A stretch of DNA of 40,574 nt from assembly GCF_018986435.1 (NCBI RefSeq), contig NZ_JAHMIN010000019.1, positions 148,931 through 189,504 of the forward strand, written 5' to 3'. The notes below the pieces were generated by a model that had not been told where the DNA came from, made no database searches, and was given only the letters and a program-made list of their open reading frames with translations. The translations under genes were made by a program, and so were the position numbers. The stretch's first letter is position 1; every line of letters starts with the position of its first letter. Positions 1-40,574 of this stretch are shown piece after piece. The DNA comes from Hahella sp. HN01. GTDB taxonomy: Bacteria; Pseudomonadota; Gammaproteobacteria; Pseudomonadales; Oleiphilaceae.

Positions 1-61
1 AGAAACCATAAAGTGAATACCTCATAAATTAATTTCCAATATAAGGCATGTGTACAACCCA

Positions 62-157
62 TTAAAACTCTTCGGACTTTGGATATTCTTCTACAACATT
101 ACCATGAGTATCCAAATACTCGTCATTTCCATTTTTCCTAGGCCAATACCCTTGTTT
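62..157 (-). pseudogene. Possible 3' remnant of a hypothetical gene
   Basis: On the minus strand a short frame with protein-like composition (motifs GYWPRKNG and DTHGNVVEEYP) runs to a stop at 62-64. It has an in-frame stop immediately upstream (158-160) and no usable start, so only about 31 codons remain. It resembles the tail of a secreted or toxin-like protein, but the family is not recognised. The rest of 1-235 shows nothing coding. Confidence 0.2.
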
Positions 158-235
158 TTATCTTTCATATTTAGGGAACCTCTAAATAACTCCCAGAATC
201 AGTCATAATACGGCAGCCCAACTCAGCAGGAATGC

Positions 236-500
236 TTTTCATGGAACAGATGGCTGCTCCAAAGCCGAAGACCAGGATAATAAGTGTAAGGTTAGCCGGG
301 AAATCTTTCTGGAGCGAATAGATACGCTGATTCTCTGGAAAGGGCTGTAGAAGAAGGTCGCCCGCAATTATCCAAAGGATGAGAGTGGTCAGCCGCCGTA
401 TCCGCCATGCTCCGCGTTCACTGCATGCAACTGTTTTATAACCTCAGCGACCCCGCAAGTCGCACGGTTATATGCACGCATTTTTAGTTCTATCGAAGCA
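236..500 (+). pseudogene. Decayed IS5-family transposase fragment
   Basis: Two plus-strand frames together read like the N-terminus of an IS5-type transposase. The first gives KVSREIFLERIDTLILW and then ESGQPPYPP. After a frame change around 405 the second gives MLRVHCMQLFYNLSDPAS, the diagnostic block of IS5-group enzymes. An in-frame stop follows ILWKGL, the frame shifts at least once, and a further stop lies near 483. Nothing of the catalytic DDE domain remains. No terminal inverted repeats or target duplication could be identified, so this is an old insertion relic and not an active element. Confidence 0.6.
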
Positions 501-565
501 TCCCTTCTTCGATGAGTGACAAGCTCGCCACGACCATTGTTCATCGATGGTCGCCGCGTTGCTTT

Positions 566-1066
566 TTAGAGTCTGCTGTAAACAATCACCGTGCGGTCAA
601 GATAGGCTTCATCCGTCACCACATTCACCGTGCGCACCAGTTTATCGTCCACGCGATAAATCTGGTCGCTGATGGTGGTGTCGCCATCGTCATAGCGGAG
701 AATGACTGAATATCGATTGGTTGGGGCCGCCCACGAGGGAATGTCGTCCGCCTGCAGAAACACGCCGGACTTGTGTGATTTCACCACGCCGCTGAACGGA
801 ACCACCTGCGGCGTCAAAACGCCGTCCGTGTCGAACCATTTAACCTGAGGCTCGCCCTCTTTTTCTTCAGTAAAGAAACCGCTTTGTTCTATGGTTAACG
901 TCAACCCGCTAGCCGGAGCGACTCTATCCACCAACTCTTCGCCAGAGCCGCGCAGCCCTGATTTGATTCTGTCGTCATGCTCGCCGCCCGGCTCCTGTGC
1001 AATGTCACTGCTGACGGAAATGCTTCCATCCAGCAGCCATGTGCCGACAAGGGATTCTATGCTCAT
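566..1066 (-). CDS. Hypothetical protein, lipocalin-like strand pattern
   Basis: A 166-residue soluble protein with no signal peptide or membrane segment. It opens with SLVGTWLLDG, continues with alternating short strands (LTLTIEQSGFF, NRYSVILRYDDGDTT) and closes with DRTVIVYSRL. That is the strand pattern of small lipocalin-like or calycin-type barrels, in which an N-terminal G-x-W sits at the barrel floor. No catalytic motif is visible and the family was not recognised. The upstream AAGAG, about 8 bases before the ATG, is a weak ribosome site. The gene stands alone, pointing toward the transposase relic, with no obvious partner. Confidence 0.65.
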   Translation of the reverse strand: MSIESLVGTWLLDGSISVSSDIAQEPGGEHDDRIKSGLRGSGEELVDRVAPASGLTLTIEQSGFFTEEKEGEPQVKWFDTDGVLTPQVVPFSGVVKSHKSGVFLQADDIPSWAAPTNRYSVILRYDDGDTTISDQIYRVDDKLVRTVNVVTDEAYLDRTVIVYSRL

Positions 1067-1296
1067 AGGGATACTCTTATAGGTAATATTCTATCTTGTT
1101 TCCTGCGCCTGATTTTTATTGGCGTCAGCGCCAATCCTACCTAATTTGCAGAGCGATTTGTTTTAAGAATTTCTAACGTTTTCGACAAGTTACACGTCGA
1201 CACTTAACGCTGACATTCATATTAGTTTTAACAGCCTCAGGACCTTGATTGTCTGGAAGTGATAGAATCCCTTGTATCCTGCTGGAGCGTAGCGAT

Positions 1297-1398
1297 ATGG
1301 ATCGGGAAATGATGAAAGAACTCGCAGACCAAGGCGCCAATAAACGCATTCGCAATCTGGCGAAACAGTATTCCGCATCAACGAAGCGCTGGTTATAA
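1297..1398 (+). CDS. Possible 33-residue small ORF
   Basis: The ATG at 1297 is preceded by GGAG at 1284-1287, nine bases away, and opens a 33-codon frame ending TAA at 1396-1398. The peptide is basic and helical in composition (MDREMMKELADQGANK at the start, STKRWL at the end). It may be a genuine small protein or the remnant of a larger gene. There is no homology call. The rest of 1083-1446 holds nothing else that looks coding. Confidence 0.22.
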   Translation: MDREMMKELADQGANKRIRNLAKQYSASTKRWL

Positions 1399-1446
1399 AT
1401 TAGAAACTGCTTTCCTAGCCAAAGCCTGTCAGGGTCTCGCACAACC

Positions 1447-1890
1447 ATGAAAATCACCTTATACGAATCTGTTGGAACCGCCATTATTATCAGTTGTAAA
1501 TCCGGGGTGATTTACAGCAATCAAACCGGCGGAACCGCCTGCTTGCAGCCCGAATACGAAGGCGTATTGATCCCGATCGCGAACACAATTGGTATACCGG
1601 ACTTGAATCTGGACAGCCCTGAAAATGAACTGGAAAATTACTTCACCGGCCACCCTTGGTTCGGCGTAGGGGCGACACTCGGCCTATCCGAAGATGACGC
1701 CCGGGCGATAGAAGCAATATTGAAAGAGTATGAGCTTGATGACCAAATCAGCGTCGACCGAAGTATGCTTCGTCAATCCCATGAAGCATGGATACATATC
1801 AATATTGTCGAAGTGGAAGGCCGCTCACTTTTCAACGGCTTCGGCCCTTATCCCAGGAAAGGCGTGCTGACCTGGCAGAACAGCGATTGA
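1447..1890 (+). CDS. DUF6210-like hypothetical protein
   Basis: A 147-residue soluble protein. The N-terminal half contains GVIYSNQTGGTACLQPEYEG followed by VLIPIANTIG. This resembles the conserved block of the uncharacterised DUF6210 family (a Gly-Gly-x-x-Cys-x-Gln segment followed by E-G-V-x-x-P). The C-terminal half is acidic and helical, then ends in a strand-rich segment (EAWIHINIVEV). Function is unknown, and family membership is from memory of the motif. It stands alone, with a REP-rich spacer downstream. Confidence 0.6.
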   Translation: MKITLYESVGTAIIISCKSGVIYSNQTGGTACLQPEYEGVLIPIANTIGIPDLNLDSPENELENYFTGHPWFGVGATLGLSEDDARAIEAILKEYELDDQISVDRSMLRQSHEAWIHINIVEVEGRSLFNGFGPYPRKGVLTWQNSD

Positions 1891-1959
1891 CGCCCCGTTC
1901 GCATTAAACCTGCCGAAGAACCTCCCAGCAAGATTATCCGACTCAGCCCCCCACCACTC

Positions 1960-1985
1960 CGTTCGCCCTGAGCCTGTCGAAGGGC
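1960..1985 (+). repeat. REP-like repeat, copy 1
   Basis: This 26-bp unit reads CGTTCGCCCTGAGCC then TGTCGAAGGGC. The GCCCT and AGGGC ends can pair as a small imperfect hairpin. Identical sequence recurs at 2240-2265, and an inverted copy with one mismatch lies at 2072-2097. Units of this kind are dispersed intergenic repeats in many proteobacterial genomes. Confidence 0.75.
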
Positions 1986-2071
1986 TTTCCAAAGCGCCTC
2001 CAAACCAGTCGGCTCAAGTGGACGTTATTTCCCGTTGGGTCAGTTTTGCTCAAGGCCAGTACGCGACTGCC

Positions 2072-2097
2072 GCCCTTCGACAAGCTCAGGGCGAACG
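2072..2097 (-). repeat. REP-like repeat, copy 2 (inverted)
   Basis: Inverse orientation of the unit at 1960-1985, with a single difference (CAAGC instead of CAGGC). Together with its neighbours it fills most of the gap between the DUF6210-like gene and the dehydratase gene. The gap (1891-2282) holds no credible gene. Confidence 0.72.
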
Positions 2098-2239
2098 GTT
2101 TCTTGGTGGTTGTTATTATCCAGACAGCCGATCGCTGCCGCCTTTCCGATAAAGGAGAGGACACATAAGCAAACCACAAACGACAACCCCACCCCGTTCC
2201 GTCGAAGGCCATCCTGAAGACTACTCGACTAGGCACCCC

Positions 2240-2265
2240 CGTTCGCCCTGAGCCTGTCGAAGGGC
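2240..2265 (+). repeat. REP-like repeat, copy 3
   Basis: Identical over 26 bp to the copy at 1960-1985. It lies just after the stop codon side of the minus-strand dehydratase gene, where it could stabilise the transcript end or stop transcription. Confidence 0.75.
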
Positions 2266-2282
2266 CTCCCAGAGCGACAAAC

Positions 2283-3200
2283 TTATCCTGCTTCCGCCCA
2301 CTTTCGAATTTGATCAATCGTCGCTGTCGCCCCGCCGCAGACAATCACCAAAATCCTGTCGAACGTCGCCAGAACAGGATGGTTTTCATACACAGCCGCC
2401 AGACTGGCCCCGCACGCCGGCTCGACCAAAATACAGTGATCCGTCAGAAAGCGCTCACAGGCGGATAACGCGCTGGGGTCAGAGACGACGACACTATGAA
2501 TACTATGCTGCCTCGCACACTCCAGGGCTCTTGTCGATACCCGCTTGGCGCCCAAGGATGTGGCGATGCTGTCGATACGCTCAAGCTCCACACTATGACC
2601 AGCCTCCAACGCCGCGTGAAAGGACGCTGCGCCTTGAGTTTCAACAGCGATAACGGGAACATCCGCCCACTGACTGCGCTGCAAGCCCTCGACCACGCCA
2701 GAGAGCATGCCGCCGCCTCCCACACAGAGCAGCACCGCGTCCGGCTTCATTCCCGTCTTGGCGACTTCATCTATCATGGTCGCATGTCCCCGCCACAGCA
2801 GAGGATCATCAAAGGGATGAATAAAGGCGTCCGTGGCGCCAACCAGCGCCAGCGCATGCTCATTCGCCTCCTGCCAGCTTCCGCCGTGAACGATTACTTC
2901 CGCTTGCTCCAGACGCAGCAGCTCTTTGGCTCTTTCTGTCGTGGTTTCCGGCACGACCACGAGGGCGGGAACGCCCAAACGACGTCCCGCGTAGGCCACC
3001 GCCAACCCGGCATTGCCGCCGGATGAGGAGATAAAACGCTGCGCACCCTGCGCTTTATGATGCTCACAGGCGGCGCCCACGCCTCTAATCTTGAAAGAGC
3101 CCGGCGGCTGCAGCGCCTCCAGCTTCAACCAGATCGAACGTTGCGACGCCATGCTCAATGGTCGCGATTCCAGCAAAGGCGTTTCGATATGCAGGCTCAT
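2283..3200 (-). CDS. PLP-dependent serine/threonine dehydratase-like enzyme
   Basis: A 305-residue fold-type II PLP enzyme of the serine/threonine ammonia-lyase group, which converts L-serine or L-threonine to pyruvate or 2-oxobutyrate plus ammonia. The PLP lysine is K37 in PPGSFKIRG. The substrate/cofactor loop SSSGGNAG is at 58-65, and the phosphate-binding glycine run CVGGGGMLSG is near the middle. The C-terminal VCGGATAT supplies the residue facing the pyridine nitrogen. The length matches short eukaryote-like serine dehydratases (about 320 residues) without the ACT-like regulatory domain of IlvA, so it is probably catabolic and unregulated by isoleucine. A GAGG/GGGGAG ribosome site precedes the ATG. 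It is divergent from the AraC gene, which may control it. Exact substrate is inferred. Confidence 0.88.
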   Translation of the reverse strand: MSLHIETPLLESRPLSMASQRSIWLKLEALQPPGSFKIRGVGAACEHHKAQGAQRFISSSGGNAGLAVAYAGRRLGVPALVVVPETTTERAKELLRLEQAEVIVHGGSWQEANEHALALVGATDAFIHPFDDPLLWRGHATMIDEVAKTGMKPDAVLLCVGGGGMLSGVVEGLQRSQWADVPVIAVETQGAASFHAALEAGHSVELERIDSIATSLGAKRVSTRALECARQHSIHSVVVSDPSALSACERFLTDHCILVEPACGASLAAVYENHPVLATFDRILVIVCGGATATIDQIRKWAEAG

Positions 3201-3388
3201 TACGCTCCCCTCATCTCCTCGTGATTTTGTATGGAAAATATTCCTGTCTGGACGGACGATAGCTCAGAAAGAACTACCTGCCTTGTAAAATATTGACGCT
3301 GTTCCCAGCCTTCCAGCAGATGATAAGGCTTGCTATAGTCCTTTTGCTCCGTAGGTTTCACGTCTGACTTCAGCTATTCCGATCGCCC

Positions 3389-4192
3389 ATGAATGACAGC
3401 ATTCAGTATCAACGCAGCGCCGACATCCCCGGACTGGTGCTTGGCGCAGGTCGCTTCGCCCAGTTTGATTTCGGCCGTCATTATCATCTGGATTATCACA
3501 TCGGTATCGTTACTGAAGGCGTGCAGCGTCAGCAATACAAAGGGGAGACACGGGTTCTGGGCCCCGGTTTTATCTCGCTGATGCCACCGGGAGAAATTCA
3601 TGACGGCGCCTGCGATAGCGACGCCTACACGCTAAAGACCTTTAGAGCGCCTTACAATCTGATGCAGGAGGCCAGCGCAGAACTGAGCGACGTGCATCTT
3701 GGCCCGGAACTGTTTGGCAATGTCTTTGAGGATTCAGCGACTGCGACCCGTCTTTTTCATCTTCACAACGCCATGCGCTCAGAGAGAGTTTCCACGCTGG
3801 AGATTCAGTCAGAATGGCTGTCAGTGCTGGAGGCATTATTCACGTATACAAGGGCCATCAAACCCAGACGCGATCCCAATGCCCTCTCCCATGCTCAGTG
3901 GCGACGCATGCAGGATTACTGTCTGGCGAATCTCTCTGAAAAAATCACTTTGGACGATTTAGCCACCCTATGCGGACTGGGCCGATTCCTCTTTCTCCGC
4001 CAGTTCAAACGCACAGTAGGCATGACGCCCCACGCCTGGCTATTACGACTCCGCCTGGAACAAGCCTGCGCCCTGCTGACCCAAGGCTCCCTCTCCATCG
4101 CACAGATCGCCCAACGCGTCGGCTTCTACGACCAAAGCCATTTTAACCGGAGTTTCAGACAGGCGTTTGGGGTGGCTCCGTCGGGGTATTAG
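3389..4192 (+). CDS. AraC-family transcriptional regulator
   Basis: A 267-residue regulator. Residues about 10-90 form an AraC-type cupin (HYHLDYHIGIVTEG and PGFISLMPPGEIHDG are typical of arabinose-binding-like domains). Residues about 165-267 carry two helix-turn-helix units. The first is around ITLDDLATLCGLGRFLFLRQFKR. The second is around SIAQIAQRVGFYDQSHFNR, ending FGVAPSGY, the classic AraC C-terminal signature. It probably senses an amino acid or related small molecule and controls the divergent dehydratase gene. That is inference from the 188-bp shared upstream region. The start is the first ATG in frame after an in-frame break. Confidence 0.9.
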   Translation: MNDSIQYQRSADIPGLVLGAGRFAQFDFGRHYHLDYHIGIVTEGVQRQQYKGETRVLGPGFISLMPPGEIHDGACDSDAYTLKTFRAPYNLMQEASAELSDVHLGPELFGNVFEDSATATRLFHLHNAMRSERVSTLEIQSEWLSVLEALFTYTRAIKPRRDPNALSHAQWRRMQDYCLANLSEKITLDDLATLCGLGRFLFLRQFKRTVGMTPHAWLLRLRLEQACALLTQGSLSIAQIAQRVGFYDQSHFNRSFRQAFGVAPSGY

Positions 4193-4213
4193 GTGTGAAC
4201 AGACGCAATAGAA

Positions 4214-4737
4214 CTACTGGCCATATTGGATTCGCTTGAAAGAAACGGCGCCTTTTGAATTTGCTGCTGTCGAAAAGAATGTCCCCGACATGCTGTCGCT
4301 TGACTCGGCGACTAAATGAACAAAGGTTGAGCTTTTTCTGATTAGCCCATCCTCCTTTAAAGTTAAGTCGACCAGATTATCAGAAAAGAATTTATACGTT
4401 ATCGTGCCTGAAATTTCAGAATGGCTTCTCTTGGAAGGGTGATACGCAATGGACTCGCTATTTGTTTCTTCCGCTACCTTTTCACCTAAACCAGAAATAC
4501 CAAGGCCATTTTGGATTAGAAAATTTCATGAGTAGCTGTCATTCCCTTGTATGGGTTGTACTCGGAATTCTCAACATAGAACTCTACTTTCCAACGCCCA
4601 CTCAAACGATCAACTTTATAGAAATAGTCGTTCCAAAGCCCAAATATGATGGCTATCAGAACTGCGGAAATTATGTTCTCACCAACCCCCTTTAAACGAC
4701 TTGGCAATCCTTTTAATTTTCTAACCACTAATTTCAT
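4214..4737 (-). pseudogene. Frameshifted membrane-anchored hypothetical protein
   Basis: The minus strand from ATG 4737 encodes MKLVVRKLKGLPSRL, a membrane helix (NIISAVLIAIIFGLW) and SGRWKVEFYVENSEY, then stops at about 4516. One reading-frame step (-1) at the AAATTTT tract near 4523-4530 restores a long frame. That frame continues through ISGTITYKFFSDNLVDLTL and GTFFSTAANSKGAVSFKRI to a TAG at 4214-4216. Joined, it is about 172 residues: a short cytoplasmic tail, one membrane anchor and a strand-rich outer domain. The frames do not overlap in the arrangement of a canonical slippery heptamer, so a lost base (real or a sequencing error) is likelier than programmed frameshifting. Family not recognised. 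Confidence 0.55.
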
Positions 4738-4925
4738 AACGCCAATCACTGTGGAATTGCCAAACGTAGCGCTATCATCACATTCCCTCCCAACTTTTGA
4801 GATTGAAGTGGTAAATGTTCCGGCTCAGAATAAAAACTTAGACTCGCCAACTCTGTACGGCAAATACAAATTCACGCGCAAGGTTATATAACCTCTTGCA
4901 CTGACAAGGGTGACGCCTTTACTCA

Positions 4926-6644
4926 TCATCTCATTACCTGCCAGATCAAAATCGCCAACAACGCCAACGATACCCCCTGCCAAAACATCACCGGATTACG
5001 CTCCAGAATAGGAGGCCGAGTCTGGTTGAGGTAGGCGGGGTTTGGGTGGCGAAGGTCGTGGAGGAATTCCGAGATTTCGGTGTAGCGTTTGTGGGGATTG
5101 GGCTGGACGGCTTTCTTGAGGGTGGCGTCGATCCAGGCGGGAATGTCTCGTTCTTCGCTGAGCACGGATTTGTAGGTGAGTCGTTTCTGTGCGCCGGCGG
5201 TGCGGGTTTTGGCGACGTCGGCGCCATAGGGGAATTCGCCGGACAGCAGATGATAGGTCAGTACGCCCAATGAATAGAGATCCGAGCCAGGGGAGCCGAC
5301 TTCTCCCAGGAAGTATTCCGGCGCGGCGTACAAGGCGGCGCCGAGCAGGTTGGGCTGGCGCAGCCCTTGATCGTTCTCCGCGACGCCGCCTACCCGGGTT
5401 GAGCCAAAATCTATGATTTTCACCACGCCGGACGCATCAATCATCAGGTTGTCCGGTTTTAAGTCCTGATGCAGCATGTCCATGCGGTGAAAAGCCATCA
5501 GCCCTTTCGCCGCTTGCTCCACAATGCCCCTCACCGTTTCCAGATCCGGTCGCGGGTGATCCCGCAGCCACTGGTTCAGCGTTCGGCCTTCGATGTATTC
5601 ACTCACCGTGTAGAGATAGCGCCGCGGTCGCTCGAATTGCGCGGCCTTCGCCACATGCAGGCTATTGATGCGGCGGGCGATCCATTCTTCCATGAGCAGG
5701 CGCTCCAGATAGGCGGGATCGCCCTGCTGATCCGTCGCTGGCGTTTTTATTACCACCTTGGTGTTGGAGGTAGTATCTACCGCCAGATAAACATGACTGC
5801 GACTGCTGGTTTGCAGGCAGCGCAGGATTTGATAGCCATCAAACTCCGCTCCGACCTGCAAAATCGGGGGAAGCGGCAGGGTTTCCACCTGTTGTTGAAA
5901 CAAAGAATCCACGTCACAAGGCAGCGCGTCTACGCGAATGATCTGCAGCGTCAAATTGTCCTTGCTGCCCTGCTCCAACGCATGATCGACCATGCGTTTG
6001 GCGATGGCGTCCAGGTCATCGGGCTCCTGTAACGCCTCGATTAAAGTATGGGCGTCACAGTATTCATACACGCCGTCGGTGGCCATGATAAAGATATCGC
6101 CCAGCTTGAGCCGCAATGGTTGGTAGTCGATTTCAATATGCTCTCTGAATCCCAGCGCCCGACTCAGATAGCTCTGACTTTGCGACACCCACAAACGGTG
6201 ATCGTGGGTCAGCTGCTCCAGAGCGCCGTCCCGCAGACGGTAAACGCGGGTGTCGCCGACATGAAGGATATGCGCAATGTCGGATTTGAACACCACCGCG
6301 CTAAACGTACAGACGTAGCCTTTTTCCTTGTCATAACGATACACGCTGCGCTGGCCTTCGGCATACAGCCAGGAGTTGGTCGCCCGCAAAACCCGTTGGG
6401 CCGCATGCTGCACAGTCCAGGCGTCGGAGGTGCAGAAGTAGTCTTCCAGAAAGCTTTTCACCGCCGTCTCACTGGCGATCTGACTGACCGAGCTGCTGCT
6501 GACCCCATCGGCCATCGCAAACGCAGCGCCTTTCATCGTCAGTTGCACGCCCTTGGGAACACAACCGCCATGAAAATCCTGATTGATCTCTTTGCGGCCT
6601 TTATCGGTCCATTGACCGAAGGAAAGCGTCAGCTCATTGCGCAT
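4926..6644 (-). CDS. Bifunctional PP2C phosphatase / Ser-Thr protein kinase, membrane-anchored
   Basis: A 572-residue fusion. Residues about 5-245 are a PP2C-type phosphatase (NQDF, MADGVSSSS, LHVGDTRVYRLRDG, ATDGVYEY and SKDNLTL supply the metal-binding acids). Residues about 268-530 are a Hanks-type kinase. It has the lysine in KVVIKTP, catalytic loop HQDLKPDNLMI (HQD replacing HRD), DFGST, APEY and DLYSLGVLTYHLLSG. A single hydrophobic segment at the extreme C-terminus (VSLALLAILIWQVM) anchors it with both enzymes in the cytoplasm. It follows the nitrite/formate channel gene by 75 bp on the same strand. Related fusions sit beside nitrate/nitrite assimilation genes in Pseudomonas, so a role in controlling nitrogen-oxyanion uptake is plausible but inferred. 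Confidence 0.92.
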   Translation of the reverse strand: MRNELTLSFGQWTDKGRKEINQDFHGGCVPKGVQLTMKGAAFAMADGVSSSSVSQIASETAVKSFLEDYFCTSDAWTVQHAAQRVLRATNSWLYAEGQRSVYRYDKEKGYVCTFSAVVFKSDIAHILHVGDTRVYRLRDGALEQLTHDHRLWVSQSQSYLSRALGFREHIEIDYQPLRLKLGDIFIMATDGVYEYCDAHTLIEALQEPDDLDAIAKRMVDHALEQGSKDNLTLQIIRVDALPCDVDSLFQQQVETLPLPPILQVGAEFDGYQILRCLQTSSRSHVYLAVDTTSNTKVVIKTPATDQQGDPAYLERLLMEEWIARRINSLHVAKAAQFERPRRYLYTVSEYIEGRTLNQWLRDHPRPDLETVRGIVEQAAKGLMAFHRMDMLHQDLKPDNLMIDASGVVKIIDFGSTRVGGVAENDQGLRQPNLLGAALYAAPEYFLGEVGSPGSDLYSLGVLTYHLLSGEFPYGADVAKTRTAGAQKRLTYKSVLSEERDIPAWIDATLKKAVQPNPHKRYTEISEFLHDLRHPNPAYLNQTRPPILERNPVMFWQGVSLALLAILIWQVMR

Positions 6645-6719
6645 AAATATAGTGAGCCCCGACGTCCGTTCGCAGACGCCGGCAACTGTCCTCAGGTGTT
6701 GTGTAATCAGGCGCTCCGA

Positions 6720-7556
6720 TCAAGCCATCGCTTCTTTACCGGACGCCGCCAGCTTGCGTTTCGGCGCTGTTTTGTAGTGAGTGCTGTACAGGGTCAGTCC
6801 GGTGAAAGCCAATCCACCCACCAGATTACCCAGCGCCGTCGGAATTTCATTCCAGATGAAGTAATCCATGATAGAGAAATCGCCGCCCATAATCATGGCC
6901 GAGGGAAACAGGAACATGTTCACAACAGAGTGTTCGAATCCCATGAAGAAAAACAACATGATAGGCATCCACATCGCCAGAACTTTACCGGAAACCGTCG
7001 TAGAAATCATCGCGCCGACCACGCCCATGGACACCATCCAGTTACACAGCATCCCGCGCAGGAAAATAGTCAGCCATCCGGCCAGGCCATATTGCGCGTA
7101 ACCGAGAGTACGGGCCTCGCCCACGCTGGCGATCTTGGTTCCCACCGCACCGGGGTCCGTATTAAAACCATAGGTGAACACGAAAGCCATCATGAAGGCC
7201 ACCGTCAGCGCGCCGGCGAAGTTGCCCAGGAACACCAGCCCCCAGTTCCTCAAAACGCCATGGGTCGTCACGCCCGGACGTTTATCCAGCAAGGCCAGAG
7301 GCGTGAGCACAAACACGCCAGTCAACAGATCGAAGCCCATCAGATAGAGCATGCAGAAGCCAACAGGAAACAACATGGCGCCAACCAGAAACACGCCCGT
7401 CTGCACCGCAACCGTGACGGCGAATACCGCCGCCAACGCCAATATAGCGCCCGCCATATACGCCCGGATCAAGGTGTCTCGCGTAGACATGAAGATTTTT
7501 GATTCGCCAGCATCGACCATCTTGGTCACAAACTCTGAGGGGATTAAGTAAGCCAT
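6720..7556 (-). CDS. Formate/nitrite transporter (FNT) family channel
   Basis: A 278-residue polytopic membrane protein with six hydrophobic helices. It carries the FNT signatures: NWGLVFLGNFAGA in the first half, LCNWMVSMGV around the pore, and FFMGFEHSVVNMF with the central histidine of the family. FNT channels are pentamers passing formate, nitrite or hydrosulfide with protons. The downstream PP2C-kinase gene makes nitrite the likelier cargo, an inference from context. A GTG at 7568 lies four codons upstream in frame. The ATG at 7556 is preferred because it gives the usual FNT N-terminus (MAYLIPSEFV) and follows GAGAG. Confidence 0.9.
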   Translation of the reverse strand: MAYLIPSEFVTKMVDAGESKIFMSTRDTLIRAYMAGAILALAAVFAVTVAVQTGVFLVGAMLFPVGFCMLYLMGFDLLTGVFVLTPLALLDKRPGVTTHGVLRNWGLVFLGNFAGALTVAFMMAFVFTYGFNTDPGAVGTKIASVGEARTLGYAQYGLAGWLTIFLRGMLCNWMVSMGVVGAMISTTVSGKVLAMWMPIMLFFFMGFEHSVVNMFLFPSAMIMGGDFSIMDYFIWNEIPTALGNLVGGLAFTGLTLYSTHYKTAPKRKLAASGKEAMA

Positions 7557-7875
7557 TGCAACTCTCACATCATGTTATAAGTTTGGTGATGGCATTTGGC
7601 GTTGGCCGGTCACGACCAATTGGCGTCCTTTTCCAGGAATATCTGTCCATACTCCTTATGCCCTGCTCATTTACAGTGATGGACTCACTTTGGCGTCGGC
7701 CACGCAAATGCTGACTCCAATAACGCAATTTAGAGGCCAGGGGTTCATTAAACCTATTTAGAAACAGCAAGTTATATAGTGTCTCGCCCTATAATAGGGC
7801 AATTTGACAGCCACGCCGCATAGACCTTCGCTCGCATCCGGTGCAGCCTAGAGGGGACAGACATCAGAATTAGTG
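7557..7875. other. Intergenic region upstream of the FNT channel gene
   Basis: About 320 bp without a credible gene. It holds the 15-bp perfect palindrome described separately (7786-7800), and presumably the promoter of the channel-kinase operon. A 66-codon minus-strand frame here (7570-7770) has no ribosome site or protein-like signature. Confidence 0.5.
7786..7800. promoter_or_regulatory. Perfect 7-1-7 palindrome, possible operator
   Basis: GCCCTATAATAGGGC is a perfect inverted repeat with a one-base centre. It lies about 230 bp upstream of the channel gene start. The spacing is long for a direct repressor site, and no T-tract follows, so it is not a terminator. A regulator site is a guess. 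Confidence 0.3.
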
Positions 7876-7912
7876 CAAAAAAATGGACCCGAACTCTCAC
7901 GTCCGAGTCCAT
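7876..7912 (-). terminator. Rho-independent terminator
   Basis: On the minus strand the arms ATGGACTCGGAC and GTTCGGGTCCAT (7901-7912 and 7883-7894) form a 12-bp stem with two G-U pairs and a six-base loop. Seven T residues follow. It ends transcription of the large secreted-protein gene that stops at 8003. Confidence 0.85.
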
Positions 7913-8002
7913 GGTATCAATATCGGTATCGGAGCCTTACCCCTTTACCTCCGCTTCAGCACCACAAGTGACGCCAGCTAAAGACCCCGGATATCACCAA
8001 TG

Positions 8003-10681
8003 CTAAAGGCACGGTGATATATACGATGAGGACTCCTCCGGCGTATAGGCGCTGCTACCCCACCATGTCTGCCAATAATAGCTGAGACGATTATTGTCTT
8101 CTGGAACCCATCGCGGCTTCCATAGTCGCCATGCGGAAGACCAGTAGCGCAACATGTAACCGCCATCCGTGCGACGATATTCCGGTCTACCGCCATAGAA
8201 GGTATGGGTGAACACATAATCACCGTGAAAAATTTCTGGAAATTTATCCCCTACAGTCACGCATGCGACGCCAGGGTTGATGTCGGCGTCAGGGTTTGCG
8301 CTGGCGGGGTGACCGATATCGAAAATGCGTAGCCGCTTATCCTCAACGTCGACATAGTCGGCGAATAGCGCTTCCGCTTCCCTGTCACTTTCCGTTTCCT
8401 CCTCGTAACCGCAAAAGACGAATTCCAGGCTGTTTAGCCCGGTATCATCGCGGTCTCTTCCCTGAAAGGACTGAATCTTCCCTTTGACGCCGCAAATAGC
8501 CCGTTTATCGGAAGACAACGGATCGCTCCACTCTCCCATGTGGAGAACATTATCCGGCGCCACTTTCCTTCCACCGCTACAGGTGAACTCAATGGCGTTA
8601 ACGCCGGTTTCATCGCCTCCGTCATGAACGCTATTCCTCCTGGCTTTCACATCCATGAAATGTTCCCCTGGGGGACAGGCTGACTTTAAACCCCAGTCGG
8701 TAAAGACGCTTTCATCCTTTATTTTGACAATGACGGAACGGTTCCCGTTTTTGTCTGTACAGTACAGGCGCATAGCTTCGATACCGCGCTCATCTTCCCA
8801 GTTATTAGACTTGGAGGGCCCTAATGAGACTTGAACGCCTGACGCATAGGCGCCATAAGGACACAGCACGCCATGCCAGTCTCCTTCCTGTTCGATATCG
8901 CTGGGTATCGGCGCCTCGTCAGTCTGGCCCCAGCGCACCGGCCTTAGCGGCGGATGCACTACATCTGCGACTAAAACGACGCTATCCGCATTTGAATGGT
9001 ATACCTCCAAGGTATGAAAGCCTTTTGACAGATAGCCGTTGAACTGACTCCAACTCCCACTCTCTCCGCTATCTTCAAGTACGGAGAGTCCATCGATGTA
9101 CACAGTCACTTTGCTGGAGAGACTTTGTGCATTTTCAAGTCTGTACTTAAATGTCACAAACCCAGGCTCAACAAAGTATCCATTGAGCAACAACCCCTGG
9201 TTGTCGTCATTACTTTCCCATATCTCTCTTTGCTGTGAGAGCAAGGATATTTTATCTTCATTATTGTAATACTCGCGCCAAAGCCCATGATTCAGAAAAC
9301 GACTCGGGTCCGGCGACCAGGAGCCTATACGTTTTGTTGGAGTTAAGTAGCTGTCATAACCTTGAATATTGGGATACTTTTCAAAACGTCTGAACAGATT
9401 TTCCCTGCGCTTTATATAATTCATATAGAATCGTTCATCCTGATATTTGGCCAGCGCTTGATCACGCCCCTGATAGTGCGTCCTGTAGTTCAATGGATCA
9501 AACAACTCCCGATAGAATATAACGCCATGTAAACCGTCGCCACCATCTATTTCCTGTCTACCAAAATATTCAGGACTATTGTTATATATTCTGTAAAACC
9601 AAGCCTTCAAATCCAGATTTGAAAGCTCATTCCCTGTGTCGTCACTTACTTTTCTGGCGTATGGCAAAACAGTGGAGCGAATATAGAGTTGATTGAAATA
9701 GAGTTCTCTCTGCCGAAGGAGCCTTATATCCTGGGCGACGTCAACTTCACAGTCACCTTCCTCAATCAAATATATGTCCAGATTACCGTCTTTAAGAGTA
9801 CAGTGCGTGTTTCCGGAAGAATCCAGCCACTGCTTGAGCTTTACATTTTCCGGCTCGCTTTCCACGAGCTGATTCCTCATTTCCTCATAGGCGGTAATAA
9901 AATAATTATGGACTTGACCTTCGTTTCCCAAATAGCTTGACCAAGCGTCACTAGCTGCGTCAGCAATCTCTTGACTGGGCTGACGTACGCCGTCAATCAA
10001 TCCTCCGAGCTTGTCCGCAGCGCCATTAAATTCAACAACCGCCCTGGACAAAAGCGTGTTTTGAATAGAGGTCAACTGTATGATTTGCCTGAGAAGACTG
10101 CTCAGCCCCTGCTTCACCTCAAACCCTACGCCGCTGTTACGCATGGATCGGAGTTTGCCAATCTGTGGGTTGAACCTGTCCAGACCCGCCCGAAATTTAC
10201 TGATGGACTGCGTTATCATCTGCTTGGCGTACTGTCTTTGCACTGTGCAGGCAAGCTCCGTCTGGGGCATGTCGAGGCACCCCATCGCCTGATAGTCCTT
10301 CACCTTTTCTAGAAATTGATAATAACCAAAGCGGGCGTCACTCAACTCTGTTTTGCCGCGATTCATTTCCATCACCACCGCATCAATTGGCAACTCGCCA
10401 CTCAAGCGGGACAATAACTCAAAAAGACTCTCATCGAGCTCATCAATAGTTATAAAAACCAGATCCAGAGGCGAGTCATCGCCTCTGCCGCATTCATATT
10501 CCGGAAACAGATACTTATATGTCACGTCTCCAACACCCCGAGTGGGTGAGTTGTTATGACTTTCAATTACTGCTTTGGGAAAGCTGGCGGCCCATGCTTC
10601 AACGCCATCTAGATTACATGGGGATGCGAGGGATTTAACTGAAATTAGAAATAGAATAGCTCCGAGCGCTTTCATGTTCAT
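8003..10681 (-). CDS. Large secreted protein with VMO-I-like domain
   Basis: An 892-residue exported protein. Residues 1-20 form a signal peptide (ALGAILFLISVKSLAS). Residues about 20-330 are mostly helical with paired cysteines. Residues about 500-590 look like a PA14/carbohydrate-binding-type beta domain (VTVYIDGLSVLEDSG, GFHTLEVYHSN). Residues about 600-757 match the vitelline membrane outer layer I (VMO-I) pattern. There, three repeats each start with G-x-W or a C-P/C-G pair (GDWHGVLCPYG, KSACPPGEHF, AICGVKG) and end in an N-x-I/L-E-F-x-C type strand (VNAIEFTC, LNSLEFVFC). The C-terminal 130 residues are aromatic-rich and unassigned. VMO-I folds bind carbohydrate or act as structural coat proteins, so an extracellular sugar-binding or toxin-like role is possible. 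The middle part is unrecognised. Confidence 0.82.
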   Translation of the reverse strand: MNMKALGAILFLISVKSLASPCNLDGVEAWAASFPKAVIESHNNSPTRGVGDVTYKYLFPEYECGRGDDSPLDLVFITIDELDESLFELLSRLSGELPIDAVVMEMNRGKTELSDARFGYYQFLEKVKDYQAMGCLDMPQTELACTVQRQYAKQMITQSISKFRAGLDRFNPQIGKLRSMRNSGVGFEVKQGLSSLLRQIIQLTSIQNTLLSRAVVEFNGAADKLGGLIDGVRQPSQEIADAASDAWSSYLGNEGQVHNYFITAYEEMRNQLVESEPENVKLKQWLDSSGNTHCTLKDGNLDIYLIEEGDCEVDVAQDIRLLRQRELYFNQLYIRSTVLPYARKVSDDTGNELSNLDLKAWFYRIYNNSPEYFGRQEIDGGDGLHGVIFYRELFDPLNYRTHYQGRDQALAKYQDERFYMNYIKRRENLFRRFEKYPNIQGYDSYLTPTKRIGSWSPDPSRFLNHGLWREYYNNEDKISLLSQQREIWESNDDNQGLLLNGYFVEPGFVTFKYRLENAQSLSSKVTVYIDGLSVLEDSGESGSWSQFNGYLSKGFHTLEVYHSNADSVVLVADVVHPPLRPVRWGQTDEAPIPSDIEQEGDWHGVLCPYGAYASGVQVSLGPSKSNNWEDERGIEAMRLYCTDKNGNRSVIVKIKDESVFTDWGLKSACPPGEHFMDVKARRNSVHDGGDETGVNAIEFTCSGGRKVAPDNVLHMGEWSDPLSSDKRAICGVKGKIQSFQGRDRDDTGLNSLEFVFCGYEEETESDREAEALFADYVDVEDKRLRIFDIGHPASANPDADINPGVACVTVGDKFPEIFHGDYVFTHTFYGGRPEYRRTDGGYMLRYWSSAWRLWKPRWVPEDNNRLSYYWQTWWGSSAYTPEESSSYISPCL

Positions 10682-11020
10682 AATTTAGTCCTTTAAACAT
10701 GATGAAAGAAACCGACTTCAAATTCATATTTAAAGCGGAGCGATACAATACCGCACAGAGAGCTTCGCAATCCGTGCGCCCATGATCTCTATATCGCCAA
10801 AATTTATACTAGTACCATATATTCAATACCGCCAAAAAATGAATATTATTTTTCGCATCAACCCATTTTCAAAAAGATACCATAAAGACACATAATAATT
10901 ACTTAAAAAAACCTGATACTCTATTGAAATTTTTACTTGATTGGACGCAGGCGATTTCTTTTTTCGCTTTAAGCAGAAAGGCATGGAGGGGGGTCTATTC
11001 TCACTGCTGAAATAGCTGCT
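10682..11020. other. AT-rich intergenic region
   Basis: About 340 bp, clearly more AT-rich than its flanks, between two minus-strand genes. It should contain the promoter of the large secreted-protein gene. No repeat, hairpin terminator or small ORF stands out. Confidence 0.5.
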
Positions 11021-11350
11021 TCATACATCCATATGCCCAAACTCGTAATGAATTTTCCGCTCCGCCGCCAGCAATTGCACGGTGGCGTGTGCGTTCAGCG
11101 CGCAGAAAACTTCCTGTCTGAAGGACTCGTCATGGTCGGTAAGAGAATCTTTGCAACGCAAAAGCGCGTTCACCAAAGCGGTGTAGTTGAGCACCCGCTC
11201 CAGAGCGCATTCCCCGCTTTTGCGCGCAATCCACTGCGCAATGTCTTTGATTTGCTCCAGCTTGCGATTGACCAGGGACAGCATCATCCCCGTATCCAGA
11301 GTTCCATCCCCGGCAGCCAACCATGAGTGATCAACCAACCGTACTTGCAT
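11021..11350 (-). CDS. Hypothetical protein
   Basis: A 109-residue, largely helical cytoplasmic protein (MLSLVNRKLEQIKDIAQWI, NYTALVNALLRCKDSL, FCALNAHATVQLLAAERK). No signal peptide, membrane helix or catalytic motif is seen. The ribosome site before the ATG is weak. It lies alone between AT-rich spacers. Coding potential rests on composition and the long open frame. A plus-strand frame covering the same DNA is judged a shadow. Confidence 0.5.
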   Translation of the reverse strand: MQVRLVDHSWLAAGDGTLDTGMMLSLVNRKLEQIKDIAQWIARKSGECALERVLNYTALVNALLRCKDSLTDHDESFRQEVFCALNAHATVQLLAAERKIHYEFGHMDV

Positions 11351-11638
11351 AGATAAGTGACTTCTGTTGCGTATTTGAAGGGGCCATTCGTGGATCAGAA
11401 TGGGCTTGAGAAGCGCTACTGGCTATTGATAGGTATACCCCATGAACATGACAGAATAACTACAACCATCATCGGCATGCTCCAAGTGCGCAATATCTTA
11501 AGTCTCGCCTCTTTAATGGCGCCGTTTTTTTACAAGTCAGCAAAATGCCTCGTGGATAAGATGGCCTCGCTGCGTTGAAAGCGACCGCACCAAGAAGCGC
11601 TCAGCGCAGATCCAATCATAGTAAAAGGAAATTTATCT

Positions 11639-13339
11639 ATGTCGCGTTCATCTCTATCAACAAAATCTAACCGTTCTTCACCACACTTATTTATGCGGAC
11701 ATTCCCCGGCGTTTTGGCGTTGGCGATAAGCGCTGCGACTGTCGTTACTATCGCCCACGCTGTCGAGTCGCCGCAGAAAGCCTCCACCGTGCGCTTTGAA
11801 GACTATCACTTTAGCAATCCCTTGCGACAAGACCTGCAAAGCGGCGCTATCACCGAAGCGCAGGCCAGCAGCTTGTTTTACAGCAACCCTAAAGAGTTCG
11901 CCCGTCGCTACTATCCGAAAATCACCTTACCGGTAGAACGGAAAAAGTTCCGGGGCATCTGGCGCTATTACGACCATAGTCACTCTTCCAGCACCTTGCC
12001 GTACGACGGCGACGCCAGCAAACCGGTTTACGATGGGCACAGCGGAACGGACTTCTGGACCAGCTTCATTGATTTCGGCAAAACCGGCGAATCCGGCAAC
12101 TATCTCGTTAACCCATTCCCCAAAGGCGCCGACACATTTGTGACTGGCATTTACGACGGTGTGGAGGATGCGCCCAATCAACCAGTGGGGTCGGCAGGCA
12201 ACCATCTGTACCTGACCACCTACCTGAACAAAACGCCGGAGGATTGCGCTCGCGCATTTCCGTCAGGCCCGGCCCTGAAACAATGTATCGATGATATTCC
12301 CAGCTGGAGCAAGATGAGTACGCGTTTGCTGCATCTGGAGTGCGGGACAGTCATGATCAACGATGTGACTGGATACCCGGATAACTGCGCGCCTGCGCCA
12401 CCTTCCCGCATCCAGTTACCTGCTCGGGTCGGCTCTCTGCAACGGCTGGCGCGAATTGGCTACTCAGGAGATGCGGGGCTACGCGGCACGCATACGCACA
12501 TGGAAATTTCACCGCATTTGGTCGATCCTTTCAAAGGACGCTACAACACGGATATTTCCGATTCGTACTTTTTCGACCAGAACTGGGTGGAGCGCATTGA
12601 GAATTTCGCCGGCGGCGGCGATCCTCACTTCCGCATCAACGGCAGTTTCTTCCCTCAGGTGACCTATCAAGCGAGCAATAACTATAAGTTCACTTCCCTG
12701 TCGCCGATTCAACGGCTCTGGCTGACGGAGAAACCGGGGGGCGTATCCGTACCGTCAAAAACTGTTGATCTATTGACGACGGCGGTGACCACTAGCGCTC
12801 CGGAATTCTCATCCCGGGTAGAGTATGACAATGACTATCGCCCATACACGCTTTACAGCGTGTCCTTCAAAACCAAAGACAACCTGCTGCCGCAGTCCGG
12901 CGAATGGGGCGTCGTGGCGGAAGACAACCGCGGCAAATTGAGCAATACGGCGTTCATCAATGTCACTGGCGGCGCTTTCAAGTTGAGCCAGCTTACCTTG
13001 TCTCCCAGTCGGGTCAGTAAGAACGACAGCAGTAATGTTATGTTTCGTTGGAACGCAAAAAGTTACGACAAAATCTCCCGCTTCCAGCGCAAGATTACTC
13101 GTAACGGACAATGCATTAATCCAGCGACAGGCTCGTCTACAAGCCAGTGCTGGAGCGACTGGAACGTGCTGGCCACCAGCTCCTCCAACGCCCCCTACTC
13201 ATATACCTACAATGTGGAACTCGCGCCGTCCAGCGCATACCGCAACTGGCAAACCGGCAACTATGTTATTTCCATCAAGGGCGAGCATGCGACGGGCGTT
13301 TGGAGCGACGAGAAGACCGTTAACTTTTATCTCCAATAA
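11639..13339 (+). CDS. Secreted M23-family (lysostaphin/LasA-type) metallopeptidase
   Basis: A 566-residue exported protein. The signal peptide lies within residues 19-42 (MRTFPGVLALAISAATVV, cleavage after AHA), with a basic N-terminal extension. The zinc site of M23 peptidases is visible: H134 and D138 in YDGHSGTDFW (the H-x-G-x-D type motif), and the H-x-H pair at 285-287 (GTHTHMEIS). The segment between them is longer than in typical M23 domains and contains cysteines. Residues from about 330 form beta-sandwich-like modules (SFKTKDNLLPQSGEWG, TGNYVISIKGEHA). M23 enzymes cleave peptide cross-links of peptidoglycan or elastin, so extracellular lysis of other bacteria or protein degradation is likely. 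AAGGA at 11625-11629 precedes the ATG, and a terminator follows the stop. Confidence 0.85.
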   Translation: MSRSSLSTKSNRSSPHLFMRTFPGVLALAISAATVVTIAHAVESPQKASTVRFEDYHFSNPLRQDLQSGAITEAQASSLFYSNPKEFARRYYPKITLPVERKKFRGIWRYYDHSHSSSTLPYDGDASKPVYDGHSGTDFWTSFIDFGKTGESGNYLVNPFPKGADTFVTGIYDGVEDAPNQPVGSAGNHLYLTTYLNKTPEDCARAFPSGPALKQCIDDIPSWSKMSTRLLHLECGTVMINDVTGYPDNCAPAPPSRIQLPARVGSLQRLARIGYSGDAGLRGTHTHMEISPHLVDPFKGRYNTDISDSYFFDQNWVERIENFAGGGDPHFRINGSFFPQVTYQASNNYKFTSLSPIQRLWLTEKPGGVSVPSKTVDLLTTAVTTSAPEFSSRVEYDNDYRPYTLYSVSFKTKDNLLPQSGEWGVVAEDNRGKLSNTAFINVTGGAFKLSQLTLSPSRVSKNDSSNVMFRWNAKSYDKISRFQRKITRNGQCINPATGSSTSQCWSDWNVLATSSSNAPYSYTYNVELAPSSAYRNWQTGNYVISIKGEHATGVWSDEKTVNFYLQ

Positions 13340-13372
13340 TCCGTTTCTTTAAGCCTTAGCAGCTTTATCCTT

Positions 13373-13407
13373 GGCGATAATGGGACCGTCACCATTGTCG
13401 CCTTTTT
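13373..13407 (+). terminator. Rho-independent terminator
   Basis: GGCGATAATGG (13373-13383) and CCATTGTCGCC (13392-13402) make an 11-bp stem with one G-U pair and an eight-base loop, followed by five T residues. It ends transcription of the M23 peptidase gene. Confidence 0.88.
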
Positions 13408-13792
13408 GCATTCTGACGTTCGAATAGCCTGTCGTTTCTGCTGATTTAATACTTTGCTGACAGCGTCCATACGCCCTTTAAGCAAAGTGTATAAAGCCGC
13501 CAGTTTCAGTGTAATCCCACCTTTACACTGGAAAACCCTAGGTTTTTTCTTTCATATACTCTCAAAAGACTATCCCTTAATGGAGGACCATTCGGGCAGA
13601 CTCAAACTTATTAACTATAGGGTTTAGATTAGTTTTGCTTAACATTGTTTATTTCGGGCCATTTCATAATCAATTCGCCCTGTTTAAGTAACTAACCATC
13701 ACATTAAAATAACATTGTTTTCGCTTTATATTTTGTCAAACTAATTGACATTAAAAACTTGTTATACAGCCAAAACCGTTGATATATATGCA

Positions 13793-13808
13793 TGGCATAG
13801 GAATTGCT
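13793..13808 (+). promoter_or_regulatory. Sigma-54 (RpoN) promoter
   Basis: TGGCATAGGAATTGCT matches the -24/-12 consensus TGGCAC-N5-TTGCW at every defined position but one, with exact spacing. It lies about 50 bp before the PEP-CTERM gene's start. In other bacteria, PEP-CTERM genes are controlled by the PrsK/PrsR sensor-kinase and sigma-54 activator pair, so this placement is meaningful. The AT-rich 380 bp upstream (13408-13792) holds no gene and could carry activator sites. Confidence 0.75.
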
Positions 13809-13858
13809 GAGGTCGATTTGCTTTGTTAAGTAAATCTACAATGGAGAGAAGTATTCAT

Positions 13859-14599
13859 ATGCTAAAAACATTAACCAAGGGATTGTTATTATCAGCGCTG
13901 ACGGCGTCTTCCGCCTATGCAAGCCAAATCACCTGGGACCTGACCGAAGGCGTTCGTTACGGTTCATACAATAACTCTCTTTCTTATTCGAAAGACGGTA
14001 TGAACCTCACCGTAACCGGCTGGAGCGACACAAAAGGTCCTGCGGACGATAAAATCGAAGGCGCCCGTCTGGGCCGCTGGAATGGTCTTGGAGTCTGTAA
14101 CGACGACGAATACAGCAAGACTCGTTGCGCCACCCCAGAGCATTCCACAGACAATGATCCAGGTCGCGATGGCGATTTTGACATGATCATGTTGTCCTTC
14201 TCTGAAGCAGTCAGCCTGAGCTCATTTCAAAACGGCTGGTACGCCTACGATTCAGATGTCTCCCTGCTCGCCTACACCGGCGGCGCTTCTACCTACAATC
14301 TGAATGATAAAGATTGGGAAGGCCTGCTCAGCGACGGCTGGAACGTGGCTGGTAACTACTCCAATACCATGACCAAAGAAACCGCGACCAGCACGGATCT
14401 GGTTTCCAAGTTCTGGTTGATTGGCGCTTACAATCCCGCGTTTGGTGAGTTGGGCGAGCTGTGCAACGAACTGAACGATCACTTCAAATTGAAGATGCTG
14501 ACCATCGACACCATTGAGTGTCCTGAGCCAACCGCACTGGGCCTGTTTGGCCTGAGCCTGGCGGGCCTTTTTGCGGCGCGTCGCCGCAAGGCCTCTTGA
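13859..14599 (+). CDS. PEP-CTERM sorting-domain secreted protein
   Basis: A 246-residue protein. The signal peptide is residues 1-21 (LTKGLLLSALTASSAYA). The middle region is strand-rich and acidic with four cysteines (CNDDEYSKTRC; ELCNELNDHF; IEC). The C-terminus carries a complete PEP-CTERM signal: PEP, a hydrophobic helix (TALGLFGLSLAGLFAA) and a basic RRRKAS tail. Exosortase recognises this signal at the inner membrane, cuts it, and the protein is passed to the envelope or matrix. A start at 13823 is possible, but the ATG at 13859 follows GGAGAGAA (13843-13850) and places the signal peptide at the N-terminus. Function of the mature part is unknown. Exopolysaccharide association is typical of such proteins. 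Confidence 0.88.
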   Translation: MLKTLTKGLLLSALTASSAYASQITWDLTEGVRYGSYNNSLSYSKDGMNLTVTGWSDTKGPADDKIEGARLGRWNGLGVCNDDEYSKTRCATPEHSTDNDPGRDGDFDMIMLSFSEAVSLSSFQNGWYAYDSDVSLLAYTGGASTYNLNDKDWEGLLSDGWNVAGNYSNTMTKETATSTDLVSKFWLIGAYNPAFGELGELCNELNDHFKLKMLTIDTIECPEPTALGLFGLSLAGLFAARRRKAS

Positions 14600-14626
14600 T
14601 CTAGCATCTAAGTAGCGCCCGATTCC

Positions 14627-14651
14627 AAGCCGGCCTTGCGCCGGCTTTTTT
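14627..14651 (+). terminator. Rho-independent terminator
   Basis: AAGCCGGC (14627-14634), loop CTTGC, GCCGGCTT (14640-14647), then a T run to 14651. A textbook hairpin ending the PEP-CTERM transcript. Confidence 0.9.
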
Positions 14652-14795
14652 CTAGCCGTGTGGCCGAGCTGACTGAAAGTGGCGCTTATTGATTGATCCT
14701 AACGTCAAATTTACAGCGCAGATTTCAGAGTCAGTTTAATGCGCCAACAGACCCCACCCTTTGCCTTGATGGTTAAAGTCCCGACTCGGCCCTGA

Positions 14796-15015
14796 CTACG
14801 ATTTCTTTATGTTTTCAACATAAACCGAAACAGTTCCATCCCAGTAGCACTTAATGCATCGCCCTTCATCGAACTCGTGGTCGCACGCTTCATAGTCGTA
14901 TAATTGGTGAGCGCATTCTGGGCACAACGCTGACATCTTCGAAGCTGAAGAAAAAAAATTCGCTACCGCACTCATCGCATCGAGAAATGTGTATGTTTGA
15001 TTCTTCGTGACTCAA
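14796..15015 (-). pseudogene. Frameshifted small zinc-ribbon protein gene
   Basis: On the minus strand a frame from TTG 15015 (AAGGG seven bases upstream) encodes HISRCDECGSEFF. After a run of eight T residues (A-run 14951-14958 on the plus strand) the reading continues only in another frame. That frame gives SKMSALCPECAHQLYDYEAC and GRCIKCYWDGTVSVYV to a stop at 14796. With seven T residues the two parts join into one protein of about 72 residues. The joined protein has three CxxC pairs (CDEC, CPEC, CIKC) typical of zinc ribbons. The downstream part alone has an ATG at 14936 and could make a 46-residue peptide. Either the homopolymer is a real mutation or phase-variable switch, or it is a sequencing error. 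Confidence 0.6.
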
Positions 15016-15262
15016 AATATAGCCCTTCGCTTAACACCAGTGACGTCGATTAGAGTAAGGAAAGATATCCATAGCATATTTTGTTATGTATCGATCTCTA
15101 GTTTTAAACACGGATTTTTTGATTGTTCTACAATATACCGTTGAGAATCCAATAGTACTTGCACCAAGCTGAGAGGTTGAAATGGTGTAGCGTAGACTAC
15201 ATTAAGTGGCATCAGAGATTCGACAAATCCCATTACATATATCCTTAAACTTAAGAAACCGC

Positions 15263-15388
15263 AAAAAAGCTACAGGCGGCGCCATTGCGGCGTTAAAGGT
15301 GGGCTCAAAATGCTCATTTATTCACGATAAGCTGCGCTTTTTCGCCGACTTTTACCTTGCACTCGTGACCTAGCCAACGTTTTTCAGG
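15263..15388. repeat. Degenerate dispersed repeat (MITE/REP-like)
   Basis: The segment 15270-15297 (GGCGGCGCC ... TTGCGGCGTTAAAG) is nearly the same as part of the palindromic element at 32651-32701. Here it continues for about 90 bp to GTTTTTCAGG, so this may be a longer, decayed version of the same family. Together with 15016-15262 it makes a gap with no credible gene. Confidence 0.45.
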
Positions 15389-15409
15389 GGTTCTCTTATA
15401 TTTTCAATT

Positions 15410-15877
15410 TTAAAATCGACCAACAATATTGTGCAAATGAATATTAGTGTTAGCTGCAACAAAATTTTCGACTTTAAATTCACCCTCTCCAAAAACCAGT
15501 CTATCGCAGACGACCTCTATAACATCATCCTCAAATTCAAGAATATAGTGTTTTTGCCCCTGAATAACTGATGATTCTTCTAATTTACGGATTAAATCTG
15601 AGGGATCTGAAACAAAACAAAAACCAGCTTCAGAAAATGGCGGCATTCTGTGCCAATAATCATGGACTCGTGATGGATAACATTGGTATACGGTAATACC
15701 GAAGAAAATCACCCAATAACTCAGGCTATAATCTTCATTAGAGTATTCATATTCAACACCAATAGTATGGCCAACACTGCCTAATTTCTTTAATTCGGTG
15801 TCAATAATAAATCTACGTAATGTAGGCCCGTCCTCTCTACTTTCTTTGCATAATTGATTAGGAACAGGTGAGATCAT
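15410..15877 (-). CDS. Hypothetical protein
   Basis: A 155-residue soluble protein with no signal peptide. The N-terminal third is charged and helical (LRRFIIDTELKKLGSVG). The middle is aromatic (YSLSYWVIFFGITVYQCYP, HDYWHRMPPFSEAGF), and the C-terminal part is acidic with a strand pattern (YILEFEDDVIEVVCDRLVF). Its composition is more AT-rich than most neighbours, consistent with acquired or poorly conserved DNA. No family recognised. Size and style resemble cytoplasmic immunity proteins, but no cognate toxin is nearby. Confidence 0.55.
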   Translation of the reverse strand: MISPVPNQLCKESREDGPTLRRFIIDTELKKLGSVGHTIGVEYEYSNEDYSLSYWVIFFGITVYQCYPSRVHDYWHRMPPFSEAGFCFVSDPSDLIRKLEESSVIQGQKHYILEFEDDVIEVVCDRLVFGEGEFKVENFVAANTNIHLHNIVGRF

Positions 15878-16170
15878 GCTGCCTCGCTACACATAATAAT
15901 TTTTTGTCTCGCATTCACGCTTTTTAAATGCAAGACTTAGAAGATACATCCCCCTGTCCAATGAGTCCAGTGTAAAAGCCATCAAAACTTCTCTCTCCTC
16001 TTGTTTACGAAAACAGCGCCGTATGCACATGCTTACATTCTTATGAGACGTACCATCTTATTGGTGGTTGACATCCTATTTACTGAGCCCTTCGACTTTT
16101 CAGGATGGCGCCATCAGAAGCTAAACTCACGCCAATAACAACCATTCAACAAGTTGATTATAAAGGATAA
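15878..16170. other. Intergenic region
   Basis: About 290 bp between divergently transcribed genes. No credible ORF or repeat is seen. Promoters for the hypothetical gene on the minus strand probably lie here. The right end runs into the conserved 49-bp element. Confidence 0.45.
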
Positions 16171-16219
16171 ATATAAATTTGAGATAAATTGGAGAGAAAC
16201 CGGATACCCGCGAGATTCA
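16171..16219 (+). promoter_or_regulatory. Conserved promoter-like element, copy 1
   Basis: Starts ATATAAATTTGAGATAAATT and ends CCGCGAGATTCA, and is nearly identical over 49 bp to 19064-19112. Inside both copies TTGAGA is followed by exactly 17 bases and then GGATAC or GGATAG, which could be -35 and -10 boxes. This copy lies 62 bp upstream of the first AraC gene. The two copies are in the same orientation and both precede genes of the signalling island, suggesting a shared regulator. Confidence 0.65.
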
Positions 16220-16281
16220 TGAAAATCGTCGCCTCTCGATAATCGATCGCATTGACATTTGATCGATGCGAGAGGTGAAAA

Positions 16282-17055
16282 ATGGATCAGTCGCTGTATT
16301 ATCATTGGAACAATTTATGTCTTTATATGGGTCGCTTTGATGGGACCTATCATTGGCAACATATTGCGGATAGTTTTATTGTCAGTCTGGATAATGAGTT
16401 TGACGTTAAACTGGCGAATGGCGAGGTTATTTCCACGCGCTGTTTGATGATTCCCGCTAATGTCCGTTGCGATTTCATTTTAAGTAACCAGCGCATTGCA
16501 TTTGTGTCATCTCATTTCTGGCGCAATATTAAAACCACCCTGACCTATAACTATTATTGTTGTGAGCAGGACGGGCTTCTTTTTGATTTCCTGGACGCGT
16601 GTGATATTGCACGCGCTTTCCGGGACTTATGTAAGAGGCGTCCGTGCGCCAATGACGCCAAGGAGATATTGGATCAGATTCTTAACCCTAAACAATATCC
16701 GCTTGCTCCACCTTTAATGGATCGTAGAGTTCGCAAGCTGATCGAATTATTGTTGAAGAATCCGGATCTTTCCCAATCCATCGACGATTATGCGGAACTT
16801 ATGCCGATTTCCGCCGCGCATCTCAGTCGATTGTTCAAGCAGGAAACCAATATTTCATTCTCGCGCTTTCGCCTGGGGGTTCGTGTGTTGTATTTCATCA
16901 AGCAGTTTTCTCGCAGCCGTAATTTGACTACCGCCGCGCATGATTCCGGATTCGCGGATCTGGCGCACTTAAATAAGTGCCACAAGTTATTGTTCGGCAT
17001 CTGCCCCTCGCAGTTATGGCTGAGCGAATCTGAACTTAAAATCTGCGAGGCCTGA
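16282..17055 (+). CDS. AraC-family regulator, island paralogue 1
   Basis: A 257-residue regulator. The N-terminal 130 residues are a divergent sensor domain that does not show the usual cupin histidines. Residues about 150-250 carry the AraC DNA-binding domain: SIDDYAELMPISAAHLSRLFKQ for the first helix-turn-helix and LTTAAHDSGFADLAHLNKCH for the second. It is a paralogue of the regulator at 20469-21362 (shared SIDD/E, GF.DL.HLNK and FG/YG.SP-type C-terminus). GAGAGGTG a few bases upstream marks the start. The conserved 49-bp element lies just before it, and the CadC-like gene begins 110 bp downstream with its own -10 box. Confidence 0.85.
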   Translation: MDQSLYYHWNNLCLYMGRFDGTYHWQHIADSFIVSLDNEFDVKLANGEVISTRCLMIPANVRCDFILSNQRIAFVSSHFWRNIKTTLTYNYYCCEQDGLLFDFLDACDIARAFRDLCKRRPCANDAKEILDQILNPKQYPLAPPLMDRRVRKLIELLLKNPDLSQSIDDYAELMPISAAHLSRLFKQETNISFSRFRLGVRVLYFIKQFSRSRNLTTAAHDSGFADLAHLNKCHKLLFGICPSQLWLSESELKICEA

Positions 17056-17126
17056 GCAACCATAGGCGAGCCTAGTGAATTGAGAATAACTCTTAACTCC
17101 TGTGCTGATATCCGGTAAGAGATTTG

Positions 17127-17132
17127 TATAAT
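17127..17132 (+). promoter_or_regulatory. Perfect -10 box (TATAAT), extended
   Basis: TATAAT preceded by TTTG, 34 bp upstream of the GTG start of the CadC-like gene. It leaves a leader of roughly 27 bases. No good -35 hexamer lies 17 bp upstream, which suggests activator dependence. Its position rules out translation starting at the upstream in-frame TTG (17124). Confidence 0.5.
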
Positions 17133-17165
17133 GCAATCCAACCGTTTTCAGCGCAGGAGTGCCCC

Positions 17166-18629
17166 GTGTCCGACCGAGATTATGAAGAAATGCAAATTGG
17201 CGAGTGGCGCATCAATGTGGAAACGAACCGGCTCTATCGTGAAGCGGCGGAGCATCAACTGAGCGATAAAGTCTGCAAAGTGCTTCTGACGCTGGCGGAA
17301 AATCCCGGTCGTACAGTGAGCCGGGAAACTCTAATTCAGAAAGTCTGGAATGAAAACGAATATGTCGGCGAGCAGGCGCTGAATACCGCCATCTGGCAAT
17401 TGCGCAAAGCGTTCAACGACAGCAGTGAAGCCCCTGAATACATCGAGACCATTCCTAAAAAGGGCTACCGCCTGCTCAAGGAAGTCTCCGTCATTCCGTA
17501 TGCGCCCAAACCGGATATGACCTCCCCGCCTCCCGCGGAGCCCTTGGAGACTCCAGTTCCCGAACCAGAGGCCAAAAAAACGCCGAATAACGCCATAGAG
17601 CCGCCGCCAGTTGAACCTGCAACGGAGACGACGCCTCACTCGACCACATCCATCGCCCCGCCACGGTGCAGAAGGCCCATGATAGTGGGCGGCTCGCTAC
17701 TTCTGCTGGCGGGGGTCGCGCTTATCGTCAAGCTCATGTATGGCCGTGAGGATGCGCCGCCGGCGCTGACTTATTGGTGTGGCGTCGATGCAGGACGTAT
17801 GGAACGTCTGGGCATCGACCCCGCCAGCGCCTGCATGCTGGAGACGGATCAGGGGCAGTTTGGTCTGGCCATCGGTGAGCGCATGGCGCAGATCAGCTCC
17901 TCTTATTACCAATCCGCGGACACAGGCGATATCGCTGGCGACATCTTCTTCTGTGAGAACAACCACAAGCGACAGGGGCACAAAAATAACAGCCTGCTGA
18001 ATTTCGTCACTTTAAAAGATCGCTGCATGGCGCAAGGCGACGGCGAAGTCGACATCGCCGAACGCGGCGGCGCTCGTGCGTCGCTGGTCTGTGCGGGATA
18101 CCTGCCGCAATCCATTCATTTGCAGACGTCGACGGCGGAAAAACATTGCGCCCTGCCCGCCGCCTTAACCACGAATCACCCTAACGCCGTTAAAGATCCG
18201 GAGTACTGGTACGGGGTTCGCCGTGACGAACTAGCAGGTCTTGGCATTGATGAAACCGCCAGTTGCCTTCTCACCGCGGAAGACCCCACCTGGATCGACG
18301 CCATTGAGTTCGGCTGGATATGGGGCTCACAACGCTGCACAGACAGCAGCTCAAACCCGGTTGGATGCGGCGTGGTCAGTCACAATGCGCAACGCACCGG
18401 GGCGACGGTGAGCGACTTCTTCACCCAGGAACAACTGCAAAGCCGCTGCGCCGACGGCGCGGACAAAATCGCCTTAACCCCAACAGGCTGGTGGCGTTCT
18501 GAGCACAAAGACAAAACCTCGCTGGACGCCTATCTGCTATGCGACCAACAGCAGCCCAAGGCGATTCAGTTGTCGTTCAAGCCCGTCGTAGGCGACCCCG
18601 TTGAGAAGACCTGCGCATTATATTATTAA
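17166..18629 (+). CDS. CadC/ToxR-like membrane transcriptional regulator
   Basis: A 487-residue one-component receptor. Residues about 8-105 are an OmpR/PhoB-type winged helix (LSDKVCKVLLTLAENPGR, LNTAIWQLRKAF, ETIPKKGYRLL). Residues 115-168 form a Pro/Glu/Thr-rich linker. Residues 171-192 are a membrane helix (VGGSLLLLAGVALIVKLM). Residues about 201-487 are a periplasmic sensor made of two similar halves (TYWCGVDAGRMERLGID and EYWYGVRRDELAGLGID) with conserved cysteines. The sensor is paralogous to the whole mature secreted protein encoded at 19304-20275. The start is GTG 17166 with AGGAG at 17155-17159. The upstream TTG frame is rejected because it overlaps the promoter. It probably activates genes in this island in response to an envelope signal (inferred). 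Confidence 0.88.
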   Translation: MSDRDYEEMQIGEWRINVETNRLYREAAEHQLSDKVCKVLLTLAENPGRTVSRETLIQKVWNENEYVGEQALNTAIWQLRKAFNDSSEAPEYIETIPKKGYRLLKEVSVIPYAPKPDMTSPPPAEPLETPVPEPEAKKTPNNAIEPPPVEPATETTPHSTTSIAPPRCRRPMIVGGSLLLLAGVALIVKLMYGREDAPPALTYWCGVDAGRMERLGIDPASACMLETDQGQFGLAIGERMAQISSSYYQSADTGDIAGDIFFCENNHKRQGHKNNSLLNFVTLKDRCMAQGDGEVDIAERGGARASLVCAGYLPQSIHLQTSTAEKHCALPAALTTNHPNAVKDPEYWYGVRRDELAGLGIDETASCLLTAEDPTWIDAIEFGWIWGSQRCTDSSSNPVGCGVVSHNAQRTGATVSDFFTQEQLQSRCADGADKIALTPTGWWRSEHKDKTSLDAYLLCDQQQPKAIQLSFKPVVGDPVEKTCALYY

Positions 18630-18708
18630 TCAGACGGACCTGCGCATGTCAGGCCATGTTAATAGTCCGATAGATAAATGTTCACTTGGGATCTTAAAGG
18701 TACTGATC

Positions 18709-19008
18709 ATGAATGCTAAAACCTGGCTGCTTGGGATATGGATCGCTCTTATGTCGACGACTTCGCTTGCCGCGGAGCCCAAACTGGTGATCAAAGAGAG
18801 TGATTCTCTGCAAGACGTGTTGCGAGGACAGGCGGACAAAAAGATCGGTGTGCTGCTGAATTCCGGCGTCGAATTACACGGGGTATTAAAAGAAGTCGGA
18901 GCCAAAGTGATTCGCCTGCAGGAGCTGCGCAATCGGGAAACGTTTGATGCAGTCATCCCTCTCAGCGAGGTCTCCGCCGTGCTGATCGACAATCATTTAT
19001 TCGATTGA
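18709..19008 (+). CDS. Small secreted protein with Sm-like strand pattern
   Basis: A 99-residue exported protein. The signal peptide is residues about 1-19 (TWLLGIWIALMSTTSLAA). The mature part is about 80 residues. It has a helix (SLQDVLRGQADK) followed by strands (IGVLLNSGVELHGVLKEVG, KVIRLQEL, AVIPLSEVSAVLID) arranged like a small beta-barrel reminiscent of LSm/Hfq proteins. The resemblance is of pattern only. An earlier in-frame ATG exists at 18601, inside the CadC-like gene's end. The ATG at 18709 is chosen because AAAGG (18696-18700) precedes it and the signal peptide begins there. It lies 79 bp after the regulator gene, probably co-transcribed. Confidence 0.75.
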   Translation: MNAKTWLLGIWIALMSTTSLAAEPKLVIKESDSLQDVLRGQADKKIGVLLNSGVELHGVLKEVGAKVIRLQELRNRETFDAVIPLSEVSAVLIDNHLFD

Positions 19009-19063
19009 ACCGCCTGATTTCAGGCTCGCACGCGCCATTCAATCCATTGATTTACAAGCATTA

Positions 19064-19112
19064 ATATAAATTTGAGATAAATTAGAGAGCGATTGGATAG
19101 CCGCGAGATTCA
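19064..19112 (+). promoter_or_regulatory. Conserved promoter-like element, copy 2
   Basis: Second copy of the 49-bp sequence at 16171-16219, sharing the first 20 bases exactly (ATATAAATTTGAGATAAATT) and the final GCCGCGAGATTCA apart from one base. Most differences fall between the two blocks. It lies 58 bp upstream of the 38-residue membrane protein gene. Confidence 0.65.
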
Positions 19113-19170
19113 GCGGCGCATGGGGTCGCCCTAACATCCGTTTCATCAACAACGCAAACGGAGAAACCCC

Positions 19171-19287
19171 ATGAATATCGCGCTAATTATTGCCCTTATT
19201 CTGACCGCGGCCGCCATCGGCGAACTGAGACATCGCTACAACAAAACGCAACGCAGCAACCAGAACAAAAAGAATGGGACTCACTGA
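19171..19287 (+). CDS. 38-residue single-helix membrane microprotein
   Basis: ATG 19171 is preceded by GGAGAA (19160-19165) and opens a 38-codon frame ending TGA at 19285-19287. Residues 3-16 are strongly hydrophobic (IALIIALILTAAAI), followed by a basic, Asn/Gln-rich tail (RHRYNKTQ, QNKKNG). This is the layout of a small inner-membrane protein with a cytoplasmic basic tail, or of a leader. The gene sits directly behind promoter element copy 2, which argues it is really expressed. Its 3' end overlaps the terminator of the convergent secreted-protein gene. Confidence 0.6.
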   Translation: MNIALIIALILTAAAIGELRHRYNKTQRSNQNKKNGTH

Positions 19288-19297
19288 GCCCATTCTT
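19266..19297 (-). terminator. Rho-independent terminator
   Basis: AAGAATGGG (19270-19278) and CCCATTCTT (19289-19297) form a perfect 9-bp stem with a 10-base loop. On the minus strand a run of five T residues follows (19267-19271). It serves the secreted-protein gene ending at 19304 and may also stop the convergent microprotein transcript. Confidence 0.75.
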
Positions 19298-19303
19298 CGA
19301 CGG

Positions 19304-20275
19304 TCAGGATTTATGAACGGGCTTATCCTTCAGCAACGCCTCTGGTATGGGACACTGCTTTTCCTGTGTTTCCCCGACCAGAGGTTTAATCGCCAGCTTG
19401 ATGCCCGTCGGCGCGCCTTTGACGCACTGGATATAGCCCTTTACGTAGGACAGGCTTTCATCATGGTTATCGAGGCGTCGAAACGGTTTGGTGACCTCCA
19501 CTTCGCCGTCTTTGGTCTTCTGGCACAGTTTGGCCAGCACCGGCTGGGCGTAAAAACTGGACATCTTCGAACCGCGCATGCCGTTATCATTAGCGAACCA
19601 GCCGCAGGCATGCCTGTTCTTGTAGTAGTTGGTCAAATGACAGGCGACATCACCCCAGACAAACGCAATGGTGAGATCTTCAGGATAGGTTGGGTCCGTC
19701 ACCGCCAGCGAACACAGTTCCTCTTCCGGCGCGATGCCCCGTCGCGTGACGTCCGCGCTGTCGAGACCATACCTGGCTGACTCGATTTTGAAGTGCGGCG
19801 TCGCCACTTTCAGAACCTCCGGCATACCGCAGTCTTTTTCGCCGGCTTCCGTTTTAATTCTGATATTCGTGGCCTGATAGTTTTGGCACTCCACTGTCGC
19901 CTGAACGCCATCGGAAGTCAGTAGCTCATGCCCGCCATCTTTTTTCAGGCTGCAGATTTTCTGCAACTTGGCGGTGGTCAGCATGGTATCCCCGGTTAAT
20001 GTAGACGCCTTGCCCCCTTCACACTTGCGCAAGACAGCGCCAGGGTGACGCCCTTTCACCGGCGTAAACCAGGTATTGCTGGATACATTGAAGTGTTTTT
20101 CGGCTTCGATCAGCACCAGCTCCCCCGTTCCTGTCGGCAAGCGGCACTCGCTGGCCTTGTTGACCCGCCAGTCGCGGAGATTGTCATCACTGTAGCCGCA
20201 CCAGTATTCCGCATTCACATGAGCGGCGGCGAATAATAAACAGATGGGAGCCAGTATATATTTGAGAGTAGCCAT
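19304..20275 (-). CDS. Secreted paralogue of the CadC-like sensor domain
   Basis: A 323-residue exported protein. The signal peptide is residues 1-22 (YILAPICLLFAAAHVNA). The mature protein has two similar halves (about 23-155 and 165-312). Both match the periplasmic domain of the regulator at 17166-18629. Shared landmarks are the YWCG start, AS-E/A-C near residue 42, a DGE/DGG block before a C-x-x-Y strand, EK-x-C near the end of half one, an IAFVWG-type strand and KPLVG near the end. The conserved cysteines suggest matching disulfides. A soluble copy of a receptor's sensing domain could be a co-receptor, ligand carrier, decoy or homotypic partner. No enzyme motif is seen. Confidence 0.82.
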   Translation of the reverse strand: MATLKYILAPICLLFAAAHVNAEYWCGYSDDNLRDWRVNKASECRLPTGTGELVLIEAEKHFNVSSNTWFTPVKGRHPGAVLRKCEGGKASTLTGDTMLTTAKLQKICSLKKDGGHELLTSDGVQATVECQNYQATNIRIKTEAGEKDCGMPEVLKVATPHFKIESARYGLDSADVTRRGIAPEEELCSLAVTDPTYPEDLTIAFVWGDVACHLTNYYKNRHACGWFANDNGMRGSKMSSFYAQPVLAKLCQKTKDGEVEVTKPFRRLDNHDESLSYVKGYIQCVKGAPTGIKLAIKPLVGETQEKQCPIPEALLKDKPVHKS

Positions 20276-20468
20276 GATGGGTTTTGTCAGTCTGCTTGCA
20301 GATGGTCAGGGGAAATCCATTTTGTTGAATGATTATAGGCGTTTATCCGTGGTTTTAAACCAAGCCGGACAAGCCTGACGCAACAGGTTATTGCAAGCTG
20401 GCGTCGCGCGCATTTGCTAACATAACTCCTTATCATCTCTTGTTTGGATTTTATATTTATTCACGTTC

Positions 20469-21362
20469 ATGCAGCCAAAGCTTTACGAATGGGGCGATAA
20501 GTCCCTGCTCTTTTACAACGGTCGACCACAGCCCCATCATTCAATGGGAATTACGCCCACACTGTTAATGGGTAGTCAGCCGTTCGTCATTGAATTCATG
20601 GGAGAGCGGTATTGTTCCAATACGTTTCTGCTGGCGCCCAACAAACCGTTTACAGTGAGTTCGGAAGCGCCGCGAATGGCGTTGCTTCCGCTCAATCCCG
20701 CCGCCGAGGATCATGTTTTTTTGCTGCGCAATTACGCCTGGGACCTCTGCGTAGAAGACATTTTTTACAAGCAGGATAATGATTTGCTGCAGCAAACCTT
20801 ATTCTATCTTGACGAAAGCGACATCCCCCATCCCATCGCCACCTGGTGTCTGTTCAACGCCATCTATGGGGAGGAAAGCCTCATTACGTTGAAGAAATAC
20901 GATAAGCGTATCGCCAAGGCGGTCGCCCATATCATCCGCAATCCAACCAGCGATCTGTCCATCGACGAGATAGCCGCGCAGGTGCATTTGAGCCCGACCC
21001 GCTTCATGACCTTATTCAGCGCCTTAAACGGCCTGAGCTATAACAAATACAAGATCGTCAGTCGCCTGCAATATTTCTTCGAGCGCTACAGTATCGCCCA
21101 TAACCTGACGCACGCCGCGGCGGAGGCGGGTTTCTACGATCTGTCGCATCTGAACAAGTCGGTGAAGATGTACTACGGCATGAGTCCAAGAGAGTTCCTG
21201 GCGGTTGGGCAAGATCTCATCACCATCAGCAGCCCTTCTCATAACCGCGCCTGGTACGCCGACTGGGTTCAATATGGCTACTTCGAACTGACGCAGGCTT
21301 ATTCCGAAATCAGCGTACCGGAATTACTGGCGCATCTGCGTGACTATGTCAGAGCTGAATAG
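20469..21362 (+). CDS. AraC-family regulator, island paralogue 2
   Basis: A 297-residue regulator. The N-terminal about 150 residues form a sensor domain without the usual sugar-binding cupin motif. Residues about 170-260 hold the two helix-turn-helix units (LSIDEIAAQVHLSPTRFMTLF and LTHAAAEAGFYDLSHLNKSV), ending in YYGMSPREFL. A 40-residue tail follows that the paralogue at 16282 lacks. No Shine-Dalgarno sequence precedes the ATG, so translation may be weak or leaderless. It is divergent from the secreted sensor paralogue, sharing a 193-bp upstream region, which hints that it controls that gene. Confidence 0.85.
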   Translation: MQPKLYEWGDKSLLFYNGRPQPHHSMGITPTLLMGSQPFVIEFMGERYCSNTFLLAPNKPFTVSSEAPRMALLPLNPAAEDHVFLLRNYAWDLCVEDIFYKQDNDLLQQTLFYLDESDIPHPIATWCLFNAIYGEESLITLKKYDKRIAKAVAHIIRNPTSDLSIDEIAAQVHLSPTRFMTLFSALNGLSYNKYKIVSRLQYFFERYSIAHNLTHAAAEAGFYDLSHLNKSVKMYYGMSPREFLAVGQDLITISSPSHNRAWYADWVQYGYFELTQAYSEISVPELLAHLRDYVRAE

Positions 21363-21401
21363 CTATTTCAGGGATGAATAACGCGTCTCGACACTTGTAC
21401 T

Positions 21402-21421
21402 CGCTCTTAATGAGCGGTTTT
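21402..21421 (+). terminator. Weak hairpin terminator
   Basis: CGCTC, loop TTAAT, GAGCG, then GTTTT. A short five-pair stem with a brief T run, placed 40 bp after the AraC stop. Probably a modest terminator. Confidence 0.5.
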
Positions 21422-21567
21422 GACATGAAGATAGCAGAAATTGACAAGTAAGACCCGCGCCGAATCTCTTAAAGTTTACTCCAACGCAGAGCAAGCATCG
21501 CTCGCAACTTATAACGCTCTTCCAGACCTCTGGGAGAATTGCTCATCAAAGGCATTGGAGTCACATT

Positions 21568-22314
21568 ATGAATCCCCTACTGAAACAGCTCAGCCGATCC
21601 CTGGCGCCGACCATGTTCGCACTTTGCGCGCTTCCTGCATCCGCCACAGTGATCAATATCGACTTCACAGCGAACAACACTGAAACCGCTTACGTCGGCG
21701 CGGACGGCGCGCACTGGAATCAAGTGGCGGTGGGCGACTCTCCTGCGTTCTTGCGCGATGAACAAGGCCGTCAGTTTGACGCCAGCGTCGCCTGGACGGA
21801 CCATGCAGGGGATGTCGTTTATCACCATGCCGGCGGCAATGAACTTTCAGATTCAGGCGTCGGCGCCGCGCCGGACGATATTGACGGTATCAACCGCGTC
21901 TTTTTCTCCGGAGCCAGCTTCTCGCCTTATCAGCTGACTATTTACGGCACTGACGATCTGCGCTTCGCCTTGCTGACGGCGTACAGTGAAATCGGTTATT
22001 CGCCGGATGCGCCCAACTCCCGCTACCGGGCGGACGGCGCCTGGGGCGACGGTATTTTCTATCAGGTGGACTTCGCCGAATATCCCGTGGATGGGAGCAT
22101 TGCCGGCGTAGGCGATGCGTTCGGACTGGGCTTTGGGTTCGCTATCTTTGAAGGCGCCATCACCGGTCTGCAGGTCGCTGGCGAGTTTACGCCCTTTGAC
22201 GCCGGAGAGCCACATGATGTGCCGGAGCCAGCCGCTTGGGCGCTGTTATCCCTGGGCTTGCTTGGCGCAGGTGTTAGAAAAGCGGCGCAATCAAAAGCGC
22301 GGACAGCCGCCTGA
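21568..22314 (+). CDS. PEP-CTERM sorting-domain secreted protein
   Basis: A 248-residue protein. The signal peptide is residues 1-26 (SRSLAPTMFALCALPASA). The mature region is strand-rich and acidic (VINIDFTANNTETAYVG, INRVFFSGASFSPYQLTIYG), compatible with a jelly-roll or lectin-like fold. The C-terminus is a PEP-CTERM signal: VPEPAAWALLSLGLLGAG, then a basic VRKAAQSKARTAA tail. The mature parts of the two PEP-CTERM proteins in this window are not obviously related. No sigma-54 promoter could be found upstream of this one, unlike the gene at 13859. No exosortase is encoded here. Confidence 0.85.
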   Translation: MNPLLKQLSRSLAPTMFALCALPASATVINIDFTANNTETAYVGADGAHWNQVAVGDSPAFLRDEQGRQFDASVAWTDHAGDVVYHHAGGNELSDSGVGAAPDDIDGINRVFFSGASFSPYQLTIYGTDDLRFALLTAYSEIGYSPDAPNSRYRADGAWGDGIFYQVDFAEYPVDGSIAGVGDAFGLGFGFAIFEGAITGLQVAGEFTPFDAGEPHDVPEPAAWALLSLGLLGAGVRKAAQSKARTAA

Positions 22315-22369
22315 TCACCTCGCCGCGTTAGAGCCACTCATAAGAAGAAAGGTGGCAGGGATCGCCGCC

Positions 22370-22687
22370 TTAAACTTCATTGCGGGCGTTTTCCGAGATA
22401 AAACACCCGATTTCAATCTCGTTGTTCAACTTGGCGTCGGCATAGCTTTGGGGCAATTCAAACTCGTCCACTGCATCCCAGTGGCCGTTTTCATATAACA
22501 CGGCTGATTGCACTTCCTCGACCAGAATGCCGTCGTCGGCAAGATAGCGCGTCAGATTCTCGATTGCTTCTTCCCGGGTCTGCGCAGGAACGACGCTGCG
22601 ACCATAGTAATAGGCGCTGCCATCCTGCGGCAGAGTGCTCTCCGGCGCGACTTTACATTTCGTATCCACCACCCAGAACGATGTCAT
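22370..22687 (-). CDS. Small hypothetical protein
   Basis: A 105-residue cytoplasmic protein starting TSFWVVDTKCKVAPE, with SAYYYGRSVVPAQTREEAIENL and an acidic C-terminal half (ILVEEVQSAVLYE). The tyrosine-rich strand followed by a T-R-E-E-A helix is reminiscent of small immunity-like or stress proteins, but no family was recognised. The ATG at 22687 with GAGGTG just before it is preferred over the GTG two codons upstream. The 63-bp repeat copy A lies in its upstream region. Confidence 0.65.
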   Translation of the reverse strand: MTSFWVVDTKCKVAPESTLPQDGSAYYYGRSVVPAQTREEAIENLTRYLADDGILVEEVQSAVLYENGHWDAVDEFELPQSYADAKLNNEIEIGCFISENARNEV

Positions 22688-22712
22688 AAACACCTCGATT
22701 TAACGCGTTATT

Positions 22713-22775
22713 ATTAACATGGCAATGATATTGGCATGTTGATAAACAGGCCCATGAATGCGCCTGCGCGGCGGC
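22713..22775. repeat. 63-bp repeat flanking gntR, copy A
   Basis: Differs from 23508-23570 at about five of 63 positions. It contains a 25-bp dyad at 22716-22740 (arms AACATG...CAAT and ATTG...CATGTT) and a second GC-rich half-palindrome near CATGAATGCGCC. It lies between the gntR stop and the next gene's start. Confidence 0.7.
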
Positions 22776-22787
22776 GATATTGCGTGG

Positions 22788-23465
22788 TCAGTGGCTCGCG
22801 CCGCCCGCCTGTTCGATCAGTAAATCATGAATGGCCTGACCGGCTTCCAGAATATGTTTTTTCAACAACGCCGACGCCGCTTTCTTGTTGCGCTGGCGAC
22901 AGAATTCCAATAAATCCGCGTGTTCCCTTTCGGCCTTTTCTATGCCGGTAGTGAACAACAATTGCAGACGGATATAGCGGTCGGATTTGATGTTAAGACT
23001 ACGCACCACTTCCATCGCCTGAGGCAGGTTGGCGGGATGATAGAGGGCGGCATGCAGTTCGTAATTCAGCTCGCTCCAGCTCTCCACCTGATCTCCGCTC
23101 TCCACCGCTTCCTCAAAGGCTTTGAGTATTTTCTCCGCCGCGGCCAGATCCAGATCAGTCATGTTGTCGATGGCCTGGTCCAGCACATGACATTCAATCA
23201 ACGCCCGCAGCTCAAACAGCTCGCGAATTTCCGAAGGACGCAACTCTGTCGCCGTGGCGCCTTTGTGGGGCTCAAAACAAACCAGCCCCTGCGCTTCCAG
23301 TTGCAACAGCGCCTCCCGCACCGGGATGCGGCTGACGTTAAACTCTTTGGCGATGGCGTCCTGTCGCAAAGGTTCCCCCGCCACAATTTCTCCAGAGAGA
23401 ATTTTTTTACGCAGAATATCTGCGACCATCTGTGTACGGGTTTTATAAACGGCTGCGGTGCTCAT
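22788..23465 (-). CDS. GntR-family (FadR/FCD type) regulator
   Basis: A 225-residue regulator. The N-terminal winged helix spans about 10-75 (LRQDAIAKEFNVSRIPVREAL for the recognition region, then LEAQGLVCFEPHKGATATEL). A helical FCD effector domain spans about 85-215 (ELFELRALIECHVLDQAI, LNYELHAALYHPANL, EREHADLLEFC), with acid/His residues that bind a metal and acid ligand in this family. FCD regulators usually respond to carboxylic acids. The adjacent hydroxyproline-type genes and the palindromes at 24845 and 28366 make them its likely targets (inferred). A TTG three codons upstream (23474) is an alternative start. No clear ribosome site is seen for either. Confidence 0.88.
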   Translation of the reverse strand: MSTAAVYKTRTQMVADILRKKILSGEIVAGEPLRQDAIAKEFNVSRIPVREALLQLEAQGLVCFEPHKGATATELRPSEIRELFELRALIECHVLDQAIDNMTDLDLAAAEKILKAFEEAVESGDQVESWSELNYELHAALYHPANLPQAMEVVRSLNIKSDRYIRLQLLFTTGIEKAEREHADLLEFCRQRNKKAASALLKKHILEAGQAIHDLLIEQAGGASH

Positions 23466-23507
23466 AACGGACAATAAATGATCCCGGGTGTCAAAAAAGG
23501 AGGCGAT

Positions 23508-23570
23508 ATTAACATGGCAATGATATTGGCATGTTAATACTCAGGCGCATGGATGCGCCTGCGCGGCGGC
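23508..23570. repeat. 63-bp repeat flanking gntR, copy B
   Basis: Second copy of the repeat at 22713-22775, sitting 43 bp upstream of the gntR start. It carries the same 25-bp dyad (23511-23535) and a perfect 8-2-8 palindrome AGGCGCATGGATGCGCCT (23543-23560). Either paired operators for autoregulation or a dispersed repeat that inserted twice. Confidence 0.7.
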
Positions 23571-23581
23571 TAGCCGCGGGA

Positions 23582-23610
23582 GACAGGGCCTGACATGCGC
23601 AGGTCCTGTC
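23582..23610. repeat. Hairpin, 11-bp arms
   Basis: GACAGGGCCTG and CAGGTCCTGTC pair with one G-U around the loop ACATGCG. No T run follows on either strand, so it is not a simple terminator. It adjoins repeat copy B and may belong to the same mosaic repeat. Confidence 0.5.
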
Positions 23611-23730
23611 GTTGCGGACAAATAGAAGGAAGCTATTTATCCGCCTGATTAATAGTATCATTTTAGGCGCTCGCTGCAGTAGTCAAGAAAATTTCCTCTG
23701 GGCGAGCGATGATTTGTGCGGGCGTGCTTA

Positions 23731-24738
23731 TTATTTCACTTCAAATCCATGGGCGTAGGGGTCTTCGCTATCCACCCAGATAGTGTTGTGACCGTAGACT
23801 CTGGCCCATCCCTGCACGCTGGGTCGTATCCCCTGATAGGAGCCAACTGTCGCCACATCTTCCACCCGGCCCTGGAACAGGCTGCCGATGATGCTTTCAT
23901 GCACAAAGGTATCGCCGACTTTCAGTTTACCTTTGGCGAACCATTGCGCCATTCGCGCGCTGGTGCCGGTGCCGCAGGGAGAGCGGTCGATGGCGCGGTC
24001 GCCATAGAACACAGCGTTGCGGGCGTCCACGCCGGGCTGTGTCGGCTTGCCGGTCCAGAGTACATGGGACACGCCGCGTACAGTGGGATCGTCAGGGTGC
24101 ACGCACTCCACCACTTCATCGACAATTCGACGAATCAACGGACTGAAGCGCAGAATCTGATCCACGCTGAAGTGCTCCAATCCGGGAAAGTTCTTTTGCG
24201 GATCGATGATGGCGTAGTAGTTGCCGCCATAAGCGACATCCACCACCAGTTCGCCAATGTCGGGAACCTGCACCGCCACTTCGCTGTGCGCAAGATAAGC
24301 CGGCACGTTATAGATTTTGACGCTTTCGACTTTGGCGCCCTGCTGCTCGTAATCAATGGCGATTTTGCCCGCCGGCACGTCCAGAATCAGTTTGCCGGGA
24401 ACCCGGGGACGAATAATCGCGTTCTCAATGGCCGCCGTGACCGTTCCAATGGTCCCATGACCACACATGGGCAGACAGCCGCTGGTTTCGATGAACAGGA
24501 TCGAGGCGTCGGCATCCTCGGAACAAGGGGGATAGACAATGGACCCAGACATCATGGAATGCCCGCGAGGCTCAAACATCAGCGCCTGACGAATCCAGTC
24601 GTAGTGCTCCATGAAGTACTGCCGTTTCTGGCTCATGGTGCTTCCAGGTAAAGCCGGATAGCCTCCCGCCACCAGTCGCACCGGATTGCCGCAGGTATGC
24701 GCGTCGATACAGAAAAACGTGCCTTCTCTCATATCCAT
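23731..24738 (-). CDS. Proline racemase family, probable 4-hydroxyproline 2-epimerase
   Basis: A 335-residue enzyme of the proline racemase/hydroxyproline epimerase family. Both catalytic cysteines are present: C92 in LPMCGHGTIG and C255 in DRSPCGTGTSARM. The related dehydratases have Thr at the first place, so this should be a two-cysteine racemase or epimerase. Family members with this gene context convert trans-4-hydroxy-L-proline to cis-4-hydroxy-D-proline, the first step of hydroxyproline use. It is divergent from the FAD dehydrogenase with the 20-bp palindrome between them. The second ATG (24732) has better spacing from AAGGG, so the true start may be two codons later. Substrate is inferred from context. 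Confidence 0.88.
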   Translation of the reverse strand: MDMREGTFFCIDAHTCGNPVRLVAGGYPALPGSTMSQKRQYFMEHYDWIRQALMFEPRGHSMMSGSIVYPPCSEDADASILFIETSGCLPMCGHGTIGTVTAAIENAIIRPRVPGKLILDVPAGKIAIDYEQQGAKVESVKIYNVPAYLAHSEVAVQVPDIGELVVDVAYGGNYYAIIDPQKNFPGLEHFSVDQILRFSPLIRRIVDEVVECVHPDDPTVRGVSHVLWTGKPTQPGVDARNAVFYGDRAIDRSPCGTGTSARMAQWFAKGKLKVGDTFVHESIIGSLFQGRVEDVATVGSYQGIRPSVQGWARVYGHNTIWVDSEDPYAHGFEVK

Positions 24739-24844
24739 AATCCCTTCTTGTCTTATTTTTGCAGTGATGCTTGGGCTGTCATTAGAACGAATTCAACCAT
24801 CAGCAGCCATCATGACTGGCGATGGATTGTCCGCCTCCAGATAA

Positions 24845-24864
24845 ATGTATATTTTATACAATAT
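24845..24864. promoter_or_regulatory. Putative GntR operator 1
   Basis: ATGTATATTTTATACAATAT lies between the divergent epimerase and dehydrogenase genes. It differs at one position from the site at 28366-28385. The core T-T-G/T-TATACAA type dyad fits FCD-class GntR regulators. Confidence 0.65.
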
Positions 24865-24892
24865 TCAATTTCACAAATGAAGAGGACTTTCA

Positions 24893-26140
24893 ATGCAAGA
24901 GCTGGACACGGACATCACGGTATTGGGAGGCGGTATAGTCGGCGTCTGTTGCGCCCTGTCGCTACAGCAGGCGGGCATGCAGGTCAGTCTCATTGACGGT
25001 CGCGGCGTCGGCGAAGGGTGCTCCCGGGGCAATGCGGGACACTTCGCCACGGAGCAGATACTGCCTTTGGCCACGCCGGGCCTGTTGTGGAAGATTCCCG
25101 GCATGTTGATGGACCCGCTGGGACCAGTGGCGATCCGCTGGTCTTATCTGCCTCATATCGCTCCCTGGCTGGTTCGCTTCATGCTCAATACCCGCGAAGC
25201 CTCTTACAATCGCAGCGGTAAGGCGTTACAAGCCTTGAACGCCGCCTCCCTGCCCGCCTGGCGTCGCCTGCTGGCGGGCACAGGCGAGGAAAGCCAGATC
25301 CGGGTCAACGGCTCATTACTGACCTTCGAACGCAACGCCAGCTTCCAAAGCTATCAAACTACGCTGGACACGCTGCGCACTCGCGGCGTCAAAACCCAGG
25401 TTCTGAATGGCGCTCAGGCGCGAGAACTGGAGCCCGGATTGGGGGCGACAGTCAAACATGGCGTCTTTTTCCCGGAAACCGGCCATACCGCCAACCCCTA
25501 TCACCTCACCCGCACGTTGGGGGCGCTCTTTCAAAGCCGGGGCGGAACCGTGCTGAACAAGATGGTGAATAGCGTTACGCCAACGACCGAGGGTGTGCAA
25601 CTGCATTGTGATGGGGATCAGATTCGGGTTCCCAAACTGGTGCTGGCGGCGGGAGCCTGGTCCAAACCCTTGGTGAAGCAACTGACCGGGAAGTCGATCC
25701 CTCTGGATACGGAGCGCGGCTATCACCTGATGCTGCGCAACGCGGGCGCTTCTCTGTCGATTCCCGTCACCTCCGCCGAACGGCGCTTCATCATGACGCC
25801 CATGAGCGAAGGATTGCGTCTTGCCGGCACCGTTGAGTTCGGCGGTTTAAAACAGCCCGCCAACATGCGCAGGGCGACCATGCTCGCCACTCACGCCCGC
25901 GCATTGCTACCCGGACTGGACGACGCCCAGGGCGAAACCTGGATGGGATTCCGCCCTTCTCTCCCCGATTCGCTTCCCGTCATTGACCGTGTCGGCGAAC
26001 GCCGCCAGATCATTCTCGCGTTCGGACATCAACATTTGGGGCTCACTCAAGCCGCGCTGACCGGTGAGCTGGTGCGTCAGCTGGCGACGGATCAAACGCC
26101 AACCATCGATCTACAGTCTTTGCGTTTGAGTCGCTTTTAA
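24893..26140 (+). CDS. FAD-dependent D-amino acid (cis-4-hydroxy-D-proline) dehydrogenase
   Basis: A 415-residue DadA-like oxidoreductase. The dinucleotide-binding motif is at the N-terminus (TVLGGGIVGVCCALSLQQAG), followed by the acidic ribose-binding DGR, a CSRGNAGHFA loop, and a C-terminal FAD-contact segment (GFRPSLPDSLPVID, GHQHLGLTQAAL). Enzymes of this kind oxidise D-amino acids at the membrane and pass electrons to the respiratory chain. Opposite an epimerase, the substrate should be cis-4-hydroxy-D-proline, giving pyrroline-4-hydroxy-2-carboxylate (inferred). GAGGA precedes the ATG. A 10-bp stem terminator follows. Confidence 0.88.
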   Translation: MQELDTDITVLGGGIVGVCCALSLQQAGMQVSLIDGRGVGEGCSRGNAGHFATEQILPLATPGLLWKIPGMLMDPLGPVAIRWSYLPHIAPWLVRFMLNTREASYNRSGKALQALNAASLPAWRRLLAGTGEESQIRVNGSLLTFERNASFQSYQTTLDTLRTRGVKTQVLNGAQARELEPGLGATVKHGVFFPETGHTANPYHLTRTLGALFQSRGGTVLNKMVNSVTPTTEGVQLHCDGDQIRVPKLVLAAGAWSKPLVKQLTGKSIPLDTERGYHLMLRNAGASLSIPVTSAERRFIMTPMSEGLRLAGTVEFGGLKQPANMRRATMLATHARALLPGLDDAQGETWMGFRPSLPDSLPVIDRVGERRQIILAFGHQHLGLTQAALTGELVRQLATDQTPTIDLQSLRLSRF

Positions 26141-26149
26141 GTGTCGAAT

Positions 26150-26180
26150 AGTCAGGCGTCTACTCCACGCCTGACTTCTC
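26150..26180 (+). terminator. Rho-independent terminator
   Basis: AGTCAGGCGT (26150-26159) and ACGCCTGACT (26167-26176) form a perfect 10-bp stem with a seven-base loop, followed by TCTCT. The T run is interrupted but the stem is strong. It separates the dehydrogenase from the pectate lyase gene. Confidence 0.7.
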
Positions 26181-26443
26181 TGACAGGAATTTCCTAATAA
26201 GTATTACTCGAAATACGCCAAAATCATAAACATACACTTGTGCTTAAAATACTTGTCGCACGGCCATTTAACTTAATACCATTTAATTAATAAAGTTAAC
26301 TTAACAGAAGTTGATACCCAATTAAAAATCACTCTCATCCAGCGCAACATAAGCTCTCATAGAAAAATAAACCATTAGGCTTAACCCATTAAATATAAGC
26401 CTCAATTATATAATTATAAAAACATAGTTAAGTTATCTTTTCC
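26181..26443. other. AT-rich intergenic region
   Basis: Part of a roughly 380-bp spacer (26181-26560) that is markedly AT-rich against GC-rich flanks. It holds no ORF and probably carries the promoter of the pectate lyase gene together with the CRP-like site at 26444. Confidence 0.5.
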
Positions 26444-26459
26444 CGTGAAAAACCTCACA
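26444..26459. promoter_or_regulatory. CRP-like binding site
   Basis: CGTGA-AAAACC-TCACA matches the CRP half-sites TGTGA-N6-TCACA with one mismatch. It lies about 100 bp before the pectate lyase start. CRP activation of pectate lyase genes is established in plant-pathogenic enterobacteria, so catabolite control here is plausible. Confidence 0.55.
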
Positions 26460-26560
26460 AAAGAAACTCTATTTCATATACTCTTCACCCCCATAAAAAT
26501 ATATTCAATTCGCCCCCTCGGTTTCTCAAATATACAAAGCAAGTCATTTCAGGATAAAAG

Positions 26561-28132
26561 ATGAACATGAAAACACACAGGATAGGCTTTTGCGCAGTCA
26601 GCCTGTCATTACTCACCGCCACGTTATTGACCCCCTCTTTCGCTGAAGCGGCCAACTGTGAAGCAACGCCGGTCAGCGGCAAAATTTATAGCATTGTAAA
26701 CAGAGAAACCGGATTAACGCTGGACATCGAAGGATACAGCAAGGCAGACGGCGCGGCGTTGATTCAGTGGCGCACAAAGGGCTCCGCCAACCAGAAATTC
26801 AGAGTCACGGATGTCGGCGGCGGCAACATAAAGATTGAAGCCACGCATTCCAATCTGGCGCTGGACGTTCTTAACCTGGCTCAACATGACAACGCCGATC
26901 TCATCCAGTGGCCTTATTGGGGCGGCCTCAACCAGCAATGGTTTCTGGTGAAATCAAGCACCGGCGGATACAGCATTCGGGCGCGCCATACCGAGAAGGC
27001 GCTCACCGCGCAAACGCCGGATATGGGCGCCCGCATCGTGCAGTCAACGGATACAGGCAGCGGCTTGCAGCGCTGGTATTTCAACCCTATTGACGGCGAA
27101 TGCAGCCAAGTTAATGGATTCGCCGGGCAGCCCGGGCCTGACGGTCTCGCCACCACTAGCGGCGGGGCCGGCGGCGCGACGGTTATCGCCACCAACTGCC
27201 AGACGCTGACTTCCGCCTTGACGTCCGATGGCTCAAAAACAGTCATCGTTACTGACAACACAACGATTGACTGCCGTACGCCAGTACGTAAAGTCAGCGC
27301 CTGCGCCATGACCTGTCCCGCTTACCAGGACCAGAACAAAACCTTCTATAGAGTCCCGGTCGGCAGCCAGACATGTACGGAGCTCGGCGGCACATCCGAT
27401 GACACCGTATCGGTCAACCGCGATGAAAGCCGGATACATATCAAATCCAATAAAACGCTGATGGGCCAAGGCGCAAACAGTCGCATCATTGGCGCTACAT
27501 TAAATATTTACGGCGTAAAAAATATCATCGTCAAAAACTTAACGATCGAAGGCGTGAATCCACATCTGGTAGAAGCTGGCGACGGCATCACCATTGAGAA
27601 CTCAAGTCATATATGGGTAGATCATATTCGAGCCAAAATGATCAGTGATGGACATATTGATATCAAAAATAGCCGCAACTTGACGCTGAGCTGGAACCAC
27701 TTTGATGGCTACAATCCTTATGTTTGCGGCAACCAACATCACTACACCATGCTGGTGCAGGATTCCCATGTCACGATAGATCACAACTTCTGGGACCGCG
27801 CATCCGGCCGCAATCCGAAGCTATATGGCTGGGATACTCGCGCGCATATTTATAACAATTACTGGAATAACATCACCTATTTCTCCATCAGCACCTCCAA
27901 TGGCGCGCAGGGCCTGATTCAGAATAACCATTTTGAAAACGCCCGCTCTCCACACTGGAATGAATCCGGTTACATGAAAGCCTCCAATAACCTTTATACC
28001 GGCTCATCGGCGACCGATCCTAAACGGGACAGCGGCGACGCCGTTCTCTATGACATCGACATGTATCCCTACAAACTGGACAACGCGTCTAATTTGCCGG
28101 GGATTCTGAAATCACAGACCGGTCCTCGGTAA
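26561..28132 (+). CDS. Secreted pectate lyase (PL1) with ricin-type lectin domain
   Basis: A 523-residue exported enzyme. The signal peptide is residues about 1-31 (SLSLLTATLLTPSFAEA). Residues about 38-180 form a ricin B/CBM13-type trefoil with repeated ALIQW...NQKF, LIQWPYWGGLNQQWF and SGLQRWYF blocks (the Q-x-W signature). A short Gly-rich linker follows. Residues about 200-515 are a parallel beta-helix of pectate lyase family 1. Its landmarks are SSHIWVDHIRA, DGHIDIKNSRNLTLSWNHF and FWDRASGRNPKLYG (the RNP segment near the catalytic arginine). It cleaves polygalacturonate by beta-elimination with calcium. The insertion between two arms of a hydroxyproline pathway is odd. Both substrates are abundant in plant and algal walls. 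Confidence 0.9.
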   Translation: MNMKTHRIGFCAVSLSLLTATLLTPSFAEAANCEATPVSGKIYSIVNRETGLTLDIEGYSKADGAALIQWRTKGSANQKFRVTDVGGGNIKIEATHSNLALDVLNLAQHDNADLIQWPYWGGLNQQWFLVKSSTGGYSIRARHTEKALTAQTPDMGARIVQSTDTGSGLQRWYFNPIDGECSQVNGFAGQPGPDGLATTSGGAGGATVIATNCQTLTSALTSDGSKTVIVTDNTTIDCRTPVRKVSACAMTCPAYQDQNKTFYRVPVGSQTCTELGGTSDDTVSVNRDESRIHIKSNKTLMGQGANSRIIGATLNIYGVKNIIVKNLTIEGVNPHLVEAGDGITIENSSHIWVDHIRAKMISDGHIDIKNSRNLTLSWNHFDGYNPYVCGNQHHYTMLVQDSHVTIDHNFWDRASGRNPKLYGWDTRAHIYNNYWNNITYFSISTSNGAQGLIQNNHFENARSPHWNESGYMKASNNLYTGSSATDPKRDSGDAVLYDIDMYPYKLDNASNLPGILKSQTGPR

Positions 28133-28365
28133 ACCACGCAACACTTCGGTTTCGCCCGTTTTTATAGGGACATTTCCCCCATGGCAAGGACGCCAACTCC
28201 CAGTCTCTGCTCTCTGCTTGGCAATCTCCTACTATCTCTTCTTTCTATCTCCTCTTTGGTTCTCACTCTCATGATCCGTCGTGAGGTTGACGCTCCATAG
28301 CGGCTGTTTTGCGATCCGCCGTAATCAATTTTTTCTCTGCGATGACTAACCTCCCAAATTTTTCG
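28133..28365. other. Intergenic region before the DapA-family gene
   Basis: No credible ORF. The spacer 28133-28487 contains the second GntR-type palindrome at its right side and otherwise shows nothing distinctive. No strong terminator was found after the pectate lyase gene. Confidence 0.45.
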
Positions 28366-28385
28366 ATGTATATTGTATACAATAT
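28366..28385. promoter_or_regulatory. Putative GntR operator 2
   Basis: ATGTATATTGTATACAATAT contains the perfect dyad ATATTGTATACAATAT and matches the site at 24845-24864 at 19 of 20 positions. It lies about 100 bp upstream of the DapA-family gene, which ties that operon to the same regulator as the epimerase/dehydrogenase pair. Confidence 0.7.
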
Positions 28386-28487
28386 ACCGTTTGCATAAGA
28401 TGAAGAGCGACGCCCCACTCAGTCGCCTTGGTTCAACAAAGGGACTGGGCGGGAAAACAAAAATGACCGATCGCAAAGGAAATAAGG

Positions 28488-29369
28488 ATGAACATAGATG
28501 GCGTACTGGTTCCTGTCGTCACCCCCTTCGATGACCGGAATCAGATTGATTATCCGGCGCTGGGCCGACTGCTTGACCACCTCATAGACTCCGGCGTACG
28601 AGGGATCGTCGCCTGCGGCACCACAGGCGAATACTACACGCTTAGCACGGAGGAGCGCCGCGACCTGATGGCGTATATCGCCAGACAGGCAGGCGGCCGC
28701 GCGCTGTTGATCGCCGGCGTAAACGATACGCACACCGCTGGCTCCATCGCCAAAGCGAAGGAAGCCAAAGAGATGGGCTATCAAGCCCTCATGCTGGCGC
28801 CGCCGATCTATTGCCTGCCTCAGCAACACGAAATCATTCAGCATTATCAAAGCGTCAGCGCGGCCGTGGGCATGCCGATCATTATGTACAACTTCCCCGC
28901 CCGTTCCGGCGTGGAGATCAGCATAGAAGCCGTCATGAAGCTCGCCAGTGACCCGAACATTATCGGCATCAAAGAGAGCAGCGGCGATTTCAGCCGCGCA
29001 CTGACCCTGATCAACGCGGACCTGCCGAACTTTCAGGTGGTATGCGGCTCGGATGATCAGGCGGCGGATTATTTCTTCTGGGGCGTGCGCTCCTGGATCG
29101 GCGGCGCGGCCAACTATCTTCCCAAGGAACATGTGGCGTTGATCGAGGCGGCGCAAGCGGGCGACTATCGACGCTTGCGGGACGGCATGCGCAAAATCCT
29201 TCCCGCCCTCAAGAATCAGGAGAAAGCGGATTACAACCAGAAAGCCAAAGTCGGCTGCGCTTACATCGGTTATCCCGTCGGCGACACCCGTCCGCCACTG
29301 GCGTCGATCAGCGAAGGAGACAAAGCGGAATTTCTGGAAGCCTTGGCGGCGGCCATCGTAAATCAATAA
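28488..29369 (+). CDS. DapA/NanA-family lyase, probable pyrroline-4-hydroxy-2-carboxylate deaminase
   Basis: A 293-residue class I aldolase-fold enzyme of the dihydrodipicolinate synthase/N-acetylneuraminate lyase family. The Schiff-base lysine is K162 in IIGIKESSGD, the catalytic tyrosine is Y134 in MYNFPARSG, and the GTTGE loop is at 44-48. This superfamily also contains the deaminase that turns pyrroline-4-hydroxy-2-carboxylate into 2-oxoglutarate semialdehyde in hydroxyproline catabolism. Position beside an aldehyde dehydrogenase, and a shared operator with the epimerase, support that assignment over lysine biosynthesis. It is 21 bp from the next gene, so one operon. Confidence 0.85.
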   Translation: MNIDGVLVPVVTPFDDRNQIDYPALGRLLDHLIDSGVRGIVACGTTGEYYTLSTEERRDLMAYIARQAGGRALLIAGVNDTHTAGSIAKAKEAKEMGYQALMLAPPIYCLPQQHEIIQHYQSVSAAVGMPIIMYNFPARSGVEISIEAVMKLASDPNIIGIKESSGDFSRALTLINADLPNFQVVCGSDDQAADYFFWGVRSWIGGAANYLPKEHVALIEAAQAGDYRRLRDGMRKILPALKNQEKADYNQKAKVGCAYIGYPVGDTRPPLASISEGDKAEFLEALAAAIVNQ

Positions 29370-29390
29370 CAACAAGGACGAAAAACAATC

Positions 29391-30878
29391 ATGCCTATAA
29401 AAAAAGAAGATGTTTTTCAGTTGGCCAGAGACGCTCAACTCTACGCAGGCGCGCTGGTCCCCGGCCTCGATAATAGCCATGAGCTTCATTTCGACACCCT
29501 GAACCCGTTCAATCAGCAGGTTATCGGTCGAGTGCAGCGCTGTAACGGTCGCCATATAGACGCGGCGGTGAAAGCCGGTCGTGCGGCGTTCGAATCTGGC
29601 GTCTGGTCAACGCTGCCACCGGGCGAACGCAAACGCATCATGCTGCGTTGGTCGGCTCTGCTGCAGGAGCACCACGAAGAGCTGGCGGCGCTGGACTGTT
29701 TGGACGCAGGCAAACCCATCACCGAGTGCCTGAATACGGACATACCCGACACCATTCACACCATCGCCTGGTACGCCGAAGCCGTCGATAAGCTGTTTGG
29801 AAAGATTTCCCCTACCGCCAGCGACAACCTGGGGCTGATCGTGAAGGAGCCCATTGGCGTAGTTGGCGCCGTACTGCCCTGGAATTTCCCCGCCCTGATG
29901 CTGGCCTGGAAGGCTGCGCCCGCTCTCGCCGCCGGCAACTCCCTGGTGATCAAACCCGCAGAGCTGACGTCCTTAAGCGCCTATCGCATCGTGCAACTGG
30001 CCCACGAGGCGGGAATACCAAAAGATGTACTGACGCTGGTCACCGGCCTGGGGGAAGAAACCGGAAAACCTCTGGGGCTGCACCCGGACGTGGACATGGT
30101 GTCCTTCACTGGCTCAACCGAGGTGGGCCGCCTGTTCCTGACTTACTCCGCGCAAAGCAATCTCAAGGAAATCGTACTGGAGTGCGGCGGCAAGAGTCCG
30201 CAAATTATCTTCGAGGACAGCTACGCCCTGGAGGAAATCGCGGATAATATTCTCTCCGCCGCCTTCTGGAATATGGGAGAAAACTGCAGCTGCGGCTCGC
30301 GTTTGATCGTTCACAAAAGCGTGAAAGAAGACCTGCTCAAAATACTGCAAAAACGATTGGTCGACGGCTGGAAAGTCGGCGATCCACAGGACCCGGAAAC
30401 AGCCATCGGCCCCATGATCGAACCGGCTCACTTCGAAAAAGTCTGTGGTTATATCAAGGCGGCCAAAGAGGAAGGCGCCAAGTTAATCCGAGGCGGCGAA
30501 GCTCTGAAACTGGGAGCGGGCATGAGCATTGAGCCCACGATTTTCGATGGCGTCACCGCGGAAATGACGTTGTTTCAGGAGGAAGTATTCGGGCCCGTTC
30601 TCGCCGTCTCAACCTTCGAAACCGAGGCCGAAGCCATTCATTTGGCTAACGCCACCAGTTATGGTCTGGCCGCCTCTCTCTACACCTCCGACCTGCGCCG
30701 CGCGCAACGGGTCTCCCGCGCCATCAAGGCCGGCACGGTCTCTATCAACTGCTTCTCAGAAGGCGACATCGCCACGCCCTTCGGCGGCTACAAAACCTCC
30801 GGTTTCGGCGGCAGGGACAAAGGCCTGGAAGCACTGGAGCAGTACGTGCAGACCAAGACAGTGTGGTATGGGGGATAA
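29391..30878 (+). CDS. Aldehyde dehydrogenase, probable 2-oxoglutarate semialdehyde dehydrogenase
   Basis: A 495-residue NAD(P)-dependent aldehyde dehydrogenase. Landmarks are the cofactor segment VLPWNFPALMLAWKAAPAL, FTGSTEVGR, the general base E264 in LECGGKSP, the nucleophile C299 in NMGENCSCGSR, and EEVFGPVLAV. Overall it resembles the PuuC-type subgroup acting on gamma-aminobutyraldehyde-like substrates. Downstream of the DapA-family deaminase it should oxidise 2-oxoglutarate semialdehyde to 2-oxoglutarate, the last step of hydroxyproline breakdown (inferred). It overlaps no other gene, and a hairpin follows the stop. Confidence 0.9.
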   Translation: MPIKKEDVFQLARDAQLYAGALVPGLDNSHELHFDTLNPFNQQVIGRVQRCNGRHIDAAVKAGRAAFESGVWSTLPPGERKRIMLRWSALLQEHHEELAALDCLDAGKPITECLNTDIPDTIHTIAWYAEAVDKLFGKISPTASDNLGLIVKEPIGVVGAVLPWNFPALMLAWKAAPALAAGNSLVIKPAELTSLSAYRIVQLAHEAGIPKDVLTLVTGLGEETGKPLGLHPDVDMVSFTGSTEVGRLFLTYSAQSNLKEIVLECGGKSPQIIFEDSYALEEIADNILSAAFWNMGENCSCGSRLIVHKSVKEDLLKILQKRLVDGWKVGDPQDPETAIGPMIEPAHFEKVCGYIKAAKEEGAKLIRGGEALKLGAGMSIEPTIFDGVTAEMTLFQEEVFGPVLAVSTFETEAEAIHLANATSYGLAASLYTSDLRRAQRVSRAIKAGTVSINCFSEGDIATPFGGYKTSGFGGRDKGLEALEQYVQTKTVWYGG

Positions 30879-30895
30879 ATTCTAATTGCGCCAAT

Positions 30896-30921
30896 AACGC
30901 TGCGCGTCTCTGCGCAGCGTT
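30896..30921 (+). terminator. Hairpin after the aldehyde dehydrogenase gene
   Basis: AACGCTGCGC and GCGCAGCGTT pair perfectly over 10 bp with a six-base loop. There is no T run after it on either side, so it may act with Rho, protect the transcript end, or serve both convergent genes. Confidence 0.5.
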
Positions 30922-30940
30922 GGCAAGAATCCGTCAGGTC

Positions 30941-31360
30941 CTAGCCTGCAGAACGCTTAAATAAATTATAGGCGTCAACGCCGGGATCAAATCCCGTTTG
31001 CGCGAACTCCAGTCCTTCACTGGCGGGGTCGATGCAGTTCCAAAACGAAGCCGCTGTATTCAACACAACGCCTCTCAGATACCAGTTAGGGTCCAAAGAG
31101 CTGACCGCGTTTTTCAGTTGCATGTCCTGCGGTTTGCGCCATTCCCGCAACCAGTGCCAGGCTTCCAGCCTGTGCCCCGTGCTGGAAAAAATTCTGCCTT
31201 CATTCGCTCTTCTCGCGTTCTCTATCACAAAGTTGGCGCTTTGATCGCTCAAAGGCACTTTATTCTCCGCAAGAAACTTGTTCGTTCCGTACACCAACTG
31301 GCCAAACCAACTCGTGCTGGATTTAGTCGCCTCTGAAATACGCTCTCTCGCATCTGGCAT
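30941..31360 (-). CDS. Hypothetical protein
   Basis: A 139-residue soluble protein beginning MPDARERISEATKSS, with a Trp-rich middle (HRLEAWHWLREWRKPQD) and ending FDPGVDAYNLFKRSAG. The ATG at 31360 has a strong AAGGAGA ribosome site ten bases upstream. The longer frame to 31429 lacks one. No signal peptide or membrane helix. Not recognised. It is convergent with the aldehyde dehydrogenase gene and sits at the start of a cluster of small accessory genes. Confidence 0.65.
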   Translation of the reverse strand: MPDARERISEATKSSTSWFGQLVYGTNKFLAENKVPLSDQSANFVIENARRANEGRIFSSTGHRLEAWHWLREWRKPQDMQLKNAVSSLDPNWYLRGVVLNTAASFWNCIDPASEGLEFAQTGFDPGVDAYNLFKRSAG

Positions 31361-31690
31361 TTCTGTTCTCCTTACTCGCCAAATTTTTAATCTCTTCCAA
31401 AGGAAATGAATCCCCTTCGGATACATCATTCTGCTCGTACAACATGATCAATAACGCCAATTAAGATCGGCGAATTAACCTCTCGGCTCAAACACAGCCA
31501 AGATACTTCGATAGTAAATTAACTGCCGTATAAACAGTAAGTTAAGATGAGATTAAATGTTCTACATCACTTTCTGGAAGGGATTCGAGAGAATCAGAGA
31601 GAACCTGCTTGACGAGAGAAAACAGAACAGCCCAAGGCTGCTTTTAGGTAATGAAAGGCCCTTGACCTCTAGGAGTGTGTCATCGTGGAC
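31361..31690. other. Intergenic region
   Basis: About 330 bp between two minus-strand genes. No repeat or strong hairpin is seen. A plus-strand frame from 31557 overlaps the next gene and is judged a shadow. Confidence 0.45.
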
Positions 31691-32095
31691 CTACAAATCA
31701 ACGCCATTGATTGAAAACCTGTACCGCCTGGATTGTTTATCAAAATCCACATTGACTTCCTTCAATGGCAAACCGAGGTATTCTCTGATCCAGCCAGCCA
31801 TAGCGCAGGATAGCCCCTCTGGCTGAAAGTCACATTCATTAAAGTCTATTTCTTCAATATATATAAACGCATCCTTTCCAAGAAACTTTTTTATATCACC
31901 ATCAACAATGCTTAATCCTTTGACGATGTAATGTATATAGTTTTCATCCATCCAAGAAAGGGAATCAGATAAATAGACAACTTCCTGCACTTTTCTCCAT
32001 TCTCCACACACACTGGAGCAAACCGACGCATGGAGATCAACAAGCACACCCCACTGGTGTTTAAGGACGGTATACCTATATCTCAGTGACTTCAC
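31691..32095 (-). CDS. Hypothetical protein
   Basis: A 134-residue soluble protein starting at GTG 32095, with GGAGGAG eight bases upstream. It has strands and helices in mixed order (RYTVLKHQWGVLVDLH, YIHYIVKGLSIVDGDI, IYIEEIDFNECDFQPEGLS) and ends with YRFSINGVDL. Length, acidity and the single-domain layout resemble immunity proteins, but no toxin partner is adjacent. Codon use is more AT-rich than the flanking metabolic genes, suggesting accessory origin. Confidence 0.65.
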   Translation of the reverse strand: MKSLRYRYTVLKHQWGVLVDLHASVCSSVCGEWRKVQEVVYLSDSLSWMDENYIHYIVKGLSIVDGDIKKFLGKDAFIYIEEIDFNECDFQPEGLSCAMAGWIREYLGLPLKEVNVDFDKQSRRYRFSINGVDL

Positions 32096-32185
32096 TTTAA
32101 TGACTCCTCCAACTGCGATGGCAAATATGAGCGGGCGTCACCGCTATGATTTTGGCATCTCCAGCCCGTTATAGCCCGTACACAT

Positions 32186-32578
32186 CTACGACTCATACTC
32201 CTCATACACCGGCAGTTCTTTATTGATGTCATACCAGCTTGCTTTGTCGGAGACCCAGATGTGGCTTCTTTCCTGGGATTGTGGGTCATTGTCCAGTGAG
32301 CCCAGTCTTAGAATGATGAAGGGGGTGTTTTCTCTTTTCGCGTAGACCTGCGTGCCGCAATGGGAGCAGAAGAAGCGGGATTTTCCTGGGGAGGACTCGA
32401 AGGAGTTCAGGTGCTCTGCGCCTTGCAGGTTGAAGGCATTGTCGTCCACTCGCGCTACGCTGGAAAAAGCGGCGCCGTGGGCTTTTCTGCAGGTTCGGCA
32501 ATGGCAGTGGATGATGTCGCCCACTTTTCCCGTAATGTCGTATTTCACTTTGCCGCACAGGCAACTACCTGAAATCAT
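32186..32578 (-). CDS. GFA-family (CENP-V/GFA) zinc protein
   Basis: A 130-residue protein with the complete cysteine pattern of the glutathione-dependent formaldehyde-activating (GFA) family: GSCLCGKVKY at the N-terminus, HCHCRTCRKAHGAAF for the structural zinc, and FFCSHCGTQVYA for the third pair. These small proteins are built on a beta-tent fold and some bind glutathione adducts. Most bacterial members have no proven substrate. Stands alone on the minus strand. Confidence 0.9.
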   Translation of the reverse strand: MISGSCLCGKVKYDITGKVGDIIHCHCRTCRKAHGAAFSSVARVDDNAFNLQGAEHLNSFESSPGKSRFFCSHCGTQVYAKRENTPFIILRLGSLDNDPQSQERSHIWVSDKASWYDINKELPVYEEYES

Positions 32579-32650
32579 GATTCAACTCCTTAACTATTTC
32601 CGGGGCGTCAGGCCCCGAGTCAGCGCATCATGGTATCCGAAATTAAGAAG

Positions 32651-32701
32651 CCGCTGAAAAACTACCTGCGGCGCCTTTGCGGCGTTAAAGTTTTTCAGCG
32701 G
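32651..32701. repeat. 51-bp palindromic element
   Basis: Perfect 13-bp inverted ends (CCGCTGAAAAACT and AGTTTTTCAGCGG) enclose a GC-rich centre (TGCGGCGCCTTTGCGGCG). It lies just after the stop of the DUF4261-like gene and can act as a strong hairpin. The centre recurs at 15270-15297. Confidence 0.75.
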
Positions 32702-32710
32702 TTCGTTAAG

Positions 32711-33502
32711 TTACCAGAACTTCAGGCTGAATTTCTTCGGCTCGCCATTCGAGTAATTAAGATTCATCACTTTCCCTTGGTGACCCAATTTGGACTTCTT
32801 ATAAACCACTTTAATTCTTTCATTTTCATCTTCGCCCACGGTGTCGCCGTTTTTGATTACCGGGCCATTCTGGAGCAGGTAATCCACCAATCCTGTCAGC
32901 CGCTCTTTGAGTTCCGCCATGCTCTCTGGCGTATCGATCGCCTCGATTTCCATCATTCCAAACGCAGCCAATCCTGTGGTAAACCCGGTGGACGCGCCTT
33001 GCTCGCCCGGCCCCACTCTAATGTCCACCCAGATAGGCACGGGTGGACCTTCCGGCAATACATCGACGGCGAATTCAATGAACAGGTCACGAGGCGCAAG
33101 CAATGACGCGTAGGACCAAAACACGCCTATCGCTCCTTGAACAACCGCCATTAAAGCAGCGTTGATCTGGGTCAGAAGGATGGCGACTTCAACGCTGGAA
33201 AGCACTTCACTGCTTACCGCTACGACCAAGTGATATTGATGGCCGCTGATTTCCTCTTTGGCGTTAGCCCACAAACAGTTGGTGGTGCAGGGGCCTTCGA
33301 GATCGCTCCAGGGGATTGGCGCCGGCATGATTCCGATCGCTACTATGGCGTCTCTCACCGTAAAGGAGATGGCGCCCTCTTCCTCCGTGGCGTCCTTGAA
33401 CGCGTCTACATCAGTCCAGTTTTCCAGGACGAACGCTTCTATGTCCGCAAGTGAAATTCGCGGCTCTTCCGTGAACATGGGCATGGATATCATTAGTGTC
33501 AT
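32711..33502 (-). CDS. DUF4261-like hypothetical protein
   Basis: A 263-residue cytoplasmic protein. The segment IMPAPIPWSDLEGPCTTNCLW is the hallmark I remember for the uncharacterised DUF4261 family, followed by a histidine-containing strand (GHQYHLVVAVSS), ALMAVVQGAIGVFW, and PPVPIWVDIRVGPGEQGAS. The C-terminal 60 residues are charged (DENERIKVVYKKSK). Function unknown. Some relatives sit near type VI secretion or polymorphic-toxin loci, but no such genes are seen here. The palindromic element follows the stop codon. Confidence 0.7.
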   Translation of the reverse strand: MTLMISMPMFTEEPRISLADIEAFVLENWTDVDAFKDATEEEGAISFTVRDAIVAIGIMPAPIPWSDLEGPCTTNCLWANAKEEISGHQYHLVVAVSSEVLSSVEVAILLTQINAALMAVVQGAIGVFWSYASLLAPRDLFIEFAVDVLPEGPPVPIWVDIRVGPGEQGASTGFTTGLAAFGMMEIEAIDTPESMAELKERLTGLVDYLLQNGPVIKNGDTVGEDENERIKVVYKKSKLGHQGKVMNLNYSNGEPKKFSLKFW

Positions 33503-34001
33503 TGAGTTTCTCTTATTAATCTCTTTGTTAAACTCTTGTCTTGATTTATTGCATTAATCATTTGGCTTAACTTACTGGAATATCGCATATGCTTTTAAAC
33601 TTTATAAAAAGCAAACTTTTAAATAATAAAAACGCCATTTATTCAAAATTAAAAAAGCATAAATCAATATATAACAATGGCCTGACGACCCGATATAACC
33701 GGCCGTGATCAGCCCATAAAAAGTAAGACAAAACTGTTTTAGTTTTTTCTCCATGGTCGCCTTGCTTAAACCGACAATCCTGACTAAACAGTTATGACGC
33801 ATCAGGGGAGTCATTCCTCTGACTAACCGCCGAAAAGTATGGCGCGTTCCCGCGCGCGCTTCTCAGGGACATGCGAGAGCAAACCGAATTACCGCTGTTT
33901 TCTCGCGCCGTGAGGAAGGAAGCGCACGCACTGCCGCAAGGCGAAGTTTGTAGTACGAAGGACGCTTTCATTCACTACAACGATTAACAAGGACCAGTAC
34001 C
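33503..34001. other. Intergenic region upstream of the borosin-like operon
   Basis: About 500 bp. The left 200 bp is AT-rich, the right part GC-rich. A 70-codon minus-strand frame (33602-33814) has no ribosome site and poor composition. The operon promoter must lie here, but I could not single out boxes. AAGGA at 33989-33993 is the ribosome site of the first gene. Confidence 0.45.
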
Positions 34002-35792
34002 ATGTCAACAGCCGCTTCCACCACTAAACCAGACCAAAGCAAAGAGTGTGTGATCACCAATAACTGCACCTCTGACATCGTCATTCTGTCTCCCACTACC
34101 GCTCAGGCTCCTGGCGACACCCAGAACGCCAGCGTTTACGATCAGGATCTGGAAATTCTCTCATTGCTCGAAGGCGGAACCGTCATCAGCCAGAATGGTT
34201 CCGGAACGGTGTATCTGGACCAGTATTACACCGATCCCAACACCAAACAGCAGCAGTATTCGCTGGTTTATAACCTGCTGGCCAGCACCTCCAGCTGGTA
34301 TTTCCCGGTAGACAATATCGGCGTCATGCAAAATATCTTCGGCTCTCCCGTTACCTTCCCAGCACAGACGGTAACCACAGATGAGCAGCAGTCCATAGCC
34401 AATGCGGCCACGTTCTATCAGACCATCGCCGCCTACCCTACCTCACAGTTAACCCAGAACTATGAAACCGCCATGAATGGCGCGCAGACTACCGCACAAG
34501 GACAGGCGGACGGCAGCGCGAATTCTTCCGACAATGTGGCCAATTCCATTACCGACAGCGTTAATGCTTTCTTTGCGTCCACCAAGGGCTTCCAGAACGT
34601 CACCCTGGCGGGTCTCGTCGCCGTGGAGTCCTACTACAGCAAATTCCCGTTCGTGTGGGCGCAATATGACAGCACAACCTATTACCTGTACAGCAGCGAT
34701 GGCAATACCACCTCCTTTGTGGGCACGCTCTCTCTGACCAAACCCTCGGCGCTGGATCTCAGCAAACCCAATGCGGGATACATCTGCACTTTCACTCCAG
34801 CGAAAGACCCTACTGACACCAGCACTGTGGATGTTGACTCATCACAGGCGAAAACCCTGACGTACAGCAATGCGCTGTTCGTCGACAACGTGAACGCGGA
34901 TATCCCGGACGTAGCGGTGAAAGGCACCTTCCAGTTGAAACGCGTGTTCACCCAAAACCCGTCCGATACTCAGATCATCCCCGTGCTGACCGGCACCATC
35001 GCGGGCGAAACCTGTATTGGTTTTGATTCGCCGCAACTGAGCACCGATCAGAGTTCGGAATTCTGGAACACCCTGTTCCACCCGAAAAACTCCGCGCAAG
35101 TGTTCAATTCCATCATGACCATTGGCGGCGCGGTGATGATGCTGCATTTCGTGGGGTCCACTCTGTACGGTATCTTCAAGTGGGTCAAAAACCGCGGCAA
35201 AGCCAAAGAGCCCACCACCGAGGATTTGTTCAAGCAACAGCAGGAAGCATTTGAGAAGGCCCTGAACGAGAAGATCGACACCGCCGTGCAGAAGCTCACC
35301 AACGGCAAACAAAACGCACCGGAGGATACCGAAAGCGCACTGGAGGAGATCAATTCAGAACGGGGCTCCATTGATGACAACCTGAACGCCATCAACCTGG
35401 AAGAAGGCCTGAAAGTCGAAGCCAGCACGCTGGAAATTCAGGCGCAATATGAAAGTGAAATGAATGGCCAGCAACTGGAGCAACTGGAATCCAGCGCCAC
35501 CAGCATCAAGAACTCCAATGACGCGTTAAACAGCGCCACAGAAGAGAATCTCCATGATGTCGTCACTGAGCAGACCAGCGCGTTCAAGGACATTCAGGCC
35601 AATACCTCCGCACTGACGGAATCCCTAGATAAGTCCATCTCCAGCGAGCAGCAGGCGCAGATCGAAAGCAATCAGGCCGCCAGCGAAAAAGTCAGCGAAG
35701 ATATCGAGAATTCGGAGAAAAATGCGGAAGAGGACGCCTCCAACAGCGACCCCAAAGCGGAAGACGAAATCAAGCCACTCGAAGATTTCTAA
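34002..35792 (+). CDS. Unrecognised operon protein A (membrane segment plus coiled coil)
   Basis: A 596-residue protein with no signal peptide. Residues about 15-340 form a strand-rich domain (VITNNCTSDIVILSP, LVYNLLASTSSWYFPVDNI, FYQTIAAYPTSQL, WAQYDSTTYYLYSSDG). Residues about 365-395 contain a hydrophobic helix (SIMTIGGAVMMLHFVGSTLY) followed by KWVKNRGK. The last 190 residues are highly charged, Gln/Glu/Ser-rich and likely coiled coil (LFKQQQEAFEKALNEKI, SSEQQAQIESNQAASEKV). Its N-terminal domain is paralogous to that of the next gene product. ATG 34002 follows AAGGA. First gene of the operon with the borosin-type methyltransferase. Family and function unknown; a substrate, carrier or membrane scaffold are possibilities. 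Confidence 0.8.
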   Translation: MSTAASTTKPDQSKECVITNNCTSDIVILSPTTAQAPGDTQNASVYDQDLEILSLLEGGTVISQNGSGTVYLDQYYTDPNTKQQQYSLVYNLLASTSSWYFPVDNIGVMQNIFGSPVTFPAQTVTTDEQQSIANAATFYQTIAAYPTSQLTQNYETAMNGAQTTAQGQADGSANSSDNVANSITDSVNAFFASTKGFQNVTLAGLVAVESYYSKFPFVWAQYDSTTYYLYSSDGNTTSFVGTLSLTKPSALDLSKPNAGYICTFTPAKDPTDTSTVDVDSSQAKTLTYSNALFVDNVNADIPDVAVKGTFQLKRVFTQNPSDTQIIPVLTGTIAGETCIGFDSPQLSTDQSSEFWNTLFHPKNSAQVFNSIMTIGGAVMMLHFVGSTLYGIFKWVKNRGKAKEPTTEDLFKQQQEAFEKALNEKIDTAVQKLTNGKQNAPEDTESALEEINSERGSIDDNLNAINLEEGLKVEASTLEIQAQYESEMNGQQLEQLESSATSIKNSNDALNSATEENLHDVVTEQTSAFKDIQANTSALTESLDKSISSEQQAQIESNQAASEKVSEDIENSEKNAEEDASNSDPKAEDEIKPLEDF

Positions 35793-35813
35793 ACACCCAC
35801 TTCATTGACTACT

Positions 35814-35850
35814 GGCGACGGGATGCGCAGCGACGCGCATTCCCGTCGCC
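35814..35850 (+). other. Strong intercistronic hairpin
   Basis: GGCGACGGGATGCGC and GCGCATTCCCGTCGCC pair over 15 bp with one bulged base and a six-base loop. No T run follows. It lies between operon genes A and B and supports the start of gene B at 35889 rather than 35805. It could be an RNA processing or partial attenuation signal that tunes the ratio of A to the rest. Confidence 0.65.
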
Positions 35851-35888
35851 GCCTTGTCACGCCCTACTCACGCTTGAAGGAGATCCGC

Positions 35889-37736
35889 ATGGCCGCGAAT
35901 GTGGTTAACATCGACAATCAATATAGCGAAGCTCTCGATATCTATACGTTTACCGTGCCTTCCGGCGCCTCGGCGGATAGTCCCAGCACGATGTACCCGG
36001 TTTACACCAAAGTGGATTCCGTCGCCGCCAATTCCAAAAAAACCTATACCCCCTCCAACCCTCTGGAAAATCTGTCGTTTGCGCGCCAGTCGGACGGCAT
36101 GCCGCTGCTGAATCAGGTCACCAATATCCTCGGCGACACCAATGTCACCATCACGGCGGACGACCTCACCAGCGCGCAAAAAGCCTTCGCTTTCTACCAG
36201 GCTTACAAGGGCAGTCCCTATAGCCCCAATGCGCTGGCGGTCAACGATATCATTCTGAACAACAGCGATCTGACGCAACAGAACCAAAAACTGAATCAAT
36301 GGTTCTCCGATAACAATGTCGGCTTTGACTACAACACCTTTTCCTCGGTTTCCTATTGGGCGGAAAACGACGTACGCGCCTGGGCCGGCAGCGAAGGCCT
36401 GACCCTCTACTGCTACAACCCACAACCGCCGCAACCCATGATTCCGCTAGTGCTGCCGAAAGACAGCAGCGGACAGATTATTCTCGGCGCCGATGGCAGC
36501 GCTCTTTATCAACCCACCAGCGGAAGCACGGTGGAGCTGACGCTGAGCAAAGGGACGCTGACCTCCAACGGCGCCACCGACACCAGCGGCGTCAATCTCA
36601 GCGCGGTGATGCAGGACATGATCATGCATGGCGGCGACGCCGGCGTTTACGAGCTGTTCTTTACCGGCAAAGTCGATGGCGACGACGTCATTGTCCAGCC
36701 CTATCAGGTTCCGCAACTGGCCTGGTGGATGTCCGCCTATGACTTGGCGTACACCGCTTACACCGCCATTAACATCATCATGATCAGCCAAACGGTCATC
36801 GCCCTGGCGAAGAACCTTCCCACGCTGTTCAACGCATTGAAAACCGGAGGCCAAGCGGTCATCAGCGCAGTGAAGTCCGACCTCAGCAACGTCGCGCAAT
36901 GGATATCCAGCAAGTTCACCAGTGCGGCGGCGGACAACGGCGATCTGGTGAATGTGGACGTGGATACCGATGTAGACGTGGATGTCGACGTGGATGTCGA
37001 TACCGACGTGGACACGGACGTCGATGTGGACGTAGATATCGACGTGGACATTGACATAGATATCGACGCCCTGGTGGTGGTGGACGTGGATGTGGACATC
37101 GACGTAGACATCGACACTGACGTAGACACGGTGGTGGACAATGTCGTCGACAACGTGACCGATATCGATACCGACATCGATACGGATATCAATGTCGACA
37201 GCTCGGCGCTGGGCTCGCTGGTGAAGAACATCGGTCAGTCTCTTTGGGCCAACAAAGGCGCTATTTTCAAGTTTGTCCTGAAAAACGCCGCCGTGATGGG
37301 GGGCATGACCGCCGCCCAGAAACTGTTGGGCATGTGGGGCAAAAAGGCCGGCGACAGTTACGCCGACGAACAGCCTTCCGAAGCCGCGCCGCTGGGCTTG
37401 CTGATGGATTACATGGAAAACCCCGCCAACACGATTCAGGAACGCTGGACCACCTTCTCTTATTACGTGGACCAAGGCGCCAGCGCTGACGAACAGAACA
37501 TGGCGGTATCCGGCATCCTGTCCCTGAAAAACGACGCCGAAGATCAGGCCTTCAGCGCCTGGCGCTGGAGTCAGGACGACGAGAACGCAGCGGTCAACGC
37601 CATGGCGCAGTATTCCTCGCAAAGCGACTGGCCCAAAGCCTACACCACTCTCGCCAGCTATACCTATCAGGGCAAAACGCTGCCGTTGAAAGTTGGCGCC
37701 AGCGTCGCCCTGAAATTCGTCGCCAAAATTCTGTAA
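35889..37736 (+). CDS. Unrecognised operon protein B with alternating (V/I/T)-Asp tract
   Basis: A 615-residue protein. Residues 1-300 match the N-terminal domain of protein A (NVVNIDNQYSEALDIYTF; TSAQKAFAFYQAYKGSPYSP; a Y-W/Y segment near 155). Residues about 290-325 are hydrophobic (YTAINIIMISQTVIALA). Residues 356-437 form an extraordinary tract of alternating hydrophobic or Thr and Asp residues: 35 Asp in 82 positions. The remainder is helical (IFKFVLKNAAVMGGMTAAQKL; DEQNMAVSGILSLKN). The start is ATG 35889 with GAAGGAG just upstream. The earlier frame start crosses the hairpin. Thirteen bases separate it from the methyltransferase gene, so the products probably work together. Candidate substrate of that enzyme or a calcium-binding scaffold (inferred). 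Confidence 0.82.
   Translation: MAANVVNIDNQYSEALDIYTFTVPSGASADSPSTMYPVYTKVDSVAANSKKTYTPSNPLENLSFARQSDGMPLLNQVTNILGDTNVTITADDLTSAQKAFAFYQAYKGSPYSPNALAVNDIILNNSDLTQQNQKLNQWFSDNNVGFDYNTFSSVSYWAENDVRAWAGSEGLTLYCYNPQPPQPMIPLVLPKDSSGQIILGADGSALYQPTSGSTVELTLSKGTLTSNGATDTSGVNLSAVMQDMIMHGGDAGVYELFFTGKVDGDDVIVQPYQVPQLAWWMSAYDLAYTAYTAINIIMISQTVIALAKNLPTLFNALKTGGQAVISAVKSDLSNVAQWISSKFTSAAADNGDLVNVDVDTDVDVDVDVDVDTDVDTDVDVDVDIDVDIDIDIDALVVVDVDVDIDVDIDTDVDTVVDNVVDNVTDIDTDIDTDINVDSSALGSLVKNIGQSLWANKGAIFKFVLKNAAVMGGMTAAQKLLGMWGKKAGDSYADEQPSEAAPLGLLMDYMENPANTIQERWTTFSYYVDQGASADEQNMAVSGILSLKNDAEDQAFSAWRWSQDDENAAVNAMAQYSSQSDWPKAYTTLASYTYQGKTLPLKVGASVALKFVAKIL
36954..37199 (+). repeat. Coding repeat: 82-residue (V/I/T)-Asp tract
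   Basis: Nineteen unbroken two-residue units (VD, TD, ID) open the tract, followed by a short ALVVV break and further units with a few Asn. Valine is written GTG, GTA and GTC and aspartate GAC and GAT in irregular order, so the pattern is kept at protein level and is not a simple DNA microsatellite. Confidence 0.9.
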
Positions 37737-37749
37737 GGGAGAACGTCAC

Positions 37750-39960
37750 ATGGCGAGCGCTTATCCAAAATATGAAGATCATCAGAAGCACTGGGAAGAA
37801 CTGGCTCAGGGCATCGCCGCGCTGAAGGAGACTGTGAGAGAGGTCGAGGAAGGAGAAATCCCCGCCGGCTCAAAACAAGGCGAGCTCATCATACTGGGGA
37901 CCGGGATCGAAACCATTGGCATCTCCGTCGGCGACATTCGCCTCATCGAAGAGGCGGACAAAGTGCTGTACTGCGTCGCCGACCCCGCCACCGTGGTCTG
38001 GCTCAAACAGTTGCGACCGGACTCGTTGGATCTGTACGTGCTGTATGGAGAGGACAAAGTCCGCTACACCACTTACATGCAGATGACGGAAGCCCAGCTC
38101 TACTGGGTGCGGCAGGGACTCAAGGTCGTCGTGGTGTTCTACGGCCACCCGGGCATATTCGTGTTATCCACGCACCGGGCGATCAAACTGGCGCGCCGGG
38201 AGGGCTATAAAGCCACCATGAAGGCGGGCGTCTGCGCGCTAGATACACTGTGCTCCGACCTAGGTATAGATCCCTGCTACCCGGGCCTGCAGACTCACGA
38301 AGCCACTGACTGCCTGGTCCGGCGTCGCCATTTGGACGCCAGCCTTCATGTGGTGTTATGGCAGGTTGGCCTGATTGGAGAAATGGGTTATCGCCGGCAA
38401 GGATACCTGAATAACAAGTTTTCTTATTTCATCCACTGGCTGCAGTCCATTTACGGAGCTGACTATGAAGTCACCCACTACATTGGCTCCCGTTATCCCA
38501 CCATCGACCCGCTGATCGAAACCTATCGCCTGAGCGAACTGCATGATCCGGCGAATCAGGTCAGGATCACCGGCCTGTCCACGTTCTACATTCCTCCTAT
38601 GCAGGTGGTCCCGACGGATTATCAGACCGCCGTTGACCTGGGCGTCATCGAGCCTGGGCAGAAACTAATGACGCCCCGCTCGCCCCTGCGGGAAATCGAC
38701 CGCTATGGTCCCCGGGAAATGAAAGCCTTCGACGCCTTTAAGCGCTTTCGCATTCCCGCTTCCTACAAATGGCAGGATGAAACCGCCGCCAGCCGCTTCC
38801 TGATTGAACTGCGTTTCGATACGCGTTTGCAGGATCTGTATCGCCGCGATCCCGGCGCCGCGCTGCAAGACCCTCGTTTCAGCTCGTTATCAGATCGTGA
38901 GCGGGCGATGCTGGCGTCACGGGATTCCGGCGCCATTCAAATCGCCGCCAAAGGCGCCTATATCCGCTCCCCCGCCACAGAAGCGACGGTGACCGCCTGT
39001 CTGACGCAAAAGTCCGTCGCGATGGAGCTGGTGAAAACACTTGGAGACCAGCCCAAAGCGGAAGCCAGGGCCGCCTTCGAGACCTGGTTGAAGTCGCGGA
39101 ATTATCAAGTTGAGTGGGCGCATTTGGGCGGGGCCATTGATTTTATCTTCCGCAATAATCTGTTCCCCTGGACCGGGGTTTATATCGAACCCGAACAGCA
39201 GTTTGTGATAACCATTATCGGCGCCAGAAAACAGCGCCATAAAAGCGTTATCTACATCAATGGCGCCCGCATCCGATCTTTTGCGTTTGACTCCGGCGCC
39301 ATTCGCTGGAAGGCGAGCAGCCAGGTCCCCCATCACGGTTTTCTGCGCTTGGACGTGGACGCCAACGGCGCACGCCGGCTGATCGGCAAGATCTGGAGCG
39401 ACGCCAACAGCGACGGCGCCCAGTCCGCTTTTGTCGCCTTGGAAGCCAACCCCGAACGTAAAGCGCTAAGCGCCCAAGCCTGCAGTTTCAACGGATGTGA
39501 TGGCCTTGGCGCCATCTATGGCGAATACGCCGTTCGCACCGATGGACGCTTTTACCGGGACATCAACGAGTTCAAAGTGTCAGAGGCTGGATTGACGATT
39601 AACCAGCGCGTGGTCCCAGAGTTCTCTTTCAACAGAGGGACACTGCGCTGGCGCGGCGGCGACAAAGCCTGCTACGAAGGAGAAGCGACCTTTTTGCGCG
39701 ACCCTATCATCAACTCCATTGAGCTTTACGGCGCAACCCGCTCCCACGAAGAGGAAGGCGTTTTCACGTGCTACGGCTCCTCCACCTCTGCAACGACGCC
39801 CGATTATTGCGGACCAACTCTGCCTGACTGGGCCGCGCGCCACTTGGCGGATATCGCGCACCACAACAGCCCTAAGGGAGGATTGCTGTTATGGCATAAG
39901 TGGGAAAAGTTCAATCTCACGACCTTTATCGTCAATCGCTATTTAACCCATCTTCTTTAA
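37750..39960 (+). CDS. Borosin-type peptide alpha-N-methyltransferase fusion protein
   Basis: A 736-residue protein. Residues about 43-285 are a tetrapyrrole-methylase-fold SAM enzyme closely resembling fungal OphMA. Matching blocks are LIILGTGIETIG, VLYCVADPAT, LYVLYGEDKVRYTTYMQM (with the R105 and Y109 counterparts of the OphMA catalytic Arg/Tyr), VVVFYGHPGIFV, HEATDCLVRRR, NNKFSYFIHWLQ, and GLSTFYIPP. Residues about 345-402 match the OphMA clasp/borosin-binding helices (FDTRLQDLYRRDPGAAL, LSDRERAMLASRDSGAIQIA). In OphMA this segment leads into a C-terminal core peptide methylated in cis. Here about 335 strand-rich residues follow, including two similar units (about 499-550 and 613-664, each with GAIRW or GTLRW). 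A ribosome site AAGGGAG precedes ATG 37750. Activity is inferred. Confidence 0.85.
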   Translation: MASAYPKYEDHQKHWEELAQGIAALKETVREVEEGEIPAGSKQGELIILGTGIETIGISVGDIRLIEEADKVLYCVADPATVVWLKQLRPDSLDLYVLYGEDKVRYTTYMQMTEAQLYWVRQGLKVVVVFYGHPGIFVLSTHRAIKLARREGYKATMKAGVCALDTLCSDLGIDPCYPGLQTHEATDCLVRRRHLDASLHVVLWQVGLIGEMGYRRQGYLNNKFSYFIHWLQSIYGADYEVTHYIGSRYPTIDPLIETYRLSELHDPANQVRITGLSTFYIPPMQVVPTDYQTAVDLGVIEPGQKLMTPRSPLREIDRYGPREMKAFDAFKRFRIPASYKWQDETAASRFLIELRFDTRLQDLYRRDPGAALQDPRFSSLSDRERAMLASRDSGAIQIAAKGAYIRSPATEATVTACLTQKSVAMELVKTLGDQPKAEARAAFETWLKSRNYQVEWAHLGGAIDFIFRNNLFPWTGVYIEPEQQFVITIIGARKQRHKSVIYINGARIRSFAFDSGAIRWKASSQVPHHGFLRLDVDANGARRLIGKIWSDANSDGAQSAFVALEANPERKALSAQACSFNGCDGLGAIYGEYAVRTDGRFYRDINEFKVSEAGLTINQRVVPEFSFNRGTLRWRGGDKACYEGEATFLRDPIINSIELYGATRSHEEEGVFTCYGSSTSATTPDYCGPTLPDWAARHLADIAHHNSPKGGLLLWHKWEKFNLTTFIVNRYLTHLL

Positions 39961-39980
39961 TCCTTGAGGAGGAATGCGCC

Positions 39981-40574
39981 TTGAACGCCACACACGAACT
40001 CAGCGATCACCTCGAAGCGTCGGAAAATATCGCCAACGTCAGCCAGTTGGCGGGCGTCGTCGCCAGCCTGCCGCAGAACGCCAGCACCACTCATTACGGG
40101 GCGGACGGCAAGCAAATCGCGTCCTATTCCAAAACCAGTTACGCCAACTTAAAACTGTCCCCGCAGGGCGACATTCAGGGCGGAACCCTGAGCCATAGCG
40201 CAACAGACGCCAATGGCAACGCGTTGAACAGCTCCACCCTCGCCTTCGCCAACGGCAATGTCGCCACGGCCAAAACACAGATCAATAATCGCTTCGCCAG
40301 TGGCGTCGCCAAGCAGGTGGAAGCGGATTTCAGTAATGTGAAATGGACGCCGGCCACCACTATTCACAGCGGTCAGGTCAAATTCACTTCACGCCGGGGT
40401 GATTCTCAAAGCCTGCGCAGCGACGGCGTCGTCACTTACGCCAATGAACTGATAACGAGCGGATCGTTTCGCCATTACTCGCCGGAGGGACAAGGCGGCG
40501 TAGAGGGCTATACGGACATTGATTACAGCAACACCAAGTTCGTTGGCGACCGTATTATCGGCGGTTACTTCTCC
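39981..40574 (+). CDS. Unrecognised operon protein, 5' part only
   Basis: The frame is open from TTG 39981 to the window end (198 codons, no stop). GAGGAGG at 39966-39972 is eight bases before the TTG, an excellent ribosome site. The ATG at 39974 lies in another frame that soon ends. The product has no signal peptide. It is Ala/Ser/Asn/Gly-rich with many short strands (STTHYGADGKQIASYSK, VKFTSRRGDSQSLRSDG, GSFRHYSPEGQGG), consistent with a beta-rich repetitive protein. It begins 20 bp after the methyltransferase gene, so the same operon. Family unknown; a further substrate or partner of the methyltransferase is possible. Confidence 0.75.
   Translation, partial: MNATHELSDHLEASENIANVSQLAGVVASLPQNASTTHYGADGKQIASYSKTSYANLKLSPQGDIQGGTLSHSATDANGNALNSSTLAFANGNVATAKTQINNRFASGVAKQVEADFSNVKWTPATTIHSGQVKFTSRRGDSQSLRSDGVVTYANELITSGSFRHYSPEGQGGVEGYTDIDYSNTKFVGDRIIGGYFS

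Follow-up and report, generated by a model that had tools for sequence, protein, structure and literature searches.

A borosin-type methyltransferase with a fused clasp in Hahella sp. HN01 and a neighbouring Val/Ile/Thr-Asp tract protein as its probable trans substrate

The window analysed here, a 40,574-nucleotide stretch of DNA from Hahella sp. HN01, carries a gene (M) whose product couples a borosin-type methyltransferase to a long C-terminal region, raising the question of what such an enzyme methylates. An initial annotation had described M as an OphMA-like borosin methyltransferase with a fused clasp and a large C-terminal region, listed its target as unknown and suggested that it may define a new borosin architecture. 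The features of M are:

37750..39960, + strand: M, predicted borosin-type peptide backbone N-methyltransferase with fused clasp/borosin-binding domain (BBD) and C-terminal repeat region; ATG start, 736 aa
37879..38601, + strand: SAM methyltransferase domain of M, residues 44-284 (homology and KchMA residue spacing)
38695..38955, + strand: clasp/BBD of M, residues about 316-402 (clasp-only profile)
39163..39405, + strand: first tandem repeat of M, residues 472-552 (profile comparison, HMM)
39508..39750, + strand: second tandem repeat of M, residues 587-667 (profile comparison, HMM)
39892..39909, + strand: WHKWEK motif of M, residues 715-720 (alignment A5)

Searching the PDB with phmmer matched residues 40-402 of M to dbOphMA (E 2.3e-67), 41-402 to OphMA (E 6e-67), 41-398 to MroMA1/2 (E 1.4e-62) and 44-299 to SonM (E 2e-36). 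The 26 PDB sequences matching M at E up to 1 comprised 25 borosin enzymes and one unrelated peptidase (E 0.93), with no corrin or porphyrin methylase among them. Pfam TP_methylase (PF00590) fell on residues 46-187 (E 6.8e-10), and a profile made from four M sequences lifted OphMA to 280 bits, with an alignment reaching the end of the clasp. The YGHPG (131-135), NNKF (221-224), STFYIPP (277-283) and ERA...DSGAI clasp motifs named in the initial annotation were all located in M.

The residues listed for KchMA in PMC11395268 were mapped onto M by residue spacing alone, which pairs Y96, Y99, R105, Y109, Y131 and Q205 of M with Y70, Y73, R79, Y83, Y105 and Q179 of KchMA. These catalytic Tyr/Arg and SAM/substrate residues are conserved at six of the seven listed positions in 9/9 M relatives, so the loss of the Arg/Tyr site that the initial annotation had named as evidence against its own reading was checked for and not found. 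The seventh position, equivalent to KchMA Ser136, is Cys162 in M and Cys in seven of nine M relatives of like architecture; in KchMA this is a SAM-pocket Ser whose Ala mutant is virtually inactive (PMC11395268). By sequence, M is a borosin-type enzyme and no cobalamin methylase, as the initial annotation had proposed.

The clasp is weak in simpler searches. In the pairwise search it contributes about 8 bits (whole M scores 231 bits and residues 1-300 already 223.5), residues 286-402 alone gave no match in a single-sequence PDB search, and a six-sequence clasp profile placed MroMA at the top at only E 0.1, followed by chance matches. A clasp-only profile of nine diverse relatives reached OphMA at E 6.9e-7 and dbOphMA and MroMA at about 1e-5, with SonA next (E 0.33-1.1), and these four proteins filled all 26 rows of the result. 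This indicates that a BBD is present in M and that the fused clasp first claimed for it is real. Profile comparison found no second BBD in the stretch after the clasp (residues 403-471).

What follows the clasp is a region of 334 residues (403-736; 335 had been stated at first) without a recognisable C-terminal core. Sequence and profile searches found no PDB relative for it, and no Pfam family matched above its cut-off. It contains two tandem repeats that match each other over 39 columns (probability 93%, E 3.3e-7, profile comparison), and comparing M with profiles of the neighbouring proteins A, B and D gave nothing significant. The class 1 feature of a core on the same chain was looked for in M and no alternating tract was seen; there is instead a conserved tail with WHKWEK, which is invariant across 7/7 sequences of alignment A5 and is replaced by WANWQK at locus L042.

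A candidate target lies immediately upstream. The gene order is A-B-M-D-O, with a gap of 13 bases between B and M:

35889..37736, + strand: B, the proposed substrate (615 aa); its ATG start is assigned from relatives, the ORF itself opening at TTG 35805
36954..37205, + strand: candidate core tract of B (residues 356-439), three runs in which V/I/T and D alternate
34002..35792, + strand: A, paralogous to the N-terminal half of B; it ends, in place of a VD tract, in an acidic tail that looks helical by eye
39981..40574, + strand: D, start of a 529-aa protein that continues beyond the window; TTG start assigned from the upstream GAGGAGGA and relatives

The tract of B spans 84 residues in a (V/I/T)-D pattern. 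Asp parity was scored for seven of the 11 B proteins across spans of 74-82 residues, interruptions included, and in five of them, two being near-identical congeners, every Asp falls in one parity (34/34, 34/34, 36/36, 33/33 and 34/34). The Azospirillum tract has 36 of 37 Asp in one parity, and the G103 tract breaks the rule (17 vs 16). The DNA repeats of the tract match at 70-95%. When two species of the genus are compared, the 84 codons of the tract differ by a single non-synonymous change and 23 synonymous ones; the other 530 codons of B differ by 10 and 100, respectively. The alternation is therefore maintained by selection at the protein level. Alternating acidic cores have been reported for type III borosins, and the bacterial type III enzyme KchMA is methylated at up to 11 sites within residues 742-796 (PMC11395268).

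A full-length M that includes the C-terminal region, paired with a separate candidate core, was found at 11 loci. These are the window, three genomes out of six others searched in the genus, G103, two megaplasmids of Mycetohabitans endofungorum, a plasmid of Azospirillum lipoferum, and three MAG contigs whose labels read Flavobacteriaceae, Williamsia and Sneathiella. B with its tract accompanies M in all 11, directly upstream in ten and one gene further away in L010. Within the scanned loci the tract pattern picked out B-type ORFs alone, and a similar pattern, eight units of any residue followed by D/E/N, had no match in 26 other loci, which are mostly methyltransferase-only relatives with 1.5-kb flanks and include L015 (core period 4) and the truncated L027 (which stops before its core). 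The target first listed as unknown is thus likely to be the adjacent B.

On a wider scale, across 146 genomes (the window's own and relatives) full-length M, B and A share one distribution of five genomes, and a sixth genome gave a methyltransferase-only match. Across 398 genomes of the phylum, B was found only in the window's own genome, and M-type methyltransferases were found in 15, namely its own genome, one with a fused protein (L041) and 13 with the methyltransferase only. Of 72,556 plasmids, the same three records were hit by A, by B and by the C-terminal region of M; searches of phages (50,697 records) and IMG/VR found no relative. This co-occurrence ties M, A and B together functionally but does not tell which of the proteins is methylated.

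Some of these loci have features of their own. At L010, labelled Williamsia (Actinomycetota), M is 63% identical to that of the window and the flanking genes look Bacteroidota-like by eye, so the label or bin may be wrong. The L009 enzyme (7974-10199), on the contig labelled Flavobacteriaceae, shares 65% protein identity with M; its cassette has a GC of 0.34 and the flanks 0.29, both AT-rich, which could reflect an old transfer from one phylum to another. On a Bradyrhizobium plasmid (L016, 7911-12923), two SonM-like methyltransferases lie on either side of a TauD/TfdA dioxygenase and a small ORF, with a prolyl oligopeptidase adjacent, in what looks like a complete split borosin cluster.

Borosins are assigned to class 2 when one protein combines methyltransferase and BBD and another carries the core (PMC11395268, Figure 1 legend). 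M and B resemble this class, and the split borosins of types VII-VIII, in that M holds methyltransferase and BBD and the candidate core lies on a separate B; type VIII proteins are described with about 160 residues after the core (PMC11395268), compared with 176 in B after residue 439. The suggestion of a new borosin architecture is therefore not supported: the layout was already defined in that paper, ten further full-length split loci share it, and the repeats also occur in the core-fused L041.

Other known systems resemble M in part. The fungal fused enzymes OphMA and dbOphMA share the methyltransferase domain and clasp over M residues 40-402, but OphMA ends in its own core where M has tandem repeats. 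The type III fused enzyme KchMA has catalytic residues that match by spacing, but its core is on the same chain and M is without one; its methylated stretch starts at 742, as given in PMC11395268, and some 340 residues may intervene between clasp and core, a length like that of the C-terminal region of M. The type IV split pair SonM/SonA (PMC8429565) is similar in its trans-acting layout and its methyltransferase domain, but there the BBD is on the precursor, whereas here it is on the enzyme.

Two differently built relatives are informative about the C-terminal region. In L041 (genome G530) a single 1174-aa chain runs from methyltransferase and clasp through three significant repeats and a hydrophobic stretch to a IDVDSDAEIDID-type core. 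In L015 (Burkholderia arboris) the methyltransferase and clasp form one protein, and an adjacent 308-aa protein has the repeat twice, together with a core of TEVT repeats. In the window, methyltransferase, clasp and repeats are all in M and the candidate core is in B. A repeat HMM trained on the M family only found the three copies in the L041 protein (whole-sequence E 4.6e-18) and gave a weak match to the 308-aa protein (E 1.2e-4). With the L041 copies added, the 308-aa protein reached E 1.3e-8, compared with 0.056 for the best of 1100 shuffles, and it is on this HMM search that the L015 repeat call rests; when the profile of the entire C-terminal region was compared directly with the sequence of that protein, the match was weak (probability 6%, E 0.006). 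A tree of the methyltransferase domain placed L041 and L015 between the full-length M group and SonM-like enzymes; support for the fork uniting all 11 full-length rows is only 52/50, and several other forks are weak. One ancestral chain cut at different places would be the simplest reading, in which the repeats of M would be a remnant of the segment joining enzyme to core in the fused relative. Beside the fused enzyme at L041 (170-6900, - strand) we also noted by eye a long ORF of repeat/phospholipase D-like type, an ORF for a JmjC-like oxygenase and one for an AMP-ligase.

These relatives bear on whether M could be a cis-acting (class 1) enzyme that methylates its own C-terminal tail, at residues about 704-736. 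The tail is hydrophobic and C-terminal like the OphMA core, and the clasp is fused to M, as it would be in such an enzyme. However, the tail holds the WHKWEK motif (invariant in the seven A5 sequences) and no alternating core, the fused L041 protein runs past the repeats into an IDVD core that M does not have, and in 11/11 loci M is accompanied by another gene that bears the candidate core. We consider methylation of its own tail by M very unlikely.

The other neighbours of M could also be asked to supply the substrate. A and B are homologous in their N-terminal halves (probability 98.6%, E 9e-16, profile comparison), and A-type proteins are present in one to three copies per cassette (window 34002-35792; L009, L010, L014), with one copy sitting between B and M in L010. 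By hydropathy, membrane-like segments are present in two of seven B sequences and seven of 11 A sequences. For A, B, D and the C-terminal region of M no Pfam, NCBIfam or PHROGs family was found above cut-off or chance. Matches of B to MSCRAMM adhesins (NCBIfam, E about 6e-6) were rejected, being far under the cut-offs and covering just the Asp-rich tract. D was found only in the genus, L009 and L010. Modification of A or D in trans, in place of the tract in B, would agree with A co-occurring with M as strictly as B does, in up to three copies (L010), and with D adjoining M in the genus, L009 and L010. Against this, the tract pattern picks out B-type ORFs alone in the scanned loci and D is absent between M and O in L011-L014 and L042, making either protein a highly improbable substrate. 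That M is a TP-methylase departed from peptide chemistry and acting on a small molecule, to which its general Pfam and NCBIfam matches (tetrapyrrole methylases, with YabN below cut-off) might point, is scarcely credible given borosin enzymes as 25 of the 26 PDB matches at E up to 1, a catalytic Tyr/Arg set intact in 9/9 and the retained clasp.

The last gene, O, resembles 2-oxoglutarate oxygenases by sequence. Its matches to PhyH (Pfam) and TIGR04324 (NCBIfam, E 5.5e-7) are both below their cut-offs, its relatives in plasmid records carry the label StrG, and its HxD...H...R residues read as conserved in 5/5 aligned sequences. O follows in nine of the ten loci assessed, L005 being left out for its short flank, and it was not found within the 8-kb flank of L010. 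A more distant oxygenase of this kind follows the Burkholderia precursor (L015) too.

Promoter-like sites (2 vs 4.9 in shuffles) and terminator-like sites (12 vs 10.7) were not above chance, so the operon was called from gene spacing. No protease gene was noticed by eye beside it, and therefore no mature peptide can be named. A literature search, with primary split-borosin papers outside its scope, recognised no description of an A-B-M-D-O operon. Elsewhere in the window, two proteins (13823-14599 and 21568-22314) appear by eye to end in PEP-CTERM-like sorting tails, and a PP2C-type phosphatase apparently fused to a protein kinase (4926-6644, - strand) adjoins a formate/nitrite-type transporter.

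Taken together, we think it likely that M N-methylates the tract of B in trans, as a class 2 split borosin. The methyltransferase of M, with its own BBD, would methylate the backbone of the (V/I/T)-D tract, which would be held in an OphMA-type tunnel while the enzyme steps along it two residues at a time. N-methylation would then fall mainly on the aliphatic and Thr positions; in the scored span of 78 residues, the non-Asp face has 39 positions. The tandem repeats of M probably position B, and O probably hydroxylates the tract. Several observations weigh against this reading: strict Asp parity fails in the G103 protein, the clasp is weak in the single-sequence search and the six-sequence profile, the KchMA Ser136 position is Cys in 7/9 relatives, profile-to-sequence comparison gave only a weak match for the L015 repeats, no protease gene was noticed next to the operon, and A accompanies M as strictly as B does.

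If B is the substrate, a further and more doubtful possibility is that the product, instead of a small peptide cut out of B, is a large, possibly membrane-associated protein whose 84-residue tract is N-methylated up to every second residue (dozens of sites vs up to 11 for KchMA) and hydroxylated by O, and that the repeat is a module moved between enzyme and precursor, serving as a docking scaffold wherever it is placed.

With B as its probable partner, the 'orphan' M becomes one half of a candidate enzyme-substrate pair, whose strongly patterned core could bear many N-methyl groups. L041 is fused, L015 is split before the repeats and the window is split after them; this series would record a cis-acting borosin becoming trans-acting, and it suggests that the repeat module could bring foreign cores to the enzyme.
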